Positions 1 through 64,000 of a stretch of DNA of 64,000 bases are shown here, piece by piece. The position numbers and the translations under genes were made by a program. The notes below the pieces were generated by a model. It did not search any database. It saw only the letters and a program-made list of their open reading frames with translations, and was not told where the DNA came from. The DNA is from Gloeophyllum trabeum ATCC 11539 (Eukaryota; Basidiomycota; Agaricomycetes; Gloeophyllales; Gloeophyllaceae): NCBI RefSeq assembly GCF_000344685.1, contig NW_006920425.1:207369-271368 (forward strand), written 5' to 3'. How positions within the stretch are numbered: position 1 is the first letter of the stretch; every line of letters starts with the position of its first letter.

Positions 1-1638
1 GTTGCAAAATATCTTAGACCAACCAGACCAACTGAGACGGCACATCAGAAGGTAAGCTCCTACTCCTCACCTGTACAGTAATTTAGCGTCAATAATAAAA
101 TAAACAGGGCCTCGACGGCATACATACTAAGGATCTCCCATGGGTATTCTCTGAGTGACGAGCATGATCCCATAGTGGATGTTGTAGAAAAGGCGACGGG
201 TCAATTATCTATGCTCTTAGTACCAGGAGCATTCATGGTCGACATCCTTCCCTTTCGTTAGTCTCGCTACTCGACAGCAATTCGCAAACAACTAACATTT
301 CCTTTCTTCCTGGTCCAGTGAAGCATCTACCGCAGTGGCTGCCAAAGCTACAGTTCCAAAAGACCGCTGAGCACTGGGCACAGACACTTAAGGTCATGGT
401 CGACTTGCCCTTCGAATTCGTGAAGCAACAGATTGTACGAAATATACGTGTGTGAGCAGTGTCTAGCTGACAGCGTGCTGCAGGATGCTCGCTGCGCCAC
501 GGTTTCCTTCACGCGCTCTGCTCTGGACATGGATGAATACGATGAAACGGTTGTCAAGTGGGCCGCTGGTTCATTGTACTCAGGTATACCTTCCTAGCAT
601 TAGCCTCATCTCCCAGTAACCCACATTCCCATTCCTCCCCAGGCGGCTCTGACACGGTACGCCACAGACCAAGCCCGTCACGTCTCACGTACCCACATCT
701 ACCTAGACCGTCTCAACCATATATGCATTCTTTCTCGCAATGGTGTTATATCCCGAAGCTCAGAGAAGGGCACAGGCGGAGATTGACTCTGTGGTGGGTA
801 CCGACCGACTGCCAACCATCGACGACCGCACCCACCTCCCCTACGTCGATTCCCTGGTGAAAGAAGTGTTCCGTTGCTTCCCGGCGACGCCACTAGGTTC
901 TCTCCAGTCATTGTAGCAGTAGCCACCCGTATGACTAACGTCGAGACGACAGGTGCACCGCATCGCCTGATCAAAGACGACGTCCATGCAGGGTACACGA
1001 TACCGAAAGGATCGATAGTGCTCGCCAATATCTGGTAAGTAAGTAGGGTTGCGAGTCGCAGCTGCCAAAATATCGGAATGAACTAGCCGCTCCCACAGGT
1101 GGTTCCTGCACGACCCCAAGCGATATTCGGACCCGCACATGTTCGACCCGACACGCTACTCTGCTCAACCACACAGACCCGCTGACCCTGATCCCCTCTC
1201 CATATGCTTTGGTTTTGGCAGACGGTAGGCATTTGTTTCATTCCCATGTACCGGGCAAGCACGGTGACATCTCCTGTGCACGACAGGTCCTGTCCTGGTA
1301 TGCACACCTCCTATTGTAGTATTGCAGAGCATGACCACCAGTGCTCAACTGTCTATCATTTGCCAGGCTCCCTCCTAGCGGACTCCGTGGTCTTCCTTGC
1401 CTGTGCATCGTGTCTGGCTGTTCTGGACATACAAAAAGCAACCAAGGCGGATGGGTCACCCATCGAGCCGGTGTATAGGAGCACGAAAGGAATCATCAGG
1501 TAGCAGTACGCTAATACGCACTCGGACGATGTACTCACAGATCCGCCACTTTACAGCCACCCGATGCCATTCGAGTGCATGATTCGGGCACGGTCCGAGA
1601 GGGCTGCGGCGCTGGTGCGCACAGCAGCTGCCAGTTGA
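1..1638 (+). CDS. Cytochrome P450 monooxygenase, 5' end outside the window
   Basis: Heme-thiolate monooxygenase, probably ER-anchored. The N-terminus lies before base 1. Splicing about nine short introns gives one uninterrupted reading frame. It carries the I-helix motif GGSDTT (about 640-705), the K-helix ExxR as KEVFR (near 862), a degenerate PERF region FDPTRYS (near 1145) and the heme loop FGFGRRSCPG with its cysteine ligand (spliced across an intron near 1225-1290). The protein ends SERAAALVRTAAAS at 1638. One 49-nt intron (435-483) restores the frame between the helix ending FVKQQI and the next exon. The family resembles basidiomycete P450s usually labelled O-methylsterigmatocystin oxidoreductase-like, but the substrate cannot be read from sequence. 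It heads a run of oxidoreductases beside a repeat-peptide precursor at 6.1-6.8 kb. Confidence 0.9.
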
Positions 1639-2133
1639 AGTTCAAGACTTTAGCGCATCATGTGGAGTCTTCTGTACCCTGCACACTGTGGCTCGAAGTT
1701 GTAAGACATTCGAAAGCTATGCCCAAATCAAATACTCAGCACCGGAACCAAGGGAAAATAGACTGAACCTAGGCTGCTAAAGCTACCCGTTCTCAGGTCT
1801 CAGGCCTCAGCGTCCGCGCTGCTCTAGGACTACTTACTTATCATGTTACCACCAATTACAACAGATGTTGGGTCCTACATTGTACCGGTACTGCGCAACA
1901 TCGGGCACGGAATTACTAGTATCCTGAGGGCGACTCGATCATCATCATTTACTGCTCTTCCGACCCGTCGCAGACAGGCCAAATCAAAAGTCATGGAGAT
2001 TTTCTTGCTCCCAGTTTTTGGTCGGAAGTTAGGCTCACACGGCACCAGAGGTAAACTTGCCGTTCATCAAAAGTATGATCAGTCACCAGGGAAGGCCGGG
2101 ATTAGTCAATCTCCCAATGAGTCCATCCCCATC
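1639..2133. other. Intergenic, shared 3' flank of convergent genes
   Basis: Separates the P450 from the convergent alcohol dehydrogenase. The plus-strand reading frame running through 1843-2805 is the antisense shadow of the dehydrogenase. I see no gene here. Confidence 0.6.
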
Positions 2134-3761
2134 TCACACCAAATCCTGCGTCAATACAAACCGATACCTCACATCATTCCTCTTCAGCCTCTGAATAGCC
2201 TGTGCCGCCTCCCTCATCGGCATCTCCTCAATCCTATACGACAAATCATCAGCATCTCCCCAACGCACACGCGCTCCATCCAATCTCCCAATAAACACCG
2301 ATGCCAAAATATCAGAACACCACAACCAATAAGACAAACCCCTCGCAGCAAACAATACACAAAACAATACTGGAGAATAAACGGAAACACAAACACAAAC
2401 GACTCACCAAGGCCTGATCCCCTTCTCCGCCGCCAACCCCAGCATCTCCGCCGCCTCCCGCTTACTCCCGACCCGCGACCCGCCCAGAAAGCACCCGTTC
2501 GGGTTGAGGTCAAACGCACTGAGCTGCGGAAGCGGCCCGTCCGGCAATCCCACCGTTATAAACTTGCCGTGCACCCAGAGCATGCTGAGGTACTGCTGCA
2601 GCGGCATGCCCTCCGCCACGTCGCGCGTGGAGATGATCAGGTCGAGCGTGCGTGCGAGCGGTTTGGCAAAGTCGCCCTTCTGTTTGAGTTTTCGGGGTGT
2701 CAACGAGATAGAAGAACGCAAGAGGGAGAGGCACGCACGTCGTCGGTCATGATGACGTGGTCCGCGCCCATCTTCTTGATATCCTCGACCTTGCTCTCGT
2801 CGTGAGTGAACGCATACACCTCCGCGCCCATCGCCTTCCCGAACAGGATGCCGTAGTGTCCCTGTAGTGTCGGTTATTGGATTCAACCTTCGAGGTACAT
2901 AGTAAGTGAAGAGAGGTACTCACAATCCCGCCAATGCCCACGATGCCCACCTTCTTGCCAGGTCCGGCGCCGTTGCGCTTGAGCGGCGAGTAAATCGTGA
3001 GCCCGCCGCACAGCATCGACGCCGCGTCGCGCGACTCAACGCCGTCCGGAATGGGGAACACGAACTGCTCGTGCGCGCGGATGGCGCTCGCGTACCCGCC
3101 CTGCGTCACCATTCCATCAGGGTACCTGTCGGCCTTTGCAGCCGTTAGCAGCGGGCGGCGGTGACGGGGGAGGACTCACGTAGGTGAGGACGGAGCGCGG
3201 GCAGTAGTTCTCGTTGTCGGACCTGCACGCTCGGCAGGAGTAACAGCCGCCGATTAGGGCGCCCACGCCCGCGCGGTCGCCAACTTTGAGGTCTTTGACT
3301 TCAGAACCGACGCGAGTCACTTTGCCGACGATCTCGTGGCTACATAGTCTGGCCGTGAACGATCAATTACACAATAGTAGTGGAGGGCGACATACCCGAC
3401 TACGAGAGGGAATGGGACCTTGCCCCAACTTCAAGTTGTTAGTTGGCAAGGAGGGGAGGGTGCGCGATAGAATGTACTGACCCCTCGGTGATAGTATGTA
3501 CGTCCGAGCCGCACACACTAAGTCAAAATCACAAGGTCATGAGCGTTGGTAACAGTGGTACCGCGCGACTCGCCCGCAATGCGTGATAGTGATCTCGACG
3601 TCCGTTTCCTTCCACGTCTTCGGCTTGATGTCGATAACTTTCAAGCCTCCCTTGCACTATAACCACAGAGTCAGAAGACGTTCAACTACCGAGCATCGAG
3701 AGGACCGTACCCAGCTCTGGCCATCGAGAGCAGCGTAGCCTTTGAACTCGACCTGAGACAT
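2134..3761 (-). CDS. Zinc-dependent alcohol dehydrogenase, ADH6/cinnamyl-alcohol type
   Basis: Medium-chain zinc alcohol dehydrogenase, expected to be cytosolic and NADP(H)-linked, interconverting aldehydes and alcohols. Starting at the ATG ending at 3761 (MSQVEFKGYAALDG), spliced exons give in order: the catalytic-zinc motif HCGVCGSDVHT, the segment VVGHEIVGKVTRVGSEV, the structural-zinc loop with four cysteines CYSCRACRSDNENYC, the Rossmann glycine motif KVGIVGIGGIG, and the C-terminus VRYRFVLTQDLV ending at 2134. This order and these motifs fit yeast ADH6/ADH7 relatives. The intron at 3518-3573 appears to use a GC donor (GCGAGT), since no GT donor keeps the CGVCGSD motif in frame. Divergent from the flavin oxidoreductase at 4289, with a shared intergenic promoter. 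Confidence 0.92.
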
Positions 3762-4288
3762 GGTATACGCAAAGGGAACGGGAGGAATCGTAAGGGGGTA
3801 TCCAAGAGCAGACGCAAGAAGGGGAAAGAAGGGATGGACGCATGCTCGGGACTAACGGGGGCTTTATACGTCCGTGGTGTAATTAAACCATGGTCGACAC
3901 TTGCGCTGGCAGAAACAAACGGCAGATTCGCGATTTATTGCGGTTGAACTTGAGTTGTGTCGTTTATGTCAGTTCGTCGCTGGATCTGGAAAGTCCGAGT
4001 CGGGTCGACTGGAGTGAAAGACGGAACGTTGGACGTCGACGCGGAGGGCGACGCTGATTGGCTGAAGCCTGCACCTCCTTCGATCAACGCTCCCGGCCAA
4101 TCACAGCCGCGCTCTCAAAATACACAAGTGCAATCTAATCAGTCACCGTCTCATCCCACGACACCCCTCCATTCTCGTCCCCTCTTCGTCTTCAACATGG
4201 CAAACGTTTCCCATAGCATGAATAATCGCCTCCACGGTCCCCGCCAAGCGCATATATGCCCGCGGAAATCGCCACCCTCCCTAACACC
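3762..4288. promoter_or_regulatory. Divergent promoter interval between dehydrogenase and flavin oxidoreductase
   Basis: About 530 bp between the two divergent start codons, room for shared regulation of two NAD(P)H-linked reductases. The small plus-strand open frame at 3957-4292 has no recognisable product and overlaps the leader of the next gene. An upstream ATG at 4198 lies in a different frame and could act as an upstream open reading frame. Confidence 0.45.
3863..3868 (-). promoter_or_regulatory. TATA box of the alcohol dehydrogenase gene
   Basis: TATAAA on the minus strand about 100 nt before the ATG at 3761, inside the roughly 530-bp interval shared with the divergent flavin oxidoreductase. 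Confidence 0.5.
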
Positions 4289-5603
4289 ATGACCGCCGTC
4301 CCCAAACTCTTCCAGCCCACCACCCTCGGCCCGCTCGCCCTCTCGCACCGCGTCGTCCTCGCCCCGCTCTCCCGGCGCCGCGCGAGCGCCGCGCACGTCC
4401 CCGGCGAGCTCGCCGCGACCTACTACGCGCAGCGCGCCAGCGTCCCCGGGACACTCCTCATCTCCGAGTCCACCGAGATCGCCGCCAAGGCGGGCGGGTC
4501 GGCGAACACGCCGGGCATATGGAGCGACGAGCAGGTCGAGGGGTGGAAGCGGGTGAGCTCTCCGTCGCGTAGTGCGTGGCAGTGCTGATGCGCGCAGGTC
4601 ACGGACGCGGTGCACGCGCGCGGCTCGTACATCGTCTGCCAGCTCCGCGCGCAGGGGCGCGCCGCCGACCCCGCCGTGCTCGCCGCCGACGCCCCCGGCG
4701 CGCCGTACGTCTCCTCCTCCCCCACCCCGCTCTCTTCCCGGCCCTCCCCCCCGCGCGCCTTGACGATCCCCGAGATCGACGAATACTTCTCCCTCTACGC
4801 CACCGCCGCGAGGAATGCGCTAAAGGCGGGGTTCGACGGCGTGGAGGTGCACGCCGCGAACGGGTACCTCGTCGACCAGTTCCTGCAGGACGTCGTGAAC
4901 AAGCGCGAGGACGCGTACGGGGGGAGCGTCGAGCGGCGGTGCAGGTTCGCGCTGGAGGTCGTGGACGCCGTGGTGCGAGTGGTGGGCGCGGAGCGGGTGG
5001 GGATACGGTTGAGCCCCTGGGCGACGTTCAACGGTGCGCCCCTCCTCCCTCCCTCTCCTCCTACCCCCTTGACGTAACCAGACATGCGCATGCCCGACCC
5101 CGTCCCGACCTTCTCCCACCTCGTCTCCTCCCTCCGCGCCGCCCACCCGAGCCTAGCGTACCTGCACCTCGTCGAGCCGCGCGCGGACGGCATCTTCGAC
5201 CGCGAGCCGCCGCCGGGCGAGTCGAACGACTTCATCCGCACCACCTGGTCCGCCCCGGGCGGCCACGACGACGGGCGGCGCATCATCAGCGCGGGCGGGT
5301 ACACGCGCGCCCTGGCGCTCGACGTCGCCGAGCGCACGCGCGACCTGGTCGCGTTCGGGCGGTTCTTCATCTCCAACGTGCGTCCTCCCCCGTCCTTGAT
5401 CTGTCCTGCGTGCGCTGATTTTGGTTGGTGATGACCAGCCGGACCTCCCGACGCGCCTCCTCAAGAACCTCCCGCTCGCGCCGTACGACCGCAAGACGTT
5501 CTACACGCCGGGCCCGGAGGGGTACACCGACTACCCCTTCGCCGACGCAGAAGACTCCCCCGCTCCGACGGCAGCCGACCCTCCAACCCCAACCTCGCGA
5601 TAA
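4289..5603 (+). CDS. NADH:flavin oxidoreductase, old yellow enzyme family
   Basis: FMN-dependent ene-reductase that reduces activated C=C bonds with NAD(P)H. The N-terminus [22 protein letters not shown] is diagnostic of the family (quoted in parts: start KLFQPTTLG, then HRVVLAPL). Downstream are [19 protein letters not shown], the substrate-binding His-Asn pair in [25 protein letters not shown], and the FMN-phosphate region [13 protein letters not shown] followed by [16 protein letters not shown]. Introns at 4553-4598, about 5034-5081 and about 5378-5440 restore one frame. An in-frame ATG at 4256 would add 11 residues. I prefer 4289 because family members begin just before KLFQP. GC is high and codon usage strongly C/G-ending. 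Divergent from the dehydrogenase, and about 530 bp from the 3' end of the repeat-peptide precursor. Confidence 0.93.
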
Positions 5604-6133
5604 CTACCAGTACGTTTTCTCCGACCAGTCACAACTGGGACGAATCAGCACTAAGGCAGTCCCTCCTTTGTCTGTAGTAGTCTACACGGGGCGCGCCAGA
5701 CACCCGGACCATCGATGCCCAGCCTCGTGCTGGAGATTCGTCATCGCGCAGTGCTCGTGATACCTCGCGCAGTTTCACTATCGTTATTACTGCGTGGCCC
5801 CGTATATGCATAGTACACCCCACTCGTCCCTCCCCCCTTTTATTTTTTCTCGACCAGACACACATCCCAGCGCATCTATTGATCAGCATATAGCCGGATA
5901 GAGCAGACAGTGGGAAGACATCAGACAGACAGTAGATAGATAGATAGACGAATAAAACTAGACGACGATAAACAGGCATTATACAGCTCGTTACGGTTTA
6001 TCCCCTCCCTTCCCTTCTTCCTCTACCGTGAGATTCATACAACAACGACAACGACATCCCACAACAAAACGAGCGCAGACCGGCGAGAATAAAAGAGAGG
6101 GGTGTAGAGGCGATGGTGGGTGGGGTGGGGAGA
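5604..6133. other. Intergenic, convergent 3' flanks
   Basis: Between the flavin oxidoreductase and the converging repeat-peptide gene. It contains a short TAGA/CAGA simple repeat near 5920-5950. No gene seen. Confidence 0.6.
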
Positions 6134-6559
6134 CTACCAGTCGGAAGCCCGCTTCCAGTCGCTGGCGGGCTCGGGCTCGGGCTCGCGTTTCCAGTCGCTT
6201 GCCCTCTTCCAGTCGGAGGCGCGTTTCCAGTCGGAGGCGCGCTTCCAGTCGGATGCAGGCTCGGGTTCGCGCTTCCAATCCGAGGCGGGCTCAGGCTCGC
6301 GTTTCCAATCGGAAGCGGGCTCCGGTTCGCGTTTCCAGTCCGACGCCCGCTTCCAGTCCGACGCCCGTTTCCAGTCCGAGGCGCGTTTCCAGTCGCTCGC
6401 GGGCTCGGGCTCCCTCTTCCAGTCTGAAGCTGGTTCGGGCTCGCGCTTCCAGTCGCTCGCCCGCTTCCAGTCACTGGCCCGCTTCCAGTCACTGGCCCTC
6501 TTCCAGTCGCTCGCGGGCTCGGGCTCAGGCTCAGGCTCGCGCTTCCAGTCGGACGCGCG
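6134..6559 (-). repeat. Coding tandem repeat of ASDW-KR units
   Basis: The last exon of the precursor: 18- and 30-nt coding units, with 18 copies of ASDW and seven EP-containing spacers. Five different serine codons and four alanine codons are used for the same positions, so the units are not a recent slippage product. Confidence 0.9.
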
Positions 6560-6795
6560 CTGTATAGTAGCAGGCAAAGCCATGAGAACCATGATTAATG
6601 AAGAAAGGGGGGGGGACTCACAGCGACTACGTCGGCCCTGGCCTCGACAACGGGGCTGCGCGCAACCAGATCGCGAGTCTCCTAAAGACGGGGTAAGTAA
6701 GAACCCGCGCACGCCACGGAGGGACGCACCACGGGAGCGGCGCGGGCGACGGCGAGCGCGGAGGCAAAGACGGCGAGCAGGGCTTGGACGCGCAT
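6134..6795 (-). CDS. Secreted Kex2-processed repeat precursor with 18 ASDW units
   Basis: Three exons (6795-6730, a 60-nt exon near 6640-6700, and 6559-6134) encode a protein of about 183 residues. Residues 1-20 form a signal peptide (MRVQALLAVFASALAVARA). A short acidic/basic pro-segment follows (ETRDLVARSPVVEARADVVA). The remaining 141 residues are 18 exact copies of the tetrapeptide ASDW joined by 17 Lys-Arg pairs. Seven of the joints also carry two, three or four Glu-Pro dipeptides directly before ASDW. The protein ends ASDW-stop. Lys-Arg is the Kex2 site, and X-Pro dipeptides are the substrate of Ste13-type dipeptidyl aminopeptidase, so processing should converge on one tetrapeptide. Ser and Ala codons vary between copies while the peptide does not. 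No known function is recognised. Alternatives are a RiPP core or a signalling peptide. Confidence 0.88.
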
Positions 6796-6863
6796 GGTGT
6801 GTTTTGTTGGTGTGGTGTCGGGGAGGACGAGTGGATGAGGACCCGGCGATCAGAGGGAGGCAC

Positions 6864-6872
6864 GTTTATATA
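6864..6872 (-). promoter_or_regulatory. TATA box of the repeat-peptide precursor
   Basis: TATATAAAC on the minus strand, about 70 nt before the ATG at 6795, a typical distance here. It supports the minus-strand gene model. Confidence 0.55.
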
Positions 6873-9536
6873 CGCCAGGGCATCGCCAAGGCAGGCGAGG
6901 GCGGGAAACCTTAACGCGGGCGTGCCTGACGTGCCTTGAAGTTGCAAAGGTGCCCGAGCCCGCAGGCAGCCAACAAAAGGCACGCGTCTGTCACCCGGCC
7001 CTGCAATTATCGCGTATACTTGCCCTGCACAATAACCACGAACGCGTGCATCTGTTTCGATTGACTGTGGGCGGACTCGAGACAATGAAGAAGAGGGCCA
7101 CACTCGCCAGGCACCCGTTGTGAAAGCCCACTGCGTCATCGCACCCGCATCCCAGATCCGATCTCATCTCGGGCCTCGGCCCACGCAGATCCTCCCAATC
7201 TCGATCCCCCTTCATATTTCGGCATGCGTGCCTCGCACTGCAGGGTTGAACGCGCTCGCGAAATGTGCGAACGGGGTCCTGCGCGTTTGGGCGGGGATGC
7301 ACCTGAGCCCAGTCCCCGGTCGCCGCACCTATGAACACAAAGGCGGTCATAATGAAATGAGCCGGACACAAGCCAGGGCGGTCTGTCTTGAAAAGGAAGA
7401 AGCCACCAGGACCCGCTCCTAAAACGACGATCGTCGTGACCTTTACCCGCATGCTCGGCAGCAACGCGAAAGGCTCAGCCGCTCCGGGCCAATCGGTGAA
7501 GGTTCCGGCAGATACGCTCCGCCAGTCAGGCGCGCCCGGGCGAAGAGCACAATCGCACGGGCGCGGAAGCATCCTCGATGTGCTCTGTAGGACTTCGAGG
7601 GCAGCAATACGTCCGCAAGCAATCGGTCCAATCGCCACGCAGCGGAAGATAACTCGTTCGCAGGATGCTATAATCACAATTGCGCGGCGTAAGACATGGT
7701 GAGACAAGACCCGGGTATCTAAGCAGATCTACGGTCACGACAACACCGCGTCCGAGCTCTCCTTGTCTCCCAGCGGCGCCGAGAACGGAGCACTCACAAG
7801 AGCAAAACCGCGTCTGTCTGTCCCCAGCTTCGCACCATGCGCATATTGTACCGTAGCTCGTGCCCGGGGATACGGACCGAGCCGAGTAGCCCACGACCAC
7901 CACTTGCCGTCATTGCGAATACTCAAAGTAAGCTAAGAAATTCTTGAACCTCAGCCACAGGAACCACCCCGCTAGACAGAACACCTACGTATACCCGCAA
8001 TCACGAGGCTACGTCGGTCCTCGGGATCAACGCCGCTTACGCGTCTCGCAGCACAATACTCCTCTGCACGGCGGACGACGACTCTCCGTCCGCCCAGCGA
8101 CGGCAGGATCGGGATCCTGGTGACAGAACAGCGCCCACACTCGGAGCTGCGCCGTCGTTCCTGTTTTCCGATGCCTCGCCGAGACATCGCAGCACATCGT
8201 TCCTTCAGACATGAGGTAAGTAAGCACGACGCACGTCCAGCCAGCCACGCGCACCCGGCGACGAGACCCTCCCGGCCCAGCAGCGGAAACATCCTCCCGC
8301 GCGAACCAGCGCCAACCCACACCCGCCCGATCAGGCAGCCTGCTCGCAAGGACGGCCTGCTTATCACGACAGCCTCGGGTTCCCAGACACAGCAGGCGAG
8401 CCACGCGCGACAAGGCCAAACACGCCTTTCGCAGCGCACGAGAACGCAGCAGAGGAGAATGCTTCAGTGACAAGCTCCCCCCCCCCTCTCTCAACCGCGC
8501 CGGATGGGCACTATGTGAATGTCCCACACCGTCCGCAGCTGGACACACCCACAGCCTGCCGTATCGTCCCAAGAAGTGGAACACACCGACCTGCCAAGCC
8601 GCGGCGTCCCCGTCCTCGACCCAAGCCAGGCATTCGTCAACTCTCAGCCACAGGAACCAGGTCGAGTCAAAAGAGGGCCCGCCCGTAATGGCGGGCACGC
8701 AGCGCACAGGCGATACCGGTTGCACGCAATCCGAGTCGCCTCGCGGGCACGATATCGCCTGTGGTGCTGGAGGCGGCCTTCGCGCCGCAGGGTCTTCTTC
8801 GTGTCCCGCGGCTCAGCGGCACTACCACCGGGCTAGTCGTCTCGCGCGCGTCGCGGGTGGACAACAGCCAGGAAAGCGATCGCCGGGCGCTCACACGTGC
8901 CCGACGAGCGTCCTATCTGCCAGCTCGGAGGACGGGGCACGGGCGTCGATATACGCGCCTTCCTTCCGCGTCGGCGCTGCCACCGATCCGTCAGGCGGAC
9001 GGACGGACGGACGCGTCACCCACCCGGCGGTTGGACAAGGATCGAGTTTTACCACAGGAGGGCGGGCTGCGGTCGAGCCTGCCACAAACGCGGGAGATGG
9101 CACTGTCAAGGTGGTAGAGACGAAGTACGGGATACGATACCAAGGGGCCCGCACCACACTGCCGCGGACGTCAGAGTATAAGATGCTGTGAGATCAAACA
9201 GGAATTCCAGACGAAATACACACGACAGCCTTCTGTAGGACGACCGTCCCTACGCAACGCAGCAGCGGCTTGCGACCCCACACGGTGTGAGTTGACTGCA
9301 TGCGGTGCAACCCACCGCTGCGGCACGCAAGGGTTCCATCCGGGGACAGGGCGGGTAGAAGGGAGCGAGCAACACAATGATGCGGTGGATTGTGGATTGT
9401 GCATATCAGCGATTACTGTCCTTCTGCCCAGGCCGGGCAAGTCAATAACAATGCGGTACAAGGGACAAGCAAAGTACGAGGCTATGAGATGTACGTACCA
9501 CACCATAACGGACGTCAAGTATAACATGGTGAAACA
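6873..9536. other. GC-rich intergenic stretch without a recognised gene
   Basis: About 2.6 kb with many overlapping open frames on both strands, the longest 238 codons on the minus strand at 6991-7707. All are rich in Arg, Pro, Gly and Cys, with no recognisable motif, as expected from random frames in GC-rich DNA. A CGGA microsatellite run lies near 8997-9015. The only structure I can support is the direct repeat at 9123-9235 versus 9472-9575. Confidence 0.5.
9123..9235. repeat. Diverged direct copy of the 3' end of the NmrA-like gene
   Basis: Similar in the same orientation to 9472-9575, sharing a GGACGTCA-AGTATAA block and AAACAGG. On the minus strand both copies encode a tail of the form ISSG(I/V)PV followed by a stop. 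This looks like an old partial tandem duplication of the neighbouring gene's end. Confidence 0.6.
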
Positions 9537-10498
9537 TTAAACAGGTACGCCAGATGAAATGAAGGATACGACCCTGTCCTTCGCCACCTCCTCCTTCGAC
9601 TCGCTAATCAGCCGCTCCTTCTTTAGTCCCAGGAGCCTGTAGATTCCCCAGGCAGTTTCGGCACATGGGACATCCAACACCAGTTGCACCAAATATGAGG
9701 CTAAGTGGTAGCGAGTAGCCTCAAAGGGGGCCACTCCCGTTTGCGAGGATGGATTGCAAGGTGGTAGATCTGAGGGTTCTCTGGGATACGGTTTGTACTA
9801 ATGACTCACGGCTCTGGAGTAGGGAACTGCCCCTGGTTCTGCTATGATCGAGGCAGAACTCGGTAGAACAGGAAATGACATGTCGGGTACACCCATAGCC
9901 TGGATAGCATATCAATACCATTGCGCACTACGAAGTTTTGTCCCTTGCCTACTTACCACGGCAGTTTTAGGTCATCCCGAAGGAGATCCAGGAACAAACG
10001 CTTGCCTACGATGAAGAAAGATGTGTCGCGCTGAATAGTGTGAGTGGCATACGCATGCTCACTGGTTATGGAGAACAAAAGTGAGACATAATCCCTTATC
10101 CCTCATCATGCACTCACGCAGGGACGAACACCTGAACTCCCGCCTCCTTAGCAGCTCTGGCCACTGCTTCCCGGGCCTGGAATCATGGTAGATGTCCCAC
10201 ATGCTTCACATCCTTGGCGGTTAAGCCAGAGTCGTCGCCTATGGCTGAAATAACGACGTCTACCCCCTGTGAGCACATACAGCAACTGGCTGTGTCTATC
10301 AGGCATTCCATATGCAATCGGGTGAATACTGGTATTCAGCCCGTGTGGGAGGAAAGAGAATTTATTCAGGCTACTGTGCCTGGTAAGAATTCGAAGAGAA
10401 GGGAAGACCGCAAGTGGGTGAGTAGACAGGGAGGATACGACTTGTCGGCCCACATTCCCTGTGGCACCCAGTACTGCGATGGTACGATGGTCTGACAT
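9537..10498 (-). CDS. NmrA-like NAD(P)-binding protein, possibly decaying
   Basis: The start at 10498 gives MSDHRTIAVLGATGNVGRQV, with the Rossmann glycine motif GATGNVG typical of NmrA/isoflavone-reductase-like proteins. A later exon gives GVDVVISAIGDDSGLTAKD and then AREAVARAAKEAGVQVFVPA, the matching family landmarks. Further exons read EHAYATHTIQRDTSFFIVGK and, at the end, LVQLVLDVPCAETAWGIYRL through ISSGVPV, stopping at 9537. Joining the second and third pieces needs either a very short 33-nt intron or acceptance of an in-frame TGA (near 10180), so the gene may be a pseudogene. The C-terminal half does not clearly match the family. The 3' end is duplicated downstream. Confidence 0.6.
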
Positions 10499-12046
10499 GG
10501 AAAGTTTGTCCGCCGAAGGACCAACCGCGTTTCTTTAAAATCAAGCGGGAAGTACTTATGCGAGCGGCTGGCGGTCATCTCGGGTGCGTATAGATGCAGA
10601 ATGGAAATTTGAAAATGCTGATGGTTGTGGTTAGGGATGAGTTGGCTCTCGTTTGATGCTGATGTTCACCGACGGTTTCAAAATAGTGCCTGTTGTGAGC
10701 CTATGCTCTTGCTGTATTTGGTCCCAGCTTGCTAGAGCGGAAGCTGAAGACTACCGGGGTGACCGGGCGGTGGCGTCGCCTCCCCTGCAGTCTGGAGGTG
10801 AAGACCTGGGCGCAGGTATATCTACGTCCCTCTTGGCTCTGAATGAATAAGTTTCACATACATTCCGCTCTTTATCTCAAGCCTTGTAGTACTCGGCATA
10901 ACATCTGCATCAGACAAGTCCTGTGTCTCGAGCTATCTTCCTGTAATCGATATGGATGGTACAAGATCTCTGATACGCTTCGAAGCTCGGGGAAGGAAGA
11001 TAGATGGATGGGTATATGTACGGAAGGTGTCTCCACTTGTGAGTGTGACGGCCCTCTCATTGTGTGTTGAGCAGTTGCTTATCTCTATGTGTTTTCTCCT
11101 TTAAGCTGGGCAATGCGACGGTAGAATCACCGACACTTGTAAGTAGTGGATCGCAGATCACAAGTTACGCAAGGCCAGGGCTCTGAAGCATGTGAAGAAG
11201 TTCCCATCTGACATGTGATCCAAGGGCAACGGTGCTGGAGACCGGAGAGGATTGCGAGCTAACAACGATGTGGCCATTTCGAAACTATCCGGAAACAGTC
11301 ACAATGAGGTAAGTAGAGTACTGGAGGCGTTCAAGTCGAGGGTAACCACAGCAGTCTTCGTGGGTTCAGACCGTTACCGTAATCTCGCTAACTTCGCCGG
11401 TGAGTGGAGTATTTGCTTCTGTAAACCTTAATAACCCTACTATTGAGTCCTTACCCCACATCGAACTCAGTTCTGTTGACTGCCACCATTTCCAACTACC
11501 CTCGCTCTGCATAACTCAAGTCTCGGAGACTGTCATTCTCTTTCCTTCATGTCAAGTCCATTCTCACTCAAGGCCATCCATTCGTGCTTCAGCAAGTGAA
11601 GCGAACGTCCAAGTATTGTAGCTCCAGGAAATTGACATGTATAGTTTTGGTGCCTGTGGAAGATGTCTGTCCACCTGACTACCGCTCAACGCCAACTTTT
11701 CTCGTTTTTTCCAGGAAGAAGCCGAGATAATGTAGTAAGCTGAATGCTCTTCTGATGGCGAGCTAAAATAGATGCTAATATCTTCTCATACCCTTTTGAA
11801 CCACATCAAGGGACTACCTGAAACCTGAGCTCAATCCATCCACTCTAGGCAACCCCACCTTGTATCCGCTGCTAGCCAGACAGCGTACAGCGGTGTCTCT
11901 CTGTCTGATCGCAGCAGGCCTTCCCCGTGATAAGGTGATAAGGGAGGGGCTCGGATGTATATCCAGTGAAGTATATCAGCCATATATGTGATCCTTCAGC
12001 CTCGGGCAGCCGACTTACCCTCGTCCTGTAGAGCCCTCAAGTCGCC
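10499..12046. other. Intergenic region upstream of the first permease
   Basis: About 1.5 kb between divergent starts. Only short open frames without recognisable motifs. No TE termini found. Confidence 0.5.
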
Positions 12047-13910
12047 ATGTCTCAGCGTCACCTGCATAACAGCACCTTGCGGTCCTCTATGGAGAACTTG
12101 AAGGTGGACATGGAGAAGCAGCCCGAGTCGTTCGTTAGGACGACCGTCGCAGAGCTCGAGGCGATGGACGACGGAGTTCCGCGTAATCGAGGAATCTTCG
12201 CCAAACTATGGGCGATTGTGCAGATGCTGGATAGGTTCGGTGTAGAGGCCATGGGAATTGAGCGCGTGCCAGCGACGAGGCGTCCGCAGCGAAATCCTTG
12301 GGATTGCTTCACAATGTGGTGCGCGGCCAATACAACCATCTCGACGTTCAGCACCGGAACTCTTGGTCCTGGTTTATTCGACATGGGCTTGAGAGACTCG
12401 ATATTGACTATCCTATTTTTTAACCTTGTTTCGACTATCCCGGTGGTGAGCTCATCAATAGTCCTCGAACTAACCAGTATTAAATGACTGTGTCGCAGGC
12501 CTACTTCTCTATTTTTGGTGCTCGTAGCGGCTTGAGACAGATGGTATTCTCTCGCTTCACCTTCGGGTATTGGTTCTGCATGCTCCCAGGGGTAGGTCTA
12601 GCACGCATTCGCTCAAGTATTTTATGCTTAAGTTGTATAGATTCTCAATTGTATCGCTACTATAGGTTGGGCCACAATCAACACGATTGTTGGGGGCCAG
12701 ACGTTTCGAGCTATCTCCAGCTCAAACAATATTCCGGTGTGGGCCGGTATCCTGATTATCGCTGTTCTGAGTCTACTCCCACCATTCGCTGGGTATAGAT
12801 TCGTCCACAATTATGAGCGGTGGTCTTGGATTGCCCCTGCCATCATTTTCTTCGTCATGCTTGGCACAGGTCTCAGCTACATAGAAGACGGTTGGGGTGG
12901 CAGCGGGCCTGTAGAAGCTGCCAGCGTTTTGAACTTCGCGGCGAGCGTCGTCGGCTACGGGCTTGGTTGGGCCAGTTTTTCAGCTGATTATACAGTGTAA
13001 GCTCGACTCTCCTCCGCTTCCTGTTGTCAACTAAGCGCGTCACGCAGAAACTTGCCCGAGGATACTTCCGCTTGGAGCATTTTTGTTGCGACGTATCTCG
13101 GTCTTAACGTTCCTCTGATCTTGGTGGAATCCCTCGGCGCTGCGTATATGACTACCATCGTCAACAACTCTACTTGGTCGGATATGTATGACGCAAATAG
13201 CGTCGGAGGTTTGATTGCGGCTGGGCTCACTCCCCTGAATGGCGTAGGCCATTTCTTCACTTTGATAATGGCACTTTCCATTGTCGCCAACAACATACCA
13301 GATGTCTACTCCCTTGCTCTCACTGTGCAGATATTCGGCCCTCGGTTCCAGGCTGTTCCCCGAGTCTTCATTTCCGTTATCGGGACTGCTGTGTATATCG
13401 TTCTTGCCATCGTGGGTGCCTCTCATTTTGAGTCCTGGCTTGATACGCTTCTGGTCCTGCTGTCGTATTGGACTGCCATATACGCAATACTTCTTACGGA
13501 AGAGCATCTCATCTTCAGGCGCAGCTGGAGCAATTACGACTTCGACGCATTTAGCAAGTATCAAGCCCAACCACCTGGGATAGCAGCGTTCATTGCACTT
13601 GGGTGTGGGGTGATGGGGGCCGTCTTGGGTATGGCACAGACGTGGGTACGTACCAGGTACCCCTTGCGCACGTGTTACAACAGATTTATATGACCATGCT
13701 GCTTCTTTCGTCAGTACATCGGCATCCTTGGCCGCAAAATCGGCGACCTCAACCTTGGTGGTGATATTGGATTTGAGCTTGCATTTGCGTTTTCTGCCAT
13801 CGTGCGTCACTTCCTTGCCTCAGATATCGGCAGTTGAGACAGATGGGGATGAACACATACAGTCTTACCCCCCCTTACGCTACCTCGAGAAACAGTACTT
13901 CGAACGTTGA
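12047..13910 (+). CDS. NCS1 purine-cytosine permease, paralogue A
   Basis: Plasma-membrane nucleobase:proton symporter of the fungal FCY2 type (NCS1 family, about 12 membrane helices). The cytosolic N-terminus has the conserved block GIERVPATRRPQRNPWDCFT followed by FTMWCAANTTISTFSTGTLG. Later exons give the GLRQMVFSRFTFGYWFCMLPG segment (in parts), INTIVGGQTFRA, YERWSWIAPAIIFFVMLGTG and the long last-but-two exon with GASHFESWLDTLLVLLSYW and TEEHLIFRRSW. The tail is YPPLRYLEKQYFER, stop at 13910. Introns fall at the same positions as in the two paralogues at 15404 and 19666. All motifs are intact, so it is probably functional. Substrate (adenine, guanine, hypoxanthine, cytosine) is not decided by sequence. 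Confidence 0.92.
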
Positions 13911-14930
13911 ATAATACAGCACAGGAACTTGTAGAGTCTCCCAGAGAGAGGATCCTTTCGAGTGAAGGTGGTATGGACCCCTGGGTCGCGTCCATGATTA
14001 TCACTGACAGTAGGTTCTCTGTCGGAACGAAACAGACTAGGCAGCTGTACGTTCGGATCCGTGAAGATCTCAATGTGCCAATCTGGCTTCCGCACGGAGC
14101 AAGTCCGTGAGGGCCCGCGATCAAGTAAACTACGTACACACTGGCTGGATCCAACGCCTGGTCTCCTACGTTGCCATCTGGCCTGCCGTGTCTAAGTATG
14201 TCTCTGTTGCTTAGGGTTGTTCGGTACAGAGGGAGTGCGAGAGGCTCACTGAAGAACAGTCCCCGCGAGGTCTGTTGATCATCATGATGGTACCATCATT
14301 GGAACTCTCACCGTCCGACTCCGTGTGCAGAAAGTCCTACCACATCATGCTGACATTTTGATGAACTTAGAAGACTTCGAAGCTGATCAGTGATCACAGC
14401 AGAGTTAGATTCGGTCCACGCGTAAACTTAGCCCACCACCGCGTCGCTGAAAGTTCCCTGGCCAGAGGTCAAATGTTGAAGCGCTCTATCCACCTGTAGA
14501 TGCAGCGTGTACTAACGCGAAACCAATGTGGCAGCGTTACATGATGTTCGGTCGACGCTCTGGCCCAAACTTCCTTAAGCTCGGCAGCCTCGGACGTTTT
14601 CACCATAGCCGGTAATGACCATTTCACCGGGTTCCCTTGAGCCTTCCACCTCGTCGCTGTGTCTGCCCTCCCGACTGAAGCCCTATTATTAGTGACATAC
14701 CATGAGGATCTAGCAATATGGTTTCATGCCAAAAGTCAGTGACACTGATAGCAGCGCCTGCGACACTGGGGGCTATAACTTCCACCGCAGGTGGTGCCTG
14801 GTCCACCCGTGTTCGGCTGAAAATGTTCTTCCCACGCCTTCACTCCGGCGGGGAGAGACTGTCAACATTTTATGATAAGAAGATAAGCCACCACCGTACC
14901 GGAGAGTTTATATATCCTTCAAAACAAATA
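13911..14930. other. Intergenic region before the MITE
   Basis: About 1 kb with only short frames on either strand and nothing recognised, ending at the TA target of the MITE at 14931. Confidence 0.5.
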
Positions 14931-15364
14931 CAGTCGACTCTGTCCTAACCCATAACGGGTCGTGGAACCCAAAAGTTATGGGTTTTTGCAGACTATGGGT
15001 TACCAGAGCGTGTGACACCGTGTAACTACCTAGTAAGCGTGACACACAGCCTATTCGGTATAGGCCGGACGTCGTTTATGACAACGTTTAGATACGGAAT
15101 CTTGAGTCTGGTAAGGGTTATCTTCTGAAATACCACGAGAACCGAAAATTAAGGGTCGAGATAGTCCAGGTTCTCGTGGGAAGGAGACCTGCACCTTCCT
15201 AATATAGGTTGTTTTATGGGTTATGACCCTCCAAAAAGTTATGGGTTATGGGATACGGCAGACTTATGGGTTTTTACTATCTACCATGTCGGTGGAAGCC
15301 AAAAACCTATGGGTTATTACAGGTTATGGGTTATGACAGGTATGGGTTAAGACAGAGTCGACTG
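14931..15364. mobile_element. 434-bp MITE with TA target duplication (element 1)
   Basis: Ends in 24-bp inverted repeats starting CAGTCGACTCTGTC and continuing TAACCCATA, with a single mismatch between ends. Flanked by TA on both sides (14929-14930 and 15365-15366), the signature of Tc1/mariner-type insertion. No coding capacity. Internally it holds about nine copies, in both orientations, of TTATGGGTT/AACCCATAA, a subterminal-repeat pattern that may be transposase-binding sites. Its right end is 39 bp before the start codon of permease B. Confidence 0.88.
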
Positions 15365-15403
15365 TATGTGACGGCTTGAGTTGCTCCTCTGTTACCTACT
15401 AAC

Positions 15404-17264
15404 ATGTCGACCCTCGACAACGCGACGTCCCGCTCGTCGTTGGAGAAGGCGACGAGTGCCGGGACGCACGACCCCGAGAAACAGTCTGCACCAGTGCACA
15501 CGACCGTGGTCGAACTGGAAGCGCTCGACGACGGCGTACCACGGAACCGTGGTGTGTTTGCGAAGCTATGGGCGATCGTGCAGAAGTTGGACCGGTACGG
15601 TGTCGAGGCTCGGGGCATCGAGCGGGTGCCACCTGCGGAGCGCCCACAGAAGAACCCATGGGACTGCTTTACGATGTGGTGCGCTGCGAATACAACAATC
15701 AGCACGTTCAGTCTGGGTACGCTCGGGGCGAGCATATTTGAGATGGGCCTGAGGGACTCGGTCTTGACAATCGTTTTCTTTAATCTATTGTCGACCGTCC
15801 CAGTGGTATGTATTCAAACGACTTGCGCTGGCGACTGCAAACTAAGTCATGCGACAGGCTTACTTCTCGTCATTCGGTGCCCGTACGGGTCTGCGACAAA
15901 TGGTATTTTCCCGATTTGCCTTTGGGTACTGGGTGTGCATGTTCCCGGGTGTAGGTGGCCTGTCTTACCCTTGCACTCAATTTATTCACCTTGAATAGAT
16001 CCTGAACGTGATCGCCACAGTGGGGTGGTCTACGATCAACAGTATTGTGGGAGGACAGACCCTTCGCGCCGTCTCGACGCACAACCAGATACCTGTCTGG
16101 GCGGGAATATTAATCATTGCGCTCCTCACCCTCTTCCCCTCGTTCGCGGGATACAAGTTTGTACACACCTACGAGCGGTGGTCATGGATCGCGCCTGCGA
16201 TCATTTTCTTCATTATGCTTGGAACCGGCTTGGGATACATGGAACAGGGTGCGTGGGGCGGCAGCGGCCCTGTAGAAGCCGCAAGCGTCTTGAGCTTCGG
16301 CGCAAGCATCGTCGGTTTCGGGATTGGCTGGGTCAGCTATGCCGCCGACTACACTGTGTGGGTGTTTACGATTACTATCGCATCCATCTCGTCGTTGACG
16401 TCGCTCTTCAGTAATTTACCGGAAAACACTTCCGCGTGGAAGATTTTCGTGGCTACCTACGCAGGGCTCAATATCCCGCTCATCCTGGTCGAGTCTCTCG
16501 GCGCCGCCTACATGACCACGCTCGCCAACAACTCCGCATGGTCTGATCTGTACACCGCGAACGGCGTAGGCGGGCTCATCGCGGCGGGACTCACGCCGCT
16601 GAACGGCGTCGGCCGCTTCCTGACCGTCATCATGGGCCTGTCGATCGTGGCAAATAACATCCCGAACATATACTCGCTCTCGCTGACGGTGCAGATCTTC
16701 GGACCCGTCTTCCAGGCGATCCCGCGGCTCTTCATCACGCTCATCGGTACGGCGGTGTACATCGTCCTCGCCATTGTGGGCGCGAGCCATTTCGAGGAGT
16801 GGCTGGATACCCTGCTGGTGCTGCTCAGCTACTGGCTGGTGATATACGCTACCATTGTGACGGAAGAACATCTCATTTTCAGGGGCGGAAGGTGGGCAAG
16901 GTATGAGTTGGACATGTACAACAGGAAGAGTGTACACCCTGTCGGGTGGGCAGCGTTTGTGGCGCTTGGGTGTGGGGTCATGGGTGCGGTGCTTGGTATG
17001 GCTCAGACTTGGGTGAGTATCTATTGTGTTTTATTGGTTATGGTCTCTGACAGTCCGATAGTATGTGGGTGTGATCGGGAGGAAGATCGGGGATCCTGCC
17101 TTCGGCGGGGACGTCGGCTTCGAGCTTGCCGCTGCTTTCACTGCGATAGTAAGCACTTCCATTCGATCTTGCCCCCGCCAGATCATGAGGTTACTTAACT
17201 CCCATCTTATCTTTAGGCATATCCACCACTCCGTTACTTTGAGAAAAAGTACTTCAGTCGATAA
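15404..17264 (+). CDS. NCS1 purine-cytosine permease, paralogue B
   Basis: Close paralogue of the permease at 12047, with the same exon plan and landmarks: GIERVPPAERPQKNPWDCFT, INSIVGGQTLRAVSTHNQ, YERWSWIAPAIIFFIMLGTG, GASHFEEWLDTLLVLLSYW, TEEHLIF and tail YPPLRYFEKKYFSR ending at 17264. GC3 is clearly higher than in copy A. The 54-nt intron at 16358-16411 is a multiple of three without a stop. Comparison with copies A and C, which splice at the same phase, shows it should be removed. If retained it would add 18 residues. The leader is only 39 bp from a MITE, so its native promoter may have been displaced. Confidence 0.92.
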
Positions 17265-17519
17265 TCATAGAAAGATGGTTAATGTCGCACTTGTGTGGGA
17301 TGATGCACTGGCAGACGCCTGTTCCGCCTTTGACGATGTATAATGATAACGTGAGGGTCTAATCAATGTACTAACGAAGTACGCTTGTTGCTTAATCAAA
17401 ACTATGATTATTATGCTTCGGCAAAGCAATAAGTGCTACATGCATACAAATTGTGGGGCCAATGTCCCTGGAGTCCGAGAGTCCAGATGTAGTCCGTGAT
17501 GCGTCTGCTGTCAAGATAT

Positions 17520-18248
17520 CTAGCAGAACTGGATAGTGTAGGAGGTGCCCGTGGGGCAGCTGCTAGTAGCGCCGCAGCCGTTGCCGTCTCCGTTCGCGTC
17601 AGTGCAGGTCACCGGGGCAGTCGAGCCTGTGAAACGCGATATCGGATTACTAGGCGTTCGGCGACAGAAGATGATTCCAAGAGAACTCACATCCAGAACC
17701 GGGAGTGATGGTCAGTGGGATGTTGAAGTTACCTTGGCCGGTTGGGGTGAAGTAGTCGGACGACGCATATCTACCCAGGATACTTCTCAGTGACGCATCC
17801 TTCCCTCCGATACAAACCGATGCTCACCCGTTGATCGTGAACTGCGCCAGGGTCGGGCCCGTGGGCGCGGGACTCGTGCAGTTTTCTCCGCCCTGGAAGC
17901 ACTGACCTGTCTCGCAGTTTCCGTCCGCGTCGCAGCCCGTGCGGCCCCAGATACGGCCACTGTAGTTCGCGGGTAGGGTGACCGAAGCGGAGGCACCTCC
18001 AGCGAGAGGGAAACCGCCAGTTGCGGCCCCGTTGTAGGTGACGGCGGGGTAAGCGGCGGGGTCGACCTGGTAGCCGCAGTTGTTGACCAACGTCACGGTG
18101 GTACTAGAGGACGCAAGGAAAGATTAGACGCATGAAGAGGGAACGTAGATCATTGCGCGGGGAAAGAGACGTACTCCGCTGCTCGGGGGAGAACCACTGC
18201 GCTGACGACAGTGGCAAGGACGGCGAAGAAGGAGGTCTGCGCGAACAT
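17520..18248 (-). CDS. Secreted thaumatin-like protein
   Basis: Four exons (18248-18175, 18103-17828, 17770-17691, 17626-17520) give 178 residues. An N-terminal signal peptide (MFAQTSFFAVLATVVSAVVL) is followed by TVTLVNNCGYQV, the thaumatin start. Then come SGRIWGRTGCDADGNCETGQC, which is the family's RxWGRTGC-type signature (given in part), TLAQFTING, NFNIPLTITPGSGC and a cysteine-rich tail ending TSYTIQFC. About ten cysteines suggest disulphide bonding. Fungal members are small and include beta-glucan-active proteins. The intact motifs suggest a functional extracellular protein. It converges with permease B, whose stop is 255 bp away. Confidence 0.9.
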
Positions 18249-18350
18249 TATGTGTGATTTAAAGCGTGCAAGTCGTGAACAAGTAGTCGTAATGTTGTCT
18301 GAATTGAAGACAATTCTTCAATGGGGTACTGCACCGACGTATGGCCAGCC

Positions 18351-18358
18351 TTTATATA
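18351..18358 (-). promoter_or_regulatory. TATA box of the thaumatin-like gene
   Basis: TATATAAA on the minus strand, 103 nt before the ATG at 18248. Confidence 0.5.
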
Positions 18359-19665
18359 CATTCGCGTGCCTCCGTCCTGCGAGGAAATGAACGGCGAGAA
18401 GGCCCCGGGTAGGGAGTAAGGAGCGTCATGCCCGTACGAGAAGGCGCGGTCAGATGAGGGCGATGACTGCATGTGTCGGTGGGGCCGAAGGGCAGAGGCT
18501 ACTGAGCACCGGAGAGGCAGAATTCGGAAATGCACGGTGGCAGCGTACTCTGGAAGGCTCTCGAAATACATACTGCGTCGGCATGATGCCTCAGGAGTCA
18601 GTATACAGAAATGTTAACCGGTAGGCTTATGACTGAAGTACGCACTGAATCCAAATTCCAGAGGGCACTGATATCATAAACGGGGTTTGCACGTTTCTAG
18701 AGAAGGACCAGAAGTCGGCTTGGCGAAGGTTGTCCGGTGCTTCTGAAAGGACGCGTGGTTGTGGCGGTGGGCGGCGGTGGCGATGAGTGTCTCGGCTGGA
18801 CATGGCATTCGTACTAGTACTTGTCCTATCGTGATTCGTGAACGGTAAACGTTGCAGTCTCTTGCCATGTATCTGCCGTGCATTCACTCTCTAGCCCTGG
18901 TGCTTGAGATTTAGAGAACCGTTGAGGTAGGACGACTTCACCGCACAATGAGAGACCCTCACGCCTCGAGGATCACACCGGGCGGACATATGAAGTGTGC
19001 GAGCGGCCGGAAATTTCGACGTAGTTCGATGTGGCGTGCTATGCTGGCCGACTGGTTACTATTCAAAAGGTGCGGTCAAATCGTGGCCGCCGAAGCTGAT
19101 ATCGGGCATTTCAGACCACAATGTGGCCTCCGTGACATACTAGTAAGAGGCGATATTCAGACGCCTGAACGAAGGGTGCTATTCGAGATCCGTGACGGTA
19201 GAACGGTGTAAGAAGGCGATTATGACAGCGACCAACATGCGCTCAGCGGGTACGCCCTATTCAAGCCTCATCTGTCAACGACTGTTGTGATAGCGAGAGC
19301 GCAAGGATAGCGCTCCAGTTCTGAAGGATGGCACAAGTCTTGACCTATCTTGTTCTTAAACTTGCGCAACCGTAAACTCTGCGCGAGACTAATGCACTGT
19401 TGATTCGCAACTTGTTGGCAGTGTCTGAAGTATCTGAAATAGCACGCCAGCTTCCTGATTGAGCGCGTCATACACGCGTACGGCCAGCGCTGACTTCGCC
19501 TGGTGCTGAATATGATGGCATGGACTTTCCTGGATGGTGGTACTCTCACCAGATACCTCAACAGTAGCGCGGACTTCGACCCGTCACCTGACGTCCTAAT
19601 CGGTCTTTTACAGCTTTCAACCAATGTGATAAACCCGCAAGGCTGAAAGCCGCCAGGCTAGTCTT
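18359..19665. other. Intergenic stretch, no gene recognised
   Basis: About 1.3 kb between the thaumatin-like promoter and the 3' end of permease C. The short open frames on both strands show no motif or repeat. Confidence 0.5.
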
Positions 19666-21520
19666 TCAACGACCAAACAGCCTTCTCTCAAGATATCTTA
19701 ACGGCGGATATGCCTATATATCGTGGCATCAGTGTCCTGTGTTTCGGCTTCATCATGCCAAAATCACTCACGATGCCAGAGAACGCCAGAGAGAGCTCAA
19801 ATCCAATGTTACCCCCAACCGTGGGATCTCCAATCTTCCGAGCCAGAATGCCGATGTACTGGTCAGGCATAAGGACAGTCAGCGCCTAACCTGCTGATAA
19901 TTGGCACAATGTTTCAGAGTACTCACCCAAGACTGCGCGACCCCAAACACAGCACCCATGACGCCGCATCCGAATGCCACTGAGGCTGCTATCCCGGGCG
20001 GCAGCGCAGAGCGTTTGTTCGCGGAATCCAGTTCATAGTTCCTCCAGCTTCTGCGAAAAATGACATGCTCCTCTATGACGAGTGTAGCAAAGATTGCCTG
20101 CCAGTACGACAGTAGCACCAACAACGTATCCAGCCAGGCCTCGAAATGCGATGCACCCACGATCGAGAGAACAATATAGACCGCCGTGCCGATGAGCGTG
20201 ATGAACAAACGCGGGACGGCCTGAAAGACGGGCCCGAAGATCGGAACAGTGAGGGATAAGGAGTAGACATTCGGTATATTATTAGCGACAACCGAGAGGG
20301 CCATGAGGAGGGTGAAGAAGTGACCAATGCCGTTGAGCGGGGTAAGCCCAGCAGCGATGAGACCGCCCACGCCGTTGGCGTCGTACAGCGCCGACCAGGC
20401 TGAGTTATTGATGATCGTGGTCATGTACGCGGCTCCCAGAGACTCTACTAGTATCAAGGAAGTGTTCAGGCCCAGATATGTCGCGGCGAAGATTTTCCAA
20501 GTCGGTGTGTCCTCGGGCAAGTTCCTGGGAGAGCCAATGAACATGCGTGACTGCAACAGATGTAAAGAAGACAGCTCACACTGTATAATCGCCTGCGTAG
20601 CTTGCCCACCCAAGACCATACCCAACGACAACAGTACCAAAGCTCAGTACGGTGGCAGCCTCCAAAGGCCCGGTGGCGCCCCATGTGCCTCCCTCCATAT
20701 AGCGAAGCCCTGTACCCAGCATAATAAAGAAGATAACCGCAGGAGCGATCCACGACCAGCGTTGATAATTATGCACAAATCTGTAGCCGGCGAAAGGTGG
20801 TAGGAGGCTCAGGATTGCGATAATAATGTTGCTAGCCCAGACCGGGATCTGGTGCGTACTGGAGACGGCACGGAGAGTCTTGCCTCCGACGATCGTGTTG
20901 ATTATGGTCCAGCCTATGGCACCTACGCAATTCAGAAGCTAAAGGTCCGTGAGCAGGCTATATCGTCGTTTGAGATCAAGACGACCTACGCCTGGCAACA
21001 TACAGAACCAGTACCCGAAGGCGAATCGAGAGAAGACCATCTGCCTCAAGCCGGTGCGACAACCAAAAGTTGAAAGATACGCCTATGGAGAAGCCATTGT
21101 GCGCCAAACGAGGAGAGAAGGACCGTCATAACGTACCACCGGTACGGTCCAAAGGATATTGAAGAATACGATGCACAGCACGGAGTCTCGCAAGCTCATC
21201 CCAAACGTCCCCGGAGCGAGCGTGCCGCCACTGAACGCGCCCAGCTGCGTATTGGCGGCACACCACATCGTGAAGCAGTCCCAGGGGCTCTTCTGCGGAC
21301 GTTCCGTCGGAGGTACGCGTTCGATGCCTCTCGCCTCTACGCCGTACTTGTCTAGCTTTTGCACAATGGCCCATAGTTTGGCGAACAATCCGCGATTGCG
21401 CGGTACGCCATCGTCCGCGTTTTCGAGCCCTACGACGGCAGTGGTGGTGAGCGGCTCCGATTGCTTCTCCGTGTCGTCGTTGCTGTGATGGAGAGACGAT
21501 TGGGAGGCGCTGCTATCCAT
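19666..21520 (-). CDS. NCS1 purine-cytosine permease, paralogue C
   Basis: Third member of the permease family, on the opposite strand. It starts MDSSASQSSLHHSNDDTEKQ, then GIERVPPTERPQKSPWDCFT. Spliced exons give GLRQMVFSRFAFGYWFCMLPG (in parts), MHNYQRWSWIAPAVIFFIML, GASHFEAWLDTLLVLLSYW and IEEHVIFRRSW. The tail is YPPLRYLERRLFGR, stop at 19666. The short membrane-proximal stretch NTQLGAFSGGTLAPGTFGM differs from NTTISTFSTGTLG in copy A, and this is a substrate-facing helix in NCS1 carriers, so specificity may differ. Intron positions are shared with A and B. It lies 4.1 kb from B in inverted orientation. Confidence 0.92.
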
Positions 21521-22270
21521 TTTGGACTGAGAGATGATGATTTTCGTCTAGTCGACGAGGGCGAATACCACCACAATCCATATTGATATACTAGACGGGT
21601 GATACCTGCTCCCCGGAAGTCTATGCTCTGGGTGAGAAGAGAAGCTTCCGCAGAACTTGGAGTGCAAGTGCCCTCTATAATAAATCGACCACTTACAGTT
21701 CCGCAGTTTGGCCCATAGCGTGCGCGTGCGGGGGGCATAGTACGCCCGAGTGGAGGGCACCAGAAAGTAAGCTTTCCAGAGCCTATCACGGTAGTCCAAC
21801 GTGACAGGGTGAATAAAAATATCAGCGGTCCACTCGGAAAGCGGTGCGGAAGCGCTGCTCCTGACCCGCAGTTAAATTTATCGTCTCTCGTCCCAGTCAA
21901 TCCCATGGAACGGCGCTGCAGGACCTCAGTGAACCAAGTGACGTTTTAGAACTCGGCGTCGTTTTTTCTCGTGACTGGGACAGAATTTACTGACCAGACA
22001 CTATTGATAGGCGGTTCAAGTCGAGAGGAGAGAGCGTGGACGTTACCTTGGTAGTGTTGAAAGATACTCATTCCTGCCATACCAGTAGTGTACCGAACGG
22101 GTTGCTGTCGGAGGACAGATGAGGAGAGCTGCCCAGTGAAAGATCTCCTAACCTGTTGTCCGAAAGGAAACGGGGCTAATCCCAGCGATAACTTTGAGTA
22201 TTCATTCAAAAACTCAGCAAACGAACGGGCGGTCGACAGCTTGCAGCGCCAGTCCAGTCTCTCACCTTGA
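21521..22270. other. Upstream region of permease C
   Basis: About 750 bp between the permease C start and the 3' end of the SET gene. Only small frames, nothing recognised. Confidence 0.5.
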
Positions 22271-23605
22271 TTACTTCTCCGTGCTGTTTACTTCGTCCGG
22301 ATCGCCCCCGCGTTCTGACTCTCGCATATCCTGGGCACACCTCGTGCAGCCACACCAGAACCACCACCCCTCCCAAAGCCGCCTCCTCCTCGCCTTAATG
22401 TCGTCACTCACGCTTCCATAAGATATGCATAGCTCCTCGCCCACCGTCACGGGTCGGGTAGTGATAAATGAGAAAGTTCGGCCCGTCCGACGTTTCACCA
22501 AGTTCGGCGCACAACCTACCGTAGTTTCAGGAAATGTATGAGAAGAGAGAACAAGATTGTGCAGGAAGGGCATTGACGTACTGTGATTAAAGTAACTCGC
22601 GTCGACCCACACGCCCCACCCAAACATCTCGCTTTCATCTGCGTGCGGGAGCTGCCAGATCCCGAACGAGTTCCCGGCGTCGCGGGCGAAGAGCGCGCGC
22701 GCGTACGTGGGGTCTGCAGCCAGGTCACGCAGCGGGTGGGCGGCGAAGATGGAGGCTAGGAATAGGTAGACGCGCATCCACTGAGATAACTGGTGCGGGG
22801 ACGAGCGGACGCACGCAATTTCATTCGGCTGGAGCGATAAGAATTCGTTCCATGAAATCGGTCGATGCGAAGGAGACTCCGCGCGGATCAAAGATGAGGG
22901 CGAACGAGAAGGCGATGGAGTTGGCGACCTTGGGAAGGTAGTAGCAGAGGATGCGGACAAGGGAGCGGAAAGAGCGGTTTCCTGGCGGTAAACAGATATT
23001 AAGCCCGAAGCTACGAACCTCGCGAGGTCGGCATCGTGCTCGTATTCGAGCGGGACAGCGAGGGCCTTGCGCTTCCCGAACGACATGCGCGCAGTTGCCT
23101 CTGCTTTGGTCCAGACATCGTCCACCAGCTCCTGCGTGACATCGTCTCCTCGCACGTCGGGGGAAACAATGTCGGCGAGGTCAAGCACATTTCGTGTTTT
23201 TTTGCCCGAGCCAAGGGCGGGCTTGATTTTGTAGGCCTTCGCTGCCTCCCGGTCGATGGTCTCGTATACTTCGATGGCAAAGCCGTCTAGGTCGTCCTTC
23301 AGCCACTCCTCTTTACAGGATTCACAGCAGAACCACAACCCTCCTCGTGCTCTGTCCCTCTCCTTCCCCTTCCCTTTGCCCGCCCCTCCCTCACCCGTCA
23401 ACTTGACGGGCCAACTTCCCTTCCCAGCGTCATCCCATGTGTACCTCCAGCACCATGCACAGACCTCCTTCCTGAACACTCTACATACTACGTGCGCGAA
23501 GGGGTAGGGGGATGTGTGGACGACTGTACCTTCTGTAATTTCTGAGGTGGCGAAGGCGCCTCTACCACCGTAGCTTGTCGACTGAATCGTATAGAGAGAA
23601 GACAT
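22271..23605 (-). CDS. SET domain protein with MYND-like zinc finger (SMYD type)
   Basis: Putative lysine methyltransferase of the SMYD/SET5 group. The N-terminal SET strand is GGRGAFATSEITEGTVV. A split zinc finger follows (VCAWCWRYTW, then LWFCCESCKEEW). The SET core has ASYFNHS, CAPNL and ITTRPVTVGEELCISYG, and a post-SET cysteine cluster CGCTRC. The frame is open over 444 codons, but the catalytic block NHS-CAPN is split by a 66-nt insert (22516-22581) with a GTACGT donor and a TAG acceptor. Removing it restores the canonical NHSCxPN, so the true protein is about 422 residues. A low-complexity Ser/Pro stretch (SPTPSPSRSPSS) lies in the middle. Substrate unknown. Confidence 0.88.
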   Translation of the reverse strand: MSSLYTIQSTSYGGRGAFATSEITEGTVVHTSPYPFAHVVCRVFRKEVCAWCWRYTWDDAGKGSWPVKLTGEGGAGKGKGKERDRARGGLWFCCESCKEEWLKDDLDGFAIEVYETIDREAAKAYKIKPALGSGKKTRNVLDLADIVSPDVRGDDVTQELVDDVWTKAEATARMSFGKRKALAVPLEYEHDADLARFVASGLISVYRQETALSAPLSASSATTFPRSPTPSPSRSPSSLIRAESPSHRPISWNEFLSLQPNEIACVRSSPHQLSQWMRVYLFLASIFAAHPLRDLAADPTYARALFARDAGNSFGIWQLPHADESEMFGWGVWVDASYFNHSTSMPFLHNLVLSSHTFPETTVGCAPNLVKRRTGRTFSFITTRPVTVGEELCISYGSVSDDIKARRRRLWEGWWFWCGCTRCAQDMRESERGGDPDEVNSTEK

Positions 23606-23879
23606 AGAGCTAGAACTTGACTCTGTGAAGGTTTTCGTTCATCTGACGGTCTTGGGGTGTATGAACCGGTCTCACGATGTACCGCCCGACAATTACTGTA
23701 CCATAATAGGATGGAACGACACCGAACTAGGCAAGTCGAGGTAATGTGGTACTTGAGAAGTGCCGGCTATCACCGGCTGTATACCTTGTGACTTGACTCT
23801 TGCTTCGGTCCTCATTCTCTGCATGTCTATAGTACAACAGTGCCTTGCATAAGAAACTGAACATCACATTTCCACCCGC

Positions 23880-24723
23880 TGATATGCACTGACACACAAC
23901 AATCACCAAGGACCAAAAGAAATAAACCTAAACTCCGTGATATGGGTGAAGGCAGTCTGAGACAACTGAGGGGTATTTAATAGTTCAAGGGGGAAAGGAG
24001 GAGTAAGATGCCATAGGGTAGTCCATAGGAAGACCTGAAAAAATAAAACAAACACCTTGACACCTGAAACAAACACTAGTTGACACTCCAGAGTATTTAT
24101 CTCCGAAAAGTTGCAATTAAAGTCGCAAGCAACAACACCTTTTGTAGGATCATGCCCGCAGTGGTAAAAATTGCTAGAGACTTGGTTAATTTTATTTTGC
24201 TATGTAGGACGCACTGGAGATAATTAAATTGACAGCGGAGATAAATCACTTGATGAGTCAGGCCTATTGGCAAAGCTAGGATCGGCTATAATTCGCTAAG
24301 TTCGACGCTTTTGAACTTTGAGGGTCGCTGAGATCATAACGCTAATTCTCTGAGATGGTGAAGTGCCAAAAAACTTGTTTTTTCATATGCTACTTTGTAC
24401 AATTTATACTACAGGAATGGCTTTGCAACCGTCTGGAGATAAATAAAGACTGCTACCCACAGGATTGCTCAGCACTTGCTGCCGTTATATCATACACCAT
24501 ACAACTCTCTTGCACTCCCACTTGCTCGTCCCCGCCCCTCGAGGTTGCCTCGACGCTCTGCCATCTGCCCTAAGCGGTCCCATCACTCCATGCGATGTGC
24601 CAGGCATGTGCTAATTACCTCCAGCCGCTCACTTACTGATGCTGGCCTCATGGTGACTTGTGTTATGATTTTCCCATGCTTATCTCATTCTATTTCCATT
24701 CCGAGCATTGCTATTGGACAGTA
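23880..24723 (+). repeat. Left arm of composite fold-back element (Harbinger-derived)
   Basis: 844 bp that reappear inverted at 27744-28589. The outer end begins TGATATGCACTGACACACAA. The outer 560 bp also match the right terminus of the decayed Harbinger element at 60725-61248, and the next 240 bp match 57555-57800. The innermost 63 bp (24661-24723) are the start of an LTR (TGTTATGATTTTCCC), preceded by ACTTG. A 73-codon open frame at 24355-24573 is repeated in the other arm and is probably non-coding. Confidence 0.85.
24661..24723 (-). mobile_element. LTR fragment cut off by the inverted duplication
   Basis: Matches the terminal 63 bp of the solo LTR at 27360-27806, with the same ACTTG flank, and breaks off abruptly at 24723. 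Confidence 0.8.
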
Positions 24724-24879
24724 TTGACCTTGCCTTCAGTTTGTGTATGTGTCTGGGTCTGGTGTGCTTATGGCCACCATCTTATGCTTCCCTGTTCTGC
24801 CTGCTGCTAACACCTATCACATAGTTGAGTTAGGATATAGGACAGTGAATTAGATCACATACCCTTTGATGTCCACAGA

Positions 24880-27000
24880 TTACATGTTAACATAACATGT
24901 GCCCCTTCAGCCAAGCGAATCTCAGATTCAAGACCCTCAGCATCTTCATCCAGACTTCAGGCATTGTCAGGATGATGGGCTGGTCATTATGGAAGGCTGC
25001 AGCATGAAGCTCCTCAAGTTCAGTATTGGCAGTGTGGACATTTGGAACAAATCCATGGGAGAAGAGGGGGGCTGCATTTTGCTGGTCAGGTTCATCTGCT
25101 TCAGGTGGCCCCTCCTCAAAGGACTCTGACATAGTCTCTGTGGTGATGTTGCATACACAGTCAAATACAGATCCATCCTCAGGAACCTGTTGGAGCAAGT
25201 CGCTGTCAACAGTGACATGGTGGGCCTTGAATGTAGGGTGGTGTATCTCTAAATATTCAAGCCACTGCTGAATAGCTGCTCGTCAAACACGGAAGTCCTG
25301 GTGAATTGTGTTGTTGGTTTCATCATCCATTCTAGTGCAGTGCATGATAATCACTTCACATTGCTCAGGAAGGAGTGGTACTTTGGCATAGAAGAGGGCA
25401 TTCTCCCGAGGAAAGTTGCAAATGTGGCCAGTGTACTTGTATTGCCCACCATGAACCTGCCAGACTTGGAGTAATGCATGGACAGGGATATGAGCATTTC
25501 CTCCATCTGACTGAGCTCAGGAAGATTGGGAACATCTGGTCCAGGATACATGCAGTTTGATGGTTGAAACTTTTTGTTCTTCTGGCATTTGCTGCATAGG
25601 CCATTCTTGACTCCCAGATCAAACCATTGCTCATGACATCCATTACACTTCTCCATAGACAGTCCCATGATTTTCTCTCGAACAGAATCCAACAGGGCTT
25701 TGTCCTCAGCAGATACAGCACAGTCTTCATTGTGATGTTGTGGAAGTGGTTCATCAGCAGCTGGTGGAGGTGTAGGTGGAGGAACTGGCACATGGCCACC
25801 TTGATGTGGCTGGTGCTCAGGTAAGGATCTTGAGACGTCTTCCTGTTGGTGTATCTCCCTCTGAGCTTCTGCATTTCTGTGCTCCTGTTGTCATCTCTGC
25901 CTGTTCCTTCTCTGCCGTTCACAGCATCCTTCACATTGTTTCAATGCTCCAAATACCTCCAGAGAGACTCAATGGCCTGATGCAGTGCACCAGAGAAGTC
26001 GTGGATTGCTTGGATGCTGATCTCGTGCTTTATGTCCATGGGTTATTCAGTTATCGATAGGATGATGTGTGTTGCTGACAATGCGTGCAGGAGAGCAACC
26101 ATGGAGACCTTGGACTCTGTGGCCATTCTCACCCTCTTCCTCCTCCTCTTCCTGATGGTGAGCCTGGATATTCTGGGGCTCCGTGCCAGCATCAGGAACA
26201 GAAAAAAGTTCCGGACCAAGAGCAGGGATGTCAAAAGCAGGCAACTGGGTGGGTGGACGAAAGACATCTTGTGTTGGACTGGGTGGCAGTGGAGAATGCA
26301 AGACATGTGGGAGAACAGGAGAAGCAGGAATACCAATCCGATTTCTCAGCCAAAGTGACAGGGAAGGTGGAGTGTGGGGATGGACAGGGATAGCACCATT
26401 CTTGGGAGGTGTTCGAGGAGCTGAATGGGATATCAGTGTACTTCCTTTGACAAAGAATTATTTAATAGTACTCACGACCACCACCAGTTGTCCAGAAGAA
26501 AGGCACCAAGTCATTCCCAGTGAAAGGATCAGGGCTCTCAGGAGTAGATGGATGAAGAGTTGCCAAACTGACAGGCTCAGATGGTGGTGTTGCATGTCCT
26601 GAGATGTGACTGTGTTTACTATGCTCACGTGTCACAGGGGTCTGAGGTGTACGCTGAGAATGTCAGCGCGATCCATGGCACCAAGGTGTAAGAGGTGCTA
26701 CAGCAAAGCTTAGAGAATTCTCACAATCAAAATATTAATGCAACTCACGACCACCTCCACAGGTCAGAGGGAATGGTACCATGTCTTCTTGCAAAGAATT
26801 GTTAGCAATGGGCGATTGCTGATGGTGAGGTGGTGTAATGGGTGTGACATATTCAAGCAATGAGGACTGATTCCGGAATTGAGCAGGTGGAGGGGTAACA
26901 TATTCAAGGGATGACAACCGTTCACATGGTGCATGAGGAGAGGCCACCTGGGCTGGTGGAGTACCCATAGGCTCAGGCACCTGAGAGTTGTAGCCCACAC
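24880..27000 (-). pseudogene. Decayed N-terminal part of a Helitron replication-initiator/helicase gene
   Basis: Minus-strand pieces in several frames. The clearest, 25351-25791, has a zinc-binding block KCNGCHEQWFDLGVKNGLC followed by CSKCQKNKKF, then MYPGPDVPNLPELSQMEEML. The next, reached by a frameshift, has NFPREN and VIIMHCTRMDDETNNTIHQD with FRVRRAAIQQWLEYL. This order (Cys motif, LPELS-EEMLI, FPR, DFRVRR) is the N-terminal Helitron-like domain of basidiomycete Helitrons. Upstream pieces (26735-26998 and near 26480) carry repeated Pro-rich exons ending LVPF..GGGRE. The Rep HUH motif and the helicase are absent. Frameshifts and stops mean it cannot be autonomous. It fills the centre of the fold-back. 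Confidence 0.8.
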
Positions 27001-27354
27001 CTCACCGGTGATAAGCCTCAGGATCGTCTGACCCCCGAAAATGCGGACTCAGCACATCGTACAAGCCCTCCGGAGCTTATTCGACACAGCACTCACACGC
27101 CACTAGGCTTCTATGGGCTCTAAAGAACTGCTCTATTTAGCTCCGGACTTCCTAGCATCCTCGAGGCGTACACGGACCGATTCCGTGATTTATCTCCGCA
27201 AACAGGAGCTCCGGAGCGACTTAACCAATGCAACTTCTAGATGAATTAGCTCCGGGGCCGTGGGCACTTCTATCAAGGGGCATCGTCCTCATGCCCACCC
27301 TCCAGCACTCACTCCCCCTCGTTTCCGTCAAGATACCGAAGGTGCGGACACATA
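27001..27354 (-). mobile_element. Internal Harbinger sequence matching 57800-58140
   Basis: Inverted relative to the Harbinger copy in the right part of the window, sharing among others the block with CCCCCGAAAATGC and the run CTCGAGG. It joins the Helitron remnant to the right arm. Confidence 0.8.
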
Positions 27355-27359
27355 CAAGT

Positions 27360-27806
27360 TGTTAGGAAGCAATGTCCTAACTAGTCGTTTGAGATAACTG
27401 GGCCACGTGCCAACAGTTATGTTGTCACTACCTCAGTAAGCATACTGAAAGGTAGGTCTCGCCGGGCCAATGCCAACAGTCATGTCAAGAGTCCAGGTAA
27501 TCGCTGTATTCAACAGGAGGTTGAACTAAGGAATACATGGGTTTTGCTACAGTATATATAGTAACTGGTATAGGGGTTAATGCCCAAAGAAGATATCAAT
27601 AAGAAAGGACACGTAAGCTATCCTGTGAGAATGTAACTCAGAGAAATGAGAAATACAAGGGCGCCCATTGGTAGAAGGTGAGTCAAGGGAGATAATGTGT
27701 GAGAAGAAGATAGTGTCCATGGGAAGGTCGACTCAGCGAAAGGTACTGTCCAATAGCAATGCTCGGAATGGAAATAGAATGAGATAAGCATGGGAAAATC
27801 ATAACA
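27360..27806. mobile_element. Solo LTR with 5-bp target duplication CAAGT
   Basis: 447 bp running from TGTTAGGAAGC to ATCATAACA, so TG...CA ends, flanked by CAAGT on both sides (27355-27359 and 27807-27811). A second copy lies inverted at 63264-63711. No internal retrotransposon remains, as expected after LTR-LTR recombination. Confidence 0.92.
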
Positions 27807-28589
27807 CAAGTCACCATGAGGCCAGCATCAGTAAGTGAGCGGCCGGAGGTAATTAGCACATGCCTGGCACATCGCATGGAGTGATGGGACCGCTTAGGGC
27901 AGATGGCAGAGCGTCAAGGCAACCTCTAGGGGCGGGGACGAGCAAGTGGGAGTGCAAGAGAGTTGTATGGTGTATGGTATAATGGCGGCAAGTGCTGAGC
28001 AATCCTGTGGGTAGCAGTCTTTATTTATCTCCAGACGGTTGCAAAGCCATTCCTGTAGTATAAATTGTACAAAGTAGCATATGAAAAAACAAGTTTTTTG
28101 GCACTTCACCATCTCAGAGAATTAGCGTTACAATCTCAGCAACCCGAGAAGTTCAAAAGCGTTGAACCTAGTGAATTATAACTGATCCTAGCTTTGCCAA
28201 TAGGCCTGACTCGTCGAGTGAATTATCTCCGCCATCGATTCGATTAGCTCCGGTGAGTCCCACATAGCGAAATAAAATTAAACAAGTCTTTCTAGCGTTT
28301 CCTACTCCCGTGGGCCCGAACCTACACTCGGTTCCGTGGTTTGCGACTTTGTTTGCGACTTTCCGGAGACAAATACTCCGGAGCGTCCCTTAGTATTTGT
28401 TTCAGGTGCCAAGGTTTTTGTTTTATTTTTCTAGGTCTTCCTACGGGCTACCCTACGGCGTCTTACTCCTCCTTTCCCCCTCAAACTATTAAATACCCTT
28501 CAGTTGTCTCGGACCACCTTCACCCATATCACGGGGTTTAGATTTATTTCTTTTGGTCCTTGGTGATTGTTGTGTGTCAGTGCATATCA
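27744..28589 (-). repeat. Right arm of composite fold-back element
   Basis: Inverted counterpart of 23880-24723, ending GTGCATATCA at 28589. It includes part of the solo LTR at its inner edge. Confidence 0.85.
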
Positions 28590-29937
28590 CCAGTTGTATG
28601 CCTGTATTGCAGCCAGTTGCTGACCAACCGGGGTTCCAGCAGGTATATCGTCTGAATGAGGAACCTGTGGGAAGTGGATCTCAAGTAGTTGTGATGCAGC
28701 CCATGGAAGAAACTCCATGAGAATTGGCTGGGAAGGGTTTGGAGACTCCATGCTCAGCAGTGTCCCTGCAGCAAATCCAGGTGGTGCTCTCTTGTGAGTC
28801 CTACGCCTAGGTCCAGTGGAGCACCACTTGGAAATACAGTCTAGATCACAGAGGCCCAGAAGCCGCCAGAAAGTTGCCTAGTATGGTCCTACGGGGTTGA
28901 ACCCATGTCCTCAGGAAGTGACCTTACAAGAATCCACAGCACAACTATGTAATGCCGCAAGGCAGTATCGAGTATAACACTCAACCGTTTCTATGTACCC
29001 CTTTTCTGCAAGGCAGGTGGAAGTACTATGAACACAGGGCAAATGGTGCCCAAGCTACTGACACCACAGGTTGAGAGAGGTCCCACAGCTATGAAAAGAC
29101 TCTGTTTGGCGACAGCAAACTATGGCAATGCGGGTAGACTTCACAACACTTAAGCAGTTCTTCCCAAGCTGGCAGTGCACGGCACTCCTCAAAACCAGAA
29201 ATAGACTACAGGATCAGAAAAGCAGAGAAGGAGGGTGCAATTGCAAAGTGATGTTCTCGGACGAGACAGGCAATTTTTCTCACCGGCGGAAGCGCAAGTC
29301 GGGCGGGAACAGACGCGGCGGGACACGTGGCACGGACGCAGAGACGCGCTCGTCGGCAAGAGCCGACGCAGCGGTGGCGCTAACCCTAATGTTGGGTTCC
29401 AGTGCATGGGTGGCGTGGGAAATCGCTTTTGCATTTCGCGGCCCCTACTCGGACAAAGGGGGAGCAAGCTCCCCCAATAAACAAATACGGTTTTGATGGC
29501 TCAATTCCCGACAAGCAGAGGCCTTGCTAGTCGCAAGGTAATGTGCTTCCAATGTGCTTCGCTACTTAGTCCGACCGAATTGCCTCCCTCTTTGGCAGGA
29601 GAGAGGACGGTCGGCATATAACGGTGTTTCGCGCAGACATCGCAAGACTGCATGGACAACGCATGGACTTTATCCACCGGCATGGAGAAAATGAATGAGA
29701 TGAATATTCAATACAGGTGTTCTCTCAAGCTGCCACACTCGCTAAGCAACGCACCGTTGAGAACACATCCCCATCGTCCTTCCACTGTAAGGCAAACTAC
29801 CACACATAGACACATCACTGCTCCTCTCGTTGATGCGATGTGCCAAATTAATTTTGCCTGAGCCCAGAAGATTGTCCCTGTAATATACATGTACACCCTA
29901 TTGCTATGCGAAGGCACTGCCCATGTAACTCATCGGT
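28590..29937. other. Intergenic, repeat-like sequence of unknown origin
   Basis: About 1.35 kb. A perfect hairpin GGGGGAG-CAAG-CTCCCCC-type inverted repeat lies near 29459-29476. The open frame of 124 codons at 29122-29496 has no recognisable motif. No TE ends established. Confidence 0.45.
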
Positions 29938-31575
29938 CTATGAATCGGTCACCTGGAAACCCGTCGCGTACAGATAACGAAATGTAAAAACCAATCCAAC
30001 GGCTGCACCGATAATAAGGGCGGTCAACATCAGCCACGCCCAGTGAGTGATCGCGGAACGTAGGAGATCCTTCCACCACTGGAGGAAGGTGAGCCCCTCA
30101 TCTGGTGCAGCCGTACCGCGATGATGGCCAAGGTGTTCAGGAGCGAACTTCTCCGTGATTTCCGAATACGCTTGCAGCTTCTCGGTGCCATCAGGGTCGA
30201 ATGTATCTAATCCGTCGTAAGACTGCATGTTGAATTTGCTTATGCGGAAGGTGGTTTTCGCTGGCGTGGCACGCAAGACGCGTCGTTTGCTTTCACGTGC
30301 GCTTGCGACCTGAAAGATGGCTAGCACAGGAGGGACAGCGGCAAATAGCGCCAGCAACTGTGGACAAAGTAATTCAGCGTCGAGTAATTAGCCGTATCGA
30401 TGTTTATACGTACCTGTCCAAAGGATACGGAGCCGCCTGGAACGATCCCTACTCCGCTGAGTACCGCTGTTCCCTCCGTGACCCACACCCAGACAATGAA
30501 AGGAACGCCTATAAACGCCATGAAACGGGTATGCGGGTACTTTGTCCACATTTGGCGTCTGTTGCGTGTTCAAAGGTAAACCTCAGCCACGCATGTCAGG
30601 CATTCGAATCCCACGTACGCGAATACCCTGGCATTGGCCCAGGAGAGGTACCAACCGCGTTGGCGCTCAAGCCATGCCGACTTCCGTCTATTCCACTCTA
30701 CCAGCACGAATAACAAGAGCACGAGGAACTCCACAGGGAATATCCAGACAGATGCCTTGGCGAGTAAAAAGAACGGGGCAAACACATCGAGTCCCGCTTG
30801 GTAGCACGATTCTTGCGTGAAGAACGAGGATACCTTGTTAGGCAGAGGTGTGATAATGATGAAGGCAAGATAAAGCCCGAAGGATACCAAAAGGAGGACG
30901 TGGCGAGCGATTGTCGACGCTGTCCAAGGTCTTCTGCGGAAGCGGGCGAGGTTCCAGAATGTCTGGCCCCAGAGAAAGCAACTCAGCGGAGACCCGACAA
31001 TGAGAAGTGCGACTTCGGCGTGGATTCTGGCGAGCTGCTGTTTTGCCAGTGATATAAAACCGGAAACCAAGAGGGAGTATAAGGTCAATAACTGCGACCA
31101 GATTATTTCGGAGCTATTGTTCCCCATGTTCAGCACGCATGCTGCAAGGAGGAAGTCAGCACTTGATTCAGTCGACCACGGAAATCGTAATACCTGTTGC
31201 AAAAGAGATGATATAGGCTTGGAAATGACATCAGTCGAAATGTATCTCTCAGAAGCTTTAGACTCACCGGAGAGACGTGTGAGAAAGCCTTCATATAGGG
31301 TCAGCTCTGTCTTATCGTAGGTTGACTCGCAGCCACTCACCAGCGATGTCCCCGTTGGGGCAGTATCCGTAAGGACATCCGTCGTCCGGCGGATTGTTGC
31401 AATAGGCTACCCAAAAGTTATCTTCGTTCGCTCCAAGTAGGGTGCCGATGCATTGGGTAAGCATGGCCTCGCTGGTCGCGTTCTGAGAAGAGAGACTGTC
31501 GTTAGCTGTCTTCCACAGATCCAGGCATATCTTGCTGTTGAAGAGAGCAAGGGAAGTCGCATTTGCAGCTGCCAT
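29938..31575 (-). CDS. Multipass membrane protein of unknown function
   Basis: The start at 31575 gives MAAANATSLALFNSKICLDL and an extracellular-looking N-terminal part rich in N-glycosylation sequons and cysteines (CPYGYCPNGDIAG). Spliced exons then supply at least six hydrophobic segments, for example VLLLVSFGLYLAFIIITPLP, the segment around FPVEFLVLLLFVLVEW, AFIGVPFIVWVWVTEG, LLALFAAVPPVLAIFQVA and AWLMLTALIIGAAVGLVFTF, the last close to the C-terminus (FQVTDS, stop 29938). This topology (glycosylated Cys-rich ectodomain plus helices) is common among uncharacterised Agaricomycete membrane proteins. I do not recognise a family and assign no function. Confidence 0.75.
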
Positions 31576-32160
31576 CGCTAGCAGACGACAACGGACGACC
31601 GTTGAGAGGATGTGGATTCGGTCTGAGCATGAAGGGCGGCGCTTTTATCGGCCGCAACGCGCGGACAAGGCGGGAGATGCAAGGACTGGTTGCTATCAGT
31701 ACCTGAGGATAAAGTTGATGCAACCCTGTCTGTATACGAGAGCGAACATGATTTCCCGTAAAATAGACTAGGACAGGTCCGAAAGGTTATTCCCAGCGCC
31801 TGTATGGGCGCCTCTGTCCATTGCCACACTACCACATCTGATGAATCCTTGGCAATTTATCTCCATTGGGAGGAGCATCCGTGAGATCGGAATGCTATCG
31901 TTCCCATAAGACGTTGATTTTTAGGACGAGCGTCAGATGTGACAGTGTCATAGACTCAACACAATATTTCCGTAGGACGGTGGGCGGTGTGGCAAGCATT
32001 ACGTAATTGAGAAGGCTACGCAGATCTCCTCAAGATCGCCGCACTGGATCCCGACGCGTTCGAAATCCATCGATATACAGCCGCCCAGTCCGTTCCAGCC
32101 TCCCTCCGCCGCCATATAACCTGCTTTCGTCGGCCCAAATTCTTCCAAACTAAGACTACA
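31576..32160. promoter_or_regulatory. Divergent promoter interval before triosephosphate isomerase
   Basis: About 585 bp between two divergent starts. An AT-rich CATATAAC lies about 45 bp before the isomerase ATG. No gene seen. Confidence 0.4.
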
Positions 32161-33418
<1,258 letters not shown>

Positions 33419-34862
33419 ACATAAGCGCGCGTTCGGCGGAGTGAAGAACAACATAGGAATGACTACAAATGAAGACTGTACAGTGTATCAATATATTATA
33501 GAACATCTCTGAAACTCCGCTGACTTCTCGTTCTCATTCCCCGCGTAAGCTTGTGCGGCACGGCGAAAGGTGCATGACTTCCTATGTAAGTTACGGGAAG
33601 GCGGTAACCTAGCGGCACAGCCAAAATACACCAGGATTGTCTCAGCTCAAGTCCCCTATCGATGACTGATCATGACTTGGTTGTCGGGGCACTTGAGACG
33701 CGAATGCGTGAATTCGGCTGTTAGGCGCTCGCTAACTCAGGGTGATATCTCCTGCGACGATTGCTGTTCTGGTGATATTTGTTATTTAGAGAACTTTCGA
33801 TCACATGCCTTTCGAGCGCGGTGAGTTGAATGTCAGCTATCCTTGTTTTCCGTTGAATCGTGCATCTGGCTCGGAACCTACGTCTGTTGGAGGACTTGGG
33901 GCTGAATTCCAGAAATCTATCTCTTTGTCCCTGGGATGCGCGGTATCGGGTAAGGTTTCTGGACTATATTCACAGTAAGACAAGTCATAATACTGCATGG
34001 CTTCTTCTTCCATTGATATCACGGTATATAGGGCACCCAGCCGTACGACGTATTGTCGAGGATTGGTTTCAACAGCGCCTGATAACGGAGAAAGGTACAT
34101 GCGAGCCCTGCTGCACGATGAAAACGCGTGCCACGGGCGTCTACGGTGCATTCTGGTCCCTCATCATCGACGACGATCCTGCAAGCCAAGCCGAGACTTA
34201 TGTATAGTGGCCAGCGCCTCTGGGAATGTCTATGGTATGAGCAGTCTCTGACTCGGGTATATCTCCTGGCGGGCACACCGCACGAAGTTGCCATGCGTCG
34301 ACGGCGAGGCGCGATGGCGCTACGACGGGCACTGTTATCTCCAGCGCCCTGTTGGCTATGTGAAGAGATGATAACGAAATAAATACAGGGTATTATGTTC
34401 TATCCTTCTTGCCTTCTCCAAAGTTATAGGAAGGGCCCTGAACGCCCAGTGATCTTTCCAGATGTGTAGGATGGCCGCATCGATAGCAGGTTTCACAAGG
34501 AGCACACACTCTACGTTGGAGACCATGGGATAACCCCTGGATCCTGTCGTTTATCGCCAATATCCCGGCACCATATGCGTAGGCTAGTTGTAAGGTTATG
34601 ATGACCTCATGATGGATGGTCGGGGGTTGTCAGGCGGATGTCTGTCGCGCCTGCTTCATTGGAACGTTTGTGGGGCTTAATTTCTTAAGACGCCGCTGCA
34701 TCATGGGTAGTGCTATTCCATACGCTCGGAATTTCTCCCACCACGCTTACACGATCGCAGAACTCTCTCGCTCGCTTGAGGATATCTTACCGAGTATATA
34801 AGACTTACACGATTACTCCCGCCCTTCAGTCTCTTTCATTGATACTATCCCCCCTCCTTACA
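33419..34862. other. Intergenic stretch before the EF-hand/ZZ gene
   Basis: About 1.4 kb. Overlapping frames near 33837-34207 on both strands lack motifs. No repeats recognised apart from the TATA box listed separately. Confidence 0.5.
34795..34802 (+). promoter_or_regulatory. TATA box of the EF-hand/ZZ gene
   Basis: TATATAAG 61 nt before the ATG at 34863. Confidence 0.55.
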
Positions 34863-37800
34863 ATGGCAGACACCAAGCAGGGCAGTGGTTTCGAAGGTAC
34901 TCAGACTAGTCTTCAGAACCTCAGCGAATATCCACGCTTTCCTGCAAAAGGGACGCGCTCAGGTAAGTCTAGTATACCACACGTGTCTTGACGAGGACCA
35001 TCATAATGGGTTTTTCCAGATGAGGTATCAAATCTGTCAGCAACACTTCAGGAAAGAATACTTAACTTCGAACAAAATCATGAGATATTACGCCAAGCTC
35101 TTGAAGGACTGGCAAAGCTCCATCCAATCTTTGAAAATTCGTTCTGCGCTCTTTATGTGCACATCTGCTTTGACACTCATACTTACGCGTCACATTGTCA
35201 TCTGCAGTCGCCATCCTACCTTTCATGGCGGCGATGAAACTTTACCAACATTGGCGGAAAACGGAACACACCGTCGTACTTCTATTCTTAGAAATGCAAG
35301 ATATGATGTGGTCCCTAACTGTGTGAGCCTTCTCTCATATATGGCTTCACACTCCATCTCACTTGGTGCCAGCCTGCCACTCGAACGCCTGCAAAAAGGG
35401 GTATCTGAGAAGCTAGGTGACCTCCGTGGTGACCTCAGCGTTATAGCCAAGGAGATCAACGATTGTACCGAGCTATGCGATACCTTTTACAAGAAGAAAC
35501 TCGTAGGTCAGTACTTATTTCTGAACCAATATGAAAGTCGATGGAAAACCCTCCAACAGTAAAAATCTGGAAAAGCATTGAATGGGCACCCAAGTTTACT
35601 CGCTTCTCCGAGGAATTTCAGAGGCTCAATCGGTCACTTCGTGTCCGTATTGCGACCCTAACCGCCGTTATGGTCGATGATGTCGGTGCTGATCTGCGAA
35701 AAGTTGACAGCAAGGTAGACAACTTACAGGATACTATCAGCACGCTCAGCGCAGAGCTTCAGCACACGCAAGGCGGGGGCTTGACGAGGATGCTTATATT
35801 GTTCGAGCTTTGCCGCAGCCCAAAGGAGAGAGAGATATGGAGATTCATCCAAGGGCACGGTGGTCCAGACACCTGTTTAGAAGACGATGGCCTGCTGGAA
35901 GAATTAGTGACAGTCAGCGAGAAGATCGATCCCGCTGCCACCTCCTTGATCAGTTCTACGGCAGGAAATGATTCTCCACAAGTCAAGGCAAAACTTGTAT
36001 TTTCCGTCCGGAACCAGCTCAAAGATGATGTGGACACAATGCTCGAGAAGAACAGGGATATCTTCGAGAGAAAATTCGCGTCTCAGATGAATGAAGTCAG
36101 AGAGGAGACACGCCGCCAGGCGGACAGGATCATAGACACGTTGTCTTCCGGACCTCATGAGAGGATTCTCGATCCTGTGAGTAGCTCTGCATTAGGCCGA
36201 AGTCATACCTGATGATCTGCTATCTCTTGGCTTTGCAGGAACTCCGCTTCATATGGAAAGAAATGGTCAGCCTCTGAATCGCACCCCGTGTTATGCACTG
36301 AAAAAAGCGCCATAGGGATGGAGAGGCACGGTAAAGGCACGACATTTCGTTGTGGCTCTTCACGACCATTACATCGAAAGACTTCATTCGATGGGAAATG
36401 CACCTCATGAAGGTCAGCTTCATAATGAGGTTGCATCGAACCCTGAAGATAAGTACGCGATGGCGGTCTGTGACTCCTCCAAAATGCCACCATATGGATA
36501 CCGGGACCGCTGGGCACTGGAATACATCGGAGTCGTCAGACTGCAGCCGCTCATAGAAGCATTCGACGACGACGCCTCGGGATTTATCAGCGTAGTAGAA
36601 GCGAATGAATTCTCAGATCCAAGGCTCCGTCCGAGATCATGGAGGTCTGTGTTTCAGCATGCGTTTCGGGAAAGTGCTGATCCCTCATCAATAGTCTTCC
36701 ATACTGGATGGCGTACTGGGCAGTTGGTGAGGACCTTTACCAGATAGCTTATTTTATGGCCCCTGACACATCTGCTTATAACCAGGGTTTCCGCAGGCGC
36801 TATTCCACTATCACGAAAAGATAAAGCATTCTCTTAACACTATATTCGCGTTGAAGGATCAAGTTCTGACTTCTAATCGCGGCTTAGTGGATCGAATTCT
36901 CGGTTCTCCGGTTATGTTATTGGTCGACTGTCTTCAAAAGGGCATTGAGGAAGGCCTCGAGCATCATGACTGCAATGAGAAACTCTACCATCGCTTTTCC
37001 GACCATGTCGACGCCGAAGAGGAGCGCTTGAGAGAGAATCTGGGCCGGCACAAGTTTCATCTTGATGCACCCGATACCCTGCGCTTGGTTACAGGAAAGG
37101 GAAGACTTGAAAGCGTACGGTGATACTTAGCTGGGACCTCGGTCAATCACTGATACTTTATCTAGTTTATAGCACCTCTCATCCACCTGCTCTTGGAACG
37201 CTTTGCGTTGATCATGCACCTTGCGTGCTCAGGGACCCTGGACGAACGAGAACTGACACTCGCTGCGGAGAGCTTCGTAGTTATATGGCGTTGCACCACT
37301 GACCGCATCAGCACTCTGAAAGGTATGTATGTTGGTCCCACGTCAAGCTCTGTTTTGACATCTATGTCAGAAATATTCCAGCAGCAAAACCATGACCCGC
37401 TGAGGCGCTTGCAGAATTACGCATACGGGCTGGTGGCTCCCATTATTTCTGTGTTTGTATCTTTAGCAACTGATCGAGGAACCACGACAGCTGTACTATA
37501 TCGATCAAACAGACCAAATATTCCAGCCTGACTTCTACGATGACTATATGGTGAAGGAGCAACGAAGACGCAAGTTACAAGACGATCACATGCTTGTACC
37601 GACGGATGCTCTATCTTTCCCGCTTTTACACTTGCCCCCGCCCGCAAATCTGGCTGTTTTCGCAGCGCTGAACGGTAGTTAGATCCTCCATGCTCAAGTA
37701 TGAATACTTATGACGCTCTAGGTAGTAAACATCATAACAACGTTTCGATGCCGATAGAAGTTTCTCGGGCGAGAGGTCAATGCTACCATGGTGAGCCATC

Positions 37801-39018
37801 AGCTCCTAGTGACACGTTGTATTATCTGACATGGTCATGAAGGTCCACTCGGTCCAGGCAGAAATTCACACCGGCCACAGCGCCGCGGCAACAGTATGTC
37901 GCTCGGCAACCTACACAATACAGTGAGTTGTCCATGATCCTTTCACTTATTGAGCCACCATAGATATATGATTATGCAGGGTCATGGAAGCGAAGGGACA
38001 CTAGGTCAGTGGTCGACCACCGTCGACGCAGTCCTTCGATGCGCCGACAACAGTGTTCTTCCCCGGTCCGGCCGCGACCAAGAGAAAGTGAAAATGTACC
38101 TTGAGCTGAGCATGCTGCACTACATCTCCGACAACGGCTGGGCGGAAGTTATGATGCTACACCCACCAAGTACCCAAGACGAGAAAAATCTCCAACAACT
38201 TAAGACTGAACTATCCTCCGATATCAAGAAGGTATTGGAGCCTTTGGCGCGTTATGTTGCCCGCAGAGTGAACATACATTTGTGCGCCTGATTATTCTCA
38301 CATATTGCTGCATTTACTGACGATTATCAGCCTGTCTGAGTGCGAGCGATGCGGTCAACGGATTATTGGCTCCCGATACATGTGCCTGGATTGCACGGAG
38401 ACTGCGAAGACCATCAACATATGCGGTAACTGTTGCACCTTCGCCTGCGACATCAGCCATGACCGCCAGCATGCGATGCACATGCCGATCCACCGCCTTC
38501 TTAAGTTACGGAATTACTTGCATCTGCGGGACACGGCAAGGGTGACCGACCAAGCGTGGCATGCCATGCATTCGGCGGACCAGGTGTTGAGGAACAAGAA
38601 TGCATCTGTGAAGTGTGCGTTTTGTGTCCAGCCTATCCCGGACGACGCACCTTGCTGGTTCTGCACAGTCTGCGGCAAGCGTGAGTATGCTGCGGTATCG
38701 TAGGGGACTTGCTAACTCGCACATATTATAGCGCACATACTGATATGTCAGAAATGTGATGACATTCACGAGAGGGTACGACCCTGGCTATTGGACGACA
38801 GCAAGTTCATGAAAGTGAAAGGGGCTTCGGCAAAGGAGAAAGAGACGATGCACGAGTGGACGCATCCTATGATATCTTGTGTCCGTTCCGACATACACAG
38901 TGCGCACGGGTCCATAGAGTCAAGACTGGAGACCATCGAGCGGCTGCTCCTCCAGTTGACACGGCAAGGAAGCCCTGAGAGCATGGTGGTCGAAGAAGGC
39001 AGCCCAATGAGCGTATAG
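34863..39018 (+). CDS. Large protein: helical N-terminus, EF-hand, ZZ-type zinc finger
   Basis: A gene of about ten or more exons and roughly 1,000 to 1,100 residues, starting MADTKQGSGFEGTQTSLQNL. The N-terminal third is helical (HPIFE, then VAILPFMAAMKLYQHW, LFLEMQDMMWSL, later KLGDLRGDLSVIAKEIND and a coiled-coil VDSKVDNLQDTISTLSAEL). This resembles the four-helix bundles found in HeLo/MLKL-like fungal proteins, which is inference from pattern only. A single EF-hand loop follows in AFDDDASGFISVVEANEF. Near the C-terminus a ZZ-type finger is clear (CERCGQ, YMCLDC, CGNCC, HDRQHAMHMPIH), and a second cysteine cluster (CAFC, CWFCTVCG, CQKC) precedes a helical tail ending EEGSPMSV. Function unknown. 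Proteins of this layout are typical of Polyporales, and calcium response or regulated cell death are possible roles. Confidence 0.78.
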
Positions 39019-40278
39019 TCGGAGATGGCAAGTCTGTCGCGATCCGGACGGATGAACTCTGGATTGGCTTAGGGTAGAATAGCTCGATAACGAAAGGAGA
39101 GCCAACGAATCTCATGTCTGCAGATTAGCGATAACTGTCCTTACCAAGTGTATCTCGCGAATGCTGCACCTGAGTGTTCACGGGGAACAGTAATAGTCCG
39201 AGCACGTTCGCAAGCATACTCAATGTTGAGTCTCAGCCATTTATAGGACGTCTCATATTCCACAAATGCAGACAATACCCGATGCGCAACGTGGAGAGCC
39301 GTATTCACGGTGCTGTTCACCTCTTTCGCTGGGAATAGCCTAGTAAAGTCCAAACAGGGCACGGGAGAATTTTCGTGAAGAACACTCAGTTGGCTTTGCG
39401 TTCACTCGGAAGGGCCGCAGATCAAAGGAACATTGGGATGTTCCGTTGACCTCTTTACCTTCCGAACAAACCAGACTTCTCTCCAGCAAAAAAACGTAGA
39501 AAGTGCCAAATTCAGAGATGTATCTACTATGGAAACCCGCTGAGTAGCGGATAAGCTTTGGGAGACCGAGGGCAAGAATAGCACGAACTCAATTCCGCTG
39601 ACGTCCTCTTGCTGTTATGAAGCTTCGGCCAGGGCCCCTCTTACCTGGCGTGGGTCTACGAGTATGTAAGTTCGGAATGTGATGGGGATAAGGATAAGGA
39701 TGGAAGGTCAGATGAAATGGACACTGCAGCAATGAAGTCACCGTACTGTACGTACGACGTCAGCTTGGCGTCAATGCATTCATTGACCGCCGCTCAATTC
39801 GTGTGGCAATCATTGAGGATTTGCAGCATACGATGTTTCGTAAATCAAGATGAAGGTCGGCGAGAGGCAACGGAAACTTGTGAAGTTTCCCTTTGCTAGA
39901 TACAGCAACGGGCATGTCCTTGCTACATGATTGCAAAAAAGCAACCCTCATAATTACCTCAGGCTCTCGTTGGACATAGCTAGTGAGCAACAGCATTCCA
40001 ACGGAGCGTAGACTACATCGACGTACCCGGCTTTACACAAACACTGAACCGAAACCTGCATTTCATGATCCGCTTCGTCGAATTAAGACCCTCGACGATC
40101 CAGGCCCATTGTTGAGCAGAGCCATAAGGGTCCTAAGGGTCGTAAACTCTAACAGATTTGTACAGACTGCCGACAACTATTGCGATTGAGCGGTAGGTGG
40201 AAGTCAAAAGCAGGAAGCGATATTTGCGGTCACGCGACCAGAACTTTCCTCCTCCTTCTCACCGCGACCGCGGCGGCC
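39019..40278. other. Intergenic stretch, no gene recognised
   Basis: About 1.26 kb with short frames only. The 73-codon minus frame at 39141-39362 has no start context or motif I can support. Confidence 0.5.
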
Positions 40279-42563
40279 ATGCGCTCCTCGTTGTTGCTCC
40301 TGGTCTTGCCGCTGTGTGCGTCGTTTGTGGGAGCCACCTCCATCCCACCACAGGCAGAACAAGAGCGTCTCTCATGGCCGAACGTACAGGACGAAACAGG
40401 GGAAGAGCAGGGCCAGCTGAGACGGTTCCATTGTGCGAGCAGCCAGCAATGTAGTGAAATATTGGGGTTGCTGGAGGATGAGCCGGTGCGTTCAAGCTGA
40501 TCTACACGAGCTATGGAGTTATTAAGGGGGGGGGATTGAGTGGCTAATATGTCTGCAAAATGCTGTAGGAGCCGCTAGACGTCTGGCAGGTTACCCCCTC
40601 GTACATCGACATCTACTTTCCATTATCATCTGGCTCAGCCTCCGCTTTATTGAACCGAGCACACACATCCATTCCACTTGCATCATCTCATATCGATACG
40701 CCCCCATACCCTCCTCTTCCTGACCTGAGCGACATAACCTCCCTGAACACAACATATCATGCTGCTTACCACCCCTTACCAGCGATCCGTGACTTCCTAA
40801 AATCCCTCGCAGACCAGCATCCAGACAAGATAACTCTGATACCACTGGGACATAGCGGGGAAGGGCGGGAGATGGTTGGAGTGAAGATCAGCTCGCCGGA
40901 TCCGTGCACGAGGAAAGTGAGGGGCTCGGCGAGCAAGAAATCAGGATTCATGATTAACGGAGCGCAACATTCACGCGAGGTACGCGAACACCGTATTGAT
41001 TATGGTATCAGCTAACAATTCGTGCACTCTTTTCCCTCCATATAGTGGGTAGCCACGTCCGCTTCGCTGTACTTGATACATGCTCTGGTTTCCAACTCCT
41101 CCGAAAAGGGCTCTCTGTCTCATCTACTGAATACCTATGTAAGTCTTCCGAGTTCTACCTGTTTTGTGGTCGGTCACGACGTGGTCTTTCGAATTATACT
41201 GGCGCTCCTTCCTCCGGTGGTGACTGTTAGAGATCTGATTTGCAGGATGGATACCCCAGGTCACTGTGACAGCGGTATATTCTGGGAATCAGTCACTGAC
41301 TGGAACAGGTGCATAAAATGGTGGCCACAACGCGGATAGGCGGCGCTATTCTCTCCGATATCATTGTCGAGCTGTCATATCGGGGATAATAATACCACTT
41401 GCCAGATTGTAGACGCTCTGTTTATGGCCGCGCGGTCGTAGAAGACAATGGTGGTCCAAGGATGCATTCCATCAACGGAAAGGGTAGACTTATAATTCCG
41501 CGGGCCACGTTTCCACGAGTGTTGAAGCAAGTAGTGTCATATGCCCGTAAAGTCGTCCCTGATATTCCAGTCGTTTTCGATAATTATGATTATTGTATAT
41601 GGTGACGTACTGGGATCATGAACTGACGGGCCCGGCTTGCGTTGGTCATTGCAGGATTTTTACATCATACCCCTTCCGAATCCTGATGGGTACGAATACA
41701 CCTGGTCGACGGATAGATTATGGTATAAGAATCGGATGGCGCTAGGCCCGGACGATCGTTGCGTTGGTCTCGACATGGGAAGGAACTGGGTACGATTCAT
41801 GCCTGCTCTTCACCTTTGTTCTGCGTGCTGGATCTCCATTAGGGCCACAAATGGGGGAAGAATAAATACAAGAAGCAGCCCTGTCACCACTGGTTTCCCG
41901 GGCACCGCCCCTTCGAGGCGCCGGAGGTGAACAACGTCGCCAATTTCATTACGACCATCCCGCGATTGAGGGCCTTCGTCGATTTGCGGGCCTATGGTCA
42001 GATGAGTGAGTTGAACACTCATCCAGGTCGCTTGGAATAGAAGCTTGATAGTGCAATCTCGACAGTCTCGATCCCGTACTCGTATTCTTGCAAAAAGGTG
42101 CCGAAGGACGCGGAAGACCTCCTCGAAGCAGCGCTCGGTGCTGCACAAGCGGCCAGACGGTCCCACGGAACGACGTTCAAGGTACGTCTCGTAGTCTTCC
42201 TAGAATTCCCAGATAGTCCGTTGAGCTGCGAAACAACCAGACTGGGTCGCTGTGCGACACACTCTACCGCGCTCCCGGCAACGTCATCGATTGGATGTAC
42301 AAGAAGGCAGGCGTCAAGTACTCTTACGCGGTTCACCTGCGGGACACGGGCACTGTGAGTTCGCTATGTATCTCAGACGCTTGCTTTCCCTAATGCTTCT
42401 TCAGTACGGGTTCTCTCTTCCCGAGGAGTGGCTCAGGCCCGTCGGCGAAGAGACCGCGGATATGATTGAGTACCTTGCCAATTTCATTTTAACTAAGAGA
42501 GGTACGGATTGGTTTTCATTCAAAGTGTTTCGTATATCTGACGTCTTGTACGCAGAGGCGTGA
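40279..42563 (+). CDS. ECM14: Ecm14-like M14 metallocarboxypeptidase homologue, probable pseudoenzyme
   Basis: Begins with a signal peptide (MRSSLLLLVLPLCASFVG) and a propeptide-like segment. The peptidase fold shows the zinc HxxE in NGAQHSREW, substrate-site landmarks IPLPNPDGYEYTW and RLWYKNR, and GLDMGRNW, followed by the C-terminal blocks DTLYRAPGNVIDWMY and VHLRDTGTYGFSLPEEW. Two catalytic positions are changed. The third zinc ligand, normally His in L-H-S-Y, is Arg in DLRAYGQM. The catalytic Glu before LRDTG is His. Loss of the Glu is known for Ecm14 proteins, cell-wall-related pseudopeptidases of the secretory pathway. One intron (41139-41654) is 516 nt, while the others are about 50 to 60. 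The 3' end is uncertain because an alternative last intron near 42502 would change the final residues. Confidence 0.85.
41139..41654 (+). other. Unusually long intron in the Ecm14-like gene
   Basis: Runs from GTAAGTC after LLNTY to CAG before DFYIIPLPNPDG. The two flanking exons are contiguous in the family, so no coding sequence is expected in between. It may hold an old insertion, but no termini were found. Confidence 0.65.
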
Positions 42564-43143
42564 TATCTGGATCTGACTTTCTGCCCTGTCCGTCCGCTGT
42601 ATATTTCTGCTGCCCCCCTTCTTGACATATCAGGTGCATTGTATTTTATGTTGTACTCAATTTTGCTCGTGCATGTATCGTCATCGATGCTTTGAGTATG
42701 CTTTGCTTTTTCTCACTGCTGCAGTTATCGCAACCCCACCATTCTGCAGGACTTGTCCAACGGAATCCTGGCAAACCCCTTGATTTGAACTGTAATTCCC
42801 CAAAGAAACATGATCGTGAGGTTGTATCTCTCGCAACAGAGCAAATAAGATATGTGCTACAACAGTGGTAACTAATGCATACGGGGATATAAGGACAATG
42901 ATCATAGCGCTGTAAGGTGTACATACATAAGTGAGACTGGAGATAATATGGATGGACGGATGAGATGCACCGACAGTCCGGAAGCCGCCAGAAAGTGTGT
43001 TTATAAACACGCACGTAAAAGAAGAGTCAAAGGAGCAAACGAGGAGGATGAGGTCATGACATCAACCCAGTCCATCACATGGCTCATAGGAAATATTGAG
43101 GGCCTTCACAAATCACAATCGATATCGCCATCTAGCAGGGCTC
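42564..43143. other. Convergent 3' flanks
   Basis: About 580 bp between the Ecm14-like gene and the converging Atg13 gene. No gene or repeat recognised. Confidence 0.5.
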
Positions 43144-45557
43144 TCATGGACCACGACTGCGTTTCGCCTCGTCGTCGAGCTCGAGCTTGCCAATGACTTC
43201 AGCGGACGCGATGCTGAACCGACTCGCTCCGGATCCCTGGCGCGGTCGAAAGGGCATCAGGCCTCGCACATACGCATCGTCTAATTCGTCCGTAGAAGGA
43301 TTACTTCTATGCCCCCGCCGGATGTTCGAAACGTCTATCCCCGTGCTCGTACGACGATCGCCACTGCCCGAACTCGTGTTACCCTCCTGGCTGTGTGGGC
43401 TGCCCTGATTCGAGTCTCTGCGTCGACCGCCTAGACCCTCGAGACTGGCCATGAACGCCTCGTTCATACGTCGCAAACGTTCGTCCACCGCGACTTGGTC
43501 TGTAAGGAGCAGAGATGATCCTACGCTAGGACGCTCGCTTGTAGGTTCGCTGACAGCACGTTCGAGTTGGACAGCTGCGGGGGGTGCGCTCTGTGCTTCG
43601 CTAGTTGCTGCTGTCCTGAGCCGTGGTCGATCTCCGCGCTCCTGCGGATCCACTTCCTTGCCCTTCAGGGTCTCCTCCCGATCATGGCCTTGTCCCTGCA
43701 ATTTCAACTGCCCACCGTATTGGAAATGCCGACCGCTCAGCGGCTCCCGCGCGTCGATGTCCTGTACAAACCTCGACAAATCGTCATCCTCGGTCTTCGT
43801 GCTCAGGAAGCTAGCCTTCTCCCCTGCTCCCCCTTCCTTAGCGCTTCCCTCGCTGCCAGCACTGAGGGCGTAGCGATGGGTGAAACTGCTAGAATACCTC
43901 TTGGTCGCCGGGAGTCTGCCCGGTGGAGCAGACGGATCCCCTTCAGCTGACGCTAGTGGTCGCCGGTCGCCCAAACTTGATGGGTTAAAGGTTGGCGACG
44001 GGCGGAGGGGTATCACAGGCGATCCTGGAGAACGATTTACGTTCGAGGCGACAGGTAGGGGAGGGGCCCGGGAAGAGGTCGGTGAGTTCGCAGGACGAGA
44101 CGGAAGCGAAGGACCGCCTGCGCCCGACAACGGCGAATGCTGCCGCAGAGAAGGGGTCGGGGAATGCAGGGACGGAGAAGAGGACAGCGTGGACGACTTG
44201 AAGGGATGCACCATTGCCGGACGGCGGATGGGCAATGGACCGGGAGACGAAGGTAAGTCCTGTAGACACGGTAATCACTTGATCAGAACAATACACACAG
44301 CAATGCGGGGAATGCTATGCACTTACGGCGCCTCGACCAGTCCCAGTGCTTTCTCTGCGCAACCGCGAGCCTATCGCCGACATTGGGTGGCCATCGTCCT
44401 TTGACCCACCGGAAGTCGACCCACGATGAGAAGATGATGCCGCGGAGACACCCGAGGCTGATCCTGCGGTACCAAGGTTGGAGGGGGGACGGCTGAATTG
44501 CTGTGCCACATTGCGCGCATTGCCCGGCAGTGAGGTCGTGCGCGTGTGCACGGCAGGCAGGACGAAGCGCTCTGCGACGGAGGACGGAGGAGAGGCCGGC
44601 AACGACGTCTTGACAGGCAGACTACCTGGCGAAGTGGACAGCGACTCTCGCTGCTGGTTCCTAGCCAGAGTGGGGGTGAACTCATTGCCCTCCTCCAGAG
44701 ACAGAAAGCGTGAGGAGAGAAGAGACTCGAGTTCGTCTATTTGGAAGTGCGGGGAGAGGAGGTAGGCACCGGACAGCGACAAAGTGCCCATGGGATGGGG
44801 TATGGGTGCAAACGAGTGGGATCCCGTGGCCAACGGTGGTGTATTGGCAACCGGAGGGGTGCCTAAAGAGCGCGATCGGTCGGTCTCGTGGATCAGAATC
44901 ATGGACGAAACGTGGCTCACCGAACCCTAGTATTCCCTCCAGCCTTTCATTAGCAGACTGAACGTGCAACCTGATGCTGAAATTGGCATTCCTGTTTGCA
45001 CCGCTTGTGCGACGGCGCAGGCGCTTGAAGAGCGCCCACGCTGGAAGGATCCTCAGGAGCGTGAAAAGGCTGCGGTAGAGCGGTATGCCATGCTTGTATA
45101 TGGTGGGTGGAGCTACCTCCGATGCGTCCCCGTAACCTGAGTGTGCTGCCGGTCGGAAGGCGAGGGTCCATGACTCGAGCAGGATATACCTCGGCGTGGG
45201 ATCGACGCGGAGCCGGGAGGAATCAGGCGCCCGGTAGACAAGGGCCTGATTGTTCGTCAATTCTGGCACCGCCAGGAGAACTTGAAGCTCTAGCGTGCGC
45301 GGCGAGTCCGCAGCAGAGATGTAGCGGTATAGCTTCAAGTGCTCCTTGTAGAGATCCGAGTCCGGTGTCTCGAGGTTGAACTGACGACACCAAGGTATAG
45401 ATCATGGCCTCCTTCGAATGAGATTCCTGCTCACCCATTTGTCCACCTTTGTCTGACCCCCCGTTTCTTCTGTCGTGCGAGCGTTATTGACTACGAGGAC
45501 CAGCTTCGAATAGAACTTCCATGCTATCTGGTCGGCCTTCTGGATGTCATTGGACAT
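43144..45557 (-). CDS. ATG13: Autophagy-related protein Atg13
   Basis: Regulatory subunit of the Atg1 kinase complex that starts autophagosome formation. The start at 45557 gives MSNDIQKADQIAWKFYSKLV, the opening of the HORMA domain. Next exons give KVDKW, FNLETPDSDLYKEHLKLYRY, PRYILLESWTLAF and the diagnostic YKHGIPLYRSLFTLLRILPA with KRLRRR. The long C-terminal half is disordered and rich in Ser, Pro and Thr, with the conserved Atg13 element ATKRYSSSFTHRYALS, which fits the Atg1/Atg17-binding part. It ends ELDDEAKRSRGP at 43144. Total is about 750 residues in roughly five exons, ordinary for basidiomycetes. Confidence 0.93.
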
Positions 45558-47053
45558 GGCAGTAAGAGAGGAAGGGAACTTGAGCGAAAGCAGTGTTAAT
45601 TCAAGCTGAACATTTGGGCAGAGTGTTGGGGAGAAAAGGCCTGCGGCTGCGAGGACGTGCAGGGGCGCTTGTAGGCCAGAGGCAACCCCGCTGTTACGCT
45701 TGATACACTGTCCACGTGCCACCCACGTGCCTTCCTAACTGAGAGGGGGTTTTGATAATGCCTCCACAGCCACTGCGACCGCCTAGATTGCTGTCAGATT
45801 GATTGATGGGGAATGTATTTGCAGCCTGAAAGAGGCCCACTAAAGTCCTGGTAGGACTTTGTGATATGTTGAGTTTTGGCAAGAGTTAGCCTAGCGCTCG
45901 ACGTGGAACTTGAAACACTCAATATATGATTGCCTATCTGGTCGATTGACGGGGTAACTGCAGGGCTTTTACGAAGAGATAGCGGGGCCTTGGTCGTCGT
46001 TCTACTCAAGCAAGGTTCAAGAACGTGAGTCAGACTCCTTTCCTACATTATTGAACTTAGAATCACGCACGACAGCCTGGACCAGGATCACGTCATGGAT
46101 GTGGGCAAGCAATTCGAGAACGTCAAATCGTGTCCAATGGTACATAGAGCAATGTATACCGCTGTTCTCCCAGCTCGACCGGGCGTAAAACGCCACCTGA
46201 GCCATATACCTTAAACCGCGAACAGAAATGGAAGAATATGCACGGGGTCTGGACGTTCACATGGACCGGCGTGGTGACTATAGATGTATCGAGGGATGCA
46301 TTGGTGGAAGACTAGCTTGTGAGCTCCAAGCGTTATGAAGTTAAAGGTCTATGACACTTCATCTGGCGCGCTGTGATAGCATTCCCAACACAGGCAATGG
46401 TCTGCGGTTATGACATCTGCACTGGAATGAAGGACTGAGCCTTGATAACGAAAGGCTACAGCAGTGGAGTTACGGAATTTCTGTGAACCTGCCTTGGTGT
46501 CGACATCTGTGAAAGACTCGGTGTACTCCGCATATGGTTCTACGTCCACCTTGATAGATGCGGTTAGTCAAGCATCTGTCAAGCTGCGCGCTTTACTAGC
46601 CTTGTGGTCTCCAATCCGTTGAAACTTCAAGACAAGTGTCACCCCTGACATTGAGCCCAAGAAACCGTTATATGATGAAAGCAGAGCGTACTGAAGGCAT
46701 ATACGCACAAAAAATGAATTCGTAGACTGCGACGAGACGCTAACGGATTCCCCACGTTAAGGACTCCAGCTGCACGACGTGAGTGTTGGTGAGCCCCCAC
46801 GTAGTACGCGTACACTGCTGGACACGCGTACCAAGGTATTTCTTCAGACCCTGGAGCAAGCTCGATCTTGCGCTTCCCCCAAGACCAGGGAAAATTTCTA
46901 CCATAACATGCAGACTCGTTTCATATATACTATCAAGTCTTGTGGCAAGTATATATCGTTGCGCATGTTGCCCGTCAACGCCAGGATCGAGTCGACGGAG
47001 GACAGGTAGGACTCGGACAGGTTGACGGACAATTTCGCGATTTCAAAATGCTA
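45558..47053. other. Intergenic region up to the MITE at 47054
   Basis: About 1.5 kb with only short frames and nothing recognised. It includes the upstream region of Atg13. Confidence 0.5.
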
Positions 47054-47491
47054 TGATACCTACATCAAGGGGCGGACACCGGGAGATGCCGAGACCACAT
47101 GCAGGGGGAGGGGGGGGACCTCGGAGCCCTTAACTGAGATTTATTATCAGTTAAGCGCCCAGCCATCTGGGGTAAGGGGGGTAACGGGCAGGTATCTGGC
47201 ACATTATTGGGTACTTTTGAGTAATTTCTGAAGTATCCTAGAGGAAAGCGGTGAGAAAGAATGACCCCTGGTAGCGATCTTCAGAAAACATATGAATTGT
47301 GACCGAAGTAGATGTGACACCCCCCTGTGACGAAGTAACTCTAACCCTTGCTTGCTGTGCGACATACCTTCCCTTTATGTACCGTGAGACTGTCCCACGG
47401 GGGGAGGGGGGGTCCCCTGGAGACCCTTAACTGAGATTTGTGGCATGTGGTCTAAAATTTTATTTCTGTCCGCCCCTTGACCTACATATCA
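47054..47491. mobile_element. 438-bp MITE with TA target duplication (element 2)
   Basis: Terminal inverted repeats of 25 bp with four mismatches: both ends start TGATA and share TCAAGGGGCGGACA. TA on each side (47052-47053 and 47492-47493). Subterminal GACCACATGC/GCATGTGGTC pairs face each other. Two direct copies of a GGGGGAGGGGGG run followed by CCCTTAACTGAGATTT lie inside. No coding capacity. It ends 103 bp before the start of the WD40 gene at 47595. Confidence 0.85.
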
Positions 47492-47594
47492 TATCAGGAT
47501 AATAGTGTTTCTTCTTTATAATAAATAAATAGATATAATTGATGAATCAGCAAGCCCTTTCATTCCGTTTACGTCGTCTCAGAGTTTCTACACA

Positions 47595-49175
47595 ATGACC
47601 TCGCCAATAACGCTGCCGGTGGTAACAATCCAATCCTCCTTGCAAACTGTCATTGACGATGTTCGATCGGGGCTTGTTCTATCCGAGGATATATGGCTTT
47701 CATGCTATAGGACCGGCTCGACGTCTGTGCACGGTAAAGTCAGCGTGTCCTTAGACAACAACGATAGGTCTCGAGTCATCCTCGAAGCCAGAGACGGCGT
47801 TGAGATACAGGTACTTGGAGGGGTGAGTCACTGTTTTTATTTCAAACATTTCGAGTGATAAACCGTCCGAAGTGATCACCTTCCTTTGGTTACGACAGGG
47901 ACAGTACACAGCTGCTTGTTCAGCTTTAAACATACTGCATACACGGGTAGCATTCCCGAGACAGACATTTACAGATCCTGACAGGGCAGACCCTCAACAT
48001 GTGAGTTTTTAGGCTCCTTTGAATATTTCCGTAGACTGAACAAGTATAATGAACTGACCACGTAGCCCCAACAGATATCTGCCTTTGATATCTCCCCGGA
48101 TGGTACGCAAGTCGCTACAGGATACAATGATGGTGCTATCTTCCTGAGTCCCGTTACATCTGTGTCTCGTTCTACCGTCAGCGCCGATGGCGCGAAACTC
48201 TCCTGCAAGCCTCACTTGACCACCGTCACGTCCCTCCGATTCTTTCCATCATCACGCGTGCTTCTTTCTGCTGGCGCCGACTTTGGGTTGCACATCCTCC
48301 CTGCCGAAGCTTCGCCTGCGCCCGACGCTACCAGTGCAAATAAGGAACCGCTACCGTTCAAACCCGTCCGTTCGCTCAAAGGCCATACGCGCTCTATCAC
48401 ATGTACGGCCATGATCTCTCGCGGTCGAAATGTCTTATCCGCAGCCAAGGACGGGACCGTGCGTCTGTGGGACGTTGGCGGCGGACAGCAGATTCGCGCC
48501 ATGTGCTCCACGCGGTACGTGCCCGTGAACGCAATGAGCATAGGTGAGAAGGCCACATTCAAGGTCGCTGCGACTGTGGATCCCGACGGGGAAAATGTCA
48601 GCGGGAGGTCCACCCCGGCTGCGTTGGATCTCCGAGAAGTCGACACTGCGGACAAACTTGCGTTTTGCGCGTTACAGGACGGGCAGTTTGAAATCTTTGA
48701 CCTCACTTCGAAAGCATCGGTCTTCCGTTCCGCCTCACCTGCGGACGGAAGTGCGACCAAGTCCCCTGCTTTAAGTGCCATCTGCTACTCGCCGTCGGCC
48801 AATCTCCTTGCTACGGGCTCCGTGAAGGGCATCTTGACCATCTACGACACCCGCAACCTCTCTTCAGCACTCACATCGTTTACACGCAACGGCGCATCCA
48901 TCGAGTCGCTCGCTTTCGTGGTCCCTTCCTCGCTGAAATTTCTGCACGCGCATTCTTCGGATGTCAGCGCTCCGCACGACGGAGAACTGGGTTTGGCCAT
49001 TGCAAGCGAGGACGGGCTGCCTTACATCGCTGAGGTGCGGCCGGAAGGACCGGGCGTGGTGGCAGAGCTCGTAGGCAGCGATTGTGAGGCCATCAGGATC
49101 GTGAGAGTATGCACATCTGATGATGGAGGGGAAGTGTGGACGGCAGGGGACGATGGTGTCATTCGGAAGTACTGA
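47595..49175 (+). CDS. WD40 protein, PAAF1/Rpn14-like proteasome assembly factor
   Basis: Three or more exons. The N-terminal part (MTSPITLPVVTIQSSLQTVI) precedes the propeller. WD repeats are seen at ISAFDISPDGTQVATGYNDG, VTSLRFFPSSRVLLSAGADF, GHTRSITCTAMISRGRNVLS with AAKDGTVRLWDVG, ICYSPSANLLATGSVKG with IYDTRNLSS, and a last blade ending VWTAGDDGVIRKY. The order, the single SLKGHTRSI blade with ISRGRNVLSA, and the length of about 430 residues fit PAAF1/Rpn14, which chaperones base ATPases of the 19S proteasome. The assignment within WD40 proteins is moderate. A MITE ends 103 bp upstream. Confidence 0.78.
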
Positions 49176-50367
49176 GGACGCCTGTTGTTCTCGGATGACA
49201 TGCTCCCTCAAAGTAGGAGGATACGCGGAAACTGATCTAGTCATTGCGGAGATACAAGAGAAGTGTATTAAAACAGGTTGCAAATCGATGGGCCTACGGA
49301 GAAAAAAAAGTAGGATAGGAATATTCATGTCCCGACCCCCAGCCAGTCTCAGCGGGACCAAGACCGGTCTGAATTCCATATAAAATGCTACAGACTACCT
49401 GGTTTTCGCTATGCAAGCGATTATCAATCGCGTCCCGGAATAACATAAGATCACTTCCACTCACAATGCATACTCTTATCAGCGGCCCATGTCTGTCCTC
49501 GATAACGCGCACTCTGAATGATCACAAGCACTTTGATTTGCACGGTCTTGTACATACATCGGTAATATGCATTTGAATCAATACGGTACGCTCATGGCTT
49601 TGCGCTGGATTCGTCCGCGAGCATGCTCATATATATGATGTGGCTCCTTAATGAGAGTGCTTACTCGATGGACAATAGCAACCCACCTGCTGCCTTGGTT
49701 AGTCCTCCACGGCTTCAACCAGGTGCTTTGGCATGTTGGATTTTCGGGAGGCGAGGTACGAGCTCGCAAGCTCACGGGCTGCGGAAGTGGGTCGGGGCTG
49801 CCGGAGGCGGCCATGGATAATCATTTATGCGAAAAGGGTATATAATCAGCGTAGTTACTTATCTGTACGCTACGCGATTGTCCCTTCGGGCAGACGACGC
49901 TCGAGGACAAGCGCGCTCGCTGTATCGACGTTATTGGCGCTATCGATTATTTCAACATGGCATAGCTGTGTGACTGTGGCATATCTCATTTAAGGTTGTC
50001 CACGAAGCAATCCATACCGTATCAGAACTGACCTTCACTTTCCCCTCAGTCTACGTAAACGCCATACTCGCTGCGTGAGTTGTCTCGTCATCATCACGGG
50101 CTACACTTCTCACAAGAAGTGGTAGGTTGAATGTGCGGAAGCGTCTGCACTCTCAGGTACCCAGTGTCATGAACATACATCGACAATCGCCCGGCGTGCA
50201 ATAGTCGTGATATGAAACTTCGAGATTGTCCCAACTAACTATATCATAAATCTTCGGTATGAATCAAGGGGCTGATTATCAACACATAGACTTGTTCAAT
50301 CTGGGCTCACTGCAGATCCTCACTTTCTGGCCTGAAATCTACCTATACATGTATCAGATTCATGATC
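49176..50367. other. Intergenic, convergent 3' flanks
   Basis: About 1.2 kb between the WD40 gene and the converging hydrolase. Short frames only, nothing recognised. Confidence 0.5.
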
Positions 50368-51870
50368 TCAAAGTCTAGCGCCATATTGAGGCATTGAAAG
50401 CAAAAGTCCCTCCTTCAAATCCTTCACAATTAGCTGCGCCAATCCTCGAGGATCTTCCTGAACGACCTGTAATACCGTGAGCGTAAGGTGAAAGTGGTCA
50501 CTCAACCGTAAGGCACGTCATTCTTCATAGAGAGGACGTACCAAATGACCGACGCCGTCCATCCCATGCACCGACGCCCATAGCCCAGCACCGCCATCAA
50601 TCATAGAGTCTTGCACCCATTTTGGCCTAGCATACGTAATTTATTTGGTTTTGCTCCGCATTGTTTCTTTGAATGATTACTTACACGATATCTTCGTCGC
50701 GGCCAAATATGAGATGCACCGGTACATGAGGCATGATTTGGTTAAGAAGCATATTGGCGGCCTCGCGATACGCGACAGTGTCTGTCTGGGAGGCCGCCTC
50801 TGTTACTCGAGTGCACTTTGGTGTGACACTCGGCCGACCGGCCGCCGCTTCTTCAGTGCTTGAAGACTCTCGGAACCCGTATTCCTGGAAGAGTGCGACT
50901 TCGGTGAAGGATTCCGTACGGGACGTGTAAGCATACCAGATAGAGATCGAGCACTTGACTATCCCATCGACTCCAAGGCAGCCGCTTAGACGTCCACTCG
51001 AAAACCGCACTCTTACTTGACCAGCGCGAGCGCCCTCCTTCTATCCGGCGCCGTAGGATATCCGCTCGGCGATCATACTCATACTGAAAGCCACTATCCG
51101 AAACGGTAGACTTGGAAGACCTGTATACGTCGTCTGTGATACATGGGAGCTCAATCAGGATGAGCGACTCGTAGGGGACATGCGACGGGGGGAAATGTGA
51201 TACGGAAAAGATGCTGCGATGCAAGCGTGTAAGGCAGACAGGTGCAAGCAATAGTAACATGAGCTCACTTACGCTGCGCAGGTCCCAGCAGAGTGACCGA
51301 CGGGGATAATTCGATGGCCCTGGAAATGCCTGGACTTCACAAAGGTCGCGAGGAAATGACCTATATCGCGAACAGCTACAGGCACCATGATCAGCGAAGA
51401 ATGAGAACGCGACAGTTCTTTTGCCGAACTTATTTTGGACGGCAATCGAGAGGAGAAGTGATCCTCATTGAGTACTGAAGAGTTACCGTGGTTCGGCCAA
51501 TCAAACGTCCAGATCTCCCGGATGGTACTCTGATCTTGAGAGAATGATCCATGGCCATGAGCTTTACGTCCAGCAGTCGCCTCATGGATGCGCTGGATGG
51601 TAGGCTCCCATTGCTCTTTATCTGGAATTTCGGAAGTTAATAGTCTTTGTACCTTCGAGAAGCGAAACAGTGCCTACGAGAACCAGCGCCGTGCATCAAG
51701 AGAAGAGTGACCCCGACATCTCTCCAGCCGCTGGACGAAGTGAACGCGTTTGCTGAAGGCCTGTATCTTTTCGCTTCGACCCTTAGTACATCACCTAGGC
51801 CAGCAGAGGCTGTCGACAGATTATACTGAAGGACAACCGTTTCGCACTCTAAGCCATTCAGCGAAGTCAT
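50368..51870 (-). CDS. Alpha/beta hydrolase
   Basis: Starts MTSLNGLECETVVLQYNL at 51870. The oxyanion region is VTLLLMHGAGS. A later exon has IWTFDWPNHGNSS, then FVKSRHFQGHRIIPVGHSAG, whose GHSAG is the nucleophile elbow with the catalytic serine. After the cap-domain exons come the acid-containing strand VHLIFGRDEDIV and the histidine region ASVHGMDGVGHL. The C-terminus reads LIVKDLKEGLLLSMPQYGAR and ends near 50368. The complete Ser-Asp-His set appears present. It resembles fungal hydrolases labelled AB-hydrolase-1 or Akt2/toxin-biosynthesis-like. The substrate is unknown. About five short introns. Confidence 0.85.
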
Positions 51871-53653
51871 GATGTAGATGAGAGGAAGGTCTCAATCATC
51901 GATGGCCCACCTTATATCTCGGTCATATATAAGGCCAACATAGATGACATGCTAAGAAGATGAAAATGACATACGTGGATTCCCATTACATGAGAGTGTC
52001 TCGGCACGTAGATTCAACGCACAGCAATCGAGTCCTCAGCGACCGCCGCAAAGTCGCAAGAAGACAAGGTCGACCCTTATTTTGGGACCCGACGCAGAGC
52101 TAAAAAAAAGTAATCCACATCAGTAATAGCCTGAGCCACAACACTTATATAAACATAATGCTCGATGGCATAGCGTGGGCCCATACACTGCGGGCAGAGA
52201 CCGATGTCCCGCCGGCGAGCATGCTATGAACATGCGCCGGTTGGGAGAACACTTTCCTGGAATGGTCTCTGTTGGACCATGACCTGGACATGGACAATGT
52301 CCTTTGAATGAACAAAGGCAGATTCGCGGGACATTTACTATGCTCTCTAAAAAGCAGGGGGCATTTGATTCACATTGTTCTCTCATTCTTTAAGTCTCTG
52401 CTAAGTCCCACTTCGGAGCATGCAAGGAAAGTGTTCTCCCACCTATTTCATGAATGACAAATGTCCGGTGGCAGGACATCGGTGCTTGCCCGCTGTGATA
52501 GTAGTCTGACGTGACTTTTATAACTCTTGCGGTGGAAGGTGTACCTGTCGAAGAAACTGCTAGGGGGCCCAAGCGAAGAGGGGAGCCTTCGATCATAATT
52601 ATCGTATCAACGCCGCAACAATCACTCCATTATTGTCTCCGAATATGATATGCGTACACACCCGTTCAGGCAAGAGGTTCCGAGAAGCTCTGTCGGAAAA
52701 TCTGGAAAAGACTGATAAGCCCTGACAGAACCTGACAGACTGATCAGGCATTATAATATTATGTTTCACTGATAAGCCCTTATCAGGTGTTGTCAGGTTT
52801 AGATTAGGTAGGGGCTTCTGGTGCTGTAATATCACAGGAATTCTGTAGTACTACCATTTCGATCTATTGAATATTCGGCAGGCGGTGTGACGTGTGACTC
52901 ATCTGACCGATTCATCATTTCGGCATCTTACTATACTGTAAGCACCATTGTAGAAATGGGTCCATAAGAGATCTTACACGAGCATTCTTGTGTTTTTCTA
53001 TCAGTCTTGGACAGCGTAGCTATTTACCGCGAATGTTGTGGCAGAGATTGCAGCACCTGCGGAAGACCCAGACATACTCCTCAGCCTAGAGATGAGCATC
53101 GCACTTTCCAGCCTATCAAGCACGAGTTCTGGACTGAGTTCCAGTCGAACCAATACTCATAGGCGATAGCAGTCGCAGCTTTCACCGCCGTGCCACTGGG
53201 CTCAGATGCGCGACAACGCGCGAAGGATTTTTGAACACTTGGTAAGTAGCGTCTCTGCGCCTGACGAGACTGTTAACATGTGTACTGGGAAATGCGCGAA
53301 GCCAAAAATCGGAGTACTCGAGCCAATGTCAGCGATACTATACGTACTCCAATGACTTACCGAGGGACGTCGTCAAAGATCTAGTTCTCGCCTGACTCAA
53401 CCGACAGCGGCTTCGTATAGCACTTTCGTAACATGTGAATGTGTGTCCAGCGACTCTGCCCGTCATGGAAGTGTAACTCTTCAGGAAGGAGCAGAATGCG
53501 AGTAATATAGATTGATCGAATGTCCATGGCGATAAGTACAAAGCACAACTAAGCGAAGGCCTGACGGTAATTATGATAGTCGATGCAAATGGCGAGGAGG
53601 ATCGAGGTATACGGACATACTGTATGGGGTATAATTGAACACTATATCCACCC
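51871..53653. other. Intergenic stretch with small inverted-repeat elements
   Basis: About 1.8 kb. It contains the fold-back at 52186-52495 and a short palindromic cluster near 52711-52800, where CTGATAAGCCCT and CCTTATCAGG alternate with CCTGACA. No gene recognised. Confidence 0.5.
52186..52495. mobile_element. Small fold-back element
   Basis: Two inverted arms of about 70-75 bp: left GCGGGCAGAGACCGATGTCC...GGGAGAACACTTTCC and right the reverse complement, sharing ACCGATGTCC and GGGAGAACACTTTCCT. Weaker similarity continues outwards to about 52135 and 52540, so the full element may be about 410 bp. No target duplication could be fixed. Confidence 0.6.
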
Positions 53654-54110
53654 TTAGCTCGAGAAAAACCAATACCACACAATCTTCCATGTTAACCATA
53701 GGCCAACCAAGAATACTAGGCAGTAGAAGATAAGACGCCATTGCTTTACACCTCCTGAGCCAAGACCAAACGCGTGGGCTGCCCTGCGCCCTGAGTCCGC
53801 TAGAGAAGAACCAAAGGACGAGAAGGCATTGCTCTGCGTCAAGCGGTGACAATCTAAGAAATGCAGCCCGTTCAACAGCACAGGATTCAACGCACCGTAT
53901 CATCCAGCATCAAATTCTGCCGTTCTACATCGTCATGGATGTCCGTCGTGACCTGTCATGTAGAGCGCATGAGCTTGAGCGCCATCCGCAGCGAATCGTA
54001 AGTCTCACACCGCGCAAAGTCCTGATTTTGGAATGTAACTCGTCTAGTCGCTGGTCATTCTGCGCTTCGTACGTGTCCTCGACTCTAGCGCTCGCCCTAG
54101 AAGAAGACAT
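53654..54110 (-). CDS. BET1: Bet1 SNARE protein
   Basis: Qc-SNARE of ER-to-Golgi vesicle fusion, tail-anchored. Three exons give 112 residues starting MSSSRASARVEDTYEAQNDQ. The SNARE helix reads RLDELHSKIRTLRG, then VTTDIHDDVERQNLMLDDTS with NAFSSFGSSL. The C-terminal anchor is LIFYCLVFLVGLWLTW with a few residues after it. The first intron lies after TLRG (GTGAGAC donor) and the second after LDDT. Length and layout are normal for Bet1. The start codon at 54108-54110 lies inside the 9-bp target duplication of a Mutator-like element whose end is at 54116, so the gene's original promoter is now about 1.5 kb away. Confidence 0.9.
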
Positions 54111-54205
54111 GGCGGCAGGCTCCTAGAACCATCCGTCTCGCGTCCTCGATCCTCTCTGCTAGGGCGTGTGTGAAGATGTTATCTAATATGGCTTATATAA
54201 TGTAG

Positions 54206-54215
54206 TTTATTTATA
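54206..54215 (-). promoter_or_regulatory. TATA-like site in the TIR facing Bet1
   Basis: TATAAATAAA on the minus strand about 100 nt before the Bet1 ATG, with TATATAA a few bases further upstream. Both are inside the transposon TIR. It could serve as a substitute core promoter (inference). Confidence 0.35.
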
Positions 54216-54923
54216 GCTGTATTTCCTGATTAAGCCGAATGGTGAGGATGAGGACGCTATGAGACGGCTGGCCCAACTCGTCGTCCGAGGTTTTACCGGA
54301 ATTATGTAAGGCAGCTAAGCGACTAACGACACGTCGGTTTACTGCCGGTTTATCGACGTTCGTCGACTGCCTAATTTGGATTTTCGAAGTGGCTTTCTTG
54401 TTGCACCTCAGCCGCCATTCCAGCATCTCCTCTGCTCGCCACACGTCGACGGGGACATGGAAATTGTATCTGTCAATAACAGAATATTTTATATCTGAAT
54501 TGTTGACTGCATGTACTTCCGGTGAGCATGAGTAGGCACGGGAATCCTCCCATTTCAACAAAGAAAGCAGTGAATAGTTATTTACCACAATAGTGCGGCA
54601 GCTACTGTCTCTATCAAAGTTCAAGTAGATTTATATACACAATCATCAAAGGTCTGGGGTTACTTTGCATTGAGGAACCTGGTACTTGCACTTTTCAATG
54701 TATATAGAATCATCTATTCATTGAAATACATTGAAAATACAGAGCAACAGCTACTCATGCATTACTATCGAAACAGTGTTTTCTATTTAAAGATTAGATT
54801 GTATGTCCCGCCATCAACGCGCAATGAGCAGAGGAGATGCTGGAATGGCGGCTGAGGTGCGACAAGAAAGCCACTTCGAAAATCCAAATTGGGCAGTCGA
54901 CGAACATCGATAAACCGGCAGTA

Positions 54924-55358
54924 CTATCACGGGACCAGAAGTGCAAGATCTTGCACTTCCTGTCCAGTTCGCGACCTCGTACATGTACGCAACCTCCGCG
55001 CGTCTGGAAATTATTTAGCTGGTCCCTGCATATGTCTGGATGGGCTCTGAATTTTTTTGAGCTTTTCGGAGGTGTATTTCTTATGCAACATTTTCATCTA
55101 TGCCGAAGTGCAAAGTCAAAGCGTGACAAATAGTGTGATCTTTGACACATGAACTCCACTGTGACTCGCGTTACCGATCTTGCATTTCCTGCCCACCTCC
55201 TCTCTGAGGACCAGAGCCTGGTAGAAAAATCTAAAAAAATCGTATTATGTGCAGTACTATATGTAGGTTACAACCCTCAATTTTTAGAAAGATGCGAGTC
55301 AGAGAAGAAGAGATCAGAAGGGCAGGACTGAAATCTTGCACTTCTGGTCCCACAATAG
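54924..55358. mobile_element. 435-bp MITE with TA target duplication, nested in the MULE (element 3)
   Basis: Terminal inverted repeats start CTATCACGGGACCAGAAG on the left and CTATTGTGGGACCAGAAG on the right, both followed by TGCAAGAT. TA flanks at 54922-54923 and 55359-55360. The uninterrupted left TIR of the host shows the empty site CAGTAAAC, confirming a TA duplication. The motif CTTGCACTTCC is repeated inside in both orientations. No coding capacity. Confidence 0.9.
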
Positions 55359-55584
55359 TAAACTGACACATCATTAGTCACTTAGCTGCCTTACATAATT
55401 CCAGTAAAACCTCGGATGACGAGTTGGGCCAGCCATCTCATAGCGTCCTCATCCTCACCATTCGGCTTAATCAGGAAATACAGCTATAAATAAACTACAT
55501 TATATAAGCCATATTAGATAACATCTTCACACACACCCTAGCAGAGAGGATCGAGGACATGAGACGGATGGTTCTAGGAGCCTG

Positions 55585-57131
55585 ACATGGCAGCTGAACA
55601 GTAGACCTTCAAGAATAGGACGGTAAGTTACACAATCGCGAAATACCGCTGGCAAGAGACACTCGGGAAGCTCCGTCTGGCGCCGGCATCTTACCCCTCC
55701 TTTGTGGGATGGGATGAATTAATTATCACATAGGTGCTTGCACAAATGCAGCCAGAGAGAGAGGTGGTTTGGCTGGCCAGCTGAACACTTATTGCGCAGG
55801 ATGCATGTCCCAATGGATATAATTTAAAGTAATTATTTCGAATCTTTGACATATACAAGAGATATTTAGCTCCTCCTTGATTTGGTGTGCAAAGTTCACA
55901 GCCTGTAGCTGCAGCAGTGAATTGAGATGGAATTTATTACTGATTGTTTACTTCGATATGTAAGTGGGATGCAAAGTATAGTCTATGCATGGACCGGAGT
56001 CTAGCTGCAAGGGACGCGAGATAATTGTAAGTCCGTGCTGTATAGCCATGTGCCACTGGAGCCAAACATGGCACGCTGGTACTTGCCGGTTGGTCATATT
56101 GCGGGTTTGGCATAACCCCTCTCAAAGGAGGGGCACTCATTACATAAATCTCCGGAGTATGGATATGCCGTTGACCATAGCATTCAACTGGATGCATTGA
56201 TCTTGCTTCTATGTTCTATCGATGTCCAGCATGATGGAAAGTTGCCACTTGTACATGGGAGGGGCCGTTCCCAGCCCATCGGGTATCCTTCAGGGCAGCC
56301 CTATATATCTCAGTGCGTCATGTTAATGTCAGAGCCAGAACCCTGCTTCTTGCTGGCTTTCCTTGCCTTTCCCAATTCTAGCGTACACGCCCAACCCACG
56401 CTGACATTACCAAGATCTGGAATGCAGGTTCTCACAGTAAATGTTCACTTCTGAGGTCCATGGGACCCACAAGCAAGCTCGTTAGTCATTTCGGCTATGA
56501 GATTACAAGTCCTGAGGTATGAAGGTTGAGTCCTTACCCACAAAATATGCCTGCATGCTGCATGTTGTACCCCATGAGAACCGTTTGCGCCGAGAAGTCA
56601 TGGGAGTTGTGTTTTGTATTGTAGACTACATTTGTGAAACTCTGATTGGAAGTCCGGTTGTACGTGTGACTACAAAACCACTTTTGTGCATTTTTATAGT
56701 CTCTGGGACCATTGTTTGCTCATTTGTGGGCTCAATTCTTCGTCTTATCTCTATTTTATTTTCTCTAGTCTGGGGTGTATGCTATATGGGTCTACAACAA
56801 TATTTTCATGAATTTATCAATTGTGTGTCTTGTCCTGGTCTGCATAGCAGTTTTACTTTTATTGCTTATCGTGGGAATTGACTATTAGGGTTGGTCAGAG
56901 TGGCAGATTCTGGAGAGATTCTGCGGCGATTCTGCATAGGATTTTGAGCCCCTCCTCAACCCAGAATCTCACCAGAATCCTTGTGTCACTCTGACCAGTG
57001 TGATTCTGACTGTCGATTCTCGCACTGCAACCGTGTAGGACAAGTTACAAACAATATATACATGCTACTATATACTTGATAGTCTGACTCCTGTTCCAGT
57101 AATTATTTTCTTACGTGCACTGTCGCTCAAC
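55585..57131. other. Intergenic, includes the displaced upstream region of Bet1
   Basis: The first few hundred bases should be the original Bet1 promoter. A 120-codon hydrophobic frame at 56519-56881 lacks family landmarks and sits in AT-rich DNA, so I do not call it a gene. Confidence 0.45.
56888..57000. repeat. Short near-palindromic hairpin element
   Basis: About 113 bp with inverted ends TTGGTCAGAGTG...AGATTCTG and CAGAATCTC...CACTCTGACCAG, and AGATTCTG/CAGAATC repeats between. It looks like a tiny MITE or the two fused ends of one. No target duplication seen. Confidence 0.55.
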
Positions 57132-57566
57132 ATGCAGTGCCTGCTGCCCCGTCCTGCACAAGCCAAAAAGCTGATAAAAGCATACCTGAAATTTGTATGG
57201 ACTCGTAACGCCTGTCACAAGCGCTTGAGATGGCGTAGCCGTCGTAGTCGTGGTGGTGGACAAACATGCCACCTCCTGCATGGTGTTCCATGCCCTGATG
57301 TCCCCTTCAACTCCGAAGGAGAGTCTACCGATATCAACCTTTCTGACACAGAAAGCGACTTGGGTTCGGACTTCAGCAACTCAGGCTGGGACAGCATCCT
57401 CGGTGATGATTGGCGCTATCGACTCGGATCTGAGGGCTCTCTCACCTCAGTGTCATCTGCTGAAGGCCTGAGCACTACCAACAGTATGCCTGGACTTGCA
57501 ACGGTTGTGGACTCCGATAGTGAGGCAGATTTCGAGATGTTATCTAGCTCCAGCATCCGGAGATAA
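57132..57566 (+). CDS. Acidic Ser-rich open frame beside the Harbinger remnant
   Basis: 144 codons starting MQCLLPRPAQAKKLIKAYLK, with a basic N-terminal part (RLRWRSRRSRGGG) and an acidic Ser/Asp-rich remainder (NLSDTESDLGSDFSNSG, VVDSDSEADFEMLSSSS). It stops exactly where similarity to the Harbinger element begins. Acidic DSD/S-rich leaders are common at the start of basidiomycete transposase genes, so it may be a transposon-related exon. I do not recognise a product. Confidence 0.4.
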   Translation: MQCLLPRPAQAKKLIKAYLKFVWTRNACHKRLRWRSRRSRGGGQTCHLLHGVPCPDVPFNSEGESTDINLSDTESDLGSDFSNSGWDSILGDDWRYRLGSEGSLTSVSSAEGLSTTNSMPGLATVVDSDSEADFEMLSSSSIRR

Positions 57567-58260
57567 ATAACAAATAAACACTGCTACCCACAGGATTGCT
57601 CAGCACTTGCTGCCGTTATACCATACACCATACAACTCTCTTGCACTCCCACTTGCTCATCCCAGCCCTAGAGGCCGCCTCGACATTCCTCCACCTGCCC
57701 TAAGCGGTCCCATCACTCCGCGTTATGCACCGGTCACATGCTAATTACCTCCGGCTGCTCGCTGACTGATGCTAACCTCATGGTGACTCGTATACATTCG
57801 CACCTTTGGTATTTTGATGGAAACAAGAGGGGGATTGTGCTGGAGGGTGGGCATGAGGATGACACCCCTCGATAGAAGTGTCCGCGGGCCCCGGAGCTAA
57901 TTCAGCTAGAAGTCGCATTGGTTAAGTCACTCTGGAGCTCCTGTTCACGGAGATCAATTGCGGAATGGGTCCGTGTATGCCTCGAGGATGCTAGGAAGTC
58001 TGGAGCTAAATAAAAAAAATTCTTTTAGAGCCCATAGAAACCTAGAGGCGTGTGAGCGCTGTGTCGAATAAGCTCTGGGGGGGCTTGTATGATGTGCTGA
58101 GTCTGCATTTTCGGGGGTCAGACGATTCTGAGGCTTATCAGCGCTTTGATGAAGCACGGGAGGGGCCTGCAAAAGCCAAAAAGCCATGGTCAAACAAGAT
58201 CAAGAATAAGCGTACTCACCTCATGTTTATGTTGTCATCTTTCTCAACTCCGACATCAGG

Positions 58261-59229
58261 ATGACCCTAGTGACCAAGGAGATCAGCAAGACGATGGGTC
58301 AGACTGGGGAAGGCATCACAAGTGAAGATCAGATAAGGGAGGGTACGGAAATCGCAAATAAATGGGGTAAGTGGATGCTTTCAATTCGTACACTAGTCTA
58401 GCACTCACTGTACGAGTGTAGAGGCTATCAGGGTAGAGTGCCCTTGGTATTTCGATATGAAAGCCCTCATCACCAAGCATCCGAATGTCACCCCGACAGG
58501 CCTTGGCAATTCCACTAGTGAAATTGATATGGAGGATGGTGGCACTCAGCCTGAGAGTAGTGCCGTAGACGCTGAAGGGTCAGAGCAGGGCGATGCTGCT
58601 GCGTCAAGTGATGATGATGATGTTGCCGGTGGTCTGGGGAAGCGCAAGGCATCAGACCAGGACACGCTGTCAAAGAAGGCTAAGGGTGAGAAGAAGACAC
58701 AGGCACAACCAGGGCTATCTACACCTGCGATGAGCAGTACCAACCAATTCAAGAAGGCCAAACTCAATTTTGAGGAGGTTGCGAAGGCGGAGGAGATGAC
58801 AAGGCAGAAGGAGCTGGAGCGAGACATTTGAAAGCTGGAGTTGAGTCTCGAGAAAGCAAAGGCGGATGCTGAGCTCAAGAAGCAGAAGTTGCAGGAGAAG
58901 ACCGAGTTGCGCAAGCTGCATATGCAACAGGAGCATGAGATCCATATGGCAAAATATGCAAAGTACTCGAGGACACCGCAAGCCAGTACATCATCTGCAA
59001 ATGTGCACCTTCCCCCTCAAGTCCCTCTCCATTCATCGGTGTCTCGTCATCTGATGATGACATTCTGAGGCCAGGCATACAGCACAAAACACCATTCTTT
59101 GCAGAGATGCCTTCACGTTCTCAGTCGGGCACACCGGTGTTCTCCCTCAAGGATGCCCCTGGTGCTTTCTCTCAGTTGCCTGCTCTCGACGGGATCATTC
59201 CGGGCTTTGAGGCATTTCACGGACAGTAA
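58261..59229 (+). pseudogene. Harbinger Myb/SANT-like accessory gene, disrupted
   Basis: Pieces in order: MTLVTKEISKTMGQTGEGIT and EAIRVECPWYFDMKALITKH, the Myb/SANT-like DNA-binding region that partners PIF/Harbinger transposases; an acidic linker (EQGDAAASSDDDDVAGG); basic KRKASDQ and KKAKGEKK stretches; and a long charged coiled coil (LEKAKADAELKKQKLQEKTE). A TGA interrupts the coiled coil (about 58829), and a frameshift near 59045 separates it from the tail GAFSQLPALDGIIPGFEAFH, which ends at 59229. The family role is binding terminal repeats and nuclear import of the transposase. Confidence 0.75.
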
Positions 59230-59310
59230 CCAGATAGTTTTAACAACGTAAAATTCAGGTAATTGTCAAACTACTCTAGCTCTAGTCATAGCCATACAGT
59301 TTCAAATAAA

Positions 59311-60660
59311 TTACTCTGATTCCGACTCTTCATAATGCCATTGAGTGCGCTTCTCTTGGGCACGGAATAAAGCACACTTAAAAGTGTCCCTCTTTGCCCT
59401 AGCTGCCTGAAGACGAGTGCCACAGTTGCAATTAGTAGCAGGAAGGGAGTTGCTTTCAGAGTCGGAAGATGAAGAAAGACCCTCTGCAATAAACGGATCA
59501 GCATCGACATCACCTTTGCCAGCTCTGTCTTCTTCTTTGCACTGCATTGCAAAAGAGTGCACCCCGATGCATGCAACTACCCAGTATGTCGCAAACTTGT
59601 GTGAGTGCGCATCAGTGATGTTTATGCGAAGGCTCTTCAGGGAGTGAAAACGGCCTTTAAGGAAGCCAATTGCATGCTCCGACCGTATTCGTACCATCAA
59701 TACGTGTTTGTTAAACTCCTCGTTCTCCAGGATGTCTCGTTCTGGCTTTTTATAAGGAGCAACAAGCCAAGTTTTGATCTGTAAGATATAGTGTTACAAG
59801 AGCAATAGCTATGATCTAAGCTGTAGCACGGACTGGATATGCGGAGTCGGCCCAAATAAACTCTTCACCTTCAAAAGCATCCTCAGCCTCTTGTGCTATC
59901 CTAGTCCCCTCCCAAGCCATTGAATCATGTGTACTACCTGTAAAGCCATAGCCGAAGTCAATGATGCGCAGGTTTGGCAACAAGACCACCTATAACACAG
60001 CTCTAAGTTTTGTAGTCACAGGGACTCAGAGGATTAGACTTACCTGAATATTCAAAGAATAGTTACATTTTTGATCAAAACAGCTCTCGCTGTACCAAAA
60101 CGGTCGATCATGGAGAGGTATGAGAGTGCCCTCAACAAGGCACCATCCATCACGCCAAGTGCGACACGAATAAGCATGCACCCAGCGCTTTGCAGCCTCT
60201 TTCATGAATCCGGGGTGGAGGATGGCTGTTATCACATGCCTCATAGCCAGCAGGACAGTCCCCTTGGCCACACCAGCCCAGTTTGCCACATTCTGAAGAC
60301 CTGCGGCATTTCCATTGTGACCAAAATGATAGAGTGTTATCACAAGCTGTTGGTCGATGGGGAGCTGGCTGTTCAGAGAGTTGTTTTGGAACACAGAATC
60401 ACTGCTGATCTTCTCAATGAGTCGGTCAAAGGTATGTGGGTCAGCACGCCGGGATTCTCAGAACTTGTAGGGCCTCTCGTGCTTCTGGACAAGGAGAACG
60501 TGAGGGAGATATGCTGGACCATGTGGTAGCGCATCATGGGGCTGCTCATAATGGCTCTCGTACATGTCCTGTAATGCCAGGCGCATGTACTGGCCCATGC
60601 GAGAAGGGTGGTCTCCTGGAATTCATAGCTCCTCCTCCCCTTCTGAATCACTGGAGTCAC
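59311..60660 (-). pseudogene. PIF/Harbinger DDE transposase, inactivated
   Basis: Minus-strand pieces give DPHTFDRLIEKISSDSVFQN, QLVITLYHFGHNGNAAGLQN with VANWAGVAKGTV (helix-turn-helix), WRDGWCLVEGTLIPL, then LRIIDFGYGFTGSTHDSMAW, FIWADSAYPV, VRIRSEHAIGFLKGRFHSLK and KFATYWVVACIGVHSFAM. These are the DDE_Tnp_4 landmarks. The first catalytic Asp (usually VDGT) is Glu here. A stop codon precedes the block ESRRADPHTF, so the start region is lost. The second Asp and the final Glu (RSEH) remain. Two introns are needed. The upstream limit of 60660 is approximate. Confidence 0.85.
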
Positions 60661-60724
60661 CCAATACCTCTCTGCCTCCCCATCTCATCATCTTCCCACA
60701 TCCCAGAGTTGGAGCAGCTGGTCA

Positions 60725-61248
60725 CAAAGCCATTCCTGTAGTATAAATTGTCAAAGTAGCATACAGAAAAACAAGTTTTTTTTGGCACTTCACCATCTCA
60801 GAGAATTAGTGTTATGATCTCAGCGACCCTCAAAGTTTGAAAGCATCAAACTTAGCGAATTATAACCAATCCTTTGCCAATAGGCCTGACTCGTCGATTT
60901 AATTATCTCTGGTGCGTCCTACATAGCAAAATAAAATTAACCAAGTCTCTCGAGCAATTTATACCACCGTGGGCACAATCCTATGATAGGCGTCATTGCT
61001 TGCGACTTTAATTGCGACTTTTTGGAGATAAATACTCCGGAGCGTCAACTAGTGTTTGTTTCAGGCGTCAAGGTGTTTTTTTTATTTTTCTAGGTCTTCC
61101 CATGGACTACCCTACGGCGTCTTACTCCTCCTTTCCCCCTCGAACTATTAAATACCCCTCAGTTGTCTTGGACCGCCTTCACCCATATCACGGGTTTTAG
61201 GTTTATTTCTTTTGGTCCTTGGTGATTGTTGTGTGTCAGTGCATATCA
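60725..61248 (-). repeat. Right terminus of the Harbinger element
   Basis: About 524 bp homologous to 23880-24435 and to the outer part of the right fold-back arm, ending GTGCATATCA at 61248. Confidence 0.85.
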
Positions 61249-63263
61249 ACGTCCTGGGGTCCTGAAATGAATATCCCGACAAGGGCACCAAAGCTCTCGG
61301 GGTTTGATGGGGAGAAGTGCTCAGGAACGCTGCGCGAAGTGGTGGCTTGATGTGATTGTACAGAGTGCATGACATGCCCATAAATCCACCGAAATAAATG
61401 CTTATGCTGCTAATGCCACACTTTCGAGCACTTATGCAGTAAAACAAGTGCTTTGCCACTTGCAGCAGGCCTCCCTGGCTTTCAAGGGCTAAACTGACTA
61501 CATAGAACGACTTTTTGAGTACATTATCAGTAGTTACACACATTTTGTATTATACAACAACTTCTATCTACTACAGGAGAGCAAAAGCACCCCCGGGGAG
61601 GTGCAGCTGCTGGGGAACAAGGTGGAAAGGTAATGCATCAACACATCACGCGAGGCATGGGAATACCCCGGAACCACCGCGCACCACCTGCCTAATAAGG
61701 CAGGAGTCGCGTAAAGCCAGCGGAATAAGTATGCAGTTCGCACTTACCATGTGAACCAATCTGACTTTGATGTATTTTCAAGGTTTATGGCTAGTACTAT
61801 AGTTTACACATTTGTATTATTTAATCTTTGATTGGAAACCCAATATTACAGATCCACATTATTCATCAGGATTCTCTGTATTATCTTTCCCTATAAGGGA
61901 CTCAGGACTTGTATCATGCCATGCTTGCAACGGTTCCACAAGTATAAACCTTGTAGCGACATGGAGGTATTGTGAATCAGCACTATTGCTGGTATATTAC
62001 CCTATGATGTTGGTTTACAGTATTATACACTGTCTGATGCTATGAGAGATCAGCCTAGGGACTCAACATCCAATGAAAGAGCAGGACCCCATGACCACCA
62101 TCACTTATTGGATTTCCCTGCATGTCCCTCCTTGTGCAATTGGGTGCATTAGGGGGCATCAGCTGGACCATTCCATGAACCCAACTACCTCGATCGCCTC
62201 TGATTGGTGGTCATGGGGTCCTGCATACGTAATAGCCCCCTCATTGGTCAGAACAGCAATCTTGTGACAACTGCGATATTTCGCTGACCGTAGATTAGAT
62301 CATGCTGTCAGCAGAACTTGCAACAGATATAAATCCACCTAGAATCTACTAAGCAGAAATGTCGTCAAGCTCCCCAAGAGAATGCTGGATTTAACGTTGG
62401 TCGAGCAGTTCCCTTGTGTTCGAGAGGTAGGATAAGTTTCCAATCAACACGGACCCTGATATTATGGTGGTAATCTGACAGATATCAAATAGGTAGCTAA
62501 CTACTAGAGTCTAGCTGAGGATGAAGGTAGAGAGCTAACACAGGTCACAGGAGTCTAACGACAGACTTCCAATAACCCAGTCTTATATTCCAAGGCAAGC
62601 TTGAGCTAACTGAAGCAGACAGCAGACAGTACTGCAGTCCTTCCCTACACTGAGGTGCTTCAGAAAATCAGAGTCCAGACAATTCTTATCCCACAGTAGG
62701 GACAAGGTCTTAACTTGACAGGCAAATAGCTTTATTGGGGGATCCCAGATAGATTGATCCTCTCTTCCCTCTCCCTACTGAGCTCCTTATATACCCTACA
62801 GTAATTTGAAATTACAAACAATAGGGTGGGAAGATACTTGGGAGGAGACAATAGTGTGAGAAGAGGTGAACAATAGTGTGAGAGAGTGGTATGAGTCATC
62901 CAACTCCAGCCATTCCCTGAAGCTTTAGGAACATGGGTGACTAAGCCAAAACAATAGGCATGGGAAAGTGGTAAACAATAAGGTGGGAAAAGCATGAAAG
63001 AAAAACAAAAGTGCATATGAAATCAAGAACAAGAGGTGGGAAGATCTTTAACAATAGCATGGGAAGAGCATAAACAATAAGGTGGGAACAATCCTTGGCC
63101 AATTATGGAACACTTTCAGCCCTTCTAGAGCATTCTACACAGTTCCTTTCCCAATACTTGCCCTCATCCTTTCTCCCATTAACAGAAGGTGCTTAGCACG
63201 CTCGAAGGATATGTCGTACAGGTCTTCGTTTCCTACCCCCAACCAGTTGTTGAAGTCCGCATC
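61249..63263. other. AT-rich, transposon-like intergenic sequence
   Basis: No intact gene. Near 61285-61365 the plus strand reads APKLSGFDGEKCSGTLRE and, in another frame, KWWLDVIVQS, which could be a gag-like remnant, but the match is too short to call. A 6-bp hairpin CCTGCC/GGCAGG lies near 61688-61704. From about 62815 to 63095, AACAATAnnGTGGGAA-type motifs recur irregularly. Confidence 0.4.
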
Positions 63264-63711
63264 TGTTATGATTCTCCCATGCTTATCTCATTCTATTTCC
63301 ATTCCGAGCATTGCTATTGGACAGTACCTTTCTCTGAGTAGACCTTCCCATGGACGCTATCTTCTTTTCACACATTATCTCCCTTGACTCACCTTCTACC
63401 AATGGGCGCCCTTGTATTTCTCATTTCTCTGAGTTATGTTCTCACAGGATGGCTTACGCGTCCTTTCTTATTGTTCTCTTCTTTGGGTATTAACCCCTAT
63501 ACCAGTTACTATATATACTGTAGGAAAACCCATGTATTCCTTAGTTCAACCTCCTGTTGAATACAGCGATTACCTGGACTCTTGACTTGACCATTGGCAT
63601 TGGCCCGGCCAGACCTACCTTTCAGTACGCTTACTGAGGTAGTGACGACATAACTGTTGGCACATGGCCCAGTTATCTCAAGACGACTAGTTAGGACATC
63701 ACTTCCTAACA
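63264..63711. mobile_element. Solo LTR with 5-bp target duplication GCATC
   Basis: 448 bp from TGTTATGATTCTCCC to TTCCTAACA, flanked by GCATC at 63259-63263 and 63712-63716. Inverted copy of the solo LTR at 27360-27806. A TATATATACTG stretch near 63515 is a plausible LTR promoter. No internal region remains. Confidence 0.92.
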
Positions 63712-64000
63712 GCATCTACCAGACCTTTCAAGACCAACCTGTATGTACAGGTCTCTTCGGCTTGATGCTGGTAGTAGTGGTACACTTCCAGCCTGGAGGG
63801 GAGCAACATTCAGTGTGTGGTGACAGTGCAGTTTGGCATTTGAACGATAACATTGTCTGACAACGCTGCTCTGGAAATCAGACATTGGCAGCGAGAGAGA
63901 ATTGGAGATCCCTCCTGCATTGCTGGTTAAGTGGTTGATATGTTTGTCTCATTGGTGGAGAGCCATGCATGGACATCACCACGAGAGGACCCAAAGCTGA

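Follow-up and report, generated by a model that had tools for sequence, protein, structure and literature searches.

The ASDW gene of Gloeophyllum trabeum ATCC 11539 encodes, as judged from its spliced sequence, an XSDW-type KEX2-processed repeat protein (KEP) that is laid out like an alpha-factor precursor. Its product is most likely a secreted precursor from which 18 copies of the tetrapeptide ASDW would be cut. The whole proposed scheme, in which linear ASDW is released and then acts as a self-directed signal, is assigned a probability of about 0.6. Its processing part, up to the linear tetrapeptide, is considered highly probable from the motifs present.

The gene is on the minus strand of the window, i.e. 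the entire 64,000 nt stretch of contig NW_006920425.1 (C16) that was analyzed. Conceptual splicing of the window sequence gives a 183 amino acid protein, with the ATG at position 6795 and the stop codon at positions 6136–6134. An initial reading made from the sequence alone (the sequence-only reading) had predicted a minus-strand gene with three exons, and two GT-AG introns of phase 0 do give this 183-residue frame (Table 1). An in-frame stop codon arises if intron 1, or intron 2 alone, stays in the transcript, thus splicing is needed to link the signal-like peptide with the ASDW repeats. An unspliced reading was rejected on the stops in both introns. The N-terminal region is hydrophobic, with the highest Kyte-Doolittle mean (2.33, among the segments printed) at residues 7–15; this hydropathy and the ARA|APV context point to a putative signal peptide. 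By its structure, the locus is a real and sound gene.

Table 1. Features of the ASDW gene (positions in the window)
Feature	Positions	Strand	Description
TATA-box-like TATATAA	6866–6872	-	77 bases 5′ of the ATG; consensus match alone
Exon 1	6730–6795	-	66 bases; ATG and the signal-like peptide MRVQALLAVFASALAVARA|APV
Intron 1	6682–6729	-	48 bases, GTGCGT...TTTAG, GT-AG, phase 0
Exon 2	6622–6681	-	60 bases; 20-residue pro-segment ETRDLVARSPVVEARADVVA
Intron 2	6560–6621	-	62 bases, GTGAGT...ACAG, GT-AG, phase 0
Exon 3	6134–6559	-	Arg, 18 ASDW units, 17 KR linkers (7 with (EP)2–4 after KR), TAG
Repeat array itself (first A through last W)	6137–6556	-	from sequence and tandem-repeat periods 18, 30, 114 and 144

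All 18 ASDW units are exact and the last one abuts the stop codon, as the sequence-only reading had stated. Its statement that the units are joined only by Lys-Arg is wrong, however. Lys-Arg alone is found in 10 of the 17 linkers, and in the other seven KR is followed by Glu-Pro dipeptides (EPEP in five, EPEPEP in one and EPEPEPEP in one). A single Arg (DVVAR), not KR, precedes the first unit. With 18 identical units and 17 KR linkers, the protein shows the repeat arrangement required of a KEP, in which three or more nearly identical repeats are set apart by dibasic sites. It also displays the published (X)SDW or DW[K/R]R motif of XSDW/MiSSP8-type proteins, the first 17 of the 18 units being ASDWKR, and the STE13 signature, with XP dipeptides directly after the kexin site in 7 of the 17 linkers. 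A Pfam search with the precursor and eight relatives (described below) gave an acidic repeat family at 18.1 bits against a cut-off of 100 bits, and a match of the relative P0009 (E-value = 0.28) that is also below cut-off.

The 17 ASDWKR units comprise 16 distinct 18-mers, all of which encode one peptide. Compared in pairs (136), the units show 532 base differences in total, all in synonymous codons and none in non-synonymous ones, and the peptide is thus under selection. Divergence among the ASDW copies has been silent, with the peptide kept constant. Serine is encoded by AGY in 7 of the 17 units and by TCN in the rest, and 70 of the 136 pairs differ at this codon. When 50 random changes were placed on the ASDWKR consensus, none of 100000 trials left every unit intact; this is a rough yardstick, since it takes no account of the common ancestry of the units and counts each switch of Ser codon as one independent change. 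The other frames show 16 and 16 variants per 17 units (forward) and 13, 5 and 16 (reverse), compared with one in the ASDW frame. The array also contains tandem repeats with periods of 114 and 144 bases (window positions 6172–6561), and the units were therefore probably duplicated in groups, as a higher-order repeat.

In the proposed processing, the signal peptide would bring the precursor into the secretory pathway, where kexin would cleave after every Lys-Arg. The genome has one P_proprotein match, a kexin candidate, and the exon there has chain 1ot5 (Kexin) as its closest solved structure (3.9e-75). A KEX1-type carboxypeptidase would then strip Lys-Arg from 17 units, the 18th already ending in Trp; the position of the final unit next to the stop codon suggests that Trp is the intended C-terminus. 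S10 carboxypeptidases gave 35 exon matches in the genome, none singled out as KEX1; the machinery searches were run exon by exon, and for large families their counts should be read as minima. An STE13/DPP4-type aminopeptidase would next take Glu-Pro off seven units and halt at Ala-Ser. Because ASDW starts with Ala-Ser and not with XA or XP, dipeptide trimming should stop there, leaving linear ASDW (average mass 477.5) as the common product of all units. The one DPPIV_N match in the genome, with dipeptidyl peptidase 4 as its best solved-structure matches, is taken as a candidate for the STE13-type enzyme. Finally, the secreted ASDW may act on the fungus that makes it, possibly over a short range as a signal for hyphae to aggregate or for tissue to form. 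A self-signaling role of this kind is plausible by analogy; the version limited to hyphal aggregation is put forward tentatively, at less than even odds.

The sequence-only reading, a Kex2-type repeat precursor that should yield many copies of a small secreted peptide, holds for the predicted product, but it was incomplete in that the (EP)n spacers were missed. These spacers place the ASDW gene with alpha-factor-type precursors. The layout predicted for the ASDW precursor (signal peptide, pro-region, KR followed by acidic-X dipeptides, repeats and the KEX1/KEX2/STE13 route) is that of the Saccharomyces alpha-factor precursor as described by Le Marquer et al. (2019; PMC6339444), which differs in its EA/DA spacers, two or four copies and unrelated core. 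The same source describes removal by STE13 of the KR-adjacent XP/XA dipeptides in alpha-factor precursors. Basidiomycete mating pheromones are lipidated and a-type (PMC9769878), thus the purpose of the alpha-factor-style precursors of these fungi is an open question.

A search for the STE2 receptor gave no matches in the genome, but control genomes likewise gave none. The same kind of search for STE3 gave 33 exon matches, all on contig C6 within ~62 kb (C6:371218–433089). This dense cluster resembles a B mating-type locus.

A second XSDW-type precursor gene is present in the same genome at C1:3244527–3244006, on the minus strand. It encodes 139 residues in three exons (66, 36 and 318 bases) with two introns between them, both of phase 0 and measuring 48 and 54 bases. 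Its exon 1 and intron 1 match those of the ASDW gene in length, at 66 and 48 bases. The C1 protein displays 13 DW-ending units, i.e. GSDW nine times, GGSDW three times and GTDW once, with GSDW directly before the stop codon and EP, EPEP, EAEP or EPQR before some of the units. The ASDW and C1 proteins have a 51% identity over 162 columns (BLASTP, filters off), a value inflated by the common repeats. By raw count, the two genes share four 8-mers (two of them overlapping) within the 300 bases that precede each of them.

The genome assembly searched has 35.5 Mb in 34 contigs. A pattern of two neighboring Trp-Lys-Arg units matched it at 46 places, 16 in the ASDW locus, 9 in the dense C1 array and 21 scattered, compared with 29 in a backward-read control. 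Two patterns that also allow DW followed by RR (28 matches, control 1; 7 matches, control 0) showed no third dense array in the genome. The loose pattern GAYTGG is uninformative, with 676 forward and 695 reverse matches in the genome against 652 and 572 in the controls.

A protein database search with the ASDW protein gave five matches at E-values up to 10. Four of these (P0001–P0004) are plausible relatives, with E-values of 6.6e-9 to 4.9e-3, and the fifth (P0005, E-value = 7.4) was dropped. A profile made from the ASDW protein and P0001–P0004 added P0006–P0009 at E-values of 3.0e-7 to 4.5e-2. Several matches are weak, i.e. P0003 (1.8e-3), P0004 (4.9e-3), P0008 (4.5e-3) and P0009 (4.5e-2), and some of the relatives are apparently mispredicted, as they contain intron-like stretches. 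The eight relatives display -DW cores and EP/EA-type spacers. P0001 and P0002, the latter from Ramaria rubella, have the three-residue core ADW with EP spacers. In-silico digestion consisted of cutting after KR or RR followed by an ad hoc trimming rule for EP/EA-like dipeptides. All pieces end in DW for the ASDW protein (17 of 17, which excludes the first unit as it precedes the first dibasic cut), the C1 protein (13 of 13), P0003 (6 of 6) and P0004 (5 of 5). The numbers for the others are 11 of 12 (P0001), 6 of 9 (P0002), 4 of 5 (P0006), 2 of 4 (P0007), 4 of 5 (P0008) and 1 of 4 (P0009). P0002, P0007 and P0009 contain variant units (AQW or ASW), thus the DW ending is not absolute in the relatives.

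The gene neighborhood was also described. An FMN oxidoreductase gene (window positions 4226–5431, plus strand) is tail-to-tail with the ASDW gene; two of its open frames exceed the Oxidored_FMN cut-off and a third is below it. Three similar membrane-protein genes are found in a row at 12032–13693 (plus), 15380–17198 (plus) and 19879–20643 (minus). The first has an open frame over the cut-off for the cytosine/purine permease family; the other two have no Pfam match, and their translations appear alike by eye. One protein of the window is closest to Heliocybe sulcata (60% identity), followed by Neolentinus lepideus (45%, a partial protein), among 52 matches. Both species belong to the Gloeophyllales, an order of fungi that live by wood decay.

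The ASDW gene, by its motif, adds to a published family of mushroom peptide precursors; the membership is motif-based, and sequence similarity is shown to P0001–P0004 and the C1 paralogue. Among the KEPs described from Basidiomycota by Le Marquer et al. (2019; PMC6339444) are precursors with a repeated X-S-D-W motif, as in the ASDW protein. In Laccaria bicolor, MiSSP8 (Pellegrin et al. 2019) is described as a small secreted protein with the same C-terminal DW[K/R]R repeat and a KEX2 site (PMC10106355), but it belongs to an ectomycorrhizal fungus. The sequence-only reading knew of no described ASDW peptide. This stands for ASDW itself, in that no paper naming such a peptide was found in a search that covered papers apart from the supplementary tables of PMC6339444 and PMC7329392, which may list it. 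The motif is nevertheless published, as XSDW (PMC6339444) and as DW[K/R]R in MiSSP8 (PMC10106355). The search with SDWKR found no paper, and the searches with ASDW and DWRR (for DWRR among the matches listed) gave no relevant title on fungal peptides.

Further likeness is seen in KEPs 1091723 and 1439342 of Pleurotus, which share KEX2 sites, STE13-type XP/XA dipeptides and a -ADW end, but have cores of 7–8 residues and not four, and end in AADW and not ASDW (Vogt et al. 2022; PMC9769878). The peptides SGVAADW, MSGVAADW and, in P. ostreatus, LSGVAADW were detected by mass spectrometry and confirmed with synthetic standards; shiitake SGTGEASAADW was also confirmed, and the common -AADW ending was remarked upon (PMC9769878). 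KEP type #7 of Umemura (2020; PMC7329392) is a lead by its table description, with one KEP per strain in 49 genera. These include Gloeophyllum, Heliocybe, Neolentinus, Laccaria and Pleurotus, and a DUF3328 neighbor is listed for 0 of 64 (PMC7329392).

An alternative to a self-directed signal is that the peptides are aimed at other organisms, whether bacteria, animals, competing fungi or plant tissue. This is somewhat improbable, although it survives better than the other alternatives. In axenic culture, six KEP knockouts of C. cinerea are reported to have no phenotype, and the study leans towards biotic interactions as the role of KEPs (PMC9769878); C. cinerea KEP peptides made synthetically had no antibacterial activity on the strains tested, as reported in the same text. 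An acidic tetrapeptide would also be an unlikely membrane-active agent. MiSSP8 is termed an effector by which the fungus communicates with its host tree (PMC10106355) and is required for poplar mycorrhization, which is impaired by knockdown (PMC7329392). However, the XSDW motif is common to saprotrophs and an ectomycorrhizal fungus (PMC6339444). The repetitive motif of MiSSP8 is found in secreted proteins of saprotrophs as well (PMC7105643), the gene is upregulated in both ectomycorrhiza and fruiting bodies (PMC8708209), and a function in hyphal aggregation has been proposed (PMC10106355).

The sequence-only reading had likened the precursor to those of ustiloxin-type RiPPs, and ASDW could be the core of a cyclized, UstYa-modified product (dikaritin) like the tetrapeptide ustiloxins. 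The ustiloxin and phomopsin precursors likewise have kexin-cut repeats, the core here has four residues, and UstYa genes are present in the genome (13 matches in the exon-by-exon search). A DUF3328 (UstYa) gene is located near 17 of 76 KEPs that resemble six alpha-type-looking basidiomycete precursors, including Pleurotus 1091723 (PMC7329392). None of the 13 UstYa matches is on C16, however, and the family is absent from the 20 open frames scanned in the window (13 of 69 and 8 of 10 listed, one shared) and from the 10 of 18 listed open frames scanned in the 20 kb to its left. The ASDW gene differs also in spacer type and in its core, which has no Tyr. STE13 signatures are reported to be absent from the precursors of toxic cyclic tetrapeptides and epichloecyclins (PMC6339444), and a DUF3328 neighbor is given for 103 of 1680 basidiomycete KEPs (PMC7329392). 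A cyclized product is thus very unlikely, and the dikaritin interpretation was rejected as the leading one on the UstYa count for the contig. Analogy with alpha-factor and MiSSP8 fits the ASDW gene, and that with ustiloxin is not supported. The UstYa matches form divergent pairs at four loci elsewhere in the genome (C5:695286–697054, C6:576013–579183, C7:393343–395321 and C14:701070–702866), which are possible RiPP clusters.

It is likewise very unlikely that the protein functions whole or after partial cutting, in a structural or surface role outside the cell. In Ustilago maydis, the repeat products that kexin cuts from Rep1 are water repellents on aerial hyphae (PMC7329392), thus repeat proteins of such layout can have surface roles. 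Against this are the 18 invariant units with KR or KR-(EP)n before all except the first, the -DW endings that are common to relatives with differing linkers, and the small peptides produced from the related Pleurotus precursors (PMC9769878). There is a negligible probability that the array is a GC-rich repeat, non-coding or in decay, that is open by accident; other frames over the array are also open for long stretches on both strands, but the 532 to 0 ratio of differences, the invariance of the ASDW frame alone and the paralogue of the same gene structure argue otherwise, and the antisense or non-coding reading was rejected on the frame-invariance and difference counts.

The locus is compact, with one invariant tetrapeptide that is cheap to synthesize and a single detected paralogue of the same structure. 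As this genome has both an ASDW and a GSDW gene, the role of DW peptides can be tested. If the peptides act on their own fungus, they would offer a simple handle on hyphal aggregation, fruiting and the origin of symbiosis factors such as MiSSP8. A bolder proposal, which is unlikely as it stands, is that ASDW and (G)GSDW, from the two paralogues, are paired hormones of four to five residues in a wood-inhabiting mushroom fungus that are made by the alpha-factor route, are perceived by a receptor other than STE2 and set hyphal aggregation into tissue. Were it true, MiSSP8 would represent the symbiotic reuse of an older developmental signal.
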